From: Parietichytrium sp. I65-24A | Taxonomy: Eukaryota > Sar > Bigyra > Thraustochytrida > Thraustochytriidae | Direction: 5' to 3' | Length of the DNA stretch: 64,000 nt | NCBI GenBank assembly: GCA_012862575.1 | Contig: BLSF01000001.1 | Span: 744,001 to 808,000, forward strand | In this document: positions 1 to 64,000 of the stretch, in pieces | How positions within the stretch are numbered: position 1 is the first letter of the stretch | Layout of the letters: each line of letters begins with the position of its first letter | Position numbers and translations under genes: made by a program | The notes under the pieces: model-generated | Told to the model about the DNA's origin: nothing | Seen by the model: the letters and a program-made list of their open reading frames with translations, nothing else | The model's database searches: none

Positions 1-1055
1 GGAGGCCTTCACTCCAGCTTTATAAATTCTTTGAAGAATCTCACTAATTCATTTTGCCGTTTCGCGATTTGTTTCGCTGTGATTACTGTGCTTTTTTCTC
101 TGCTTTGAAACTCCAGCAGCGTTTTCGGCGCTGCTGGCCAAGGTCCCTTTTTCGTTCCGCACTACTCGTCTTCATATGGTCTAAGTGTACTGGCAGCCAC
201 GAAGTGCAGCGTAAACAAACGCTATCGGAAGTTGGGGGCCACCAAGCAAGAAACAACGTTTGTTGCGGCTTGAACTTTCCATTGATCCGTCAACTCCTTT
301 GAAAGGAATCTTCCATTGCTTTCTTCCTTTCTTTCTTTCAGACCTTTCAGTCACATACCGGTGCCGATGACATTTCATCTGCTGAAAGAAAAAAAATCGA
401 GTCAAAATGTGACAAAAATCATTTTTCGTGCTGATCGGCGGATCTCTTTGATCTCTTCTTTTCTCAATCAATTCTCAATCAATCAATCGAAGAGAGCTCT
501 CTTACTCGCCTTCTACTTCAAACAATAGCTACCAACCCCACTAACCCCACTTTCAAAGTGTGCTACGGTTTTCACTAGCTTCTCCTAGGCACAATCACAC
601 CAAACACGTGCACACTGCCAATCCATGGAAACCTGCTTAGTGATCTCCTTAAGGCGCCCTTAGTGACCAATCTTTCACATTACTTGTCGATGTGTCGAGA
701 TGATTGAGTGGAAAGGAAGTACCACTCATACATACGTACCGAGGACTCAGAAAGGGTACGCTCAATCACGTGAGCATACTCAGTAACGGCCAAGTGCGGG
801 GTGGCGGGGCGGAAATTTCGTTGTACAAGTTGGGTGCGGGTAAGAGGCCTCGGGCCCGGCTCGGTCTTTGCCACGCGCAGGAGGAGCAGGAGACGCCAAG
901 TTGACAAACCTTGTGTGACTTTGACTACCACGCAGCCGCTCTGCCAGCTGATCAGTCCGTCCGACCACGCAAAGTGTCCTCGCAGAGCGTGCCGTCTCGA
1001 TAGTATTAGTGCGTGCGCATATGTCTGGCTGCGCGCCTTGAAAACGTAACGCGGA
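1..1055. other. Spacer upstream of the first gene
   Basis: I find no convincing gene here. Open frames on both strands are short, mostly lack an ATG and have low-complexity or unlikely composition. The stretch holds one copy of a 44-bp dispersed repeat (195-238) and a pyrimidine-rich tract around 300-350. The last few hundred bases are presumably the promoter and leader of the membrane-protein gene that begins at 1056. Confidence 0.6.
195..238 (+). repeat. 44-bp dispersed repeat, copy 1
   Basis: This segment is the same as 37974-38017 except for two bases (42 of 44). Both copies lie in spacers and on the same strand. The shared core includes GAAGTGCAGCGTAAACAAAC. I see no open frame or RNA fold that explains its conservation. 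It could be a fragment of a dispersed element or a shared regulatory block. Confidence 0.85.
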
Positions 1056-1862
1056 ATGTTGCTGGGCGACTCTCCGCAGCATCGATCAGGAGTGCGTGAC
1101 AGTAGTCCTCTGGTGCAGCGTACGCGTGTCCAGGGGTACGTGGAGTGGTGGGCAGACAGGGTTGGTCACCTTTTGGAATGGGTTCCGTTGATACTCGCGG
1201 TGGCGCTGGCAGATGTGAGCGCGCAAGCCGCCACATGGAGCGCGTTTTTAACGCAAGCGATAGCTGTTGCCGCGTCAATTTATAGGTCCACGTACCGCGA
1301 GGACGTGGCGGCGGTGAAGATAGTGGAGATGGGGATGGCAATTGCGTACTTGGTGCTGGCGTTTTTGAGCGAGTCATTGGCATTTGGTTTCCCGAATCTT
1401 TTAATTGCGCCAGTTTGCGTGAGCTGCTACCTGGGTTTGACGGTGCTGTCGATGGTGGTGCTGCGGCCGTTTCAATACACGACAGAGCGGTCATTTGGTG
1501 CTGTGTATAAGATCGGCGACGAGGCAAACTGGAGGAGGGACATGGTCATCGCGGGTTGCTGGGCGGGGATTCTTTCTGTGGTGACCGCTTGCTCCTGGAG
1601 CGCTTACTTTTGCCTGGCGAGGGATACCGTTGGCTATTTGTTTCTGGGCTTCCTCGTGCCAATATTGCTCCCCGTGGTTTGTGCGCCGATCGTGGAACTC
1701 GTCGCAAAATATTCCACCGAAGCCTCTGAAGGTAGGAGATTTGAGAAATTTGACACTGGCTTTTCGTCTGCTCAAGAGAGCTTGTTCAAGAGCCGCGCTA
1801 TCGGCAGTGACGATGGCGAAAGGCTCGCCCTACTGGATACAGAAGCGCTGGAAGAGAGATGA
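1056..1862 (+). CDS. Six-helix membrane protein of unknown function
   Basis: This 268-residue frame starts at an ATG and ends in TGA. I do not recognise a family. About six hydrophobic segments are visible: roughly residues 42-60, 66-80, 90-114, 118-140, 165-188 and 192-216. The N-terminus is polar, and the last 45 residues are hydrophilic with acidic clusters. A basic loop holds the sequence RSTYRED. There is no cleavable signal peptide, so the first helix probably acts as the membrane anchor. The composition and the regular spacing of helices argue that the frame is real. The gene is followed by a CT-rich tract and then by an SDR gene on the same strand. A transporter-like or organelle-membrane role is only a guess. 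Confidence 0.75.
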   Translation: MLLGDSPQHRSGVRDSSPLVQRTRVQGYVEWWADRVGHLLEWVPLILAVALADVSAQAATWSAFLTQAIAVAASIYRSTYREDVAAVKIVEMGMAIAYLVLAFLSESLAFGFPNLLIAPVCVSCYLGLTVLSMVVLRPFQYTTERSFGAVYKIGDEANWRRDMVIAGCWAGILSVVTACSWSAYFCLARDTVGYLFLGFLVPILLPVVCAPIVELVAKYSTEASEGRRFEKFDTGFSSAQESLFKSRAIGSDDGERLALLDTEALEER

Positions 1863-1865
1863 CAG

Positions 1866-1897
1866 CTCTTGCTCTCTCTCTTTCTCTCTCTCTCTGG
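1866..1897 (+). repeat. CT-rich microsatellite after the stop codon
   Basis: An interrupted (CT)n run directly follows the TGA of the membrane-protein gene. It probably lies in its 3' untranslated region. Confidence 0.8.
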
Positions 1898-2394
1898 TCT
1901 CCGATTTGCTTTCGAAATATCGGCGTATTATATCTGTCTCATAACCCCATTTTAAAATCCAGTTCATCATCCCTGACATTTACGCAACTCTATATTTCAG
2001 GTTTTCTAGCATCTGCGGAGCAAGCCGTTCTCGCGTATTGAACAAACTCGCACCATAATCCAACGCAACGATTTCGTCAACGCTGTGTTCTCCTGACAGA
2101 CTATGACAGTTGTTCCTCATCCCACGCCTTCCCACGCTCAGCGGCACACTTGACCTACTAAGATCGGTAAGACACCGGTATGGAACACAACCCTACGCGC
2201 GGAATACGTCGAAAGCTGTAGTAGTGGCGTTTGCGAAATGGAGATTTTCGCACAACTTGTCAATTTCGACAAGTTTCTCTGATAGCGAATGTGACTTTGA
2301 CGTGAGCCGGAGCTACCGCCCGAAATTTGGAAGGGTTGCAGACCTCAAACTCAGACTGGCTCGAAAAGGCAAGTGCAAGAGGGCGTGGGAAAGG

Positions 2395-3288
2395 ATGACC
2401 GATCGCAGGGCTCTCGTGGTTGGCGCGACTGGATACCTGGGTAAATATGTGGTGAAAGTTGCACAGAGTCACAATTTTAAGGTTCGAGCGCTGGCTAGAA
2501 ACCGCCAAAAGTTGGGAGACGTGGAACAGTATTGCGAGGAGGTCTTTCAGGGCGAAGCTACCGACCCGTCCACTTTGAGCGGTCTCTGCGACAATGTTGA
2601 CGTTGTGTTTTCGAGTCTTGGTATCACCAGGCAAACTGACAAGGTGACATACGCCGATGTGGACTACGGCGCGAATGCTAGCATACTGAAACTGGCGAGG
2701 CAAGCAGGGTGCAAGCACTTTGTTTATGTATCTGTATTTCACCCAGAAGCCGCCATCGCTACGGACATGGTGCGCGAGAAAGAGCGTTTCGTGCGCGAGC
2801 TGGAAAGTAGCACGGACATCAGCTGGACGGTTATTCGACCAACCGGATTTTACTCTGATATCAAAGAGTTTTTTGACATGGCCAAGTCAGGCAGGTCATA
2901 CGCTCTCGGAAGTGGCAAGACGACCATAAACCCAATACATGGTCACGACCTCGCTGAGTTCTGCGTCCAGACATTCCTTGATGCACAGCAGTTCGGAAAG
3001 GAGCTTGACGTCGGTGGGCCAGATACATATTCGTGGAATGAGATATGCACTTTGGGATTTCAGGCGCAGCAAAAGCCTCCCCGTATCACTCATATCCCAG
3101 TCTGTCTGTTGAAGTCGGTTCTTCCATTGGTGAAGCTCGTGAATCGAAGAGCTTGGAACCTCGGGACTTTTGCCTTGGCGTCGCAGTACGACATGGTCGC
3201 TCCAGCGTTCGGAACCCGGAGACTGGACAGCTTTTTCATGGAGCTTGCTGGCGCTTCGTCCAAAGGAGAAAACCATAGAGTGGAATAG
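2395..3288 (+). CDS. Atypical SDR oxidoreductase (NmrA / SDR_a5-like)
   Basis: A 297-residue protein beginning RALVVGATGYLGKYVVK, a classic N-terminal NAD(P)-binding Rossmann fold with the atypical-SDR glycine motif GxxGxxG. Further family signs are VDVVFSSLGI, the segment KHFVYVS after the fourth strand, WTVIRPTGFY and the later NPIHGHDLAEF. The usual YxxxK catalytic pair is not evident, as in many NmrA-like members, so substrate and activity cannot be assigned. I start at the first ATG. The frame stays open upstream to about 2110 without an ATG and is rich in R, K and S, so a spliced or non-ATG presequence for an organelle is possible. It converges on the epoxide hydrolase gene, with about 70 bases between the stop codons. 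Confidence 0.88.
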   Translation: MTDRRALVVGATGYLGKYVVKVAQSHNFKVRALARNRQKLGDVEQYCEEVFQGEATDPSTLSGLCDNVDVVFSSLGITRQTDKVTYADVDYGANASILKLARQAGCKHFVYVSVFHPEAAIATDMVREKERFVRELESSTDISWTVIRPTGFYSDIKEFFDMAKSGRSYALGSGKTTINPIHGHDLAEFCVQTFLDAQQFGKELDVGGPDTYSWNEICTLGFQAQQKPPRITHIPVCLLKSVLPLVKLVNRRAWNLGTFALASQYDMVAPAFGTRRLDSFFMELAGASSKGENHRVE

Positions 3289-3360
3289 ACAAAAGATTTT
3301 TTTTTAAAATTAATTATAAAACCGTGCCTACTTCCCGGGTACTTTTGACAGCAACACAAG

Positions 3361-4832
3361 TTACAACCTTGCTAGAACAAGTTTCGTAGCGAGTCCCACA
3401 CCCCCAAGCGCGAACGGAATAAGCGGCGCCGAGTACTTTAATTGCTTCTTCAGAGAAGGTCCACGACGTTTGTTTCTGCTCGCGCTTTTTGCGCACTCTT
3501 CATCGTAGTCGATGACTCCACCGAAAAAAGTTGTGATATCTTTTGCGAGGAGCTCTGGCTCCTCAAGAGCTATAAAATGCCCACCCTTAGTCAAGTTGGT
3601 ATAGCTCTTGACATCGTGAGAGAGGTGGGTGATTGCCGACGGATATTGAAGTACGTCTCCCGGGGCTGTACAAGAAGGCGGGCATTAGGGTCGGCTCCGC
3701 GAGTTCGTATATGGATAGCAGGGGAAAATGTAAACTTACCATTTAGAATGCCTGTCGGAACGTTGAGGTAGCCAGGGAAGTTTCGCACATCTCCGGAAAC
3801 CATCGCCTGTCTGTAAAAGTGCATGCTCGTCAATATTGTCTTGCTTGTCCAGAAAATCATGGTTGTCGTCAATAGACTCTGACGCTGTTTCTCAGGCTCC
3901 CACGTGTGAAATATGTACTTTTCTGCAATATAGGCCAAGAGACCCGAGGGAGAGTCCAACAAGCCTAGGCCTAGGCTCTCAGGCTTTTGGCAGTGTTGCA
4001 AAAAGTATGCCGTGGCTTGTTTGCTAACAGCACGAAGCCTTGCGGCGCTTTGGGCCTCTCTCGGTGGGAGAGTAAGTGTAGGAAGTGTGAGGTTCAAGCC
4101 CATCCGGATGGATTTATTGATGGACTCAAGAGAGAAGGAGCCGGAAATAAATCCTGTCGCACTGCTCAGGTGCAACGCCACGCACTCCTTGTTTTCCAAG
4201 GCCATGTAGCACGCCACATAGTATCCCCAGTCACCCCCGTGGGCAACGTAATGCTTATATCCAAGACCTTCCACTACAAGGCGGTGAAATAGGCGCGCAT
4301 TTGCTGACGGGCCGAGAGGCTGATCACTTGTGGAGAAGCCAAACCCGCAGAGGCTCGGAGCAATCACATCGAAGCCCGCTTCGGTAAGCATGGGGATCAC
4401 CTTTTCAAAGTCGTACACGGTAGATGGCCACCCGTGGCAGAGAACAATTGGAATGGGATCCCGAGAATCTGGGCGGGCGGAAGCTTTGGCATGTATGTAG
4501 TGCAACTCGACGCCCTCTTCCACTTTCATTGTGTATTGAGGCAGTCGATTCAGCTCATCTTGCCGCTTTGGCCACTCGTCAAGGAACGACCCGCCGAACT
4601 CCTCGATGAGGTCCTTCAAGAATGGCATCGAGATACCATAATACGAATCTTTTGGAAGCTTCGATGCCCTCTGGCTCCCGGGAAATCGGGCCTGTGCCAG
4701 GTGTTTCGGTTTGCTTCTCCCAGCTTTCATCTCGGCTGGAAGCCTTGCGTCCGCCAGTCTCTGCCTGAGGTCTTCCAGCACCTCCTCAGACACGTCCACC
4801 TTGAACTCCACCTCCTCCATCAGACCGGGCAT
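3361..4832 (-). CDS. Epoxide hydrolase, alpha/beta-hydrolase with EHN domain (2 exons)
   Basis: Hydrolyses epoxides to diols. Exon 1 is 4832-3740 and exon 2 is 3665-3361. A 74-nt intron (GTAAGT...TACAG) separates them and gives a 465-residue protein. The N-terminal EHN lid domain starts with VEFKVDVSEEVLEDLRQRL. It is followed by the oxyanion motif HGWPST (about residue 133), the nucleophile motif HGGDWG with its aspartate, and, after the splice, YTNLTKGGHF with the catalytic histidine. Reading through the intron would destroy this last motif, which supports the splice strongly. A hydrophobic, basic C-terminus (PLIPFALGGVGLATKLVLARL region) may anchor it to a membrane. Length and order match microsomal-type epoxide hydrolases of fungi and bacteria. 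I see no signal peptide at the N-terminus. Confidence 0.93.
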
Positions 4833-5202
4833 CTTCGCTGCTTTCTTCCAGCTCCCTCGTGACCTCTCTGCGTATTACGCTTGCAAAGCTCTCCTCCACG
4901 TCTGGTCTCCAGCTGAGCTCCCTTCCGGTGCACTCTATTCCATCTGCATTCTGAGGACTCTGACATCTCTGACCCTGATTGCTCGAGAGTCAGATTGCGT
5001 TACGAGCTATTGCAAGCCTTCCTATCACTGCTATCACCTATTGCGCGCTTGAACTACTAGCTGAACTCAGGAGATTTCCTTGTCGCATCTCTTATTTGCG
5101 CAAGTCATTGCGCAAATCATACTAAAACGGTGAAACCTCGACTGCGCAAGAGTTGATGTTTTGTCGACAGCGACCGTGCATGAGTGCGGCTCAGAACATG
5201 CG

Positions 5203-5210
5203 AAAAAAAA

Positions 5211-5244
<34 letters not shown>

Positions 5245-5245
5245 C
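5203..5245 (+). repeat. A/AAAG-rich microsatellite
   Basis: A poly(A) run passes into about six GAAA units and then into GAGAGA. It lies in the divergent spacer upstream of the FKBP gene. Confidence 0.85.
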
Positions 5246-5285
5246 TTTCGGTGGTGGTCCGTCCATCAGTGTATATAACTCGAAG

Positions 5286-5345
5286 ATGTTGCACTTCTGT
5301 TCTGACTGTGGTATTATGTTGCACTTCTGTTCTGACTGTGGTATT
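5286..5345 (+). repeat. Exact tandem duplication of a 30-bp unit
   Basis: The unit 5286-5315 is repeated without change at 5316-5345. The perfect identity points to a recent duplication. It lies about 230 bases upstream of the FKBP start codon, probably in promoter or leader sequence. Confidence 0.95.
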
Positions 5346-5542
5346 GTTCTGATAGTTGTCCATTCCCTTTTTCAGAGCTGGTTTAGTCCTCGATTAGCGC
5401 CGTCTCTACGCGACTCGTCTCTATCCTCTCTCACCTCACTCTATCAGACGACAGTGACGAAAAAGATACTGACTGAGAAGGAGGTGACAGGTTGGCTTTG
5501 TAGTGGTGCGCGTGCATCGAGAGGGAAGTCTGCAGGTTTGCT

Positions 5543-5544
<2 letters not shown>

Positions 5545-5574
<30 letters not shown>
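5545..5574 (+). repeat. (AG)15 microsatellite next to the FKBP start codon
   Basis: Fifteen AG units end two bases before the ATG at 5577, so the repeat must lie in the leader of the mRNA, where length changes could affect translation. Confidence 0.95.
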
Positions 5575-5576
<2 letters not shown>

Positions 5577-5577
<1 letters not shown>

Positions 5578-6257
5578 TGGCGCGAATTTTGGTGCTCGTG
5601 GCACTGCTGGTTGGGCTCGTGCAAGGGTCCAACGAGGCTGGGACTGCGTTTCTCGAGGAAAACGCGAAGAAGGATGGCGTCGTGGTGCTCCCAAGCGGCT
5701 TGCAGTACAAGGTGTTGAAGAAGGGCGCAGGCGCTTTCCATCCTACCGTGGATAGTAAATGCACGTGCCACTACCACGGCACGCTGATCGATGGAACCGT
5801 GTTCGACTCGTCAATTGACCGCGGTCAGCCTATCGATTTTGCCCCAAACCAGGTTATCCGCGGGTGGACTGAGATCATGCAGATGATGGTTGAAGGTGAC
5901 AAATTTGAAATCTATTTGCCCAGTGAACTGGCATATGGCGCGCGTGGTAGCCCACCGAAGATTGGCCCAAACTCGGTGCTGGTCTTCATCATCGAGATTA
6001 TCACCATTCACGGTAAGAAAGTCCCGGCGATTACTTGCGACCCTGCGACCCTGGACAACTGCAACGAGAAGGAGCAGGGGTACATTGAGAAGGCCAAGAC
6101 AGCATTTCTCGGAAAGGAGAAGGATGAGATCTCACGGCTCGAAAAGATGATATCTGGGAAAATGAAGCCTGAGCTCTCAGACTGGATCCATAGAAGGCTA
6201 AACATTCTTCGGCGTTTAGCCATTGGGGGAGAACCTGCCGATAAGGAGGAGCTGTAG
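5577..6257 (+). CDS. FKBP-type peptidyl-prolyl cis-trans isomerase with signal peptide
   Basis: Catalyses proline isomerisation during protein folding, most likely in the ER or another secretory compartment. The 226-residue protein starts MARILVLVALLVGLVQGS, a good signal peptide with cleavage near residue 18-22. The FKBP domain (about 38-150) shows LPSGLQYKVLKKG, CHYHGTLIDGTVFDSS, the FAPNQVIRGWTE loop and SELAYGARG, ending in VFIIEII. A C-terminal stretch of about 70 residues has two cysteines (CDPATLDNC) and a charged helical segment ending in RRLNILRRLA. I do not identify it firmly. The upstream frame is open but low in complexity, so I take the ATG just after the AG repeat. The next gene converges from the other strand. 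Confidence 0.92.
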
Positions 6258-6369
6258 CTTTAGCTAGAGCTAGAGATGTGCAAGCTACATTTGTGCGCAA
6301 TGCTTTGATCATGTTTTATTAGCTAGGCATTGTCGCGATCAATAGCATCTTTCTTTATGGCATCAAATC

Positions 6370-6375
6370 AATAAA
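6370..6375 (+). terminator. Polyadenylation signal AATAAA of the FKBP gene
   Basis: AATAAA lies about 113 bases after the FKBP stop codon and before the convergent gene. Similar hexamers follow other plus-strand genes in this window. Confidence 0.5.
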
Positions 6376-6453
6376 CTTCTGCCTTCTTCTTAGCATTGAG
6401 AATGGGAAACAGATCTTCTTTTAAAATTAATTTTAGATAAGGCGCGCCTTTTC

Positions 6454-8616
6454 TTACTTGCGATCCGTGCCGATACGCTTTACAGCCTTGATGATTTCCC
6501 GCTGCTGTTCAGCTGTCTCAATGTCAACGTGGCCGAGCTCGCTGAGTAGCTTGGTAAAGAAGTTGAGCATCTGGCGGCCAAAAACCCTATCGTTGGACAT
6601 ATTTCCCCTGTGTCTCGAGCGCTGATCGTCAATAAAATCATTGACGTCGCCCAACAACAGACCCCAATCTGAAGCCTCCAAATATCGGGACGAAGGCGGC
6701 TTTATAAAGCCTTCTTCTCCCCTACTCTCGGATCTCTCGAGGTATAATCTCCGCCTGTTTGCAGATCTCGGAAAATGAAGTGCAGCAGGTTCGGAACTAA
6801 CGTCGTCAATACTTTCCTGATAATCACCTGCTGTAGATCCAGCCCTTGCGGTGACGCTGGTCTCTTCGACAGATTTAAGCGCGCTTGCACTTCTGGCCGT
6901 GATTTCCCGAAGCTCCCCGAGCCCATCTTCGTTGGGCTGGTCGTCTTCAGAGTCGTAGTCATCTCCGGGGCTCATTGGGCCACTTGCGCTTAGAGATGGA
7001 CCACCAAAGCCATCCTCTGTGCACGCATCGTGACCGTCGACACCACTCCCATCGGATCCCACACCGTCATCATGCAGCGCCGCGTTTTCAGCGTCGTCAG
7101 TTTGGTGACCGTCGTCTTCGTCATCGTCCTCGCCATCTTCCTCCTCCTCGACGCCTGATATACTGTCTGGTAAGCTATCGCGGCTTCCAGGAGAGCGCAC
7201 TTGAAGGACGCGCCCGTCAAATGACTTCACCGAGGATCCCGCCTCCACAAATTCGGACGAAATAGTTCCATGCTGACTTGAACTCTCAAATGCTCCTGCA
7301 CCCGACATTGGCTTGAGGGTCAACAGCCGGTCCTCCAAGCGCTGAATATTGCGTTGCAGAGTAGCCACTTCTTGTTCGTGGCGTTTGAGCTCCAGAGATT
7401 TTTGACGGCCCAGTTCCCGTGCCTGATTTAGTTCATTCATCACTTGCTGCACCTCCTTGCCGTTCTGTTCTTTTGCGACTTGAGGCATCGTTTGTTCCCG
7501 CACGACCTTTGCCTGCAAGGGCGAAGGGACACGCATGGGTGACTCGCCATGGGCGTGGGCAAGTAATAGTCTGTTACTGTTCGCGTTTGCTTCTTGGCCC
7601 CCTCTTTGTCGAGCCTGCTGCTTAAGTTGCTGCTGTTGCATCTGCTGTTGTTGCAGGCGATTTCGGTCAGAGGCTAAGGTGTTTCTGAGGCCAGTCTTCC
7701 GATTCTCTAGTTCCTCAAGTTTAGCGAGAAGCATAGCAAATGTCTCTGCCTGCCGCTGTCTCATCACAGGATTGTCTTGGTCTGGGCTGTTACGCATCGC
7801 TTCAATAGCTTCGCGAAGCTCATTGACTTCTTCGAGCATTGCCTGGGCAGAGGAGACTTGCTCCTCCAATTGTGCAGCCATCTCCTCCTCTCCGGAGAGT
7901 TCGACTACCCTGGGCGAGTCAGGAAAGCGCACGGAAGCTTGCTGCCCTTGGCGCCCGCCATTCCGTTGCTTGGAGGCAGCCGCTGCGCTCTCTGCAGCGG
8001 CTGCTTGCAATATTGCCTCGATGTTTTCAGGCCCAAATCCGCTCTCTTGCAGAAGCTGCCTAGCGGCACCCGGGTTTTGCTGCTGAATGATGCTTACTAA
8101 TGCTAAGAGTTCCGCGATGGCATCAGAGCTACCCTCTTCGTCATCTTCTTCCTTCCCTGGACTTGCACTTGCTTTCTCGATCACAACTCTGCGCGGCGAC
8201 GATGGGCTCTGTGCAGTTGAGGCCCTCGGAGAAACGGAGGGCTGTACGGCCGGTGCAGCTGGAGGCGCAGCACCAGCGCTCTCGAGAAACTGTTGGAGCA
8301 TTGCGAGTCCCTCTAGGTCAAGACCCTGTGCGGCGTTTTTCGGGGAAGGAGTTCTTGCCCCAGCGGCCTTTTGGCCATTACCTTCAAGGGCACCTTGCTG
8401 TCTGGTCAACTGTTCTTGCATCGCCATCATCAGCGCTGTAGCCCATTCCCGATCGCAGCATTGAATTACAAAGTGACAAGGACACGCGACACACATTTTC
8501 CCTCGGTTAGTCACTCACAAAGCTCCATTTCCTCAATACAAAACAAGCTTCAACCTACCAAGTTGTTGCTCCAGCTCCGCCTTCTCCCGCATGAGCGCTT
8601 TCGCTCTTTCACTCAT
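6454..8616 (-). CDS. Acidic coiled-coil protein of unknown function (2 exons)
   Basis: I propose a 58-nt first exon (8616-8559) encoding MSERAKALMREKAELEQQL, then a 123-nt intron (donor GTAGGT, acceptor CTACAG) and a second exon 8435-6454. Together they give 679 residues. The join keeps the frame and a continuous charged helix. The intron holds a CTAAC branch-point-like sequence. The protein has long Glu/Gln-rich coiled-coil segments (around residues 190-270 and 330-380), a Q-rich stretch, Ser/Pro-rich linkers (SPSSPRR) and a strongly acidic region (EEEEDGEDDDEDD). The C-terminal 90 residues are more ordered. I recognise no catalytic domain. A scaffold or cytoskeletal role is possible but not shown. 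Confidence 0.8.
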
Positions 8617-9607
8617 TTTTCGCCTTCTCCCGTCTCCCCTTTTCACTCAAACTACCAACGCCAACTGCTGCACTGTCGTTGACGATCACGTTCAAATTTC
8701 GTCGCCTGTCCTCTCCACCCTTCCTTCTGCCCGCGCTCTCACCTACAGAGCCAAAGGCAAGTTCGGGAAACAGAGAACGGAAGACAACGTGCTCTTGCTG
8801 TCCCCGAGGACCCCACCACTTCCGATGATCGCTAATCCTCCACCGTATAGTTCAAATACAGACGGATCCTTGCAGACAGAGTGCATGAATAATGACATTC
8901 ATCAATTCATCAATTGAAAAATGTTGATCGCTGTCAATCAGCAGCAATTCGCTTCCACTCTGTTTCTCGTCCTTGTCTTTGCTTTTGCTTTGCGCGATGG
9001 ACGCAACTCGTGGCTGCTGTTCAGTTCAGCTGGATCAAGTCAATCAAATCGAAAGTTGAGAGCTCGAGCTTCGTATTTTCCAAGTTGATGATTAACAAGT
9101 GAATGAAAAGATCACACGTTGATTGTGGCAGCTGGAGTCGCTGGAGTACTAATAATTCTACCATCAGGGAAGCCCCTGTCGAGTGCTTGTAATGTTTGAA
9201 AGGAAGCCGAGTTAGCGGAGTGTCTCTTACCGAGCTGGAAAAGAGCGCATAGCTAGTACAAGACTCCAAGAGAAAATTTCTCCTACAAGAAATTGTTCGC
9301 CTCGAATGAGTGCTCGAGCTGGAAAAACAGAGAAAGTGAGAGACAGAGAGAGGGTTGAGGCACTCCAACAAGCTAGAAAGTGGGCTCGCAACTATAAGAG
9401 GACGGTCCTTTACAGTCGTCGAAGAGCGGCGCATGTGGCCAACTTCACTCGCGTGGTGGTGACTGAGGTTCCAGGTGGCTTCTTTCAAGTTTCTGCTTTG
9501 GAGTTGCCGAAATGGCGAAGAAAAACCCCTTCGTTGGCGCGCACATGGTAAGTGGATGTGAAAGGAAGGCCTGTCAAGTAAGCCGGGTCATGGTCAGCTG
9601 ACTGAGA
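8617..9607. other. Divergent spacer, with a possible leader intron of the B12D-like gene
   Basis: No firm gene. A donor GTAAGT at 9548 and an acceptor GGTCAG ending at 9597 would give a 50-nt intron in the leader of the gene at 9608. Two ATG-initiated frames (9306 and 9512) run into that donor. Neither joins the B12D frame without a stop, so they would be upstream open frames at most. Confidence 0.4.
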
Positions 9608-9892
9608 ATGCTGGTGCGCGAAAAGATCTTTCCGGTGGTGTTCGTTGGTGGGATCGTTGTACTCGGTGTGTTTATGGGCACGAGGACGCTGTTGTTCAGT
9701 CCTGATCTGAGGACGGACTCGAAATCGAGGCGCTCGCCACTGCATGACAACGCGGACGAAGTGGCTGCTTACCGCTCACACGGGTTTCGCAAGATTGGGA
9801 TGCTAGATAGATACGTGACCAAGCCGAAGGACCTGGTTCCGGATAAGTTGCCGGAAAAAAGGTCTGAAAGTGTCGCGACAGCCGAAGAGTGA
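9608..9892 (+). CDS. B12D / MLRQ (NDUFA4-like) small mitochondrial subunit
   Basis: A 94-residue protein of the NADH-ubiquinone reductase MLRQ subunit / B12D family. It has one N-terminal membrane helix (FPVVFVGGIVVLGVFMG, residues 8-24). The family signature follows: a conserved Arg, then SPDLR, a basic RR, DNADEVAAYRSHGFRK. The plant B12D pattern NPDVR...DN...Y..H..RK is clearly recognisable. The protein should sit in the inner mitochondrial membrane, associated with complex I or IV. The start is the first ATG after an in-frame TGA. Size matches the family. A spliced leader just upstream is likely. Confidence 0.8.
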   Translation: MLVREKIFPVVFVGGIVVLGVFMGTRTLLFSPDLRTDSKSRRSPLHDNADEVAAYRSHGFRKIGMLDRYVTKPKDLVPDKLPEKRSESVATAEE

Positions 9893-9961
9893 CATTGTAT
9901 TTGTAAAGAAGTTGTGGCCTACTGTATTTGTTCAAGCAAAATTCAGTTTTCATCGTGACAG

Positions 9962-10939
9962 CTATATGTTGTGTATTGTTCGTACAAAATGATACAGTGA
10001 TTCTTGCACCGGGACTTTCACGCCGTGCTTTTCAGCAACCTTGGTGATGTATCCGTTAAAGTACTCTATCTCAGTTTCCCTGCCTTCTCGGACGTCTGAA
10101 AGCATGGAAGATATATTGGGCCCAGTTCTGCGAGCAATATCACTGACGAATTCGGCGCCATTGGCAAAATTTCCAAAGTCAAGCTTTTGTCCTTCAAGCT
10201 TGGCGATCATCTCGAACTCTTCTGACGCGGCTTTGACGAGTCGTTGTATTCTTGGCTCTAGTATACACCGATTCCCGTCATTGAGAATTGCCGTGAGCGG
10301 ATTAATCACCGTATTAACGAGGAGCTTCGTCCATACCATCGAATTGGCGTCCGTGCTCATGATAATGTGTTCCTCTGGTACAACCCCTGGAGCGCTGTTG
10401 TAGATATCCGTCATCGATTGAATGACGGAGTCTGTCGTCGAAGCAACGAATGTTTTACCAAGCCCGCGATGTTCGGTTACAAACGGAGCGGTCCTTACCG
10501 CGCCAGTGTATGTTAGTCCTTGGCAAAATTGCATGGAGGTTGCAGCTCCAGACATTGCGGAGCGCAAAGTTTCATCATTCCCTACTCCATTTTGAAGTGT
10601 AATAACGCGCGTGTCCTTGCCCACAACGTTTCGATGGAACCCCGCATCCAGTTGCTCACCAATCTCCTGTGTATCCCTATTCTTCACGAGCACGAGCACG
10701 ACGTCGAAAGGACTTCCTGACGCCTCAATGCCGTCGAACCCGTTGGCGAGGGTTACGGTTTCCTTCCTTACACCAATCGCCTGGTTTAGCTCCTTTACCA
10801 CCACCTGAACTGTCTTCTCCGTCGCGGCGCCTTGCGACTTTCGTTGCACCAAAGTCACAGCTGCATTCCTGGTGGCAGCAAATCTTGCTGCAAAGAGGCA
10901 CCCCAAAGATCCCGCACCAACCACACACAAGTTCAACAT
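9962..10939 (-). CDS. panE: 2-dehydropantoate 2-reductase (ketopantoate reductase)
   Basis: Reduces ketopantoate to pantoate with NADPH in pantothenate and CoA synthesis. The 325-residue protein starts with the nucleotide-binding motif VVGAGSLGCLFAARFA. It keeps LVLVKNRDTQ, the TLQNGVGN loop, the catalytic-lysine motif WTKLLVNTVINPLTAI and the C-terminal signature SSMLSDVREGRETEIEYFNG, which is diagnostic for ApbA/PanE. Length is normal. No transit peptide is seen, because the Rossmann strand begins at residue 3, so the enzyme is probably cytosolic. The 3' end lies close to the convergent B12D-like gene, about 70 bases between stops. Confidence 0.93.
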   Translation of the reverse strand: MLNLCVVGAGSLGCLFAARFAATRNAAVTLVQRKSQGAATEKTVQVVVKELNQAIGVRKETVTLANGFDGIEASGSPFDVVLVLVKNRDTQEIGEQLDAGFHRNVVGKDTRVITLQNGVGNDETLRSAMSGAATSMQFCQGLTYTGAVRTAPFVTEHRGLGKTFVASTTDSVIQSMTDIYNSAPGVVPEEHIIMSTDANSMVWTKLLVNTVINPLTAILNDGNRCILEPRIQRLVKAASEEFEMIAKLEGQKLDFGNFANGAEFVSDIARRTGPNISSMLSDVREGRETEIEYFNGYITKVAEKHGVKVPVQESLYHFVRTIHNI

Positions 10940-11920
10940 CGGCTTCGGTATTCCGCTTTCAGCACTTCCGAGTTCACTTCGAATCCCGCTTTATCTCCTC
11001 GTTCGCCGAGTCCGTTGCAGCGCCGCTGCGGTCCAAGTCCACAGTCAGGTTGTCAACCGTTAAACTATTCTCGTTCAGGTACTTGACAACTCACTCGTTG
11101 CCTGCGCGAGACCAAACAAGCAAGCACACAAACAAAATAAGCAAGTCACTGCCACCAACCTGGGTTCTCGTCTCTCCACCCTTAGCCCCGTTTCCCAGTC
11201 AATTGAAAAACGCGAACCATGCACTTGACTCACCAACTCGCGATCAGTGGTGCACAGAGGTCGCACTGTTCTTGCGTGTGCTGTACACTCGGCGAATAGT
11301 GAGCGGTGCACTCACCTCTGGCGCCAAGCTTTCTACGGCAAATGTAACGCCGCCCGTAGGAGGGCCCCGAGCGGCGCGCAAGTCTATGAGAGTTTGGGTC
11401 CTGCCCTGCTCTAACAGCACTGACTAATGATTAGATTCTTTCTTGTCGACGGACACAAGTCCGCTGACGTTGCTTGAACTTCGACCAAGGTTGAAGTTGA
11501 ATGTTGAGAAGTTGAAAAGCTGCGATGAAGTATCGGTACGTCGCGAACGAACAGTGTGGTGTGAAGGAATGTAAAGGAGAAAAATTGCGTGGATCAATCA
11601 ATATTACCGATGGCCCGATTCACAAAGTGATCGGGTCGTCGTGGGGCGAGTACCGTTTGTAGATGTTCATTTCTGAGCGCTTCGTTTTCGAGATTGCTGA
11701 GGGATATGCAAGAGGGAAAACGGATGTGAAAGCACCACATGTTACAAGCGAGTGGTGGTAAGGGAGCGGTTCAGAAACAGAGCCGGGAAGGTGTGTTGAC
11801 CAGAAATGTGCTGATCGTTGCAGCCGTTGCGGTAACGTGAGAATTAGGCAGGACATTATCGGCGTATGGCGGAAGGAGCAGAGTAATAGATGGAGGAGTC
11901 TGTGCAATGAGGGCAAGTTC
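10940..11920. other. Spacer between ketopantoate reductase and MYB genes
   Basis: Holds the presumed promoter of the ketopantoate reductase gene and the 3' untranslated region of the MYB gene, both on the minus strand. Open frames here have Ser/Pro-rich composition and no family likeness. Confidence 0.6.
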
Positions 11921-13651
11921 TCAAATTGACACCGAATTGTCAGCATGGGTTCCACGCATACCGAAGCGTTGAAAGCTGGTGTTTTCAGAAACTGTCGGAT
12001 AGCTTGGAGCCTCCTTGGGCGTTCCGAATCGTTCAAATTGTTTTGGCTTCGCCACTTGGGATCCAAATTGAGAATTCTTCGACCTCTTCTTCTTTTGCAC
12101 CAGTCCTGAGGTTTCGCCAACTGCGGATTGAGCACCTAATGTGCCAGACGACTTCCTCGCCTTAGCCGAAGAGGTGGCCGAATCATCCTTGGAGGTTTTT
12201 CGTGACTTGGAAGCAGGCTTCTCGAGAGCGCCCGTGTGGCCTGCCTCTTTCGCGGATCGCTTATTTTCAAACATAATGTTTGGAAAAACTCTTGATCCGA
12301 ATTCTTCGCCAAACATCTTGGAATAATCCGCGATCGTGGCTTTACTAGAAAATCCGCCATCGAGCGCAGGAGACATTGCAGACGTGAAAAAATTGAAAGG
12401 GCTCAGTTCAGAGAGCTTGCCGTCTGCATCAGCTGGCGGCTTGATGAGATTCAGATTCGACAAAGCCGAGCCATACCCAAAACCCACATCCGCAACAAGG
12501 CTAGAACTAGAGAAAAGAGCCGGACTCAGGGACGGCTGGCTCGGCAACACCGATGCGGACGGCGCAGGCATTGTTGACTCCAGTGGAGAGAAGACATTTG
12601 ACCCAATAGATGTTTCCAGGTCACCCCCAAAGTTAAAAGAGTTGGTTGCGCCATAAAACATATCGAGCTCGCCGATGCCTGGGGAAGAAGAGCTCACCAT
12701 GCCAGGGTTAAGCAGAGACGACGAGTTCCATATAGAGGGTGAAAGTTCGCCCAGTCCGTTGCCGTACTGCCCAGGGTTCAAAAAGTTGCTGTGCTGCATC
12801 ATATATCCGGGTGAAGCTGGGTCAGTCGTGGGAAGCGGCCCGCCAGGAAGCCCATTTACAAGGGCGCTGGATTCGAGCCTTGAATTCAAGAATAGCGGCT
12901 CTGGAAGAAGAGAAGTTGTTTCCTTGTCCTCTTCCTCCTCTCTGCCTTTGCCTTTCCCTTTGCCTTTCTTTCCTTTTCCCTTCGGCTTGGTCTGCTTGGC
13001 CTTTGCTTTCATCCCTGACTTTTTCGCATTCTTGCCACCGCCAGAAGGGGTTTCAGGCTGGTTGGACATATCAGTATCCTCGTTGAAAGTCTTTTCTGAG
13101 CGCTTGAGCTTTCGCTTGGTGGAGTTCCATCGGTTTTTGACCGAGTTTTCACTACGACCAGGCAGATGAAGCGCAATGTCCCTCCAACGATTTCCGAGAC
13201 GAGCTTGTTGCTTCATGAGGATTTTGTCCTCCTCCTCGGACCACGGAGTCTTTTTCAAATCCGGGTCGAGATGGTTTACCCATCGCTCGCGGCACTGCTT
13301 TCCTAGCCTACCGGGCAAGTTTGCAGCGATCTCGCTCCACTTGATGTTTCCGAGCCCATGCGTTTGAATCAAATGAACAATGATCTCATCTTCTGACTGC
13401 AACCATGGCCCTTTCACAAGACCAGGACGGAGGACTTTCTGCCATCTGTGCAAGCACTGCACATCACTTCTTGCGCCTTTGAAAGCGATGCTCGAGATGG
13501 ACTTCCAGTTCTTTGCGCCATGGTCCCTGACGACCTGCCTCAACCTCTCGTCCTCTTCAGGGGTCCATTTTCCGCCAAGCTGCTTCACTAGAGCGCTGCT
13601 ATCCGCGACGCCAGCCTGTAGCTCGGCGACGCCCTTGCCTGCATCGCTCAT
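11921..13651 (-). CDS. Three-repeat MYB transcription factor (3R-MYB)
   Basis: A 576-residue nuclear DNA-binding protein. Three consecutive MYB repeats are clear: R1 about 29-77 (GGKWTPEEDERLRQVV), R2 about 82-128 (GPWLQSEDEIIVHLI...GKQCRERWVNHLDP) and R3 about 134-180 (TPWSEEEDKILMKQQ...NSVKNRWNSTKRK). R2-R3 carry the regularly spaced tryptophans and the KQCRERW and SVKNRW recognition helices of the animal c-Myb and plant MYB3R class, which often controls cell-cycle genes. A Lys/Gly-rich stretch (GKGKKGKGKGKG) then follows, probably a nuclear localisation signal. A long Ser/Pro-rich region suggests activation. The C-terminus has two short similar motifs, FERFGTP and FQRFGMR. I start at the first ATG, although the frame is open slightly upstream. 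Confidence 0.93.
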   Translation of the reverse strand: MSDAGKGVAELQAGVADSSALVKQLGGKWTPEEDERLRQVVRDHGAKNWKSISSIAFKGARSDVQCLHRWQKVLRPGLVKGPWLQSEDEIIVHLIQTHGLGNIKWSEIAANLPGRLGKQCRERWVNHLDPDLKKTPWSEEEDKILMKQQARLGNRWRDIALHLPGRSENSVKNRWNSTKRKLKRSEKTFNEDTDMSNQPETPSGGGKNAKKSGMKAKAKQTKPKGKGKKGKGKGKGREEEEDKETTSLLPEPLFLNSRLESSALVNGLPGGPLPTTDPASPGYMMQHSNFLNPGQYGNGLGELSPSIWNSSSLLNPGMVSSSSPGIGELDMFYGATNSFNFGGDLETSIGSNVFSPLESTMPAPSASVLPSQPSLSPALFSSSSLVADVGFGYGSALSNLNLIKPPADADGKLSELSPFNFFTSAMSPALDGGFSSKATIADYSKMFGEEFGSRVFPNIMFENKRSAKEAGHTGALEKPASKSRKTSKDDSATSSAKARKSSGTLGAQSAVGETSGLVQKKKRSKNSQFGSQVAKPKQFERFGTPKEAPSYPTVSENTSFQRFGMRGTHADNSVSI

Positions 13652-15354
13652 TCTGATCTCTGAGCGCAAACGCCGAATCGACACCACGCTCCAAGATTGA
13701 GTCCAAGCAGGACCAGTCAACAGAGTTTGTCGGCTCTCACGCTTGCTGCTGTTTGCGAAAGTTGGGAGCCCCTGCGACCCGCTAACCTATTTTGTGACGT
13801 TGTGTTTTCGGCATGCCAGTGTACTAGTACCGTGCCTCACTCCCTGTACCCAAAATGCCTTGAAACAATTGAACACCTAAGCTGCACTCCGAACGGTTTA
13901 TGTAGGAGGAATAAGAGAAGGGAAGGAGTTTGTCCAGTCTGACAAGCACATTTACTTCTTCTTCCAGCTCCCTCCACAATCTCCACAAACAACAAACGCC
14001 TATTGGCCACTGTGTTTGTTTTCCGTTCTTGCTCCGTTAATGGCGTATTATCGTATCGCCTCAATGACCTTGTTCTAAGCTGAGCTCCCTCCCATTCTCT
14101 CTGTGCACTTGCAGCGCTAACCGCTCTACCGTCGCGGCTTCCGATGCCAATGAACTCCCTTCTCCGAAGGCACCCAAGGCACTCAAGGCTCACTTTTTCA
14201 TTTGTCATTCTTCATTCTTTTCTTCTTTTTCGATTCGATCGATGGATTGGGATTGGGATGAAGACGTGAACTTGCTTGAATATTTCATGAGTAACGGCTC
14301 CGCGAATTAGCCGACCCGCCTAGCACGGATTACTGTGTCCATACTGACTGTGCGATGTAGTAATGGGAACTAGTACAACCTCGTAATGAATCGTCGATTT
14401 CGCAGTTAATGAATGTAAACGTTACTCCATCCAAAACGTCTCCACGCACTCGACACTACTGTATACCACAGAGTCTCACCCACCCAGCATATCCATACCA
14501 AATACTGAGTACGAAAGGCGAGCTAACCGTTTTTCATGTCTTCTTGCATGTATTAGCGTCTTGACTGCAAGTATTAAGGGTAATTCATCAAGTTGTTAGT
14601 GACAGTGCGACGTGGGACGCAACGGTAATTTTCTTCGTTGTTCGCTACGTGAAGCGTTAAATACAGAGTAAGACAAAAGTGGGCCAAATTTCATGCTCCC
14701 ACTTTTGGGATCAACATCAAGATCAGAATTCAGATTCAGATGCACTGCACAATGTCGCGATTTACCGGTACTATGATCCTGTTCACGTTGCTGAATTCTG
14801 AAGACTTGGGATGGTCGAGAAGGTCGAATTGTGAACCATGCAATTCATTCTATCCATCTCTGCTTTGACTATCTTTGACTTCACTGCCACGTCGTCTGTG
14901 AACAGTTCCGAAGAGATTCGGGACATGACTCTGGTGCGTTCATACCAGTTTGCAGCGAACAAATGATACAAATGCGAAGAAAACGTGGAGTTGAGAGTGG
15001 AGGGCTCTTCGAATGAATTGTGTACTGAGAGTGAGAAGTAATTTTGAGGATTTGGGCTCCAAGCCTGGCACTGTACTCTGTTAGTCAGTCATCGTCTGAG
15101 GAATTGTCCACCTGACTAGGGCGGCACACTGGCGGCACCACTGACTGCGAGACCCGGCGGCGCTGCACCTCAAGATAGTACTGCTGGTGGAAACGAACCG
15201 AAGGGCAGCAAGGGTTTGCAAGGGTTGTTGTCGAGCGAACGATCGAATTGCTCCCCGTACGTTCTTGCAGCCGAGGAGCTCGGCGGAACGGGCACTCGTC
15301 GCTGCTGCAGACGCGGTAGTCGGGAAGCCAGAAAACGTTTTTGTGATGTGAAAC
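13652..15354. other. Divergent spacer between the MYB gene and the helical-protein gene
   Basis: About 1.7 kb without a supported gene. A 123-codon ATG frame at 14208-13837 on the minus strand has no recognisable feature. A degenerate GTACTC...GTCAG sequence lies near 15076. Both flanking promoters must lie here. Confidence 0.5.
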
Positions 15355-16290
15355 ATGGTTAAACAGCCGTACGAAGATGCGCTCCGCGCACTTCGGCAGC
15401 AGTCTTCACACTCGCAAGAGACTGCGCTTTTGGCTCTTGTAAAGGACTGTGCGCTCATATGCGGTAGCTCGGGCATGAAAGCGGAGGAGTTTGATCGCCA
15501 CATTGGCCTGCTGTTGCAAAAACACGAAAATAATTATGCTGCCATTGAGCACGGGGTGCTGAGTCTGAGTTTGGCTAGGTGTACGGAGCTTTCGGCAACA
15601 CGCACGTTGAATCGTAGCAACCAAAAGGAGGACCCGCTTCCAGCAATGTTGAGAAAGGTTAGTAAAATGCAGCAAATGATCGAGGAGCACACCGAGATCC
15701 GTGAGCTGCGTGGTGTCATTCAATCGCTCTGGTTCGGCCACAACGACAACGAAGCTGTCGACATGGAAGTTGAGCTCTTTCGCTTTCTCAAGTTCAGATA
15801 TCAGGGTGATAAGAAGACTATGAGTCGCGAGGCAGTTCGCTTCATCGAAGGGATCATGAAGTACAAGGATCGCGATGCCGACTTCGACATCTTTAACCGA
15901 ATTTTGAGAAATGAAGTCGATCAGGGTTTCTGGAAGGTACGCACTTCTCTCCGGCAGACCGTCCGGGAGCTTTTGCAGACTGGGAAGAACCCAGTGCAGG
16001 TCTTAGCCCACATGTACAATGAACAAGACTCTAAGCATCTCACAGATCGGCTCAAGAAATCGGGAGGGAAGGGTTTGGAGGAGGTACTACTTTCGTTTCA
16101 CCTCGAGCGGCATGACAAATTAATACGGCCTCTCCGACAAGAGTATGCGCGTCAAGACGATTCAGTGAAGCGCAAAGTAAGTTTTTCTGCGTTTATTCGT
16201 TCCAGTTTGTTAAATACACCTCATTTTGCCGGAGCCGACAATTAGCGCAAACCATTCGTGCGTCAGTCGAAAGGGTTTTGGCGCAACTAA
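15355..16290 (+). CDS. Helical protein of unknown function (2 exons)
   Basis: Exon 1 is 15355-16176 and exon 2 is 16246-16290. A 69-nt intron (GTAAGT...AATTAG) gives 288 residues ending in KRKRKPFVRQSKGFWRN. The intron size and donor match the other genes here. An unspliced reading would end at 16245 with an unlikely tail. The protein looks fully helical and charged, with EVELFRFLKFRYQGD, FDIFNRILRNEVDQGFW and RQTVRELLQTGKNPVQ as distinctive segments. I do not recognise a family. A different acceptor at 16205 would give a 29-nt intron and a longer tail to 16511. I prefer the 69-nt version. The 3' end faces the NFD6-like gene. Confidence 0.72.
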
Positions 16291-16660
16291 TTCCTTCTCG
16301 CTCGGTGTTGCAAGAAAACAGCCTATCCATCTACAAATTTGTTCTGTCGCAATGTCCTCAATCTCACTCTCTCCTTTCGACCATAAACATCAAAAAGAGA
16401 CATCTCCATAAAGCTCCTTTACGGGTGCTAACTATCTGTTTTGCAAATCAAGTCACCTTAGCGTTCGTAAACAACAGCAAATTCATTAAAAAACAAAAGT
16501 CGCCTCAGTGAACGCCAAAGTTTTAGCGACACGGATGATCTGCTTTCGAGACTGAGGTGCGGCGGCTAAACTGAGCGCATCTCGCCTCTCCGTACGTGAG
16601 CTTGGCACAACGTAAAGACTCTTCTGCAAACCATCCCTGCAAGGCTCATTAAACGTCAAC

Positions 16661-16924
16661 TTACGTTCCATCGTCATCAGCCTCTGCGCAAGTGAGCATG
16701 GAATGCAGCGCCATCAGGCTGTCAGCCCCTACCGTGCCAAGCATAGCCACACGCTGCGCCGCCACTCGCCTGATCGTCGACCTTCCCACGGCCGCTCGCA
16801 TCGAGCTGGTCTCCATTGCCCATGCCGCTGGCCTCTGCGCCATTCTCGGCCGTACCGAAGTAGCCGCCGACCGTGCGGAAGCTACTCTTCCTGCACAGCC
16901 CCTCGCCGCGTATCGAAAGCTCAT
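16661..16924 (-). CDS. Small NFD6-like organellar protein; C-terminus may be spliced
   Basis: The 87-residue frame has a basic, Arg/Ala/Ser-rich N-terminus typical of a mitochondrial presequence (MSFRYAARGCAGRVASARSA). It then has VAMLGTVGADSLMALHSML. This resembles the plant NFD6 / small mitochondrial family, whose hallmark is a V.SLMPLHSA-like motif near the end. The stop codon TAA is part of a perfect splice donor, GTAAGTTGAC (from 16664 downward). Acceptors follow at 28, 40 and about 94 nt. One of these joins to a frame open down to 16486. So either the protein ends here or splicing adds 18-50 residues. The family likeness is moderate. Confidence 0.55.
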   Translation of the reverse strand: MSFRYAARGCAGRVASARSAATSVRPRMAQRPAAWAMETSSMRAAVGRSTIRRVAAQRVAMLGTVGADSLMALHSMLTCAEADDDGT

Positions 16925-18000
16925 CCTCCCTCAACCGACCGCTCCGGAGTCCCGGTGCTCCTCAAGCGCTCCCCGCAATTGGCCAATCAGCCGAGGCTCC
17001 TATCAAATGACAACAAATGACTACAAATGACTACAAATGACAACAAACGCCGGTTGTCGCTCACGCAATGCGGGCGAAGATAAGCTCGCAGCGGTCGCTC
17101 CCACCGGGTCTTCCTCGTACATTGGCTGCCTGACGTGCCAATCAATGATCGATCTCCTCTGTTTCCTGCATCACCAGTTACTTGATGACTTACTCTTAGA
17201 CTAGCTGAAAAAAAGAAATTACTTCCATCACTTATCATCGATTCATCGATACTGATACCACATATGCTTACATCACGGTCGGGATGCATAGGTCAATCTA
17301 CTCAGAACTATACGATCGTCCTCAGTGACCACTCGCACCGCTCGCTAGTGGATAGGATAGTACTCCCTTCTCTTGGTAGGACTCTTTGGCTTCTGTGAGT
17401 AGTGTTCCGAATGTCTGTCTGTCTCTATCTGTCTCTCACGGAACAGAGCCAATGTAATGGTTAATAGTGTGAATAGAAATCCGTCCTACTGGAATCGATA
17501 GTTGGAGTAGCAACTCTTGATTACACTACCTCCTCGTTTATGATTTGAATAGATGGAATTGTAGTCGCTGTCCATGCCTATTTCTATTAGCAACACACAC
17601 ATAAAGTCATTTATTCATAACTGACAAAGCGTTCCTCAACCGCGACCAACCACACGCCTTTCCTTACGCGATCCGATCTGTCCTCATCCATGGAATCCCG
17701 TAATTTTCCAGTATTGGCAACTCATGGATGACATCACTGTAACCTAACCTATGGGTTAGGGCGTTTGTAATTGCCGCCGTGGAATCGTTTTTCACTTTGT
17801 TCAATGGAAACAATGGAAACAGAGAGAGTCCGTTCGAAGGGAACAATGTGCGCGCTGCGTACATATGACGAAAGAGTCGAGATAGTGGAACATTAGATAG
17901 ACGATAAGTATTGACTGCGCACGCTTCGTTTGCGTCTAGGTCTTCAAAGTTTGAGCATAGATAGTAGGGCAGTTGTACTCGTTGCAACTTGGTCTTCAAG
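16925..18000. other. Spacer with a 10-bp tandem repeat
   Basis: The first part is presumably the promoter of the NFD6-like gene. A tandem repeat of ACAAATGACT-type units lies at 17001-17048. Nothing else convincing is seen down to the small frame at 18001. Confidence 0.5.
17001..17048 (+). repeat. 10-bp tandem repeat, about 5 units
   Basis: Units of the form CWACAAATGA follow each other, the middle ones nearly exact and the end ones diverged. It lies about 80 bases upstream of the NFD6-like start codon (minus strand), in presumed promoter sequence. Confidence 0.85.
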
Positions 18001-18282
18001 ATGCTCCTGAGGTCCGCAGCGAGGACGTTTTCCGGACAGGTTCGTCAGCGATTGGCGGTGCGCACAGTGCGTAATGTAAGAACCAAGTGGCGCAACGAGC
18101 TGGCTGAAGTGATGGAATCTACTTGCGGTGCGAGGGCGTCCTTGGTGTCCAGGTCTCGTTTCGCTGCTAGTTGTGTACCCATTGCTCCGTTGGATGTCTT
18201 GGAAAACGCTGGAAGTTGGATGAACCTGGTGTCCCTGCTGGAAGAACTTGCAGAATCTTCTGAACTCTCTAAGGACAGGTAG
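18001..18282 (+). CDS. Possible small protein with mitochondrial-type presequence
   Basis: A 93-codon ATG frame begins MLLRSAARTFSGQVRQRL, an amphipathic, Arg-rich N-terminus like a mitochondrial targeting signal. The rest is short and helical (WMNLVSLLEELAESSEL). No family is recognised. It ends in GACAGGTAG, which also resembles a splice donor (CAG|GTAGGT). A further open frame at about 18331-18433 with plausible composition cannot be joined in phase from that donor. It could be a real small gene, the first exon of a larger one, or chance. Confidence 0.35.
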   Translation: MLLRSAARTFSGQVRQRLAVRTVRNVRTKWRNELAEVMESTCGARASLVSRSRFAASCVPIAPLDVLENAGSWMNLVSLLEELAESSELSKDR

Positions 18283-18669
18283 GTGTGACTGATTGCCATA
18301 CTCTTGTCTCTGTGAGCATAATGAAAAGACTGACGAAGACTTCTTGCGACACCGTTTGAAAGATGACACGAGCTGGCGAATCGAGGGGGGCTTCTATTAT
18401 TATTTCTTGCATTCCCTCCTCTTCGTGCTCTGAAACTATCTCACTTGTCTTTTGTTGACTGTGCTGCCGCTCGAAGTTGTTCGAAAAGCAGGAATGTGGC
18501 CATTTCGAAACAGCATGAAGCTTTCTCAACTCGCCAATACTTTGTTGTGGTTTACCGGTCTGACATGTTTATAACCAGAATTGATTCGAACTCTGATGCT
18601 AATGATCACTTTCAAAAATAAGCAAAAATTACACGCTGGACATCGCCATCCATATTTCCTTTCATGGGA

Positions 18670-19335
18670 TCATGTGATCCAAACATTTGCTCCTGAGCGC
18701 AGAGTCTCTCTTATTGGAGCGTCTTTCGGAATCGGCGCAGGCCTCTCATGCAAAGATGTTGGCTTTCCCGGATACACGTGAAGGTTGGGGCCGGGAAAGC
18801 AGCGCGTGTGGGCTGGCGCGCTCTCTCGCTGCCGTAGCCTTCCGTGCGGAGTGAGGCCGGAGTTGTGCTGTTGAATCGCCACCGGAATTAGCCATTTCAC
18901 TGGTTGAAGAGCTTCGCCGCAGTTGACTTTGTAATCTGAGCCTTCGATCCAAACCGTAATGACAAATGGTCCCTCGCCAGGTTTGTCTGCTGGAACTCTG
19001 GGTTTCACCGAGACTCTTTCACCGGTGTGTACATTTTCATAGCACATCATGGGAGGGCGCGATCGAGACGGCACTTCCTTCCAACCCTCCGGCAACGTCG
19101 ACTCGCCTTCGTCATCGCTATCGTCTAGATTGAGCCCTCCGACCGCTGGGAAGTTGCTGCCACCGCTCAACTTCCCCGTGCTCGGTATCCCAAAACCAAA
19201 ATACGTGGCATCTGAATCACTTCCGCGTTTTCCCTCCGCCGCGTTCTCATCATCGTCGTCATCGTCGTCATCCACCGTGGCGTCCCACTCATGGAGCTGC
19301 TTCTGCCGACTAGCAGCGTCTCTGTTCCAGAACAT
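18670..19335 (-). CDS. Protein with degenerate WW-like motif and acidic stretch
   Basis: 221 residues from the first ATG (19335); the frame is open about 22 codons further upstream without an ATG. An Asp-only run (DDDDDDDD) near residue 23-30 is followed by a Gly/Ser-rich linker. Then comes LPEGWKEVPSRSRPPMMCYE...TGE, which looks like the first two thirds of a WW domain (LPxGW...YYxN..TGE). The second tryptophan is replaced, so binding to proline motifs is doubtful. The C-terminal region holds FVITVWIEGSDYKV, which I do not recognise. The function is unknown. It faces the small gene at 18001 and diverges from the TPR gene. Confidence 0.65.
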   Translation of the reverse strand: MFWNRDAASRQKQLHEWDATVDDDDDDDDENAAEGKRGSDSDATYFGFGIPSTGKLSGGSNFPAVGGLNLDDSDDEGESTLPEGWKEVPSRSRPPMMCYENVHTGERVSVKPRVPADKPGEGPFVITVWIEGSDYKVNCGEALQPVKWLIPVAIQQHNSGLTPHGRLRQRESAPAHTRCFPGPNLHVYPGKPTSLHERPAPIPKDAPIRETLRSGANVWIT

Positions 19336-19837
19336 CGTCTCCGTTATGAGCTTTTCGCCCTGCACCGCACTCTGTTTCGATGGGAAACGCGCCTTTTCCA
19401 CTTTTCACTTCATGCCTTCTCCCTCCGCCTGAGCGTCCACTCTTTCACGTAGGTAGTCTGGTCAGAGAATACTGAGCCACGGCCTTCATTGTATGCATTG
19501 CCAGCCGGTATCATCAGCACGATCAGTAAGTCACTGGTTGCGGAGGGAGAGAATGCAAAGGCATTGCTATTCATTGACCACAATTCACTGTCAATAAATG
19601 GGTTACATGGGTGGTAAAATCTATCCGTTTCAGCTATTACCCTTATTTGAAAGGCTATGTAGCGTGGTAAGAGGGGCTCGAGTGGCAAGTAATTTACATG
19701 CCAGGTGTGCTAGGTCAAAACGAGAACGGGGCAAAGCCAAAGTGAGCGCGTGGAGCACGCGTTGAGCGGGCGAGAGGGTCGTATCAGCGGGCTGGCTGTG
19801 GGGAAAGCGGCGAGGGTAACGCGAGAAGATCGCAAAG
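19336..19837. other. Divergent spacer upstream of the TPR gene
   Basis: About 500 bases between two divergent genes. No open frame of note. Presumably two promoters. Confidence 0.6.
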
Positions 19838-20977
19838 ATGCAGGATAAGAATGGAGGCGAGGACGAGGTGATGCAACAGTGCGTGGAGATTCTGACTGGG
19901 GGCTACGTGCAGAGTTTCGTCGACTTTTTTTATCTCACAAGCAAAGAGGACTTTGAATCCGGGGTTGTGGTGGAGTCCAAGGATGGCAACAACGCGGACG
20001 GGAACGAGATTGATCTTAAATTCGTCGGGGAGAAGCTCACCGCCGCGGAAAAGTCTCGTAGGTCTGGGAGTCCCGCAGCCGTGTTTCAGAGTTATGAAGA
20101 ACTCGCACTCTATTACGCCAAGGTTGGGAATGCAAAAACGAGCGTACATTTTTTCAACAAATGCCTCAAACTTGCACAGCTTGTCAACGACAGGGAAAGC
20201 GAAAAGAAGGCCACTCTCCAGATTGGAATGGCGTATGCCTCAATACCTGAGGAGACGGAGAATGCGATTCGGGCGCTCGAAAAGCACCTGGAAATCTCTA
20301 TTCAGATGCGCGATGAAGATGCTTGCACGGAATCGCGCCAGCAATTGCTGGTAGTTTACGACCGTCGAGCGAAGGAACTGGACGAAGTCGATATCGGTGA
20401 ATCTGTGGCGGCGCTGGAAAAGCTTTTAAAGTATGCGACTGAGGGTCGCAACAACGATATGAAGTCTCTTGCAAACTTTCGCCTCGGCAAAGCATTCAAT
20501 AAATTGGGTAAACCAGAACGCGCAATTAGCGCGTTGCTCCATAGTCTTGAGCACGCACGGCAGGTAGGGGACAGTAGGGTGGAGGGCGAAGCTAGCGCAG
20601 CTCTGGCTGACGCGTACTTGTGCATCGAAAATAAGACTGGGCAAGCTATTGAATATCTTCAGGACACGTGCAGAATCGCAAAGAAGGAAGGTGACGATAT
20701 TGTGCAAGCAAGAGCTTGCAAAACTCTCGGGTCGGTTTCGACCAAAATCAACGACCACGACAAAGCTGTACACTTTTTCGAACAAAACTACGAGCTCGTG
20801 CGCAAGCTCCTCCAGGCTGGAGATGTTCAGCCCAAGGAGTCTGATCACTCCAGAGCTCTACTAGGCATGTCTTTGAAAAATGCACGAAGAGCGGAATGGC
20901 GGAAAATGGTTGCCACTTCAAGCTTGAAGAGCCAGCTTGCGTGGAAGATCGGGAGAGACTTTACATACCAGGACTAA
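19838..20977 (+). CDS. TPR-repeat protein resembling TTC29
   Basis: A 379-residue protein of tandem helical hairpins. TPR-like units are visible at about 82-116 (ELALYYAKVGNAKTSVHFFN), 120-155, 205-240 (FRLGKAFNKLGKPERAISAL), 245-280 and 288-325 (KTLGSVSTKINDHDKAVHFF). The N-terminus carries CVEILTGGYVQSFVDFFYL, similar to the start of TTC29-type proteins, in which TPRs mediate protein-protein contacts. TTC29 in animals is tied to the flagellum. Whether that applies here is unknown, and the protein may be a general TPR adaptor. There is no signal peptide or membrane helix. AATAAA occurs 46 bases after the stop. It converges on the discoidin-like gene. Confidence 0.82.
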   Translation: MQDKNGGEDEVMQQCVEILTGGYVQSFVDFFYLTSKEDFESGVVVESKDGNNADGNEIDLKFVGEKLTAAEKSRRSGSPAAVFQSYEELALYYAKVGNAKTSVHFFNKCLKLAQLVNDRESEKKATLQIGMAYASIPEETENAIRALEKHLEISIQMRDEDACTESRQQLLVVYDRRAKELDEVDIGESVAALEKLLKYATEGRNNDMKSLANFRLGKAFNKLGKPERAISALLHSLEHARQVGDSRVEGEASAALADAYLCIENKTGQAIEYLQDTCRIAKKEGDDIVQARACKTLGSVSTKINDHDKAVHFFEQNYELVRKLLQAGDVQPKESDHSRALLGMSLKNARRAEWRKMVATSSLKSQLAWKIGRDFTYQD

Positions 20978-21022
20978 TCGTCATGAGTAACATCTTTGTC
21001 ACTTACAGTTGTTCAAAAAAGG

Positions 21023-21028
21023 AATAAA
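21023..21028 (+). terminator. Polyadenylation signal AATAAA of the TPR gene
   Basis: The hexamer lies 46 bases after the stop codon of the TPR gene, within the 137-base gap to the convergent gene. Confidence 0.5.
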
Positions 21029-21114
21029 TACAGAATCGATTCTTCGCAAGTCGCTTCATTTTATTATCCACACACAGAGATGAGATTGTGGCTTAAAAAG
21101 CAAGATAGGATACT

Positions 21115-22659
21115 TCATTGCGGGGACTCTTCCTTAATAATGCGCAGTTGATTCCGACGCTTCTTGGCTTTCGAGCCGATCCAGGGCATGCAATAGTCGC
21201 AGCGGCAACCTGTTCGAAATTTTGCCGCTGTATGATGTTTGAAAGGAGGATTGCTGGTCTTGATCTGCACCGTAACACTACAAGGCTCCTCCTCTTCAAC
21301 AGCATCCCTCGCCTTGATTGCGGACTTGGCTGCTGAAGTCGAGGCTATTTCTCCAAAGCATGCCACACGCAGCCCTCTATGCTCTAATTCTGGATCGGTA
21401 GGGTCGACGACAGGTACAAACCTCAAAAATCGGCATGTAACAGGGTCTTCTAGCTTCTGCGCCTTTTCCTCAAAATTGTCCTCCGGTCCTTTGAATCGCC
21501 CGACCAACTCCCACTTGAACTCCTTTCCTTTATCTCTTCTTGCATAGAGATCAAACTCTCGAAAGTAAAGCTCACGATTCAGGTCTTGCACGTCCTTCAC
21601 CCGATAGAGCTGATATTTGTGATCTAGTTCATCATCCTTCTTAAATCGAAGTAATGTCGTCCTCATGACCGCCCCACTGGTGCTCACATAGAGAATCTTG
21701 CGAGCAAAGCCGAGATCAACCTGAAGGTATTTATTACCAGCTGCGCGGTAGCACCACTCCGGACTAAAATGTCTGCACAAGCTCCTGGATACATACCGGT
21801 TTCGACCACTGGAAGCGAACGGACGAAGCCCGGTTATCTCTGTGACGTCTTTTCTTTCGGCTATCTCAGCCGGAACTGAGTTACTATATTCGCCAACCAA
21901 CTTGAATCCTCTCGAACGTTTCGAGCTGGTCAGGATCGCGTGTTTTGGCGCGTAAATCTCAAGAGGGTTGACAATGTGGTGCGTAAACCTCGGTCCGCGC
22001 CGTTTGAAAAGATTATCACAATGCATTCGAACACCTCTGTCGATACTGCTCTCCTTGTCGCGACACTTTAGACTTTCCCACGCATCAAGCTTGTAAAGTA
22101 CAATAGAATCGCCATCTGATCTTTCCTTTGAGTTCAGCCTTGCTAGGGTGGCATCCTTTGCTTCCTCGTCCAAGTACGCCTGGATATTCCATCTACCATA
22201 CTTGTTCATGCTGAAATTAGCATTCTTTCGAAAGTTCCTCAATCCCAAAGCTTCGTCGAAGTCCGTTCTTGACCTTTCATCCGGTCTCGTGACGTCAATG
22301 GTACCGCCTGTAGTTTTGTAGTATGCCAGCCGTTTATTTACAGTCTTTCCAAGAAATTCGCGAGACTTTCTTCCCCTGCTCTTGATGCGGTCAAATTCAT
22401 CCTCGCCTAGATCTTCGTATTTGCTGAACACCTGATCAATGACGAAATCGTCGCTCTGGTCCTCTCGTGCGCAGCATCCCCTGCATTCAGAAAAGTAATC
22501 AGGCGCATCTGAGTTATTGTCAGACACACTTGACCTGTGCACACTGTGCACGCTCTCACTGTCGTTCACGACCTGCCAAGATTCGCACTCTGATACTCCT
22601 GAGGCCCCATCGCAGAGCTCCCACGACGAAGTCTCGCTCGCCGATTCCCAAGACGACAT
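21115..22659 (-). CDS. Protein with a discoidin-like (F5/8C) domain, intracellular
   Basis: 514 residues from the first ATG. The N-terminal 90 residues are Ser/Asp/Glu-rich with a CRGCC cluster. The middle is charged. From about residue 310 a beta-rich domain carries YLQVDLGFARKILYVSTSG, WELVGRFKGPEDNFEEKAQK and CRFLRFVPVV...LRVACFGE. These match the pattern of F5/8 type C (discoidin) domains: WIQVDLG at the start and ARYVRF...LRVELYGC at the end. Such domains bind carbohydrate or lipid. No signal peptide or membrane helix is seen, so it is probably cytosolic or nuclear. The C-terminus is basic with a CRCDYC motif. Assignment rests on motif pattern only. Confidence 0.72.
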   Translation of the reverse strand: MSSWESASETSSWELCDGASGVSECESWQVVNDSESVHSVHRSSVSDNNSDAPDYFSECRGCCAREDQSDDFVIDQVFSKYEDLGEDEFDRIKSRGRKSREFLGKTVNKRLAYYKTTGGTIDVTRPDERSRTDFDEALGLRNFRKNANFSMNKYGRWNIQAYLDEEAKDATLARLNSKERSDGDSIVLYKLDAWESLKCRDKESSIDRGVRMHCDNLFKRRGPRFTHHIVNPLEIYAPKHAILTSSKRSRGFKLVGEYSNSVPAEIAERKDVTEITGLRPFASSGRNRYVSRSLCRHFSPEWCYRAAGNKYLQVDLGFARKILYVSTSGAVMRTTLLRFKKDDELDHKYQLYRVKDVQDLNRELYFREFDLYARRDKGKEFKWELVGRFKGPEDNFEEKAQKLEDPVTCRFLRFVPVVDPTDPELEHRGLRVACFGEIASTSAAKSAIKARDAVEEEEPCSVTVQIKTSNPPFKHHTAAKFRTGCRCDYCMPWIGSKAKKRRNQLRIIKEESPQ

Positions 22660-23170
22660 CTTTCGCGACCGTCTATCGTTCAACGCGCCTCTTGCTCGAG
22701 TTCAGGAGTTCGTTTTGGGTCTGGCGATGATCTTCTCGCACCAATCTCATATCTGTTCGAACATAGGTCGTCACGGCTGTGGTCACGGTGGGGGCTGGAA
22801 CTTGATGACGATTACTCGCACGAGTACTGAACAGAGGTCCAGACTGTCGTTCTTTGCGAGCTGTTCCAAGGCCAAGTCGTTCATAACAATCAATGCCACT
22901 CTTCGTCTTTGTTGTTCTGAATGAAAGGAAATCAAAAAGAAATTTCCCCTCGGGCCACCGTTGAGAGTACTAACAGTAAATTACCATCGGCGTACTAACA
23001 TGTACTGACACTATGAGGTGTGTGCCAGGAACATTGTTCCTGAACTGCAGTTGGTTCTGAGAATGATCCAATTCTACTCGCGCACGTTCCAGGGATGCAG
23101 TAGTAAGTAAGGTAGGCGTTTTTGAAATTCAACTTGAAAGTTCAAAATCAAAAATCAACGGAAAGATAGA
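22660..23170. other. Spacer between the discoidin-like and Ulp1-like genes
   Basis: About 500 bases, promoter of one minus-strand gene and 3' end of another. GTACTAACAGTAAA and GTACTAACATGTACTGACAC (about 22966-23010) recall the recurring GTACT...AGTAC motif but are diverged. Confidence 0.5.
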
Positions 23171-24451
23171 TTAATAACAGTCAAAATCCAAGTTTCGGAA
23201 AATGTGAAGCGCTATGCGCCATCGAAGCGTTCGAGTGTCATAGTCCGAGGGAAACGGTTGCTTTTGCCGCAGATAGAATGTGTGCAGGATCACCATCAGA
23301 CCGCAATCAGTGGAGTCCTTCTGACGGAGGCACTTTTGGTGTTTTGTAGTCCATCCCTCGGAAGCTTTGAAGAAGTCATCCTCAACCTTTATTCTCGCTT
23401 TTTTCATGGCAAACCCGATTGCCGCAAGGACCCTGTCAGCTGCTAGAGATGAGACCTCGCCGTTTCCATCTCCCAATGAGTCGTACACCTCGATTGTCTT
23501 ATCCTTGAGATGAACGACAAAGAGAGAAAAGTGTGAATTGTCTAGAAATGGAACGTAAATTTCGTTCGCGTCAATCTCCCGAGAACCTGACCGACTAATT
23601 TGGGTTTTGCAATATAAGAGAGGTTCACGGCCAACGGCGGTCAGCGTTTCGTTATCATCGCGCGTGAGTCTGTCTCTCTGTACCGTCTCCATGTATGCCC
23701 AGGTAAGGTCCCTTGAGGCATCCGTGAGCTGGATAGTTCTTAGCGCACGAGTGATTGTGGTACCATCGACCCAGGCATCTCTCGAGTCATGCAAGAGATT
23801 GAGCAATGCTGTAAGTTCTGTTGCGTGAACGTTGCACTGGCTGCCCTTCGTCAAAGCTCCGTACAGGTAACTTTCTGTCAATAGAGACGTCAAAGCCTGG
23901 GCCGCAGTGGACTCTCCTTGAGAAATTCGGCTACGCTCGAAACCGTTCTCGAGATCTCTAAAGACCTTCTGTACATACGTGTCCTTATAGACTCTTGTCT
24001 CTGAACAAGATTTCGCCTTTCTATTTAATATTGTATTGTCTCTCGCTTTCGCACCAAGTGAGGCACAAACAAGACCGAGCCAATCCACTCTAGCTGGAGC
24101 AAGATTGGTACATCCTGCTCCATACTTGTCGTCTGAATGATTGCCGTGTCGTGGCTGTAAACAAGTTTTGCATACCCTCCTCCATGCAAAAACCTTTGGA
24201 TCAAAACCGCCCAAAATTTTGGGGTCATGAGATAGTTGAATCCCATCAGGAGTCCGACACCGAGCCGAAAAAGATCTTGGCCCAGTAGTCTCCAATCTAC
24301 TGACTTTGTTTTGCGGCTCGGACCAAACTCCCATTTGCTGACCCGTGTTGAGTCCGTCTAATTGCAAGAATTGTTTTAAGGACTCTCTTAATTCGTTGCA
24401 AGGATCAAGTCCACCACCCAAAAAAAACTCTAACGGCGTGCCGATGTCCAT
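23171..24451 (-). CDS. Ulp1-family cysteine protease
   Basis: 426 residues from the first ATG (the frame is open to about 24484 without one). The C-terminal 130 residues are an Ulp1/SENP-type (C48) catalytic domain. It has SHFSLFVVHLKDKTIEVYDS with the catalytic His (about 307) and Asp (about 324), and QKDSTDCGLMVILHTFYL with Gln (about 377) and Cys (about 383). The usual Trp after the His is Phe. These enzymes remove SUMO or related tags. The N-terminal part holds a Cys/His cluster, CKTCLQPRHGNHSDDKYGAGC-like (about 94-114), which could bind zinc. Such proteases also travel in plant and algal DNA transposons. No transposase or clear terminal repeats are seen beside it, so a host gene or a captured gene are both possible. 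Confidence 0.82.
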   Translation of the reverse strand: MDIGTPLEFFLGGGLDPCNELRESLKQFLQLDGLNTGQQMGVWSEPQNKVSRLETTGPRSFSARCRTPDGIQLSHDPKILGGFDPKVFAWRRVCKTCLQPRHGNHSDDKYGAGCTNLAPARVDWLGLVCASLGAKARDNTILNRKAKSCSETRVYKDTYVQKVFRDLENGFERSRISQGESTAAQALTSLLTESYLYGALTKGSQCNVHATELTALLNLLHDSRDAWVDGTTITRALRTIQLTDASRDLTWAYMETVQRDRLTRDDNETLTAVGREPLLYCKTQISRSGSREIDANEIYVPFLDNSHFSLFVVHLKDKTIEVYDSLGDGNGEVSSLAADRVLAAIGFAMKKARIKVEDDFFKASEGWTTKHQKCLRQKDSTDCGLMVILHTFYLRQKQPFPSDYDTRTLRWRIALHIFRNLDFDCY

Positions 24452-25973
24452 TTCCAATATAATTTCTCTCGGTTCCTGATGCACGTTATCAGCATAGGAA
24501 CCAAGAGAGCAAATCTGGTCTCATTTTTTTGCCATGTGAAGTTACTCGAGTTATGCAGTTTTGTGTACTCGAGTACCAGCAGCGCCATCAAGAAACACAT
24601 TATTCTTTACCAAATTTTGAAAATTTTATCATTTTCGGGAGATCTTCGAAGGCTTGGTTGGCTATGATGATCCACACAAGTGATTTGAGTGGTGGCCAAC
24701 TAAGCAGGGTACCCTAGCCTTACCACACAATGCAACTCCGCCTTACTTTAAGACTCTTCAAATGGATGGTCCTCGTATTCCTTCATCACCAACCACCCAA
24801 ACAAAGCTAGAGAGCGCCTTTAATGATCTATCTATCTCAAACAATAGCATTTGCAATGCGATACTACTACTGAAAGACATAGTATAGGTGTAAGGAATGC
24901 ACTTGTGGCGAAATGAACGTGATCGATGACAGAAAGCAGTCAGCAGACCTCAAACTGAGAGGTTGGAGGAGTACGTGGAGTGCGATGCGGACAGGAGAAT
25001 GGTAGGTTGCAACACAAGAACGTGCGGAGGACTGATGTGAAGAGGGTGTGGATGGAGAGTCAGAGAAGGAAGACGCGAGGAAGGTTTGCCAGCGATGCCC
25101 AAAAAATTCCAATTATCCCTAACCGAAAAGGATGAGAGAGAAATGGTAACAAACCCTGAGGCTTGCTCTTCTGGCGCGACTTCTCTTTCTGACTCGAGAC
25201 TGGCGATGTGGTTGTGTGCGGTTGTGGATGACCGTCTTTGCTGACGTTTCCTGTTCTTTTTCATGATCGACAGACTTTTCTCATGGGTTGAGCGACCGCT
25301 CTGCGAGATTCAGGTATACCCATCTTCTTTTCCCGTGTCTCCCGGCCTTGTGCTAGGTTTGCGTGAGCTTGGGATTTTGTGATACTTTGGACGGCCATGG
25401 ACTCTCGAGTCTCTTTTGCTTGAGCTCGCGCCCCTCCTGGTCGTCTTCGGGGAGTCCTGCATTGGGCATTCATACGGAAGGATGTTTCATTCTTATTCCT
25501 GCCAACCTGGATGTTTGCTCTCGACCTATGCCCAACTCGTCATAGACAAGACAGCATCATTCCGGCTTCGCGCCATCTCTAAAAATCGCTTTTGAGACAG
25601 TAGCTGCGAGTCGAGCCGACAACACTCCCCCCCATTCACGATTTCGCAGAATAATTTACTTGAAATCAGTATTGATTTGTCACGGTTGATTGCGAAAGTT
25701 GAAATTAATTTTGCCAAATTTTCCATGATTTCCCTCATAGAAAAGTTTCCTTGTATTTTATTTTTTTCCGTACGGCTCTCGTGAACGACGAATCACGAGT
25801 TCTCCGCATTCGCAGTTTCGACGATTTTTGCACTCGTTCAATGTCACTCTCTTCTTGGCTTCGATAGGTCATCGCGTAGAACTAACAGTAAGAAATAGAT
25901 ACACAGGAGAAAGTTGCGAGTTGTGAAACCTTTTTTGGGCGTTGAGACGTGAGTGGCGGCGGCGGACCAGGTC
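24452..25973. other. Divergent spacer between Ulp1-like and VPS26C genes
   Basis: 1.5 kb. Several ATG-initiated short frames (70-104 codons) lie on the minus strand at 24950-25738, overlapping end to end, but none resembles a known protein and I cannot build a spliced gene. A perfect 12-bp palindrome GTACTCGAGTAC is at 24565-24576. Confidence 0.45.
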
Positions 25974-26930
25974 ATGGCCGCACCTGGAGTCAAAGTCTCT
26001 TCAGTAGAGATCAACTTGGAGCGGGCGGACCGCACATTCGTCCCGGGAGATACTGTGCGGGGCACTATAGTGCTCAACACTCACCATGATCGGATGAGCT
26101 TCACAAGCGTCGTTGCCACTGTGGAAGGCTCGACAAAACTTCACCTCAACGCGAGGAACGTGGGCCTCTTCGAGGCGTTCTACAGCTCCATAGAGCCGCA
26201 GGTACTTTTTAAGAAGACGATCCACGTCGCTGGGGCAGGGACTGTCGTGAATGGCGTGGAGAAGTTCGACTTTGAGTTCACCTTGCTTCCGCAACGTGAT
26301 ATCTCAGCCCAGCTTCTGGATACCTACCACGGCGTGTACATTAACACAGACTACATTGTGCACGTGGAGGTCACTCGAGGCCTGTTATCGACAAATTTAC
26401 ACAAGGACCTTGAATTCATAGTCCAAGTTCCGAAGGGGGACGTGCCAAGTGAAAAGGACAGCCCCCAAATCAACTTCTTGATTACACCCGAGACGCTGGA
26501 CAATGTCAGTCCGAGGGAGCTTGCAAGGGTTCCGAAGTTCAGGGTTTCGGGCCTAATGCACCGGTTGGTGTGCCCTGTCACGGAGCCGTTCACTGGGGAG
26601 ATCACCATCGAGAGTTCCGAGCTTCCCGTCGCGTCTATCGAAGTTCAACTGGTCAGAATCGAATCAGTCGAGTACGCTGAAGGGGTTGCGCAGGAGGCCA
26701 CGGAGGTGCAAAGCCTACAAATCGCTGACGGCGATGTTTGCCGAAATATGACAATCCCGATCTTTATGGTATTTCCGCGGTTGTTTGTTTGTCCGACGAT
26801 GGCCACGGATGTTTATAGCGTCGAATTTGAGATTAACATCATCATCTCCTTCCGAGACGGCACACTACTCACAGAAAACTTTTCCCTGGACCTTTACCGG
26901 CCAGACTTGACGTCTACTATCGCTCTCTGA
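25974..26930 (+). CDS. VPS26C: VPS26C (DSCR3), arrestin-fold subunit of Retriever
   Basis: A 318-residue arrestin-fold protein. It matches the VPS26C/DSCR3 branch along its whole length: VGLFEAFYSSIEPQ, LLDTYHGVYINTDY, FLITPETLDNV, VQLVRIESVEYAEG, QIADGDVCRNMTIPIFMVFP and VEFEINI near the end. With VPS35L and VPS29 it forms Retriever, which recycles cargo from endosomes. The segment ADGDVCR-IPIYMVFPRL is especially diagnostic. I chose the ATG at 25974; seven further codons upstream lack an ATG. The length is slightly above the human protein (297). No introns. It lies next to the ribosome-biogenesis gene WDR75 on the same strand. Confidence 0.95.
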   Translation: MAAPGVKVSSVEINLERADRTFVPGDTVRGTIVLNTHHDRMSFTSVVATVEGSTKLHLNARNVGLFEAFYSSIEPQVLFKKTIHVAGAGTVVNGVEKFDFEFTLLPQRDISAQLLDTYHGVYINTDYIVHVEVTRGLLSTNLHKDLEFIVQVPKGDVPSEKDSPQINFLITPETLDNVSPRELARVPKFRVSGLMHRLVCPVTEPFTGEITIESSELPVASIEVQLVRIESVEYAEGVAQEATEVQSLQIADGDVCRNMTIPIFMVFPRLFVCPTMATDVYSVEFEINIIISFRDGTLLTENFSLDLYRPDLTSTIAL

Positions 26931-27690
26931 GTCTCAAACCCTCGCGCCTGGCCCTGAAAAACGTCTGCATTGCGTTGATTGTCTCCAAAGCACAACTGTT
27001 CCTGACATCCTGAATTCTGACAAAAAATATTCATATTGAAAACCGTTCCAATCTGAAGTAGTGTTGCAATCAGAATCATCATCCGCGCACGCACGCACAA
27101 TACACCTACAACCATCCATGAAACACGAATCAAGATCAAGCCGGCCTCATTTTGAGCATCACGGCAGCCATCTCCTCTCTCCACGCCCACACTTTCCCAT
27201 CTCTCCAAACTCCAAAACGCACTCAGCACTAATCCTCGCACCACAGTACCACCGTCAGTCACCCCAACACTACTATCTAGCTAGCTATACACTATAGTTT
27301 ACACTATCCAGCTCCGTAGCCAACCCCACTTCTCCCGTAGCATCTGCCATCAAACCGCTAGCTATCGTAGCAGCAGTCTACCCCGCGGTAAGACCCAGCG
27401 GCTGGTTGGCTGGGAGCGCGAAAAAACAACAACAACAACAACTTGAAGGCGTCTGCAACAACAAGAACAAACACAAGAACATTAACGCACAGGCGAAGCA
27501 GCGCCAAGCAAAGAGGAAGAGAGAGAAATAACGCGAGACCACCAATCGAACCCGCATCCGCCACCCAGCAGCGGCGTCTCGGTGCGAATTGCGAAAGTGC
27601 GAAAGTGCAGCTTGCAGGGCGGTTGCGAAAAAGACTGAGCTTGAGCTGTGGACTTGACACAAAGACACAAAGGTACAAAGGCAGAGGGAG
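26931..27690. other. Spacer between VPS26C and WDR75 genes
   Basis: About 760 bases with a short (CAA)n run at 27426-27442. A long frame on the opposite strand (28323-27358) is antisense to the WDR75 start and has low-complexity composition. Holds the WDR75 promoter. Confidence 0.55.
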
Positions 27691-30111
27691 ATGGGGACGC
27701 GGGGAGCGCGCAAGGTCGGGGCAGTGTTCTGCGGGAAGAAGCACATCGCGCAAGTGGACGGAAGGGAAATCAGGATCACGAATGTGGAAAGCCGAGCGCA
27801 GGTGGGCGTGCTTCGCGGGCATGCGAATGTGATTGTGAGCGCATGCGTGTCGCCGTGGAACTCGCTGAGACTGATATCTGTGGCGCAGGATGGCGAGATG
27901 CGCGAGTGGGATATCCTCGAGTGCACCTGCCTGCGCGTGTTCAAGGATTGCAAGCTGCAGCGTGCGAACGGGAAATTCGCCGTGGTTCGGAAGGGCGAGG
28001 ATGACAAGGATGAATGGCCGGCGAAAGAATGGGCCGTCGTGGAGTACAATCTTGGCGATGGCGAGCAGGGCGGGTTGCAGGTGCGAAAGACGGTGCTTGA
28101 TGCCTCCTCCAAGGACACGTGCTTTGACCTCGTTGTCGGCGGAGGTGATGCGAGTGGAAAATTTGCGTGCATTAGCGGCCGCAAGGTGTATTTTTACAAT
28201 GGCGAAACAAAGAAACTGGAGTCTTTCTCCCACCGTTGCAAGGTACTGGCGGTAGCTATCCATCCTGAGGAGGATGTTCTTGCTATCGGAGACGAAAATG
28301 GTCAGATCACACTGCTTCACCACGCTAGCTCATCTCTAAAGACCTGCGTTCGAACGGTGTGGCATTGGCACGCCCACTTTGTTTCCAGCATCGACTTTTC
28401 GGACGACGGAAGCCATCTGATCTCCGGCGGTGACGAAGGTGTGCTTGTGCAGTGGCAAGTTGCCACCGGCGACAAGAGTTTTGTGCCGCGTTTGGGAGGT
28501 GGTATCAGGCAGGTTGCATACCACCCAGACGGAATTATGTGGGCCATCGTTCTTACAAATGGAAATTTGAGGGTAATTGATGCACGAACTCGACACTCTG
28601 TGGTGACGTTTCAGGCGCCATCTTCTCAAGAAGTTGATGGCCTGGAAAGCGGCTGCTGCTCGATGGGCCTAGTTATGGATCCATCCACTGGCGCAGTGCT
28701 TTTGCAAAAGACCCCTGGTCGCCTCGGCTTCTTCAACCTCACAACCAACAAACAGATTCTCTCAATAGATGCCACCATGAGAAACGTGGTCTCACAAACT
28801 GAAAGGGATAGCGCGCTTCAGCGTGCATGGATAGACAGGGTAGCATTTTCACCAATCCGTGGTTCGCTGATGGTGACCTCTGAAAGGCAGGGCGAACGCT
28901 TCAGCCTCAAGTTCTGGAACTTGGTGTCAGTGGAGAGCAAGGATGGCAAAAAACCAAACGATCGCCACACTCCGAAGGAATTTAAAATGGTGACACATGT
29001 GGACCAGCCTCACTTTGGCCCTCTTATCGGACTCTTTGTAACTCCAAATGGAGACAAGGTGATTTCTGCCGCAGAAGACGGCTGCTTTCGTGTGTGGACC
29101 CTGTCTGCAGACACTGGCATTTGGTCGTGCAATAGCATGGGCTACTACAGAAAGTCCCCCATCACTTCAGCGGCACTTAGCCCAGATGGATCCCTCTTGG
29201 CGCTTGCATATGATCAGGTTGTAACCTTGTGGAATCCGGCCACAAACACCTTATTGAAGACTCTTACCTTGTCCAGTGGCGACAATCACGCTGTCCTCTC
29301 TCTTGCATTCTTCCGCGAGAGTCTCCTTGCTGTACAATCCGCAGATTCCACACTTGCTGTGTGGGATGTCGTCAAAGGATCCGTACAGTACGCTTTTAAG
29401 CTGCCTGAGATCTCCACGATTGGTGGCTCCTCCTCAAAGCTGATGGTAGTTGTGAAGAACCAACAGTTGCTAGTATTTGAAGCTTCCCCGGTCCCCGTGG
29501 AGGTTATTGCGCTTCCTCCGGGAACCGTTGACGTCGACGGAGTGGGCTACTCCACACGCTACGCCAAATACGTTTACACGACTTCCGCTGGTGCTGGGCA
29601 TCTCCTCGATCCGAGCGTCAAGGATATCTCCACAAAAGCAGATTCATCCGCAGAGCCCAAGCAGCATGAGTCCGTCCTTTCTCTAGCTGCAAGCTCGAAG
29701 GAGATCAAGGTGAAGGGCGCAAAGGATGAAAACGACAAGACACACACCAGAGACGAAGTTCTGGCCCAGGTCAAGGTTTCCACGGCATCGGCAGATGCTA
29801 TCCATTCTCTCAGTGCTTACCCTTCCTACGTACTTCCTCCGTTGTCGAAATTAATGAAAGGCTTGCTTATGCCAGACGAGGATGTCAGCGCTCATGAACC
29901 GGCGTCCTCCTCCTCGGAGGGCTCACTGGAGCCGCAAAACAAGAAGCAGAAGAATATGCTGGATTCTGAAGCAAGTTCCATTGAACCAAAGGCCAAGAAG
30001 CAAAAGGTGCAGGGGCTTGTGGAGTCTGACCATCGTCTCCAAGATAAAGCTTTGGAGACTGAAATGACAGACTTCTTCCGTAAAAATTTTGCTAAATTTG
30101 TGAAAAAATGA
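27691..30111 (+). CDS. WDR75: WDR75 / Utp17 (Nan1), t-UTP component of the SSU processome
   Basis: An 806-residue nucleolar protein. It has two WD40 beta-propellers, roughly residues 20-330 and 340-640, with repeat cores such as GHANVIVSACVSPW, GEMREWDI, FSDDGSHLISGGDEGVLVQW, GDKVISAAEDGCFRVW and LSPDGSLLALAYDQVVTLW. The order and length, and the basic tail (KNFAKFVKK), fit WDR75/Utp17. That protein acts with other t-UTPs in rDNA transcription and early pre-18S rRNA processing. The C-terminal 130 residues are acidic and lysine-rich with NKKQKN and KAKKQKV, probable nuclear signals. Single exon. AATAAA follows about 118 bases after the stop. Confidence 0.88.
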   Translation: MGTRGARKVGAVFCGKKHIAQVDGREIRITNVESRAQVGVLRGHANVIVSACVSPWNSLRLISVAQDGEMREWDILECTCLRVFKDCKLQRANGKFAVVRKGEDDKDEWPAKEWAVVEYNLGDGEQGGLQVRKTVLDASSKDTCFDLVVGGGDASGKFACISGRKVYFYNGETKKLESFSHRCKVLAVAIHPEEDVLAIGDENGQITLLHHASSSLKTCVRTVWHWHAHFVSSIDFSDDGSHLISGGDEGVLVQWQVATGDKSFVPRLGGGIRQVAYHPDGIMWAIVLTNGNLRVIDARTRHSVVTFQAPSSQEVDGLESGCCSMGLVMDPSTGAVLLQKTPGRLGFFNLTTNKQILSIDATMRNVVSQTERDSALQRAWIDRVAFSPIRGSLMVTSERQGERFSLKFWNLVSVESKDGKKPNDRHTPKEFKMVTHVDQPHFGPLIGLFVTPNGDKVISAAEDGCFRVWTLSADTGIWSCNSMGYYRKSPITSAALSPDGSLLALAYDQVVTLWNPATNTLLKTLTLSSGDNHAVLSLAFFRESLLAVQSADSTLAVWDVVKGSVQYAFKLPEISTIGGSSSKLMVVVKNQQLLVFEASPVPVEVIALPPGTVDVDGVGYSTRYAKYVYTTSAGAGHLLDPSVKDISTKADSSAEPKQHESVLSLAASSKEIKVKGAKDENDKTHTRDEVLAQVKVSTASADAIHSLSAYPSYVLPPLSKLMKGLLMPDEDVSAHEPASSSSEGSLEPQNKKQKNMLDSEASSIEPKAKKQKVQGLVESDHRLQDKALETEMTDFFRKNFAKFVKK

Positions 30112-30228
30112 TCTCGTTCTCTTCTTTTCTTTGACGATTTTAGCGCTATTTGGTGAGCTTGGTCCAGTTTGAATAATTAGTCCTCTTGGATGTTCTGCGG
30201 GGTGGGAATACTGGTCTCTTGAGCTGCA

Positions 30229-30234
30229 AATAAA
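30229..30234 (+). terminator. Polyadenylation signal AATAAA of the WDR75 gene
   Basis: AATAAA about 118 bases after the WDR75 stop codon, before the convergent zinc-finger gene. Confidence 0.4.
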
Positions 30235-30314
30235 TGAAGAAATGTGTCAATATGGAAACAAGATAATTATGTGAACTATTACAAAACAAGGGAAGAAAGG
30301 CTCGCAGAAACCAT

Positions 30315-30710
30315 CTATTGAACAATGCGCATCGGCCGTGTTTCTACCCACGGAGCGGTGGCATAGCGTGGGTGCCTACACTTTCTCATGTTGCAAAACT
30401 GTCTCGTGGAAAAATTGATGTTGCCGCACTGGTGGCATACCCACGCGTCCTGAGGAATCGGGCAATCGAGCATGCGTTTAGGTTTCAGTCTTCGGCAATT
30501 CCTCATATTGCAAACCATTCTGTACATGTAATTTTCGTTCCCACAGCTTTCGCACTTCCAAGTCTGTTCTTCGGGTTGCTCCTCGGTATGCTCGTGCGCA
30601 ACTTCAGTGTAATCGCACGCAAAGACAAAGTCCACGCAGGACTGAATTGTGGCCGGCACGTACATTGCCCCGCCCGCTGGCACTTCTGTCTGAAAATTTG
30701 AGTAGCACAT
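30315..30710 (-). CDS. Double RanBP2-type zinc finger protein
   Basis: 131 residues from the first ATG. Two RanBP2-type fingers occupy the C-terminal half: WKCESCGNENYMYRMVCNMR and WVCHQCGNINFSTRQFCNMR, each followed by a final Cys. The spacing is C-X2-C-X10-C-X4-C, the plant-type variant in which the last pair is CNMRxC, rather than the usual C-X2-C. Such fingers bind single-stranded RNA (GGU) or ubiquitin. The N-terminal half is acidic. The frame remains open to about 31010 without an ATG, and this stretch includes an RERERE run encoded by a CT microsatellite. It could be leader, or a further coding part reached by splicing. Confidence 0.8.
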   Translation of the reverse strand: MCYSNFQTEVPAGGAMYVPATIQSCVDFVFACDYTEVAHEHTEEQPEEQTWKCESCGNENYMYRMVCNMRNCRRLKPKRMLDCPIPQDAWVCHQCGNINFSTRQFCNMRKCRHPRYATAPWVETRPMRIVQ

Positions 30711-30877
30711 TTTCGGGAGTTTGTACTCTTTGTTGAGATAGTTGAGTGGCTCGGTTGGTCTGCTCGTTTGGGTTCTGCCCCACGTCTGAAATCTGAAATC
30801 TCCCCGTGCCGGCCGATGCTGTCGAGCTGCCTCCCTGATGGCAACGTGTTTTGGATAAACGGTTAGTTCCGAGTTTG

Positions 30878-30900
30878 CTCTCTCTCTCTCTCTCTCTCTC
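30878..30900 (+). repeat. (CT)n microsatellite
   Basis: About eleven CT units upstream of the zinc-finger gene; on the minus strand it reads GAGAGA and would encode an Arg-Glu run in the open frame preceding the ATG. Confidence 0.9.
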
Positions 30901-32081
30901 AGCGTTTGCCAAGTGCCGCAGAGCCTTTCTGCTTGCACTTGAACTCTAGAGCCCAGCTGCGGAGTGCTACTGGATGGCTCGCTCTTCTCTTTCGAGTTTC
31001 TTGAGGGCAAGCGTCAGAACAGTAAGCCTTGCCCTGACATGACTTATCCTCAGGCTCCACACAATCAATCGATCGCACCCTCCCTCGATTTACATGTTAG
31101 TCAATTCAGCTGACGTCGTTCACACCCCCGCTCTTCCAATAATCCCAACTTGTGCAGAGATTCTTCCCCGTGCTTCTTACCCCTACTCATCCAATCGACC
31201 AGGAATGGCCAGGACACATCTTCCACGCTCGTACTGACATAGGGTACCCACCCAGCGTCGTGCATTTCGCCCAATCACATCCTCTTCTGGCCGAGCCGTT
31301 TGACAGTTTGCACTCAGGCTCAGTCTCAAGATGCCTCAGCCTTGGCCGAGCGCCAGGTTGCGACGGAGAGATATATACATGGCTGAATCCTGCAGTTTCA
31401 CTAATTTGTTTCTTGTGTGCTGAACTGAAAAATATATGCATGTTTACAAGCTGGCGAGCGTGGCAAGCGTTGCGGCCAACCCGCAGCTCGTGCGCAATGT
31501 GTGTTGCGTGGTGGTGGTTCATCAGCGATTGCCAGCAGACGAGCGCATCCATCGTCCAACGTGGTTTCATAATGAATAAAAGTACATGTGTCAAACATCT
31601 TTCACGACGTCCGCATTCCGCCAATGACAGCGCGCCAAAACTGGTAAGAGTCGCGACTAATGTGCGTTTGGCAGCAAGCCAATCAGAGAGCCGCAGCTGC
31701 GTTTCGTACGTCGCAGAATGCGTTTCGACTGCTGTGCTGCTAGGGCTTGATGCTACACCAATTAAACGTAAATGTAAACGCAGATGTGGGGTCCATCCAT
31801 CAGTACAAACTGTGACAAATTTACCCTTGTTCGCTTCGATTGACCGATGCATTGGACATCGAGTAGAAGGAGCTGCCAGTGGAAAGTGGAAAAGCACGTG
31901 CAGGCGGCCGGGGAGCCTTCGGTGAAGGCCTTTTGTCTTTGCCTTCTGGGCCGCGAATGTTAGATTGTGCAAGCTTCGGGCAACGCTCAGAGTCGCATCG
32001 TGGGTTTAGGCGAATGGCATTGAGCTTTTCAGCGTGTGATGATCTGTTTCCTCGTGAATGGTCGAGGACGGGAATGTACTG

Positions 32082-32098
32082 GTACTGGCAGTGAGTAT
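32082..32098 (-). promoter_or_regulatory. Copy of 17-bp near-palindromic motif
   Basis: The minus strand reads ATACTCACTGCCAGTAC, two changes from the consensus GTACTCACTGTCAGTAC seen elsewhere in spacers of this window. Confidence 0.5.
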
Positions 32099-32326
32099 AC
32101 CATCACTTTGAAAGATTTTCTGGCAATTATTGTTTATGTATCAATATTCTTTCATAGCGGGTCTAACGTGGCGCCGCAGAGAACGAGCCAATCGAAACCG
32201 AGGATTCCGTCTGGACGCCAGGGACTAGATTGAGGAGATGCTGAATAAATTTCTTCGGCACCTGCTCGCATTCGGCTTTTGACAAATCAGAAGCAGTCTT
32301 GGCTTTCCCCACAAGACCATCGTGTC

Positions 32327-35300
32327 TCACTTTCTGATGCGAGGCAGATGCACAGTTGCTTCCTTGCGTCTTTCCGCCAATACACTCTCGAGATGGGCTC
32401 TTCTCACCTTGATTTTGGCTGCGTGGAGATCGCCAACATGAGCCTCGTACTCTGGTTGGAGAACGATACGATCCGGCTTCGCGCCTCCAAGAGAAGCTGA
32501 TTGTGACTTTTGAAGGCCTCGTTGTTCTTGTTCTTGCTCTTCCATTCGAAAAAATGCGTGATTAGAGAACAACTTATTGTCCAAACGCTTGTTTTGTGGA
32601 TTGCTTCTACGCTCCACTAGGCGTGGTAAATACTCGTGCTTGAAACTGCCTACGAGCCCTTCATGGTAGAGGCTTTCCTCTCCACCCCACACCCCAGGCG
32701 TGGTCTCCTCAAAATGAGAGAAACCATCCAATGTTATAGTTGGGTCGCACAAACCTTCGATTTCCTCTTCCTCCTCCTCTTCCCCGGCTTGGACTTCGTG
32801 GTCTTGTGAGTGGAAAAGTATCTTTTGCTTGGTCGACTCCGCACTCCCAGGTTTCCTCTTCTTCGAAGACGATGACCACAGCTCACGGTGAGGATCCTCG
32901 GAATCATCCCAACTATCTGTCTCTGTCAAATGGCTTCCTGGACCTATTCGAGAGCTAGAAGCTCCAAGAGACTCGCATTTCTTTTGTATTTTCTCGATAT
33001 AATGCTCACGAATCTCTGCCCGGGTCTTGTCGGCAACTCGGGCTAGAGGCGAACGAACCAGAAGTGACCCTGCAGAGACGCTTTCGTCCAGAACATGAAC
33101 ACAACCAATGGATGCGCGCCTCGTTTCAAAGCTTTTTTCAAGGTTTTCCGTGCGATCCATGCGAGTGTGTGCCACAAGAGGGAACTCGCTCGGAGAAGCG
33201 GGTTCTCTGGTATCTTTGTGTGCGAGAATTGTAATAGAATTAGTGGAGTCCATAGCCTGTACTGCCGAGATTGTTGCTCGTCGAAACGATGTGTTTGGCA
33301 AAGACATTTCTTGTGCAGCATTTCTCGAATCTTTCGAGTTTGTATGGAGGATTTCTTCTGACGCGAGATGCTCAAAGACTTTGTTCGAGTTGAGAAATGC
33401 ACCACTCGTTCTGCGCGAGGACTCCCGCCTTCTGAAAGTTGAGTTCTCTGAAATATCACGTGTGATGGCATTGTAGCAAAATGAGTTCCCCCTTTTGTCA
33501 ATCATGTCGAGCAGACAGCGACTAGACTCAAAGAATTTCTCCGCTCGGGCATTCGCTGCCATAGACATAAAGTAGGCATCCGAGGGGTGCTGCGCGTACT
33601 GAGTGTCCGTCGGAACATACGTGTACGTTTGCAAACCTTCCGTATTGCAAACGTCATCCATCTTCCAGTTGGGAGGGAGCTCCATCGCAAGACGCATGTG
33701 TGGTATCCAGAGGAGTTCGGGCTCGTCCCTGCAGATGAGCAGGTGGTGAGCCATTTGGTGTACCATTTGTGGTGTCCGAACATTGACGGCTTGAGGAATT
33801 CGAATTTCCTTTAAATTTCCAGGGTCTCCATATTTGACAACATAGTGCTGCATAGCTGAAGAGAGGGGATCCGTCGGCCTATTACCTGCGCTTGGGTCGT
33901 TCGCGGAAGCTCTACGTCTGTAGAAATTTCGTTCAAAGTTTGACTTTTCTGATGCGATTTGCCTCTCTTTGATTCGGCTTTCCATAGCAAGTTTTTTTCG
34001 CTTTGCTCTGATCTTGGCAAACTTTTGACGGCACTCCTCGGCAAGAGGGTGCATAGTAGAGTATGCAAACGAGTGAAGGTTCACCGGAATCCCGAGCTCA
34101 CGGGCCTGAAACGCCCACCTCGGTAAAAGCTGTGCCTCTGGACGGTCTGGGGCTTCGAGCAAATAAACAAGTTTTTCCACAGGTTCGGGAACTACACTTG
34201 CAAACCACTCCGTTCCATCAGGGTCGGCAAATCTAAGCCATCCATCTGGCAAAGGGCTAGCTAGTGCGGAAAAGATCTCGGGAAGAAAGTCTGTGGCCTC
34301 GCCCTCCTCTTTCACCTCGCAAAATGCGAGAAACTCTTGCAGATCCTTTATATTCACCACTTTGCACAAAAGAAGCCAAAGATCCCTACTCTCAGCTCTC
34401 CCTACGAAAGCCTGTACCTGCTCAGCGCTGAAGATGGGTTGTTGCTGGTGGTCAATGGTTGATATACTTTGATAAGGCTTGCTCACTTCTTCAACTTTCA
34501 AAGAAGCTGGTTCACTTAATAGCTCGTTTAAATGATCGTCGTACTCCATGTTCTCGAGTGCGCTTCCGTGATACGACCCAAAGTCAAACTCATAAAACGT
34601 TCTCGAAGTGTAATCAAAAAATTGTAACACTCCTCGCCTAAAGTCATCCTCGAGGTCGTTAAGCATATTGAAAGCATTGTCGTCATCATCACCATCGTAG
34701 AGACTTTTGCTTTCTGAATCGTCGCGCAGAATTTCGATTTCCTCGCGAACGGATTTTATCAGGTCATCAAAATACTCCTTGGCTGGATGTTCTGCACACG
34801 GAATCCTGCCTTGCTCTTCGTCGTCCTCGGCATCGAGAGGAAAATAATAGTATGCTCGGGACGCAAAGTCCTCATGCGTGTCTTCCATTGCTAGTACCTG
34901 CTCGATTGTGGCAGCTTTCCAATGCATCTCTTGCTCAACGCCTTCATCTGTCTGATTGATTGCGATTGGGTGTGCGTCTTGAGAAACCCGAGCAAGCGTG
35001 ACTGCAGCCCCATGGTTACGAATTTTCCAACAGTCCGAGAGCTCAACAGCAATAAATTGCCGAATCGCCCAAGCGAGCCAGGGTTCGCTTTGAATATCAA
35101 TATCGAATATCTTTTTGGCAGCACCAGCAATAGCAGCCGGAGTGCAGGTCCAAAACGCTTTGGAGCACCTGAGCTCGCCCACGTCGTCAACCGAAGGGTG
35201 ACCAAGTTGAGCACGACACCGCACAACCTCCTCCTTTCGCGCATCCCTCAGCAAAATAGCTTTTTCTGCCGGTGACGAGTTTCTCTGTTTGCGAAGAGCC

Positions 35301-35641
35301 GCGTTCGACACTCTTCTCTCAGCTCTGGACGCTTCGGATCTCAGCTGTCGAAGCGCGCTCGCGTTGGGGTGCTCCCACACACTGCGACTTTCCCACTCTG
35401 TTTCAAGCGCATTTGCACCATCGCCATGTTCACCGAGTCCATCTGATGGGTTTGAGGAAACCGCACGAGCGAAGCACGGGCCCTGGCCGGTCATGCGTAC
35501 TTGAAACGTGTCTGGAATGTGCGAGGCAAGTCGCAAAGCATGTCTCCGCAACTCGGCCCTGTCGAACCTGGCGTCCATTCCCGCTGACTTGCACAGTTCC
35601 GTTACATCTGCGTCGCTCGGAAAGTAAGCGCGAGACGGCAT
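32327..35641 (-). CDS. Large protein with several WW-like modules (CEP164-like N-terminus)
   Basis: 1104 residues from the first ATG, with no introns. The start, YFPSDADVTELCKSAGMDA, followed by a helical stretch, resembles the N-terminal WW module of CEP164-type proteins (YxPSxxEIxxxAxxxGID). Further WW-like segments are LPDGWLRFADPDGTEWF (about 462) and LPPNWKMDD...TYTYVPTDTQYAQHP (about 653). A Trp-Glu-His-Pro element (SRSVWEHPNAS) lies near residue 90. Between them are acidic helical stretches (DDDDNAFNMLNDLEDDF) and a charged coiled coil (about 570-610). The last 400 residues are Ser/Glu-rich and disordered-looking. CEP164 acts at basal bodies, but the likeness is limited to WW patterns, so a general scaffold is equally possible. 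Confidence 0.72.
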   Translation of the reverse strand: MPSRAYFPSDADVTELCKSAGMDARFDRAELRRHALRLASHIPDTFQVRMTGQGPCFARAVSSNPSDGLGEHGDGANALETEWESRSVWEHPNASALRQLRSEASRAERRVSNAALRKQRNSSPAEKAILLRDARKEEVVRCRAQLGHPSVDDVGELRCSKAFWTCTPAAIAGAAKKIFDIDIQSEPWLAWAIRQFIAVELSDCWKIRNHGAAVTLARVSQDAHPIAINQTDEGVEQEMHWKAATIEQVLAMEDTHEDFASRAYYYFPLDAEDDEEQGRIPCAEHPAKEYFDDLIKSVREEIEILRDDSESKSLYDGDDDDNAFNMLNDLEDDFRRGVLQFFDYTSRTFYEFDFGSYHGSALENMEYDDHLNELLSEPASLKVEEVSKPYQSISTIDHQQQPIFSAEQVQAFVGRAESRDLWLLLCKVVNIKDLQEFLAFCEVKEEGEATDFLPEIFSALASPLPDGWLRFADPDGTEWFASVVPEPVEKLVYLLEAPDRPEAQLLPRWAFQARELGIPVNLHSFAYSTMHPLAEECRQKFAKIRAKRKKLAMESRIKERQIASEKSNFERNFYRRRASANDPSAGNRPTDPLSSAMQHYVVKYGDPGNLKEIRIPQAVNVRTPQMVHQMAHHLLICRDEPELLWIPHMRLAMELPPNWKMDDVCNTEGLQTYTYVPTDTQYAQHPSDAYFMSMAANARAEKFFESSRCLLDMIDKRGNSFCYNAITRDISENSTFRRRESSRRTSGAFLNSNKVFEHLASEEILHTNSKDSRNAAQEMSLPNTSFRRATISAVQAMDSTNSITILAHKDTREPASPSEFPLVAHTRMDRTENLEKSFETRRASIGCVHVLDESVSAGSLLVRSPLARVADKTRAEIREHYIEKIQKKCESLGASSSRIGPGSHLTETDSWDDSEDPHRELWSSSSKKRKPGSAESTKQKILFHSQDHEVQAGEEEEEEEIEGLCDPTITLDGFSHFEETTPGVWGGEESLYHEGLVGSFKHEYLPRLVERRSNPQNKRLDNKLFSNHAFFRMEEQEQEQRGLQKSQSASLGGAKPDRIVLQPEYEAHVGDLHAAKIKVRRAHLESVLAERRKEATVHLPRIRK

Positions 35642-36100
35642 TTTGCCAAGAGTGGCGCTCTTGAGGAGTCCGTGGACCCCTGGCACCAGATCTGCGCCGA
35701 GACGTCCGCCCGCGGGTCTTCGCGCGAGAGTGCATTGTTTCGAAGGAAAAACTAGGCGTTGGTAGGTGACGTTGAGACAGTGCTAGGCTAGACTCTGTGG
35801 GCTTGGCACGACATGTGTGATGCGAAAGTAGGGCTTGTGAAGATGAAGAGCAAGTGGCCCGGACACAACAGTTGATGGGCTGTGCAAGGTCAAAATCGCG
35901 TGTCATCGACCGGCACGTTCTTCTCGGGATTAAAAATTTAATGTATTTGACTTTAAGTTATAGGCACGCATGATGGGAGTGGAGGTTGTCGAGATGGACG
36001 AGTACTGAGTACCTGAGAGGCAAGACTCGATGCGGCAAACGAATGCTGTGTGTGCCCTGGCACTCTAATGTTCAAGCAAAGGGTTGGTTTTTCGTTCAGC

Positions 36101-37282
36101 TCAGCGGTATCGAGCAAAATTTGCATAAGAACGCTCGCGGCTGTCGCTAGACTCGTCCGGGTACCCGCTGTTGGGCATGCCGTTTTGCTTTCTCAAGTTA
36201 GATCTCGCGCCGTTGTCGTACTCTCTGCGGAGAGAACGAACAAATCCGCCCCGCGGGCCAGTAGACGATGCTGATGGGCGGTTTTTGTTGACTGTAAAGA
36301 GCTTGCTCATGTATCCCCAAGGGCTGCGAGACACACGCTTAGACGACGCAGGCATAGTATTGCTGCTGTAGTTGGCTGGTTTGGCAGGCGACGCTGGGCG
36401 CTGCTCCACGGCTGGATTTCTCGCTCGTTCTTCTTCCAGCTTTTGCGATCTCCAGCTTTTACGAAATGTTTGTTTCAAGCTCCTGCGAAACCCTCCACTC
36501 TCTGGCGCTGGCGCGGCGCGCGTAGTGGCGGTCTCCCATGGCATAGTCCTGGCGACACCGTACTGAGAATTCGGGCCGCGATCAACTGTGCGAGGCGCCG
36601 AGCTTTTCGGACGCTCGGCCTTGGCGTAAGCTGCCCTGTTGGTTTCAGTCATTGGCTTTCTGTCCACGGTGCTCTGCATGATGCCGTAAGATCCCGAGTT
36701 TAGAAGCGAGACACCAGCATTCGGATTGGAGCCCACCGAAGAGCCGAATGTTCCCCGATTAGCCATATGCACGGTTGCTGCCTTGTTTGAGTCCATAAAT
36801 CCGTGGCTGCCGTTGTTCAGTTTAGACACGCTTCCATCGTCGTGAAGGGGAGCCAGTGGTCGCGCTCGAGGACCCCCTGCCCCTTTGCTACCACCCGATG
36901 CAATTCTTTTGAGAGCCAGGACGGTGAGAACGACCTGCGCAATGTTCTTGAGCTCGAACAATGCCACCGTGGTGAACAAATCGCTCTCCGCAACCCCCAT
37001 TCTTCTCGCGCATTGAATAAACGCCGACACATTCTCCATCTGCTTGAAAGGCATTGTACCTTCGTACACATTAATTGATCCGGGACGAAGGCGATTCATG
37101 AGCTTGGCGAGGATCACCCCGTCCTGCAGCGAAGGCCCGAATCCTCGACTCAACCTCGCGCCAGTCATGGACTCAATCCACTGCTGTGCCTCCCTCTCCT
37201 GGCCTGGGTCATATTTCGCATTCGCCTTCGCTGCCAGCTCTGCGTCCAGCCCATAATTGTTCACTGCTTTGACGGCCGACAT
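36101..37282 (-). CDS. Calponin-homology (CH) domain protein with calponin-like repeats
   Basis: 393 residues. A single type-3-like CH domain spans about 30-135: AQQWIESMTGARL, SLQDGVILAKLMNRLRPGS, PFKQMENVSAFIQCARRMG and LFELKNIAQVVLTVLAL. This order is that of calponin and transgelin, actin-binding or signalling proteins. After it come two short repeats, NNGSHGFMDSN and NSGSYGIMQST, which match the GxYGxM core of the calponin repeat that binds actin. The rest is basic, with several Ser/Arg/Pro-rich segments (FRRSLKQTFRKSWRSQK). The protein is therefore probably an actin-associated factor in the cytosol. The start is the only sensible ATG. A neighbouring WW-protein gene lies on the same strand about 460 bases downstream. 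Confidence 0.87.
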   Translation of the reverse strand: MSAVKAVNNYGLDAELAAKANAKYDPGQEREAQQWIESMTGARLSRGFGPSLQDGVILAKLMNRLRPGSINVYEGTMPFKQMENVSAFIQCARRMGVAESDLFTTVALFELKNIAQVVLTVLALKRIASGGSKGAGGPRARPLAPLHDDGSVSKLNNGSHGFMDSNKAATVHMANRGTFGSSVGSNPNAGVSLLNSGSYGIMQSTVDRKPMTETNRAAYAKAERPKSSAPRTVDRGPNSQYGVARTMPWETATTRAAPAPESGGFRRSLKQTFRKSWRSQKLEEERARNPAVEQRPASPAKPANYSSNTMPASSKRVSRSPWGYMSKLFTVNKNRPSASSTGPRGGFVRSLRREYDNGARSNLRKQNGMPNSGYPDESSDSRERSYANFARYR

Positions 37283-38818
37283 TCTCCCTGTTCGAAACGC
37301 CGAGCTAGCTCTCGTGCTTGTCGTCTGCGTCCTCGAGATTCTCGAGATTGAGGTTGTGGGAATTGTGGGAGGTCAGGCATGGTCAGGCTGGCTGCGAGGG
37401 AACGGGACAGTCTCCCACAGTCGATATAGAGTTGTTGGTAGCTGGCGCTGCAATCGACCGCCTTCAACTTTGACGAGCTCTTCAGAACATGTTTTTCACA
37501 GTCTATGTTCATTCATTGACGTAGATTTTTCCGTTCTGCATTCGGCGTAATAATAGATATCAGATATTTCAGATATCCTCAATGGTCGCAGCAGCAGCGT
37601 CGCTTCTATCGTGTCGTTTCTTTCATGATTGCTCTCTCTCTCTCTCTGCAATGCGTTATGTCATTCGTGTTTCGTTATTTGGTGTGGCTCTCAGAACCTT
37701 ATCTCTCATCTCACCCCTCGTTTACTGAAACCCTAGCGATTTGAGTACTCGAAGTTTTGGCTCGCTCGCTCGCATGCACGCACGAGGTGCGCACTAGAGT
37801 AACGCATGAAGGCGATTAGCAAAAAGTATCTACCACGAATTTTAGAAGCCTCGCCATGGCGAGAGAGAGTGTGCGAATAAAGCTCGCAACTCCTACAGAC
37901 TCAGTCTGGATATGTCTGGATTGTTAAGTTGTGTTTCGTTTTGATTCGAGCAAACCGTTGATTGTGCAAGTGAAGCCACGAAGTGCAGCGTAAACAAACC
38001 CTATCGGAAGGTGGGGGTGTTGATTGTGCTCACCACTGGCAGCCTGAGCCTTTCTGATGCCTTTGTGATTCAACGATTCCGGAGCCGAAATCGCGAGATG
38101 GAGTTCTCTTGAGTTCTCGCACGATCAACAGTATATTGAAAGACGAAAGTCGATTCAATTGCATGCCGGACAAAGATGAAGCCTTTTTGGCAAACGCAAA
38201 AAAGTTGTTGATTTCTTTAGTCATCAGAAGCCGTACATCTGATTTATCTCTTTGGCGAGCGTTCGTGGATTTTCACGGAGAATTGATTGTGAGTGCACGT
38301 CAAGAGTAAATTGATGTGCTTGCGGAGGAAAGGGAGAATGCAATGTCAGAAAACCATGTTGAGATTTGATTGGTTTCGTTCGTAGTACTAGTACACATCG
38401 CAAAATTTTTACCTTTCAGACAGCATTCGTGAATGTTTTGGAGGTTGTTTGCTTAACTTGCCTCAGTGCGAGTTCTCCAAGGTTTGCGTTTCTGAATTTG
38501 TCAAAGATATCACGCAAGCATGCGACATTCATGCAAGAGTGATTTGACCATAGGAGACTCTTCGTATCGCCAAGCTAGGATTTTTCAAAAAGTGGCGAAC
38601 TCGACCGTCCGGATCGACATCAAACTGTCGGATGTATTTCACCAAGAGAGATTTGCAAAACCTTTCGAAAACGGATGGATCCTGGGCGATTTAACCCAGA
38701 CGAAGTCATTTTAAAGCCTCGAAATCTAGCCTCAGCTTGGATTGGTATTCTCTGTGAGTTTTGCATTACTGTTTCTGTTCCCATGTACAGACCATTAAAT
38801 TAAATGTTCACGTTTGAT
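37283..38818. other. Spacer between CH-domain gene and Ppx/GppA gene
   Basis: 1.5 kb without a supported gene. It contains a short CT run (37631-37648) and the second copy of the 44-bp dispersed repeat (37974-38017). Short ATG frames at 38109-38309 and 38520-38714 have no recognisable features. Confidence 0.5.
37974..38017 (+). repeat. 44-bp dispersed repeat, copy 2
   Basis: Matches 195-238 at 42 of 44 positions, same orientation, about 37.8 kb away. The bases beyond the 44-bp block are not alike in order, though ACTGGCAGCC, which precedes copy 1, recurs just after copy 2 at about 38034. Confidence 0.85.
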
Positions 38819-39883
38819 TTACCTATGTTGCTGCCAATCATCAGGTTGCTGGCTGCTATTGTGCGCAAGTACGCCGAGGCAGCTTCCAGTGGAGGAGAAG
38901 TATTCAAATTGGGCGATGTTCAAGAAACCCATGACAGTATGCACCAAGCATAGCTTTGGAATGACCATGTCTGTTTGCAGCTCTGATGGGAATCCTGCCT
39001 GAGCTATCGCTAGATCATCTTTGTTGAGCAGAGCTTGTAGGGCAGCCCCAAGTTGGTCCTGAGAAATTACGGCCCCAGCGCTGTCATTCGCTTGATTAGC
39101 ATATCCAGAGTATTCTAAAGCTATGCGGCAGATGTTGAACGCACTGGTACTGCCACCGATTGCAACAATCCTACTTTCTTGAAGCCGTTTGCTGAAATCT
39201 TCGATGCTTTCACTCGAAGAGGACAAGATCGGTTTAATAAAGTTCTCCAGCGCGCCCACGTCTTCTTTCGAAACGGGGTTTGGAGAGATTCTCGAAGAGA
39301 AGTCTTTTCCCTGAATTCGCACGAGGGCAGCTGTTACTGACGATGAGCCGAGCGGTCCTTTAAAGACCGTGCAACCGCGGTCAAATGCTATTTGAAAAGA
39401 AGCGCCTCCACTATCCCAGCTCGCAACATTTGGGGAGTCGATTTCCTCTCGGGACAAGGCGATTGCCGTCGCAAACCCAATCTGCCCTTCCTCCTGCTGT
39501 GAAACGAGCCTAATCGCTATTCCATGCTCGCGCGACATCCGTTCTAAAAACGCAGACCCATTCTTTGCAGTGCGAAACACTTGCGTCCCAATCCCGCCGA
39601 TCGAGCTGGCCCCGAGCTCCAACGCCTTGCGCTTGTACCCAAGCAACACGTTCTCGCATTTTTGCAGCACCCCGTCGCTGAGCATTCCCTCTCCTCCATG
39701 CTCCAGGTCGTGCTGCAGAAGCACTTCGCTCTCTTGCTCAAAGAGGGTCTCTTCCAGCTGAAACCCTTTTTCCGCGCTGCAAGACGCCTTACACACCAGC
39801 GCTTTGGTCGCCCCGCTCCCCACGTCCACCGCCGCATAGATCATCCTTTGCTCCACCCCGCGAACCGCCGCAGCCCGTAGCAT
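38819..39883 (-). CDS. Ppx/GppA-family phosphatase (exopolyphosphatase-like)
   Basis: 354 residues with the actin/Hsp70-like ATPase fold of exopolyphosphatase and pppGpp phosphatase. The phosphate-1 loop is AAVDVGSGATKALV, followed by the IGTQVFRTAKNG motif, SQQEEGQIGF (the conserved S-x-E-E-E region), the phosphate-2 loop SWDSGGASFQIAF and a late AIGGSTSAFN adenosine-type motif. These enzymes hydrolyse polyphosphate or related phosphoanhydrides. The substrate here is not decided by sequence. The second loop has WDSGGAS in place of the usual DIGGGS. A start at the second Met (MIYAAVDVGS) would also keep the fold, and no targeting signal is obvious. The 3' end lies beside a spacer, and the gene diverges from the RCC1-BTB gene. 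Confidence 0.85.
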   Translation of the reverse strand: MLRAAAVRGVEQRMIYAAVDVGSGATKALVCKASCSAEKGFQLEETLFEQESEVLLQHDLEHGGEGMLSDGVLQKCENVLLGYKRKALELGASSIGGIGTQVFRTAKNGSAFLERMSREHGIAIRLVSQQEEGQIGFATAIALSREEIDSPNVASWDSGGASFQIAFDRGCTVFKGPLGSSSVTAALVRIQGKDFSSRISPNPVSKEDVGALENFIKPILSSSSESIEDFSKRLQESRIVAIGGSTSAFNICRIALEYSGYANQANDSAGAVISQDQLGAALQALLNKDDLAIAQAGFPSELQTDMVIPKLCLVHTVMGFLNIAQFEYFSSTGSCLGVLAHNSSQQPDDWQQHR

Positions 39884-40099
39884 GCCAAAGCCGCCTTGCC
39901 AACAAATCAGTCACGCGCGTATCTCCGCACAAGGGTGTCGAAGATCTGTATTTGAACAGAGCTCGCAATCAAAGGCTCCTCGCTGCTGGTCCTGCTGCTG
40001 GTGTGCGCCGCTGAGGGTTTCGCGGTTGGCCAGGTGAGCCAGGTGGGGTCTGCTATCCTACACACACTTCGAAATGTCAATGCTGACGGTGCGAACTGT

Positions 40100-40116
40100 G
40101 TACTCACTGTCAGTAC
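40100..40116 (+). promoter_or_regulatory. 17-bp near-palindromic motif, copy 1
   Basis: GTACTCACTGTCAGTAC. The dyad GTACTnACnGTnAGTAC is symmetric. Lies 217 bases upstream of the Ppx/GppA start codon. Confidence 0.55.
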
Positions 40117-40155
40117 TCACCGTGTCAATTGCAGTGCCAGTAGCGGTACGCACGT

Positions 40156-40172
40156 GTACTCACAGTCAGTAC
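40156..40172 (+). promoter_or_regulatory. 17-bp near-palindromic motif, copy 2
   Basis: GTACTCACAGTCAGTAC, one base different from copy 1 and 56 bases away, in the same divergent spacer. Confidence 0.55.
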
Positions 40173-41400
40173 CCCTTGAAGCTCGAGACATAAAACAAGA
40201 AGTTCACGCCTCACTCATTGGACAACACTGCCTCTCACCAGGGCCAAACAACGATGGTGTCTCTCATTCGCCCTCCCTCATCGCTGCTTTGTTTGCGCAA
40301 TTCGGGTGTTTCCAGCACGACAGTGCAGAGCAAGTTTAAGAATTCAGAACACAGACTTTTCGGTTCTGAATAATCCTGACAGTGAATGAAGATCTTCGCA
40401 AATGTGGGTGGCACGGTTTGTTCTTGCCGTTACTCGAGAGTACACGAAAGTCTCAAAAGTCTTGAATTTTATGTTTGTTCTTTCACGACAAGGCACCGAG
40501 AGACATCGAGGGTAAGTTTATCGAGAGACTCTCCTCTCCTGCGTCTTGCGGTTGCGTATTCCTCATTTTCGTGTCTTTCGCCTTCCTCGCTCCCGTATTA
40601 GTGACACCTGGACTCGTGACGACCATTTTGGAGCTCTTGGGATGAAGTACCGTACCAGTACTCGAACAATTTAAACAGTTCATCAAAACAATTGATTTCC
40701 ATTGATTCACTTCAAGAACGAAACCTCGAAACCGTTAGCCCGGCCGGGGGAAACCGCGCAGAGGAGTTGTGCGTTGCGGAGGTTTGCTTCACTCCACGTT
40801 GGACTGTCTGCGCCTTCGCAGAGCCACCGAGTAGATAGAGAGCCTGAGGCCCAATTCTGCCTATAACACACTGCCCATTCATCTATCGCGTCATCGCGTT
40901 CAAATGCTCCCACAACTGCACAACTGTCTGCTTAGGAGTGCGAGCTTCGGCAAGGCGGTAGGCGTATTGAGTACCACCAGTATTCGTTGCCTCCACTTTC
41001 GTTGTGGTGAAAAAATTAACAGTTTGTCCATTCTTTCTTGCTTTCTTCAATGTCCAAAGTTTGAGTGGAGACAAGATTGCTGTGCTGCAATTACTCTAAA
41101 ACAAACCGCAAACACGCTCTCTAGGATAGCTAGATCTATTGCACAAGGTGAGAATTGGAAGAAAATTCAGAATTCACAGAACAGATCTCAAAATCCACTG
41201 TCAATTCGATGTTCACGATCTTCACGGTTATGTATCTGGTTAATCTGGTTCTGCGGAAATGTACTCAGTCACCATCCTACTAATAGCTCCTCCAATATTC
41301 TCGACGCCTTAGCTCTTCTGATAGCTACGCCCCCAACAGTCCCGGTCACTCGTAAGCCTCAGCTTAGCACAGAGGTGAAATCCGTGGCATGTGAGTTACT

Positions 41401-41415
41401 TACTGTCAGTGAGTA
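41401..41415 (-). promoter_or_regulatory. 17-bp motif, copy on minus strand
   Basis: The minus strand reads TACTCACTGACAGTA, 14 of 15 bases as in the 40100 copy. Lies about 325 bases upstream of the RCC1-BTB start codon. Confidence 0.45.
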
Positions 41416-41517
41416 GACGGGCTTACCTAGACTGGGAACAACTGACACCTTGTCTGGTAAGAGATACAATTCAACCCAGAAGTTAGAATTGTTAGAATTT
41501 GGAATTGCACAGACCCA

Positions 41518-41551
41518 GAACACAACACACAACACACAACACACAACACAC
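41518..41551 (+). repeat. AACACAC tandem repeat
   Basis: Four to five units of CACAACA type in the leader region of the RCC1-BTB gene. Confidence 0.85.
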
Positions 41552-41622
41552 CGCGCGCTCACACGGGAGAAGCGGAAAAGCAGAGAAGGGGCACGGACTG
41601 CGAGGCAGCGAAACTGAATTTT

Positions 41623-41703
41623 GGGAAGTTTGGGAAGTTTGGGAAGTTTGGGAATTTTGGGAAGTTTGGGAAGTTTGGGAAGTTTGGGAAGTTTGGGAAG
41701 CTT
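41623..41703 (+). repeat. 9-bp minisatellite (GGGAAGTTT), 9 units
   Basis: Nine units of GGGAAGTTT, one variant unit (GGGAATTTT) and a variant last one, end 35 bases before the ATG of the RCC1-BTB gene. The unit length is a multiple of three and the frame in line with the gene reads Trp-Glu-Val, so changes in copy number would not shift frame if translation began further upstream. Confidence 0.95.
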
Positions 41704-41738
41704 GTGCAGGTGGCCACGGGCCGAGGAGGTTAGCGGGA

Positions 41739-43588
41739 ATGCCGAGCCAGCAGGAGCGAGAGGACGGAGTGCGCCGCGAAGAACGGATTGACATGGATGA
41801 CCTCGATGGCGTGGATCTGATCAGCTGGGGACAGAATGCGTATGGCGAACTGGCGCACGGGGACGTGGCAGAGAGGTCCCGGCCGGAAGTGGTCAAGTTT
41901 TTTAAGCAACGAAGGCTCGTGCTCAAGCAGGTGGTCGCTGGGAACGAGCATACGGCTATTTTGACGGATGATGGCAACGTTTATTGCTGCGGGTACAATG
42001 ACAGCGGCCAGTGCGGTGTGGGGCATAGCTCACGCGTGCACTCCATGCAGATCGTTGAAGCACTCGAAGGAAAAAACGTCGTGCAGATCTATAGCGCGAA
42101 TGGCTGTGAACACATCTTGGCAGTGACGGAGGATGGGGCAGTTTACGCTTGGGGATACAACAGTCGCGGTCAGCTTGGAATCGCCGTTACCACACACACG
42201 AATGTGCCACGCCAGATTGACTCTCTCAGCACCAAGCAAGTTGTCAAGGTCGCCTGCTCTTATTACCACTCGCTCCTCAGCACCAGTGAGGACGAGTGCT
42301 ACTCTTTCGGGCGGAACGACTATGGGCAACTTGGCCTAGGGAGTAACACCGACTTCTTTTTGCCGGAGCGGATCAACGGCCTCCCACAAGGAATGGTGTT
42401 GAGCATCGCTTGCGGCCAGTATCACTCCGTTTTCTCCATTCACGGCTCCGGAGTTTTCAGCTGCGGGAAGAACGACTACGGCCAGTTGGGACTTCCCGGC
42501 AGCGAGCCTCGCATGCTTCCATCCTCTATCAGCGCGCCGCTCGACGCTACAACAGGAAATACCGTGACAAGTCTTTCTTGCGGCTACTATCACACCATCG
42601 CGCTCGTCGACTCTGGAGCTGTGTACTCGTGGGGTCGTAATGACCATGGGCAACTGGGTCACGGCAACAAAGAGAGTCTCAATCGCCCGACTTGCATCCT
42701 TGGCCTTCCTTCTCCCGCCACAGGCATTTCGAGCGGCTGCTATCACACTTTGATTTTGCTGGAAGACGGCACTGTGTTTGCCCAAGGGCGAAACAACCAT
42801 GTAAGTTGATTCCCGTCTCCTTTGTCTCGTTTGGTGTATTTCTCACGAAGTCATTTCTTGAAAATCTGTTGGTTGTGCAGGGGCAACTGGGAAACAGTCA
42901 CCCAGACGATTCACTCACCCCGAAACGTGTGGAGGCTCTTACTTCACATAAAGTTATTTCGATTGCAGCTGGATTCTATCACTCTTTGTGCCTCACGGAA
43001 GCTCCAGACTCGTGCCCGAGACTACCCAGCTCAACTCTGAGCGCTGATCTGAAAATCCTTCTAAATAACAGCAAGAGGAGCGATGTTGAATTTATGGTGG
43101 AGGGAAAACCTATCTATGCGCACCGCTGTATTATCATTGCACGATGCGAGCCGCTCGCTAAGATGCTCGAAGGGCCGATGCGCGAAAGCTGTGAAAAAGT
43201 GATCCCTCTTCCAGGACTCCAGTACAACGTGGTTCTCGGCTTGCTAGAGTTTTTGTATACCGATACTGTGGAGAAGCTGGACCCGGCACAAGTTGACATC
43301 AATTACGCTCTTGATCTGCTTGCCTTGGCAGATCAGTATCTTGTCGAGCGACTCAAGCGGCTGTGCGAAGTTGCCATCCAAACCTCGATCAACGTGGATA
43401 ATGTCGCTGAAATGTTCAAGACCGCGGACGAAAGGCAGGCTGTCGGGCTGAGAAGGCGCTGCTTTGAGTACATCTTGAAGAATTTCGGCAAGGTCATCGG
43501 AAGTGAAGGGTTCTCAAATCTTCCTCGCTGGCTTTTAAAAGAAATCTGCGATTGCGTTTCGGAGAAGGGAGTGACTGTGCGACCTTGA
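41739..43588 (+). CDS. RCC1-repeat and BTB-domain protein (RCBTB-like, 2 exons)
   Basis: Exon 1 is 41739-42800 and exon 2 is 42881-43588, joined across an 80-nt intron (GTAAGT...TGTGCAG), giving 589 residues. Exon 1 encodes RCC1 repeats of a seven-bladed propeller with cores such as LISWGQNAYGELAHGD, VYAWGYNSRGQLGI, CYSFGRNDYGQLGLG and VYSWGRNDHGQLGHGN. The splice restores RNNHGQLGNS. Exon 2 completes the propeller and adds a BTB domain (about 425-530: SDVEFMVEGKPIYAHRCIII, FLYTDTVEKL, ADQYLVERLKRLCE) with a BACK-like tail. This is the order of RCBTB1/2, probable substrate adaptors of CUL3 ubiquitin ligases. Start: first ATG after the 9-bp repeat. The frame upstream is open but repetitive. 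Confidence 0.92.
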
Positions 43589-43631
43589 GCCAGGGGGTTA
43601 TTTCACATAAAAGGTCTTCTTCTCATTTGTA

Positions 43632-43637
43632 AATAAA
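43632..43637 (+). terminator. Polyadenylation signal AATAAA of the RCC1-BTB gene
   Basis: AATAAA lies about 44 bases after the stop codon. Confidence 0.5.
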
Positions 43638-43955
43638 TACTTTTCCAGTTCCCACTTGCACTATTCTTACACACTGTTCAGCATTTTCTTGTTCTTTGTT
43701 TTTCTCGTTCTTACACAGTTGATTCCTTATTACAATGTACTAAATAGTACTACGAACGGTAATTTTCACATTCATTCTCAATGAACAATCACTGTTGATG
43801 TTCAATGAAGAAAGAACACATGATTTGCAGGGATTGTTGACTCTGCCAAGAGCGCGTAAACCGCGTGCTCGAGTACTGCCCTGAATACAGCGGAGCAGGG
43901 CTGACACGGCAGTGAGTAGAAAAGCTAGCCAAGGACCGGATGAGCAGCAGCAAAC

Positions 43956-44795
43956 ATGCCTCTCAGCGAAGCGGCTGACAACGTGGTGAAAGAGTACCTG
44001 CGCCATGAAGGCCTTGCGGACACCCTGGAGTGCTTTTCTGCTGAAAGGTTAGCTCGAATGTTTGATGCACAAAACACGCGAAAACTTGCTGGGAAAGCAG
44101 GCACAGAGTCCAAAGATGCTATTTGCGGTGCAGACGATGATGGCGAGAACAAACTAGACTTCACCAAACGGCAAGTCCAAGAGGCGGAGCTGTGGGAGGC
44201 GCTAGAGAGCAACAACCTCCACCGCTTCTTCGACTCTTGGAACGGATTCCAGGCGCGGAAAGATCTTGAGCGTTCGCTGACAGCGAGAGTGGAAACATTA
44301 ACCTTCAATCTCCATCTCCTGTTCTTTGTGCGTTCCCAAGGTGCGGAAGAAGAAAGGTCTTACTTTGAAGCTTTTCTGCACTCTCGAGGCGCAAAAATTG
44401 CAAAGAATGTTCCCCAGATGTATAAGTACTTTGGTCTAGTTCACGACGAGGACCCAGCGAGTAATGACCAGTTCAGCCATCTCTTTAGTGACGAGTGGAA
44501 AGATCAACTGGTGCAGGAACTCTCAGAGGTCCTGAGATACATGGACCTTGGCAAAGATGCGCTGCCGGAGCTCCTCCTATTGATCAAAGAGCGGCAGAAG
44601 TACGAGCAACTATTTCAGGAACGGTTTGAGAAGCAACAGGAGGAATTGGCGAAAGCGCAAGTCGCCGCAGAAAGATCTTTAGCGATCGCAGTCAAATTAT
44701 TAAAAGATATGTCAGAGGAAGTGAAGCTTGAGAGTTCATCTGTCTCAAAACTGAAAGAGCTCTTAGTGAATATAAAAAGAGACTTGAAAAGGTGA
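43956..44795 (+). CDS. LisH protein resembling the N-terminal part of WDR91
   Basis: 279 residues. The start, ADNVVKEYLRHEGLADTLEC, is a LisH motif. The middle, DLERSLTARVETLTFNLHLLF followed by FFVRSQGAEEERSYFEAF, and NDQFSHLFSDEWKDQLVQEL match the helical N-terminal region of WDR91. There a LisH and following helices come before a WD40 propeller. The protein here ends after a coiled coil (EERFEKQQEELAKAQVAAERSL-like, about 225-275) and lacks any WD40 repeats. In animals WDR91 limits PI3-kinase activity and serves endosome-to-lysosome conversion. A half-length relative could work with a separate propeller. The 3' end lies 66 bases from the convergent K+ channel gene. Confidence 0.78.
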   Translation: MPLSEAADNVVKEYLRHEGLADTLECFSAERLARMFDAQNTRKLAGKAGTESKDAICGADDDGENKLDFTKRQVQEAELWEALESNNLHRFFDSWNGFQARKDLERSLTARVETLTFNLHLLFFVRSQGAEEERSYFEAFLHSRGAKIAKNVPQMYKYFGLVHDEDPASNDQFSHLFSDEWKDQLVQELSEVLRYMDLGKDALPELLLLIKERQKYEQLFQERFEKQQEELAKAQVAAERSLAIAVKLLKDMSEEVKLESSSVSKLKELLVNIKRDLKR

Positions 44796-44861
44796 CAATA
44801 TAATACTACATTTGCAGCTAAGACAATAATCGTCTCATTCATCTCGATCTTCGTCTTTCTA

Positions 44862-47800
44862 TCATCTTGTGATCTCAACGTCGTGGTCTTCTGGCTGCAT
44901 GGCTTCCAGCATTGTCGTTACTTCGACACTCGCCTTGAGACCAGTAGATGACAATCTCGTACCCGTTCCGAACCGGTCCGCGTTCGGCACGAATGGGTCC
45001 GACACCCCGAAGACTCTTTCTACGATGGACTTTTTGCGGTGTCGAAGATGCAAATTTGACAACTGTCGAACCAGGCCGGGAGCAGGACCGCCAGAGGCGG
45101 CACTTTCTTTCTCCTGAGGCGCCCCAGCGCTGCCCTCTGTGCCCTTTGTCGCTTGAAGGTTCATGGACCCGTTTCGAATAGCAGAGCGAATGCGATCGGC
45201 AAGACCTTTCGATTGCCGTGGCTGTGTAAGACTTTGAAGAACGGGGACGTCAAATTCATGCGGCGCTTTCAGAGACTCAATGTACTCTTCCGGAGACAGC
45301 TGTTTGCAGCCGTCGGGAAGTTCAGCCATGAGTTTCTTCGCAAGGTGCTGTTTGAGCTCAGAAGGCTTTTTGGGAATCTGCATCTTGGCGTCAGGCTTTA
45401 ACTCCAAGTTGTGGTATGCCCAGCGAGCCGTCAAGAGGCGCTCAAATTCGAGCACAATTAGCGTGAGCTCCGTGAGCAGCAGTCCAAAGTCAACTCGCTT
45501 CAAAAGTTTATACTGTCCGGAGGACAAAATTTTTTCCATCCTCTCCAATTTGGAGTCAATGGGATCCAGCAGTGCATACTTGCTAAGATCAAGATCGTCG
45601 TTCATGGTGTCATCGGCGAATCGCTTGCTCTTCATGCCATCATCGTACATTGCAAATGCTCTCTCCAAAACAATTTCGTGCTGCTTTGGCGGCTCCAGAA
45701 TTACCCTGCAGAGCCGGCTGACAAACTCCTCAAAGTTGGGAATTCCATAGTACTGGTCGAGCTGGAAACTCTCCAAAAGCATACAAATCCTTACGCGCGG
45801 CGGACACGCTCCGTTCTTTTGATTCAAATGCTCCTTCAGCTTATCTGTGGCCACAAGTTTCTTCCTGGGATGCATCTTTGCAGACGATTTTGCCAAAGTA
45901 GATTCGTTCTTCCACTCGAGGTTCGTTGCGAGAAGCTCCGCAAGAGGTAGGTACATAGGGAAGCCGCTGTGTAGTTTGAAACCCGAGCTCGAAGAGCTTG
46001 GCGATGCAGAGTTGCTGTTGGTAGAATCCTTCGACTGCCTGCGATGGGGGCTCATTACGCTCATCACGCTTTGCTGCTTGTGCAGAATCGAGTGCTTGTT
46101 TGAGTTCAAAAAGAAGCGCGCAGCGCCTTTTGTCGTCGGAGGCGTTGGAATCCCAAAATCTTCACTATTCGCAAATGATGAGGAAGACTCCTCTTTCATG
46201 TCTGCGTTGTCGCTGAGAAAGATGGAGGATAAAGTGGCCAAGACTGGATTGTACGGAATCGAAGCCACATCCATGGACTCTTTAAACGTCTCGAACCGCA
46301 CCCTGTTGTCCGATTTGAGCTGCTTAACTTTTTCTTCTGTGCTACCAAGCGTCTGGATGGCTTTTGTAACGGAACCAGAAATTGCACCAACCAACCCGAC
46401 CCCAAAGATCATCATGAACATTGCAATAATTCGCCCAACTTGGGATGCCGGAGCATAGTCGCCATATCCCACTGTTGTTACCGTCACCGCAGAAAACCAA
46501 AGGGACTTTGAGAACTCGCCCAGACCTGTAGGGTGCTCGAGAATTTCCACCTGCATGATAAGCGCAGAGCACATCAAGAGTAAGACAACCAGCAGCCCAG
46601 TCACGAAAATGTTGGGCAAGGTAATGATGAAGTACACGAGCTTGTCCTCCTGAAACATCCGCTTATAGACGCGCAAGATCCGAAAGAGGACAAAGATGCG
46701 TAAGTAAGACGCTACCCCGTAATAGATCCCGGCTCTGTACTCGGGAATGCCAGGCGGCACGGTTACAAGAGCCAGTACTTCGATCCAATGACTGACGAAG
46801 AAGCTTAACAGCTTTTGATCGGTCCAACGGAACTGCTCCACGACATTGAAAAAAAACCAACAAGAGATGTACACGTCAAACCAGCCGTAGGTGTGCCTGG
46901 TGTGTGTATCGATGCGGTTCTCCCCGTATGTAAAGTTGTATGTGAGAGGGAGATAGCCTGTTACAACGCTCATGACTGATAGAATGTCTAGCGTAAATTG
47001 GGTTTGGTCTGCAAAGAAGGAAAGTGTGGGATGTAACTGCTTGAGCATTTTGCGAACAACAGCCTCACAGGCTTTGGCGAAGCTTGGCATGAGCGAATTG
47101 AAGTCGTCCATATTGGACACCATTTGCTGTGCCAATGTCTTTAGACCAATCATCTCGTCGTTGTGCTGCTGAAACTGGAGGAACTCTCCTTTCTTCTCCT
47201 GGATACCAACCATTTGCACCGTTGGGTCGGTGAAAAGCGAGGTAGTTCTAGTCTTTAAAATTTGTGTTGAGCGGTGGCTTCGGGATTGTGTCAGAGGAGA
47301 CACTTTCTTGCTGGTCTCCGGCCCCATAATTTCTTCTTCGTCAAGGTTCTCCAACACATTGACCTCAGAAGGACGGCTAAGGCCAGTAAACCGTCGGCTG
47401 TAGCGAGAGCTCGGGAGTGATAAAATGGACGTCTCAGATATACGCTTTTGAATTCCCGCAGTGAGTAATGGTTTGAGTAGAACCTCTTCTTCCACGATTT
47501 CATACAGAGTGAAGAATGTGAAATAATAGCGTCCCGACGCGACGTTGATGAATATCAACAAGAAAAGAAAGTGTAGCACAAACAAAGTGTACAATACCAC
47601 ATTGTCGGAAGAGCAGGCGTGACTTGCTTCACTGCTAGCGCAACTTCGTCCGCTAAAGTCAATAAGATCCGAGTCGTCCCCAACGCCGTCGTTATCCGAG
47701 TCAAACTGCTCTAGCCCATCCTGTGGAAACTCGTCCTCAATGTCGAGGATCATGTCATTGTCCTTATCGATATCGATGATGGACAAGGTCCCATCCGAGC

Positions 47801-49226
47801 GAGCAAAAAGCACCAGGTCTCGAAAAATCGTAGCAGCAATGATCGTGCTTGTCTCCGACGTGTTGAAGGAGCAGCTTCGGGCCAATTCTCGATTTGGAGC
47901 AACGATGTCGTTCTCCATGTATACCTTCAACCTGTCGTCGACCCAGTAGAGGATTGACGTCTTCGATGCACTTTGAAATTGTAACTGCTGATCCTCATTG
48001 GTTTCCTCATGGATCGAAAAGCTCACGCAGTTGCTTAGAGCGCAACTCTGAAGAAAGCAGGCACTGCTTCCGTTCTTCACTCCGCACACGTGAACAAAGA
48101 TCATGTGCGACGTCAGAACGACGTTCCATAACCGCACTCTAGTTACGTTCTCTGGTGGTGAATACGACAAGACGGTCTCTTGCCATTCTGGCAAATACAT
48201 CAACTTTAGCTTGGTTTCAAAGCTCTCCTCCTCCGTCCAGCCCTCTCCAGCGAGAGAAATTCCATTTGGAAAATCGAATCGACCTTCTTCTGCGTTTATC
48301 ACAGGCTCCTGGGTGGTCTCGACCCAAAACGCGACGGTTCGATTTAAATCGGCACCAAACGTTTTGACACGCAACAGCACGTTGTGCTTATTCTCACTGG
48401 GGTCGCCCAAGGTCATAAATGCCTCAGTCTCCGTGTTGTAGAGCATGGAGCTTGTGCGTTTTATAGTAGCATAGTGCTCCGTGAAGGCGACATATTCCGT
48501 TGAGACGCTGGGTTTGAAACGGAGAGTGGTGTCTTCATCCATTGCGTCAAAGAGGCGAAGCAAGTATGCCGACGTTGATGGAATCATCTTTAGGGTGTCT
48601 GTGGCCCTGTTCTTGAAATATATGCTACTCGAATTGTAGCCAGCACCTTTGGTGGCTGATATATCTACCCACACCGCCTTGGCAAGATTCCCATTTGGGT
48701 TGTTCTCAACCCACAGCTGCGTCGGCGTCTGCCACACGTCAAAATAAAGTCTCACTAATGACTCCTCCTGTGTTGAGCGATACGCAATGGCAAGATCTTC
48801 TCTACTGGAGAAATCGCCAAGCGGCCACACTTTTTCCCTCATTTCGATTTGCTCAATTGGTGTGGCGAAGTTGTAGGTCCCATATCCAACAAGCACGAGC
48901 TCACGAATCGACTGTATCACACTGTCTCCAGCTTCCCCATCTATGTAAAATATTCTCTCACCGACCATGATGAGGCTTGACTCCATGTCGAAAGCCTCGC
49001 GGTCATTAATTTGTTTAAAACTTTTAGTGTCCACCACATGCTCCAACACTTTTGCCGGAAATCTATCAGGATCGACCGTTCGCAAATAGTCGCAAAAGCA
49101 GACACTGTTTCCAGCACAGGGCTGGAGCCTCGCCACCTCTCCGCCGCCAATTTGCGCCGCTCCAATGACAAGCAAGAGACTCTTCCATATCCGCCCCATT
49201 CGCGTTGCGCTTCGTTTTGGTCGCAT
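44862..49226 (-). CDS. Voltage-gated-type K+ channel with very large extracellular N-terminal part
   Basis: 1454 residues, single exon. A signal-like segment (about 12-28) precedes roughly 510 residues of presumed extracellular protein with several N-glycosylation sites and cysteines. This ends in DIDKDNDMILDIEDEF and FDSDNDGVGDDSD (about 486-520), Asp-rich motifs like thrombospondin type-3 calcium repeats. A first membrane helix follows at about 543-562. After a cytosolic stretch come S1-S6 (about 742-955). S4 has spaced Arg (SYLRIFVLFRILRVYKRMF), and the pore holds the K+ filter TVTTVGYGDYAP (filter at 918-923). About 500 cytosolic residues follow, with no recognised cyclic-nucleotide or ankyrin domain. 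The pore identity is secure. The ectodomain fold is unknown. Confidence 0.9.
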   Translation of the reverse strand: MRPKRSATRMGRIWKSLLLVIGAAQIGGGEVARLQPCAGNSVCFCDYLRTVDPDRFPAKVLEHVVDTKSFKQINDREAFDMESSLIMVGERIFYIDGEAGDSVIQSIRELVLVGYGTYNFATPIEQIEMREKVWPLGDFSSREDLAIAYRSTQEESLVRLYFDVWQTPTQLWVENNPNGNLAKAVWVDISATKGAGYNSSSIYFKNRATDTLKMIPSTSAYLLRLFDAMDEDTTLRFKPSVSTEYVAFTEHYATIKRTSSMLYNTETEAFMTLGDPSENKHNVLLRVKTFGADLNRTVAFWVETTQEPVINAEEGRFDFPNGISLAGEGWTEEESFETKLKLMYLPEWQETVLSYSPPENVTRVRLWNVVLTSHMIFVHVCGVKNGSSACFLQSCALSNCVSFSIHEETNEDQQLQFQSASKTSILYWVDDRLKVYMENDIVAPNRELARSCSFNTSETSTIIAATIFRDLVLFARSDGTLSIIDIDKDNDMILDIEDEFPQDGLEQFDSDNDGVGDDSDLIDFSGRSCASSEASHACSSDNVVLYTLFVLHFLFLLIFINVASGRYYFTFFTLYEIVEEEVLLKPLLTAGIQKRISETSILSLPSSRYSRRFTGLSRPSEVNVLENLDEEEIMGPETSKKVSPLTQSRSHRSTQILKTRTTSLFTDPTVQMVGIQEKKGEFLQFQQHNDEMIGLKTLAQQMVSNMDDFNSLMPSFAKACEAVVRKMLKQLHPTLSFFADQTQFTLDILSVMSVVTGYLPLTYNFTYGENRIDTHTRHTYGWFDVYISCWFFFNVVEQFRWTDQKLLSFFVSHWIEVLALVTVPPGIPEYRAGIYYGVASYLRIFVLFRILRVYKRMFQEDKLVYFIITLPNIFVTGLLVVLLLMCSALIMQVEILEHPTGLGEFSKSLWFSAVTVTTVGYGDYAPASQVGRIIAMFMMIFGVGLVGAISGSVTKAIQTLGSTEEKVKQLKSDNRVRFETFKESMDVASIPYNPVLATLSSIFLSDNADMKEESSSSFANSEDFGIPTPPTTKGAARFFLNSNKHSILHKQQSVMSVMSPHRRQSKDSTNSNSASPSSSSSGFKLHSGFPMYLPLAELLATNLEWKNESTLAKSSAKMHPRKKLVATDKLKEHLNQKNGACPPRVRICMLLESFQLDQYYGIPNFEEFVSRLCRVILEPPKQHEIVLERAFAMYDDGMKSKRFADDTMNDDLDLSKYALLDPIDSKLERMEKILSSGQYKLLKRVDFGLLLTELTLIVLEFERLLTARWAYHNLELKPDAKMQIPKKPSELKQHLAKKLMAELPDGCKQLSPEEYIESLKAPHEFDVPVLQSLTQPRQSKGLADRIRSAIRNGSMNLQATKGTEGSAGAPQEKESAASGGPAPGLVRQLSNLHLRHRKKSIVERVFGVSDPFVPNADRFGTGTRLSSTGLKASVEVTTMLEAMQPEDHDVEITR

Positions 49227-50137
49227 TCTCTCCTTGCTGCGTCTGCTGCAGCTGTCCGCTCGAACTCTCCTGGTTCACACCCACATCAGAGCTCTGTCCC
49301 TGTATCGCCCGCAACGTCCCCGTTTGCTCTTTTCTCAAACACGCTTCTGTTCTGAGACTGCCGTGTAAGCCCGCAGTGCAGAGAAGAGTTGGTTTTGAGG
49401 CGCAGCAGTCAATCGACGTAATGAGATGGTTTCCTCTTCGTTTGCTTTTCCTTTTCTCCGCATACAACAACAACTCGAGCCAAGCTACTGCGGAGGCCTC
49501 ACAGTGCAGGTACCGGCACTAACTTCAATGCACAGAGAGGATGAGCGATCAGTGCTCAGTCAGTACCTCTCTACGCCCTCTTCATTGAACAATAGCAGGC
49601 GTTGTCCGTCTGTGTCTTTCTGCCTTCCAACCAGCCGGCAAGGAACGATGATCAGTTGAAACAAAACGAAAGCAGAGTATATGACGAAACAAAAATGAGC
49701 CTTTTCTTTCTTTTCTTTATATTTTGCAGAGGAGGCCATATTGGCACGGAGCTTTGGCTCACAAAAGAGGTTGTTGTTGTTGTTGTCGTTTTTTCACGCC
49801 ACTCTCAAGGTTCAACGCCGCCAGCACCACACCACACTGGGTCTGGTCTATCATTTTAGGGATGTTGGAATATTGTTACTAACAATTGCGGTAGACAACC
49901 CTACCTTTGCAACGGTCACTTTTTCACGAGCAATTTGGGATAAGTTAGTAGTTGTTTCACACTGACGTCTTGAGAGAAACGTTGTCAGGTGCGAGAAAAT
50001 GGAGAACGGGTTGGAGAAAAAGATAGTGTTCATAAGTGGGACGGATACAGGCTTTACATCGAAGTGAACATGAGAATAGTGCCATTCCCTGTAAGTGGCT
50101 GCTTTTGTCACCTGCGGAATCCGACAGCCTCTTGGAC
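49227..50137. other. Spacer between K+ channel and START genes
   Basis: About 900 bases: channel promoter and START-gene 3' region. Contains a (TTG)n run near 49771-49788 and a shortened copy of the GTACT motif at 49552-49566 (GTGCTCAGTCAGTAC). No gene seen. Confidence 0.55.
49552..49566 (+). promoter_or_regulatory. Shortened copy of the 17-bp motif
   Basis: GTGCTCAGTCAGTAC: both arms match GTACTCA and GTCAGTAC, but two central bases are missing and one base differs. It lies about 325 bases upstream of the K+ channel start codon. Confidence 0.35.
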
Positions 50138-51175
50138 TTAATTGGAACCAGGCTCAGCAGGCACTTCGGCATCTTCTGGTTCTTGCATTGTGACAAACTT
50201 CTTGATAAGTGTGTCAGAGGTTCCATTGAGCATGGCGTTGTAGCCGATCTTTTCGGAATTGAGGAGAAACTGGCCAAATTGTTTGCGGGCGCTCATGTTG
50301 TAAATGCCCTTCGGTAACCAACCCTTTGGATCAACGCACACCACAAACGTGACCTCCGTACCATCCACCACGGATTCCGATCCCAGCAGAGACTTGACCG
50401 TGACCTGAGCAGGCTTCATGTACATACCGCGAATTCGGGTGACACCGCGAACGCACCCTTTCACAGCTTTGCGAGGAACGCAATTCATGACACTCTGCTC
50501 TCCAACTACGATGGTGCCGTCCGGATGCTCGTCCCAGGACACCAAGTCGCAAAAATCACGGCTTGAGGTGAGTTTGGCGGGTGGGTCGACGATAGAGTGG
50601 AAAAGCTGAGTGCGACCAAAGCGGAACTTGTAGTGCTCGCGCATATAAACCAGCGACGGGTCCGATTTGCCTCGGAGGTCTGCGCGAGTCTGTGTCAACA
50701 GCAACACACGTGGGGGTACCTTCACTTGGGCCTGCACCCTCAAGTAGAGAAGCCCGTTCTTGGCCCTGACGGTGCTTGACTCGCACATGACGTCAGACAG
50801 CCAGAAGATCTTCTTGGGCTCCGACCACGCATCTGCGGACTCTGTGCATGCCTCCTCGACCTCCTTCAAACAGTTTTGGGCTGCGGTCTCCCATTCCAAT
50901 CTATTGCCGTCCCACATCTCCAGTTCGCGAGGCATCTTGTGCGACTTTTGCCAAAAGGTGTACCACGCCGTGCTGGAAGAAAGTTGACTCAATTTGCCCA
51001 GCATTTCAAGTTCCCCGTCCTCCTTCCGGGCGTACTCATTCGCGTCCAAGCGGGATTCAGACCGAGCCTTGACGTGCATCATGCGCGCGTTTGCAACGGA
51101 CCGCCGCGCCTTCGCCCTCTCGTCCACTGACATGCGTTTGCGGAGGCTCATTTTACGACCACTGAAGAAGCCCAT
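50138..51175 (-). CDS. START-domain-like lipid-binding protein
   Basis: 345 residues from the first ATG (MGFFSGRKMSLRKRMS). The region about 105-325 has the pattern of a START/Bet v1-like lipid-transfer domain: SDVMCESSTVRAKNGLLYLR, VLLLTQTRADLRG, DFCDLVSWDEHPDGTIVVGE, then KGCVRGVTRIRGMYMKPAQV and VDGTEVTFVVCVDPKGWLPK. DFCDLVSW and the GWLPKGIYN turn are close to typical START motifs. The N-terminus is strongly basic and may be disordered or bind membranes. The ligand (sterol, phospholipid or ceramide) is not decided. No signal peptide. The gene diverges from the PXMP4 gene over a 2.7-kb spacer. Confidence 0.83.
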   Translation of the reverse strand: MGFFSGRKMSLRKRMSVDERAKARRSVANARMMHVKARSESRLDANEYARKEDGELEMLGKLSQLSSSTAWYTFWQKSHKMPRELEMWDGNRLEWETAAQNCLKEVEEACTESADAWSEPKKIFWLSDVMCESSTVRAKNGLLYLRVQAQVKVPPRVLLLTQTRADLRGKSDPSLVYMREHYKFRFGRTQLFHSIVDPPAKLTSSRDFCDLVSWDEHPDGTIVVGEQSVMNCVPRKAVKGCVRGVTRIRGMYMKPAQVTVKSLLGSESVVDGTEVTFVVCVDPKGWLPKGIYNMSARKQFGQFLLNSEKIGYNAMLNGTSDTLIKKFVTMQEPEDAEVPAEPGSN

Positions 51176-51543
51176 ACTTTTGCTTTCTGGCACGGGAAGC
51201 TTTGCTCCTGGACGACCGGCAACCAGTCGAGCGGTTCCAGCCAACGACCTGCGGCTGGCAACTCACCAACTCACCAACTTCCAACTTCCCGCACCCACGC
51301 TTGCCCAAGACCGTGCGAAGGACCAAGGTCGAACAAGTTTCGATTGGTTGACTGCGCCTTTCGTTCTTCCTCTACCTTCGTCGATTGCTGATCCCTGATC
51401 ACTGCCTGGGTTGGGTTTGGTTTGTGCTAAGTAACTTATGGTTGCGCCTGTTCGCGATAATCATTCACTTCTACCTCGATCGCCTACAGCATCAGAGGTG
51501 TGCGACTGATTGGCATGTGAGCCAATCTTGAACTGATTTTGGG

Positions 51544-51568
51544 CTTCTTCTTCTTCTTCTTCTTCTTC
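51544..51568 (+). repeat. (TTC)n microsatellite
   Basis: About eight TTC units in the long divergent spacer. Confidence 0.9.
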
Positions 51569-51934
51569 CATGGCTTGTTGTGTCAGTCAATCGATCTTTG
51601 TCGTGATCATACAGCCCCTCTGCTTTGATCTGCTCCAACTGGCAGAGAAGAAAACAAGGCGAAAAAGTGGCTTTGCAGGTTTTGCAGGGGAGCGAGCCAC
51701 ATCGCTTGAAGCATCTTGAAGCGATGGATGCACACTACGACACAGTGTGATCGAGTGTTCCAAGACGTCGGAGCGTAGAGAAACGCAGCTGTCCCACTCT
51801 CTCTGTATCTCTCTGTGCTGTCTCGGCTGAGCCCTCTCTTTCTCCTCTCTCCTGGCCACTGGCCCGCGAGTCTCAGCCTGCGACGGTAACCGTATTCAAG
51901 CGCAGGCTAGCAACGCCGGGGCATTGTATTCACA

Positions 51935-51951
51935 GTACTCAAAGTCAGTAC
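51935..51951 (+). promoter_or_regulatory. 17-bp motif, variant copy
   Basis: GTACTCAAAGTCAGTAC: two central bases differ from GTACTCACTGTCAGTAC. It is preceded by GTATTCAC. Lies about 760 bases upstream of the START gene. Confidence 0.45.
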
Positions 51952-52704
51952 CGTGGATGGACTTTGGCGGCGAGTGCTTGGAGCTCTGGCACAAACTTTG
52001 ATCCCGACAAGGGTCGCTTTGAGTGCGTTTTTTGCCACGTAGGTGATAGCTGAACTAGGTGAACACTGTCATCGTCTGCTGTGATCTGCGTTGAACGAGG
52101 GACACGCTGGACTGTTGGCATTCTCCACTCACTCACGCATTTCCTCTGGCTGGCTTTGCCATGAGCGTTTCATGCTGGCTGACTTTGTGGTGGCAAAAAG
52201 AATGACTTGCTCAGCCTGGCCCCACATCGCACCGTTCTTGTTTTTGCTTGCTTGTGCTTGTGCTGCCATGATCATCGATTCGTGCAAGTCAAGTTGTGGA
52301 ACTGACGCATCTTCCGCGCTCTATGTTAACCTAGATTTTGAGTGGTCGTGAAAATGGTCATGAAACATCATGAAACTGGTGAAACTGTCCTTTCCATGGA
52401 AGGACGGAACGGAACATGGGCTTTCGGAGTGCTTTTGGTTTCGGACTGGCCCGTTTTTCTCAGTTGTTTCCAGCGCTGATCTGCTGGAGGCCTCCAACGT
52501 CGCCACGCGACTGACTGTACACTTGGGAGGAAACCAACACCGCCGCATTTCATCGCATTTCATTGCATTTCACGTGAGCGATGCACACCTCGCGCGTAAC
52601 ATGGCCGTCCGCGTCACTCCGTTCCGGCGCTTATACCCCTCCATTGCGTCCTTTTGGTGTTCCCGTGACGCGATCCGACACTGTCGCGGAGCTCGTCTCG
52701 TTGG

Positions 52705-52760
52705 CGTCTATGTGACATGGTCCCCGTCGGAGGAGCCGCGATGAGCAAGTCACATAGACG
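52705..52760 (+). repeat. Perfect 12-bp inverted repeat with 32-nt loop
   Basis: CGTCTATGTGAC at 52705-52716 pairs with GTCACATAGACG at 52749-52760. Flanking bases allow two G-T wobble pairs. It can form a stem-loop in RNA from either strand. No family assigned. Confidence 0.8.
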
Positions 52761-53936
52761 TTGTCGTGACGAAGGGCGATTCTAAGTCCGACCGCGTCTG
52801 ACGCTGCAAGCTTTGCGAGCATTGCGAGATCTAGAGCATCTTCGGGCTACGCAAGAGCTGCAAGAGCCAAGACCAGAGCGACTTCGTTCGATTACATTTC
52901 GATTACGGTCTAATAGAGAGTGAAGAGAAGTGAGCGCGCCGTCAAGCGATGTTAAGCGAGCGAAAGACCATCTCGTGACGCGAATAAAATCGAGGCAAGA
53001 ACAGGATGGAAAGAAAACGAGGCGTTATTCCACGTGCGTTATTCTGGCAATTTTTTTTTCAGAGACTTCCATTTCCATTTGTGAATCCACCACGAGTAAT
53101 AGCAAGTGCATACGCATAATACTATCATTGAAAGTCAGTTCAATTCAATTTACTGAATGGTTTTCAAACTTGACGTCCGAGCTGATGCAGTTTGACAGTG
53201 AGAACGAGACTCTTCTCCTCGAAATCACTCTGACAGTGAATCCTGATCATCAGTATGACATCTGTTCTGAAAATGCGAAAATGTGACAACAGCGCTTTCG
53301 AAGTGGACGCTCTCCGAATGGAATGTGAATGGAGTCAATGATCAATAGGAGGGATTAGGAAGACTCTATCTATAACGGTAGGAAGCCAATTGAATGAAAC
53401 AGATCGGAGTGAGAACAGTAAGCGAAAGTTTAATTAAAAAGTCTGGTAGTACTCGCACTGTGAAAAGAGTGAAATGAAAAAGGATCCTTTGATGCGTGCA
53501 ATCCATCACGTACTAGTGCGAGTGAATAGAAAGAGGTGTGGGCAGCGAGTAGTGCGGTGAGTACTCGAGTCACGAGATAGTTTAGACCCCAATTGGTCCG
53601 ATTGGTAGCACAGTCACCCTGAGTCAGTCAGTCCGCGTGGAGAGTGTGGAGCAGGGCGGAGTGGGTTTGGTTTTCCGGAGAGCGCAGTGTGTCTTGTCTT
53701 GTGTCTTGTAAGTTGTTTGAGTTGTGCATTGGCTTCATCGTGAGTTATCTCGCAGTTTGACGCGTGGCAGGTTAGGCTCTCTCCCGCTGTGGGTTGAGCG
53801 AAGAGCGAAGAGCGTGGGTGTGGGACTGGCGCAGATGGGGAGGGAGCCGGGTTGGTCGGAGCGGACGAAGACTCATGCTTGGAATGATTTGTGCGATGAT
53901 ACTACAGGAGGTGTTGTTTAGTTTAAACGAGGAAAC

Positions 53937-54617
53937 ATGGACGAGGAGCTCAAGTTTGCAGCGCTCTCGATATGGCGCGGGTTCAGAAATGGGCTGTTTT
54001 ACGGCACCAAGATCAGGCTGCCGCATGCACTGGTCATGACGTTTCTCTTCCGAAGAAACTCTGATTTGCGCAAGATGGCTGACCCCATCGCAAAGCTCAC
54101 CTGGGAGCACAGCAAGAACCTGGCGTGCTTTGCGGGTTTTTACAAGTTGGCCCTCGCCTTCGCACGCCTTCTCAGGCTCAAGCTGGGAGACAAGCTCCAG
54201 ACTCCACCTGGGGTCCCAGTCACGCAGTTTGACTCTTTTCTGGCTGCTACCTTCGTGGGCTACGTGGTGTGGGGCCGCTACACGAGTGTCAACTCCCAGA
54301 TCGTCATGTACTTGATGTCTCGCGTAATCATGGCAATGTTCAAGCTCGCTGCGGAGAAGCAGATTAAGCCATTTTGCACTGTCAACTTTGATCAGGTGTA
54401 CCCCTTCATGGCCTCCATCACCTGGGGCCTTGTACTCTGGCTCTACGAGTACCACCCAAAGATGCTCCAAGCATCTCTCTTCGAGTCCATGGACTTTCTG
54501 TATCACCAAACCAACGTTTGGTCGAACGGTGCCGAGGACTTCCTCCCAAGCCCAGCAACTGCAGCTGTGTACGTTTACCTCGCTCTTCGAGCTCGCGAAA
54601 TTATCGTGAAAAAGTGA
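53937..54617 (+). CDS. PXMP4: Peroxisomal membrane protein PXMP4 (PMP24)
   Basis: 226 residues, matching PXMP4/PMP24 of the Tim17/22-like superfamily: IWRGFRNGLFYGTKIRLPHA, LVMTFLFRRNSDLRKM, HSKNLACFAGFYK, NSQIVMYLMSRVIMAM, ITWGLVLWLYEYHPKMLQAS and YHQTNVWSNGAEDF, each aligning with the animal protein. About four membrane segments are expected. The protein should sit in the peroxisomal membrane; its transport role is not settled in any organism. The C-terminus has a basic AREIIVKK end. Single exon; start at the ATG preceded by GGAAAC. The next gene (NHE) converges from the other strand. Confidence 0.93.
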   Translation: MDEELKFAALSIWRGFRNGLFYGTKIRLPHALVMTFLFRRNSDLRKMADPIAKLTWEHSKNLACFAGFYKLALAFARLLRLKLGDKLQTPPGVPVTQFDSFLAATFVGYVVWGRYTSVNSQIVMYLMSRVIMAMFKLAAEKQIKPFCTVNFDQVYPFMASITWGLVLWLYEYHPKMLQASLFESMDFLYHQTNVWSNGAEDFLPSPATAAVYVYLALRAREIIVKK

Positions 54618-54832
54618 AGCAAGGGGTAAGCTTCTCTTTATTTCCTCCCGAAAAATCTTTATAAACTACAACATAGGCAACGAAACCCATCTAAATGCAT
54701 AACCGCACTCATTGCAAGAGACCTTTTATTGAAATCTCTTTCTTCGCAAATCAGAACACAACAGAGGAAGGAAATTGCCTACCTATTGCTCTAGCTAGCT
54801 CTAGCGCGAGTCGAGGAGATTGCGCCTCCTCG

Positions 54833-56795
54833 TTACGTCCGTGCGACACTTGTCTCCACGGGGAAAGAGTCAATTCTGTCCAGCACAACCATTTCCGATT
54901 GCCTGGACACGGGCGGGATCCTGCCCGAGGCTCGACGTGTGCCTGAATATCCCTCTTCGGAATATTCCTCTTCGGATTGCTGTGAAAAGTCGCTCATTCT
55001 GCGCTGTCTCCGAATAAGACAGGGTGTCAAATAGTTTCGGTCAAATCTTTCCCACCACCCCCCTTCGAGTGGGTGATCACCGGTGTCATCTCGGCGCTCC
55101 ATTGATTGCAGTGAAGAAGATGTGACGTTTCCCAAGTCGATATCTTGTAGATCATCAACGGTTCGCTTTGGCCGGTACGATTCTGGAGGCCACATCAAAT
55201 CGTGCCCCGGGGATAACATCGGGGACGGGATTGGGCTCTGCGTAGTTTTGTCAATTAAGTCAAACCTCTCGCAAACGCTTTTCACTGTTCCACCGAAAAG
55301 GAACACCGTAGCAAAGACAATAATGATCGTTGCGGTCTCGAACACGCTCCCGGTGTTCACGGGTTGCCCGTCGATGGTGTTGTCTAGCTCATCAGCGCTG
55401 TGCGCTGATATTGCATAGGCCATCCCACCGCGTAATCCAGAGAACCACAGCACAAATATTTCTCTTTTGCTCATGCGCTTCTCACGAGAGCGGGACCAGT
55501 TGGAAAGCGCGCAAATTGGGACGATCGCAAACGCGCGAGACACAAGGCAAGCGAAGAATCCAACAAATCCGAATGAGATGGCTTGGGGGCTCCTGTTGCT
55601 ATCTCCCGTGAAAACCGCCATGCCCTGAAAGATCATTTCACTGTGAGTGGACGATTTCGATGACAGCAAACCTGCCTCAACGTAACTCAACTTACAAGAT
55701 AAATAAAAATGAAGGTTTCCGCAGCATGCGCAATGACACTGAACGTTTCGGCCAGAAAGTGTGCAGTCTCTTCTGACAGATTTTGCCTTGCGTACCACGA
55801 CATTGTGATTCCTGTGAACAAGATGCTGACTATCCCGGACAACCCAAACCCGTCAGCCAAGCTGTAGGAAATGTACGGAGCAACAAGTGCTAAAGTGGCC
55901 TCTAAGTGTCGCATATCGTCTTGCCAGAACCTGAGGTGCTTGAAGAGAAGTGCAATTAGGAAGCCGGTGAGCAGACCAATGCCAATTGAACCCAAAAATA
56001 CCTTGAGGAATTCCAAGCATGCTAGGAGTGCCGATGACAGATTCAAATTGTTGTCCTCAGCATCCACTTCGAAGAGTACCATGGTTTTGTACAAAACCAA
56101 AGCCACGGCGTCGTTCAAAACGGACTCTCCAAAAACAACGATTAGCAGGCTTGCTTTCACTCCAATACGATTAAATACCGCGAGCACGGTCACTGCAATG
56201 TGAAGAAAAACGTGTTGAAATATTTCGGGTTAGAGTTATGAAGCGAGCTTGGGCTCCACTTACTGTACTTACCTGGGTCGGTTGCAGATATGAGGGCCCC
56301 AAATATAACGCATTCCATTCCGTCTGCAGAGTATACACTATCAAAGCCGGTGAAAGCATACAAGATCAGTCCTGTCACAATGGTTGAAATGAGCGTGCCA
56401 ATAATCGCGAGCGAGAGAATCAGTCCGAGGTTTCCAAAAAATAATCCATGTCGGATGGTAAACCCCGAGTCAAAGATAATGGGCGGTAACAAGATCACGA
56501 AGAACAAGTTGGTGTCAAAGTCGGTGAGGGCTTTTACACTCTTCACAACGTCTGCGTTTGCGTTTCGCTGCTCGGTCAACCGAATGAAAGCGCCGACTAT
56601 CATGCCTAGAATGAGCATTAGCCCCGCTTCAGGAATGAGACTTTGGTTCGTCTTGCGGGACGTGTAAGCAATGAGCTGCGACAGCAGCAGCGTCACGAAG
56701 AAGACCGAGATGGTCAGGAACTCAATCTCATCCTCCTCTTCTTCTTCATCCAGCGTTTTGTTCTCGAGCCATCGTCGACCAAGGTCAGCCAACAT
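54833..56795 (-). CDS. Na+/H+ exchanger (CPA1, NHE type; 3 exons)
   Basis: Exons 56795-56273, 56192-55696 and 55624-54833, separated by introns of 80 and 71 nt (both GTAAGT donors), give 603 residues. The splices restore GALISATDPVTVLAVF and AETFIFIYLGMAVFTG, core motifs of the family. The exchanger domain (about 25-430) also shows LLPPIIFDSGF, the ion-binding FGESVLNDAVALVLYK (Asn-Asp pair) and the late LRGGMAYAIS. It should exchange Na+ or K+ for H+ across an endosomal or plasma membrane. The short N-terminus before the first helix holds EEEEEDEIE. The cytosolic tail is about 170 residues with several Ser/Asp-rich stretches. Best fit is the NHE6/7/9 or plant NHX5/6 side, but this is not certain. 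Confidence 0.93.
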
Positions 56796-57509
56796 TGCCG
56801 CTTCGACGGTCTAAGCGCGCAGCGCTCACATGCACTCGCTTCACTACTAACTGCCTCTCTTTCCCCACCTTCTCTTCGCGTTGACTTCGTCTTTGTGCTG
56901 ACCGATCGATCAAGCATCAAGCATCTGTGATCGAATCGTTTGCTTTTTCCATTAGTCAATTCCTATTTGATCATAGGTTTAACGAGAGTGAAAAACGCTT
57001 ACTCGATCAATCGCTGATTGCCGAAATTGTTACGAAGACATACGAAGGCTATACCATCAAAACAGACCCAGTCAGCCGCAAAACACGAATAATACTCGTG
57101 AATTCTCGTCAGCGCAAAGGTTCTCGCCTTTCTCTGTTCACGACACTACATCAAGGGTTATTGCCAATATCCATACTCCTCTCGGTGACTCGAAGAATAT
57201 CTTTCTTCACTTTTGAATGAAAATGTGGCTGGGCATGGCTCCATATGTTTGTGAAAATGTTTGCCTGCAAATGCAAGCAGAGAATGTGGAGAAAACGTGA
57301 CTTAAAATCGATTGATTTTCTTTGTTTGATTGGGAAAGAGAATATTCAAGCTGCAATCATGCCTCTCTTTGCTCCGAGGGAAGAGAGCCGCAGCTAGTCT
57401 GCAAATTACGAGGTAATACCACACAAGGGTGCGCTTGGCGTTCCAGTTGATCAGGTTGAGCGAGAGGATTCAATTGCATTCGGTCAGGATGAAGTAGCTT
57501 CGTCAACAT
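56796..57509. other. Spacer between NHE and fumarase genes
   Basis: About 700 bases: NHE promoter and fumarase 3' region, both minus strand. A 97-codon ATG-less plus-strand frame (56927-57220) is not convincing. No gene seen. Confidence 0.6.
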
Positions 57510-59270
57510 TTAGAAGAAAGATGCAAAGAAATCATTGCCCTTATCGTCCACAACGATGAATGCTGGAAAGTTCTCCACTTCAATCTTCCAAACAGCCTCC
57601 ATTCCAAGCTCTGGGTACTCCAACACCTCCACCTTCTTGATGGCCTCTTGAGCAAGGATTGCTGCTGGCCCACCGATCGATCCGAGATAGAACCCGCCGT
57701 GCTTTTTGCAAGAATCCGTCACCTGCTTCGATCGGTTGCCCTTGGCAAGCATGATCATAGATCCTCCGTTGGACTGGAAGTTGCGGACGTAGCTATCCAT
57801 GCGGCCAGCAGTAGTTGGGCCGAAGGAGCCAGAAGCATATCCCTCTGGGGTCTTTGCTGGACCAGCATAGTACACCGGAAACTGTTTCATGTAGTCTGGA
57901 AGACCCTCTCCACTATCAATGCGCTCCTGAAGTTTGGCATGAGCAATATCGCGTGCTACAATAAGGGTTCCGGTCAAGTTGACGCGAGTGCGGATTGGGT
58001 ATTGGCTGAGCTGAGCGAGAATGTCCTGCATTGGTTTGTTGAGGTCAATGTCCACTACCGGAGCGTTGGACAGATGCTCATTGGTAACATCTGGAAGATA
58101 TTTGCTTGGGTCGCGCTCCAGCTTCTCCAGGAACACACCATCTGCGGTGATCTTAGCTTTGGCTTGACGGTCCGCAGAGCACGACACGCCGAGACCCACT
58201 GGGCAAGATGCTCCATGGCGTGGGAGGCGTACCACGCGCACATCGTGGCAAAAGTATTTTCCGCCAAACTGCGCTCCGATACCGCTCTCCTGCGCAATCT
58301 TGAGAATCTGCTGCTCGAGCTCCAGGTCACGGAAAGCCCGGCCCTGGTCATTACCAGAGGTTGGCAGGTCGTCATAGTAACGAGCAGATGCAAGCTTCAC
58401 AGTCTTGAGATTTTGTTCAGCGGACATACCTCCCACCACAAGAGCGAGATGATATGGTGGGCAAGCAGCCGTTCCAAGGCTGGTGAGGTTCTGCCTGATA
58501 AAGGCGTCCAATGACTTTGGATTCAAGAGAGCCTTGGTCTGCTGGTACAAGAACGTCTTGTTTGCGCTACCTCCTCCTTTTGCCATGAAGTGAAAGTGAT
58601 ACTCGCTGCCCTTCGTGGCATACAGATCAAATTGTGCGGGAAGGTTGCTTCCAGTGTTTTTCTCGTTGTACATATCAAGAGGCGCGACTTGGCTGTAGCG
58701 CAAGTTGCTCTTTGTGTAAGTATTGTAGATGCCGCGCGAGAGGTGTTCCTCATCCTCGCCGTCGGTCAGGCAATACATACCGCGCTTACCGAGGACAATC
58801 GCGGTACCAGTGTCCTGGCAGGATGGCAATATCATGTTGGAGGCGATGTTTGCATTCTTCAAGAGCTGCATAGCCACAAATCTGTCATTTTCGCTGGCCT
58901 CGGGGTCCTTGAGGATATTGTTCAGTTGTTGCAAATGGCCAGGACGCAGCAAATGCGAGATGTCGCGCATAGCAGCTTCGGACAGGAGGGTAAGAGCTTC
59001 CTTTCCGACCTTAATGCCTTTCTGTCCGTCCGGCATTTCGAACGTGGTCACATGCTCGCTCGCCTCATCGAGCCTGTAATACGGGGTGTCCACCTTCACG
59101 GCGTGTTCAAACATCTCCTGGTACACGAAGGGCACCGGCTCTGCCTTCTTCTTCATCTGATTCTGAGACACTGCATATTTGCCTGCCGATGGCAAGGCCG
59201 ACGAAAGTGCGCGTGCACCCATTGGCGCAACGGCCAACCTGCCCGCAACCCTGCTCACTGCCGCCCTCAT
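57510..59270 (-). CDS. Class I fumarate hydratase, mitochondrial ([4Fe-4S])
   Basis: Interconverts fumarate and malate in the TCA cycle. 586 residues. The N-terminus [20 protein letters not shown] with [10 protein letters not shown] is a typical mitochondrial presequence. The enzyme is the heat-labile iron-sulphur class I type (bacterial FumA/FumB), not the class II type of animals and plants. It has three Cys-containing cluster motifs: [29 protein letters not shown] and [17 protein letters not shown]. The C-terminal part keeps [20 protein letters not shown] and the swivelling-domain motif TAGRMDSYV. No introns. Many algae and protists use this class, so it need not be a recent transfer. The 2.1-kb divergent spacer holds its promoter. 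Confidence 0.95.
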
Positions 59271-60120
59271 CTTTTGTGCCGACTAATTCAACTATGTTCC
59301 ACTTGGTGTCCAATCTGCATCTACTCAAACCGCACTCCTCTGCTCCTTTTCGTGAACTCGTGTCCGCGAGTACCTTCGTCTGTACTCGGCCTATGCTGCC
59401 AGAGTCTACAGTGTCTACAGAGTCTCCCTCTCTCTCTCTCTTTCCTGTGTGTTCGACTTGCATGGAAATGCTTTGCAGAATGAATTCCACTCATTTCATT
59501 CACTCATTTCACTCACCTTCCCTCCCAATCCTCGCTCGCCTTAAGTAAACGCTATGCGGGAGCTAAGCCTGACGTGATGATTATTATTAGTTGGGTGTCA
59601 TGTATGTATATATTCGCCTTAGACTGCCGCTTAGTAGTCAGAGTCAATGCATGTCAATGGATTGATTTTGGGGAGACCTACCTCCGCTCTCTATGCCACC
59701 GGTAAGAAAAGTGTCGTCTCGCTAGAAGTTTCCCGTATTCCTGCAGCTGCTGCTGCCGCTACCAATTTGAGCTTGTAGCCTATTCAGTTTACACATTAGT
59801 AGTGCAGAGCTGGCGCGGAGGGAAATAAGTTATGAAAGTAGGAGTTCAACGACTAGCATCGAGTCATACACAAGTCTAATAGCACCACAGTGTGAAATTG
59901 ACTCTACAAGATGCAGTAGACAGTAGACCTCGCGATATGGTTTGGTACAGGAGAAAACTAAGAAAGGGTATCTCCTCCGTAGGAATGACGAGTAGGAAAG
60001 CGCATTGTATCCAGGCAGGCATCAGGTGGTAGTAACTTGGTTCGCAAAATACTGCCGACCATTGAAAGAAACCAGAGAGGACAGAGAACCGATGATGTTT
60101 GTCCAACAAATGCCAGATAT

Positions 60121-60170
60121 GAGAACCAGAACCAGAATCACAGCTGTAGAACCAGAATCAAGAACCAGAA
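60121..60170 (+). repeat. AGAACCAGAATCA short tandem repeat
   Basis: Four imperfect units of about 12-13 bp (AGAACCAGAA core) in the divergent spacer. Confidence 0.75.
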
Positions 60171-60811
60171 TATGGGTTTTCATGACTTTTGCACTGACAG
60201 CTGAAAAGCTCCAGCTTTTGAGGGTCTTGAAAGGCTCTCTTTTGCCCTGCGCAAAGGGCGTGATGCGTGCCAGATTCAAGGCCAATCTCGCCATTCGATC
60301 AGTACCTTTGTTGGGCTGTCTTCGTCACACGACTGGACTTGATGAGCCAACGCTCTCAGAAAGATCGCCCCAGCTATTCAACAGAGGACTTCGTTCTCTC
60401 TTCCGTAAAGTTTTTCCCCAATTCGTTCTTTTGTCAAGAATCGAGTTTCCGGCCATCATCCACATCATTATCAGTCATTTCATTCTTGAATGAACAAAGT
60501 AATTATCATTCAAAGTCGAAGTCGATTGATTTTGGTTCTCTTTCGTTAATGTTTCTACTAGCTAGCCTAGCTAGTGAGAGGGTAGACTTAATTTCTCTTA
60601 ATCTTTTTCAGTCGGTGTACTACTAAAGCATTTCATCAAATACTGCTAACGTGATACTCTAACATGAGCGTAGCGGCACCTATACACGTCACAGGAAAGA
60701 ATGTGACGTTACTATCGTTACTACCTTTACTCGCACAGTATAAGACAGTCACCTGAGAGAATCTATTTGCCATTCATAGCACACAACCTATCTGCACAAC
60801 CACGGTCAAAT

Positions 60812-60828
60812 GTACTCACTGTCAGTAC
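60812..60828 (+). promoter_or_regulatory. 17-bp near-palindromic motif, copy 3
   Basis: GTACTCACTGTCAGTAC, identical to the copy at 40100-40116. Lies about 540 bases upstream of the GDP-mannose transporter start codon. Confidence 0.55.
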
Positions 60829-61143
60829 ATCATCTCTACCCAGCCGCAGTCTGTACGTCTCACTACTCCATTGGCGGTACTATTACAGTATTAAAGGTAC
60901 TAGTATTGAGCGCCAGTACTGCCAGTACTGTATTAACAGCGGCAAAAGTGGAAGGGATATCGTCACATTACAGTGCTGTAGTAGGCTTCTAGTAGAGGTG
61001 AAGGGAGGGAAGCTTGAGAATAGATAGGAGAAAGTAGTTATTAGTTAATTAAAAAATGAGCAGAGGTGGAAGCGGTGGGTAAGTATGGGATAGGAGAGGA
61101 GAGAGAGCGCGACAGTGTGAGGAGCGAGAGAGAGCGCGCGTGC

Positions 61144-61166
61144 GAGAGAGAGAGAGAGAGAGAGAA
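61144..61166 (+). repeat. (GA)n microsatellite
   Basis: About eleven GA units within a longer purine-rich stretch (61093-61190), about 190 bases before the transporter start codon. Confidence 0.9.
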
Positions 61167-61355
61167 GGGAAGAGAAGAGGAGAGGAGAAGGACTCTTACA
61201 GTGGGAAACGCGCAACGCAAGCAAAGCTCGCAGGCGCCGCAGAGTTGGGAGGGAGGTGTGGACGATAGTGTACGGGTGGAATTCTCACCGTTACAGCGGG
61301 TGCGAAGGAGCAAGTGCGGTCGGCAGTTTCAAGTGAGAAGAAGGAAGAAGGAAAA

Positions 61356-62563
61356 ATGCAGCAGCGTATGCGCAGTTCCTCTTCCCTCTCCGAGGCCGGG
61401 TTCGGGGAGCCGGATATGGACACGAATGTGGTGGTGGTTAGAGATGATGAAGACGAGGAGTTGCTTCCTCTCGGGGGAAGTGCGGCCACCAAGGTGGGTA
61501 GAGGTGGTGTCGCAAGCCCGGACATGGCCAGGCGCAGACGCAGGTCGATGATTGCAAAGGTGGTGCAATCTGGAACGTGGGCTTGCCTCACGTACAGCTT
61601 CTTCTCGATTGCGATGACGCTGGTGAATAAGTTAATATTGACCACGTACCATTTCAATTATCACATGGTGTTGCTTTTTTACCAGAACTTCACCTGTGTG
61701 GTGCTCCTGCAGCTGGCGCGGTATTGCGGGTTTGCCTCGTTCGACTCGCTGAAGATGAACACCCTTCTCACGTGGATCCCGCTCAACATTTTGTTTACTT
61801 TAATGTTGCTCACCGGTTTCTACAGTCTGAATCTTTTGTCGGTCCCCATGACCACGATTTTCAAGAACTCGACCAACGTAATCATCACGTTCGGAGACTG
61901 GATCCTTTACCAGCAGCCAGTTGACCGGGGCATCGTAATCAGCCTGTCGATTATGCTTCTCGGTGCTGGTCTGGCTGGTGCGAGCGATCTTGAGTACAAC
62001 CCTACTGGATACTTTTGGGCAATGATCAACTGCCTGATCACCTCAGCTTACGTCCTGTACATGCCTCGGGCAATCAGCGACAGCAAGCTAAACGCCTTTG
62101 GAAGGGTTTATTACAACAATCTCCTCTCACTCCCAATGTTAGCCGTTGTGGACCTCACCGTGTATAACGACTTTGCTAAACTGATGTGGTCAGAGGAGAG
62201 CATTGGATCCACCAATTTCATGGAGCCTGGCTTTGTTGCTACAGTGATTTTTAGCGGCTGTATTGGCTTCTTCCTCAGTCTAACATCTTTCCAGTGCGTT
62301 CAACACACGTCACCAACTACTGTAAGTTTTGGTTTTTTCGAGACGGCGATGTGATTTGGCCCAGTGTGTGTTCTGACAACAAGACTTTTGCTCTCCACCT
62401 TATTTAGTATTCAATGGTCGGTGCTATGAACAAGATTCCGCTTACCGTCATTGGAGTGATGATGTTCAAAACACAACTTAGTGTAAAATCGGGCATGTTC
62501 ATCAGTCTCTCGCTTGCTGCAGGGATACTTTACGCCTACACGAAAGCTCGGTCAAGATCGTAG
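61356..62563 (+). CDS. GDP-mannose transporter (Vrg4/GONST type, 2 exons)
   Basis: Exchanges cytosolic GDP-mannose for GMP across the Golgi membrane. Exon 1 is 61356-62321 and exon 2 is 62408-62563, with an 86-nt intron (GTAAGT...TATTTAG), giving 373 residues. A cytosolic N-terminus of about 75 residues precedes about ten membrane helices. Motifs: TYSFFSIAMTLVNKLILTTY, FKNSTNVIITFGDW (the FKN motif) and, across the splice, TTYSMVGAMNKIPLTVIG. The last corresponds to the GALNK nucleotide-sugar-binding motif, here GAMNK. Reading through the intron would end the protein before this motif, so the splice is well supported. The dibasic RRRRR near residue 64 may be a Golgi retention signal. Substrate is inferred from these two motifs. 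Confidence 0.93.
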
Positions 62564-62868
62564 GCTGCGTCTGTTCTTAATTTTGAATGGTGGCTGCCTG
62601 CGAGCCTTTAAAAAACTAGACAATTGCTGGTGTGATTCGATCGACGAAAGACGACTTGTAGTGTTGTAAAACAAACAAAGCGAGGATCAATAGCTGCAAT
62701 CGAGTTGACGCTGTAAATGGACCCTGTGCGACACTTTCGCGAACTCAGTTCAATGCCTTTTCATGGGTAATATAAGAATTTCAACTTCTTTTCACTCTGT
62801 TCGCACACGAAGATGTTTTTTTCTTGGTTACTTCACTTGTATCTAGCTTGTAGTAGTATGACGTTTAG

Positions 62869-64000
62869 TTATAACTTTGCGGCCTTAACAGCGAAGAGGT
62901 TGAGAATCTCCAGACTGCCGCCGGGGATCGCATAGGAACGCACCTCGCGATAGAGCCTTTCTACTCGTTGCCCCTTCCCTTCGCGAGTGTATGAGGAACC
63001 TCCGAGAATCTGGGAAGCTTCTCGAGCGCAAAATTCGAAACACTCTGCTGCCATGACCTTATACAGAGCCATCGGCCCGCCGACTGCGGGCCCCACATCA
63101 TTGTCCATCTGAAAGGCCAAGCTTTCGCCCATGGCCCAGGAGGCTTCAATGAGGCGAGCCATGTTAGCAACTTTTTCCCTAATGATATCATGCTCGATCA
63201 GTTTGCGACCAAAAGTGGTCCTTGTTTGAGCGAACGAAACGGCATCCTCGAAGCATAGTCGAGCCTGCCTGATAGCTTGGGTTGCAATGACGAATCTCTC
63301 ATGATTGAAATTTACCATTAGCGGCTTAAAGCCCTCATTTTCCTTCCCAATAAGGTGTTTGGCAGGCACTCTGACGTCTTCAAAGGTTACCACGCAGGTT
63401 CCTCCAAGCCAGTTGCCCTGAAGTTTCATGCGCCTGACTGATACACCGGGGCTCTTGGCATCTACGAGCAGCAGCGAAACACCGGAAGCGCCCTTGCCAC
63501 CAGTTCTACACGCGACGGTGAAGTAGTCTGCATGAACCGCCCATGTAATCCACTTTTTCTGCCCATTCAGCACATACTTATCGCCATCCCGGTGCGCTGT
63601 CGTGCGAAGGTTTGCAACATCGCTTCCGGCATAAGGCTCGCTGATGCATAATGATATACATTGCTCCCCCTGCAGCACCTTGCGGACCACTTTTTCTTGA
63701 AGGTACTGCGAGCCGTACTTCATGATCGGTGGCAGAGCCATGGTATAAATTGTAATTCCCGCAATCAGTCCGCTTGCTCCACTTCTGGACAGCTCGTCAA
63801 TCCAGATGAGGTCGTGGAAATGGTCAAATTTAGCCCCGCCCGGCAGCGGTGTTCCACCCAAACTTGCCGGCATTTGAGGAGCAAACACCCGTGCTGCAAC
63901 TGCTTTTTTGGCCAGTGCCTTTGCGTCAACTTCAACCCCATTTTGTACGCAGTCCTCCTCCCATTTATCTACAAACGGAATCATTTCTTCGTCCACAAAC
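62869..64000 (-). CDS. Acyl-CoA dehydrogenase, partial (5' end beyond the window)
   Basis: A flavoprotein that oxidises acyl-CoA to enoyl-CoA. The visible 376 residues are the C-terminal part; the start codon lies past position 64000. Motifs: CISEPYAGSDVANLRTTA and KKWITWAVHADYFTVACRT (FAD/substrate region), FEDVRVPAKHLIGKENEGFK, and NFNHERFVIATQAIRQARLC. The catalytic Glu normally sits in a C-terminal YEGTSEI-like motif. Here that place reads AIPGGSLEIL with no Glu. The Glu of NFNHER lies where long-chain and isovaleryl-CoA dehydrogenases carry theirs. This NFNHER form resembles fungal acyl-CoA dehydrogenases that often have an N-terminal cytochrome b5 domain, which could lie outside the window. 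Confidence 0.92.
   Translation of the reverse strand, partial: FVDEEMIPFVDKWEEDCVQNGVEVDAKALAKKAVAARVFAPQMPASLGGTPLPGGAKFDHFHDLIWIDELSRSGASGLIAGITIYTMALPPIMKYGSQYLQEKVVRKVLQGEQCISLCISEPYAGSDVANLRTTAHRDGDKYVLNGQKKWITWAVHADYFTVACRTGGKGASGVSLLLVDAKSPGVSVRRMKLQGNWLGGTCVVTFEDVRVPAKHLIGKENEGFKPLMVNFNHERFVIATQAIRQARLCFEDAVSFAQTRTTFGRKLIEHDIIREKVANMARLIEASWAMGESLAFQMDNDVGPAVGGPMALYKVMAAECFEFCAREASQILGGSSYTREGKGQRVERLYREVRSYAIPGGSLEILNLFAVKAAKL

Follow-up and report, generated by a model that had tools for sequence, protein, structure and literature searches.

Large ectodomains of Kv and BK channels are, to our knowledge, known as separate auxiliary subunits, and the outside N-terminus of the BK channel Slo1 (KCa1.1) itself is short. 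Precedents for a voltage sensor to which a single helix with a large ectodomain is joined are DPP6 with Kv4.2 and LRRC26 with Slo1, as described in passages of PMC8566240 and PMC10950684, respectively; in the latter source the DPP6 ectodomain is placed C-terminal to its helix. For Kv-like channels, a survey of 262 eukaryotic homologues described mostly plain 6TM or 6TM-CNBD proteins; it also reported tandem forms, and the word "extracellular" is absent from its main text (PMC7576140). Among channel-enzyme fusions of protists, the unusual joining of a channel-type module to a signalling domain is described for the Phytophthora voltage-sensor-cyclase proteins (PMC12223298), and it is with these systems that the locus described here is best compared.

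The window analysed is a stretch of 64,000 nucleotides from the thraustochytrid Parietichytrium sp. I65-24A (contig BLSF01000001.1, positions 744,001 to 808,000). The genome gave no match to light-harvesting families, which leaves an algal origin without support, and no PUFA-synthase match above the cut-off; its EF-1alpha lacks the insertion that is typical of opisthokonts. One of its genes encodes a protein of 1454 residues in which a probable signal peptide is followed by an ectodomain of ∼510 residues, paired DxDxDxxxDxxD motifs, a membrane helix (TM0), a linker of ∼173 residues, a 6TM K+ channel and a C-terminal region (Table 1). The sequence-only reading knew of no described channel class with this order, a claim that stands in part. 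An outside N-terminus and seven helices (S0–S6), together with a K+ filter and an S4, are already familiar from KCa1.1/Slo1, as the topology passages of PMC3283738 and PMC10950684 indicate, and the unusual part is therefore the large ectodomain combined with the lack of the cytosolic RCK domains that Slo1 carries. What appears to be new, as judged from sequence, is a large fused ectodomain without RCK domains, present in two paralogues. The likeness to Kv4-DPP6/DPP10 and Slo1-LRRC26, in which a large ectodomain and one helix likewise sit on a voltage-sensing K+ channel subunit, is qualified by the fact that those auxiliary proteins are separate, whereas the module here is covalent and N-terminal.

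Table 1. Features of the 1454-residue channel protein and their positions in the window.
Feature	Residues	Window positions	Strand	Basis or remarks
Whole open frame, no interruption	1–1454	44862..49226	minus	ATG-to-stop frame, coding signal
Probable signal peptide	1–29	49140..49226	minus	by eye, h-region around SLLLVIGAAQ
Ectodomain	30–541	47604..49139	minus	10 Cys, 5 sequons, strongly acidic
Paired DxDxDxxxDxxD motifs	485–520	47667..47774	minus	22 residues separate the cores (487, 509); TM0 follows shortly after
Extra membrane helix TM0 (S0-like)	542–562	47541..47603	minus	hydropathy; helix at matching place in paralogue
Linker, presumed cytosolic	563–735	47022..47540	minus	not conserved in paralogue (z -0.5)
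Voltage sensor and pore, S1–S6	736–960	46347..47021	minus	Pfam matches, paralogue alignment
S4 charges	843–856	46659..46700	minus	R843, R849, R852, K855, R856
K+ selectivity filter TVGYGD	918–923	46458..46475	minus	sequence, Pfam, paralogue alignment
Conserved C-terminal region	1143–1285	45372..45800	minus	paralogue alignment, no known family

That the frame represents one gene, as had been proposed, is borne out by its length, by a continuous coding signal and by a distant paralogue. When the window was shuffled 20 times by mononucleotide, the longest stop-free stretch was 372 codons, and in five of five segments the coding frame had a positive codon log-likelihood, the values of the remaining five frames all being negative. 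The paralogue (contig C89, L009:3142-7191, minus strand; 1349 aa in a single frame; 28% identity in alignment) repeats this domain order and carries the motif pair too, spaced 22 residues apart as in the window protein. Between the two copies the motif region is 48% identical (19/40; z 11.5) against 31% in the channel core (68 of 218 residues; z 39.8), and conservation is also evident in part of the ectodomain (29/104 for residues 330–435, z 6.0, rising to z 9.1 when 330–480 alone was compared). The distal ectodomain (30–329) is barely alignable (z 3.1, with 7 of 500 shuffles as high). Since two strongly diverged copies lie in one genome, the fusion design is suggested not to be recent in this lineage. 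The alternative that two genes were joined in one chance frame or by an assembly error could draw upon the TM0-S1 linker, which lacks conservation in the paralogue, but the coding signal is unbroken along the frame and the identical fusion recurs on another contig; because so distant a copy keeps both the order and the motif pair, such an artefact is highly improbable, and an accidental frame was rejected on the paralogue and the codon signal.

The channel core agrees with the earlier assignment to the voltage-gated type. Both Ion_trans (51.7 bits, 8.9e-14; Pfam cut-off 25) and Ion_trans_2 (58.1 bits, 8.3e-16; cut-off 22.5) were matched above their cut-offs, and the S4 charges are regularly spaced, with the motif FRI[LI]R[VL]Y[KR]R common to the window protein and the paralogue. 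From these matches, the TVGYGD filter and S4, the protein is predicted to be a K+-selective, voltage-gated-type channel subunit, resembling eukaryotic Kv-like 6TM channels in its Ion_trans domain, S4 charges, TVGYG filter and lack of a CNBD. No match to the cyclic-nucleotide-binding domain PF00027 was obtained in the whole protein at E up to 10, and none to RCK or BK_channel_a in the 495-aa C-terminus at E up to 1, although the latter profiles do match five Slo-type channels encoded in this genome. A tree was built from 19 channel cores (the window protein, the paralogue and 17 further channels from the genome); in it the two proteins pair at 99/96 and belong to neither the Slo, the EF-hand nor the cyclic-nucleotide-binding group. 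A branch at 99/97 sets seven CNBD rows apart from the pair, which joins the CNBD side at 87/82. A CNBD channel and an RCK channel were each rejected on the lack of the respective match together with this tree position.

Ahead of S1 the predicted seventh helix was recovered as one strong extra hydrophobic segment (peak at 542–560, value 2.47) with a helix at the equivalent place in the paralogue, although its residues are poorly conserved (7/27 identical, z 2.4). The signal peptide that had been read at the start is plausible by eye but modest in the window copy, where no 19-residue stretch within the first 60 residues exceeds a hydropathy of 1.4; the paralogue begins MRPWTRLLTALLVLCELGSLVAFV and reaches a peak of 2.04 there. 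Because a single helix precedes a channel whose S1 must begin inside, the N-terminus would lie outside, and hydropathy, charge and this logic together are in line, by inference, with the extracellular placement of the N-terminal half given in the sequence-only reading. Both ectodomains are strongly acidic (K+R 43 vs D+E 81 in residues 31–541 of the window protein) and the remaining parts are near neutral. The supposedly cytosolic linker of the paralogue contains four sequons vs 1.1 expected.

The motif pair consists of DKDNDMILDIED at 487 and DSDNDGVGDDSD at 509. A chance origin was rejected, as in none of 20,000 shuffles of residues 31–541 did two motifs of this kind fall within 40 residues of each other; among the 20 ATG ORFs of at least 300 aa in the window only this one contains it. 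The second motif, DSDNDGVGDDSD, is an exact DxDxDG-type loop with following acidic residues; the first, DKDNDMILDIED, is without the usual G, having M in the window copy and D in the paralogue. Loops of the Dx[DN]xDG form bind Ca2+ across many families, and the ion bound at them commonly has a structural or folding role, according to parts of PMC3123361. Calcium-binding by the loops described here is likely from the form of the motifs. The pairing and the 22-residue spacing recall thrombospondin type 3 repeats, but there are two copies only, Pfam TSP_3 (PF02412) scored 8.2 bits in the window protein and 15.9 in the paralogue against a cut-off of 25, and no convincing match to a solved structure was found. 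EF-hand_1 gave 8.6–10.1 bits on the window piece, slightly more than TSP_3 and far below its own cut-off, and in a genome search with TSP3_bac (PF18884) the motif locus was not among the places listed. The corresponding genome search with TSP_3 gave no match anywhere, its controls included, and carries no weight. The single PDB match of the motif peptide, a leucine-rich-repeat protein (E 0.013), was taken for chance. Of the TSP3-like calcium motif originally proposed, the paired Asp-rich motifs thus stand and a TSP3 domain is not supported; the label holds at motif level only.

The ectodomain had been called glycosylatable and does contain sequons, but with 3.9 expected from its composition the observed five are no real enrichment. 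Single-sequence AlphaFold prediction returned only a low-confidence model (pLDDT 33.5). A two-copy ectodomain profile had no PDB match at E up to 10, and the ectodomains searched singly gave two (window protein, best E 0.27) and four matches (paralogue, best E 0.26) to molecules without evident relation. NCBIfam gave two weak matches, of which one, located at the motif, was to a TSP3 protein of myxobacteria (E 0.15). With the two-row profile, none of 90 pattern matches in IMG/VR or 123 in prokaryote genomes was confirmed, neither collection being eukaryotic. A strand-loop-strand pattern reminiscent of a beta-propeller was seen by eye in the paralogue ectodomain, and a six-hairpin model had one match in the window protein (6.1 bits, 0/500 shuffles as high); as the hairpins were picked by eye and this sole match lies at an unexpected place, a propeller fold is not claimed.

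On balance there is an even chance that the protein is a channel of the Kv type carrying a built-in outer module comparable to a DPP6 or LRRC26 auxiliary subunit, in which the calcium loops act as a structural stalk. The ectodomain, the Ca2+-binding stalk and the single helix would be fused ahead of S1 with the N-terminus outside, and, as four subunits make one pore, four ectodomains would stand above it. The stalk that joins the ectodomain to the membrane would be stiffened by the two DxDxDxxxDxxD loops, to which Ca2+ would bind, and TM0 would lie beside the voltage sensor as do the single helices of DPP6 on Kv4 and LRRC26 on Slo1. When the ectodomain is engaged by a ligand or partner or is subjected to force, the voltages at which the channel opens, and hence the K+ current, would shift. 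Against this reading count the ectodomain's lack of a convincing profile match, its barely alignable distal part, the sequons in the linker of the paralogue, the modest signal peptide and the poor conservation of TM0, which is not what a close and conserved contact with the voltage sensor would lead one to expect. The more specific proposal of a receptor-type voltage-gated K+ channel, whose ectodomain would recognise a ligand or a surface outside the cell and, by way of the calcium-stiffened stalk and TM0, directly move the voltage sensor, is tentative. It is rather unlikely, if worth serious consideration, that the ectodomain simply ties the channel to a wall, matrix or partner and sets its location with gating unchanged, the loops only keeping it folded. 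Weak conservation of TM0 and fast divergence of the distal ectodomain beside a retained stalk motif fit such an anchor, but targeting needs no direct fusion to the pore subunit and an order kept in both copies suits a gating role too.

A sensor of external calcium, with the paired motifs opening or closing the channel as Ca2+ changes, also appears improbable. Outside the cell the Ca2+ level is as a rule too high and too constant for such loops to sense. The conservation and non-random occurrence of the pair and the binding of Ca2+ by related loops in many families speak for a sensor, whereas the commonly structural or folding role of the ion (both in parts of PMC3123361) and the missing G of the first motif speak against it. 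Calcium sensing and matrix contact by the ectodomain, both raised in the sequence-only reading, are guesses. Location of the channel in a vacuole, acidic store or contractile vacuole, with the ectodomain facing the lumen, is quite improbable, even though an N-out protein with a signal peptide could be exposed to a lumen as well as at the cell surface. Should the receptor-type channel prove true, contact or chemistry outside the cell would be converted to membrane potential by one protein, and a class would exist with receptor, auxiliary subunit and pore in one chain. A covalent module has a fixed stoichiometry, so the effect of ectodomain and helix on the voltage sensor could be tested by truncation, and the arrangement may hint at how outside cues are coupled to membrane potential in protists without nervous systems.

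The C-terminal region downstream of the pore is shared with the paralogue (44 of 138 residues identical, z 25.4). Its single-sequence AlphaFold model shows helices but is of low confidence (pLDDT 41.4). The C-terminus had no convincing match to any profile or solved structure, and none of 38 pattern matches of the conserved region in IMG/VR or 69 in prokaryote genomes, again non-eukaryotic collections, was confirmed. In the alignment downstream of S6 a degenerate C-linker was considered.

A single ATG-to-stop frame of 1454 residues at 44862-49226 on the minus strand of the window encodes a K+ channel carrying an N-terminal ectodomain, the order of which is set out in the table. Shuffling the mononucleotides of the window 20 times gave stop-free stretches of 372 codons at most. 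A codon log-likelihood model built from 17 further long ORFs in the window, not all of them proven genes, scored above zero in the coding frame alone in all five segments. The sequence-only reading of a K+ channel with an S4 and a TVGYGD selectivity filter is borne out by Ion_trans and Ion_trans_2 scores above the Pfam cut-offs; the S4 charges are R843, R849, R852, K855 and R856, and among solved structures the sequence comes closest to K+ or cation channels of prokaryotes and animals, the match spanning the pore and a portion of the voltage sensor. A plus-strand frame (43956-44795) is convergent with the channel gene and the two stop codons are 66 bases apart, so that the 3′ transcript ends may overlap. 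At 41499-43588 (plus strand), an RCC1-repeat frame (41499-42809) was seen by eye to overlap a BTB-type frame (42692-43588) in a different reading frame, and the two are possibly a single RCC1-BTB gene with an intron or frame shift.

Order of features in the window protein
Feature	Residues	Remark
Probable signal peptide	1-29	
Ectodomain	30-541	C-terminal end formed by two Asp-rich loops, 487 and 509
TM0, one membrane helix ahead of S1	about 542-562	hydropathy peak 2.47
Linker (TM0 to S1)	563-735	
Voltage sensor and pore	736-960	
Long C-terminus		conserved portion 1143-1285

The fusion is conserved in a paralogue elsewhere in the same genome, which strengthens the correct initial observation of a fused channel. 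The whole protein matched 14 places in its own 42.5 Mb genome and, besides the gene itself, only contig C89 also matched the ectodomain or C-terminal region. The C89 gene (L009:3142-7191, minus strand) is a single frame of 1349 residues counted from the first ATG, whose product begins with a clearly hydrophobic stretch resembling a signal peptide; the ectodomain, the Asp-rich pair, TM0, the linker, the channel and the C-terminus follow in that order. An ectodomain plus TM0 query found these two loci alone, while the paralogue query found nine places, with matches outside the channel core confined to the same two. By segment, identities between the pair are 68/218 in the channel (z 39.8), 44/138 in the C-terminal region (z 25.4), 19/40 in the motif region (z 11.5), 29/104 in ectodomain residues 330-435 (z 6.0) and 7/27 in TM0 (z 2.4); alignment of the distal ectodomain is marginal (z 3.1, equalled in 7 of 500 shuffles) and the linkers show no similarity (z -0.5).

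PF07885 matched the genome 46 times, corresponding by our count to 31 open frames that include the pair; 26 of the 29 others were retrieved, and helices were located in 19 of the 29. All but one of these 19 have their first strong helix at most 230 residues ahead of the filter, the exception being L012, probably a two-repeat channel; none shows an isolated helix well ahead of its 6TM block, by a threshold blind to modest signal peptides including that of the window protein. In the window protein the first helix is 376 residues ahead of the filter and is itself preceded by 541 residues. A maximum-likelihood tree of 19 channel cores, all from this genome and made up of the pair plus 17 of those 19 channels (the short L014 and L030 being left out, with L031 and six additional loci not entered), groups the window protein with its paralogue (99/96). 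The pair falls outside three branches, Slo (95/96), EF-hand Kv (100/99) and CNBD (99/97, which also includes three rows of no clear group), and attaches to the CNBD side at 87/82, under the starred level. This protist genome encodes five or more Slo/BK-type channels that have RCK domains (L015, L016, L017, L024 and L025), as well as channels with N-terminal EF-hands above the Pfam cut-off (L013:2462-4084 and L021:2504-4591, both plus strand) and one with C-terminal EF-hands that score 26.5 bits against a cut-off of 30 (L023:1863-4700, minus strand). In L012 (1811-6307, plus strand; 1498 aa) Ion_trans matches twice and a cyclic-nucleotide-binding domain is also present; it is probably a two-repeat tandem channel.

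Since S1 begins inside and one helix lies ahead of it, the N-terminus of the window protein would face outside. The ectodomain is strongly acidic in both proteins (43 K+R vs. 81 D+E in the window protein, 51 vs. 94 in the paralogue), with the remaining parts near neutral, and its Cys density (1.96 per 100 residues in the window protein, 1.49 in the paralogue) exceeds that of the linker and C-terminus. It contains five sequons in the window protein and seven in the paralogue, against 3.9 expected in each; the four in the paralogue linker (1.1 expected) sit rather awkwardly with a cytosolic location, yet appear compatible with it. No Pfam family matched the ectodomain at E up to 1, a two-row profile found no solved relative at E up to 10, and other searches of profiles and of solved structures by sequence gave weak matches only. 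Fold prediction, which had been proposed as a check, was carried out with single-sequence AlphaFold and returned a pLDDT of 33.5. By eye, the paralogue ectodomain has recurring strand-loop-strand stretches in the fashion of a beta-propeller; a model from six of them gave one 6.1-bit match in the window protein, at an unexpected place, a score reached in none of 500 shuffles.

The two DxDxDxxxDxxD cores share a 22-residue spacing in both proteins. Shuffling the ectodomain of the window protein 20,000 times produced no such pair within 40 residues, and one of the 20 ATG ORFs of at least 300 aa in the window has one. The label TSP3-like holds for the motif and fails for a domain, because TSP_3 scores are 8.2 bits (window protein) and 15.9 bits (paralogue) against a cut-off of 25. 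EF-hand_1 scored slightly higher on the window piece, with 8.6 and 10.1 bits for two versions of it, far under its own cut-off, and a longer version had no match. The locus was not among the places found by genome searches with TSP3_bac or TSP_3, the latter being uninformative as no control genome matched.

By analogy with DPP6 and LRRC26, the fused TM0 and ectodomain would most likely work as a built-in auxiliary subunit, of which the predicted calcium loops would form a stiff stalk. Both are described as single-helix proteins with large ectodomains, acting on the voltage sensors of Kv4 (PMC8566240) and Slo1 (PMC10950684), respectively. For DPP-type subunits, modulation is reported there to come from the helix and a short inner segment (PMC8566240, PMC10950684), and the LRRC26 ectodomain makes no channel contact; early deletion experiments are reported to have suggested a need for it (PMC10950684). 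Alternatively, the motif pair could sense external calcium, which is possible but less likely because calcium bound at such loops commonly stabilises structure (PMC3123361). What the sequences show is the anatomy and its conservation; that the loops bind calcium, that the fused module touches the voltage sensor and that gating is affected are inferences, as is any function of the ectodomain. A survey of eukaryotic K+ channels lists 6TM, 6TM-CNBD and tandem forms, and "extracellular" is absent from its main text (PMC7576140); a word search of a tree-of-life ion channel survey (PMC12485921) found none of "propeller", "thrombospondin" or "fused". Titles and abstract starts in the open-access literature revealed no fusion of an ectodomain to a K+ channel, which is weak evidence of absence, and "beta-propeller" K+ channel had no match there.

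A single 5583-aa frame on contig C66 (8562-22499, plus strand) matches the PfaA model seven times, four of them in the synthase part at its N-terminus and the other three beyond that; it may be a large modular synthase of polyketides or fatty acids. The EF-1alpha of the genome lacks the insertion typical of opisthokonts, and the genome has no light-harvesting family match and no PUFA synthase above cut-off, so that the organism is a non-opisthokont and probably non-photosynthetic eukaryote. Four loci (L037:1604-8944, L038:1316-9499 and L039:1370-8164, plus strand; L040:1043-8635, minus strand) each encode, in a single frame, a protein in the range 2264-2727 aa. Every one has three or four filters of the K+ type (by pattern) and three or four Ion_trans_2 stretches, together with cyclic-nucleotide-binding domains, for which L040 has four stretches and the others one apiece. 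They appear to be tandem K+ channels of four repeats in an organism outside the opisthokonts; four-repeat CNGK channels are described from metazoans and choanoflagellates, and two-repeat forms from other groups (PMC7576140). Among the papers listed for an RGS-bearing K+ channel, none contains "RGS domain". Such a domain ends both L037 (2314-2428, E 8.1e-15) and L038 (2463-2575, E 4.2e-12), joining G-protein signalling to a K+ channel in a single chain.
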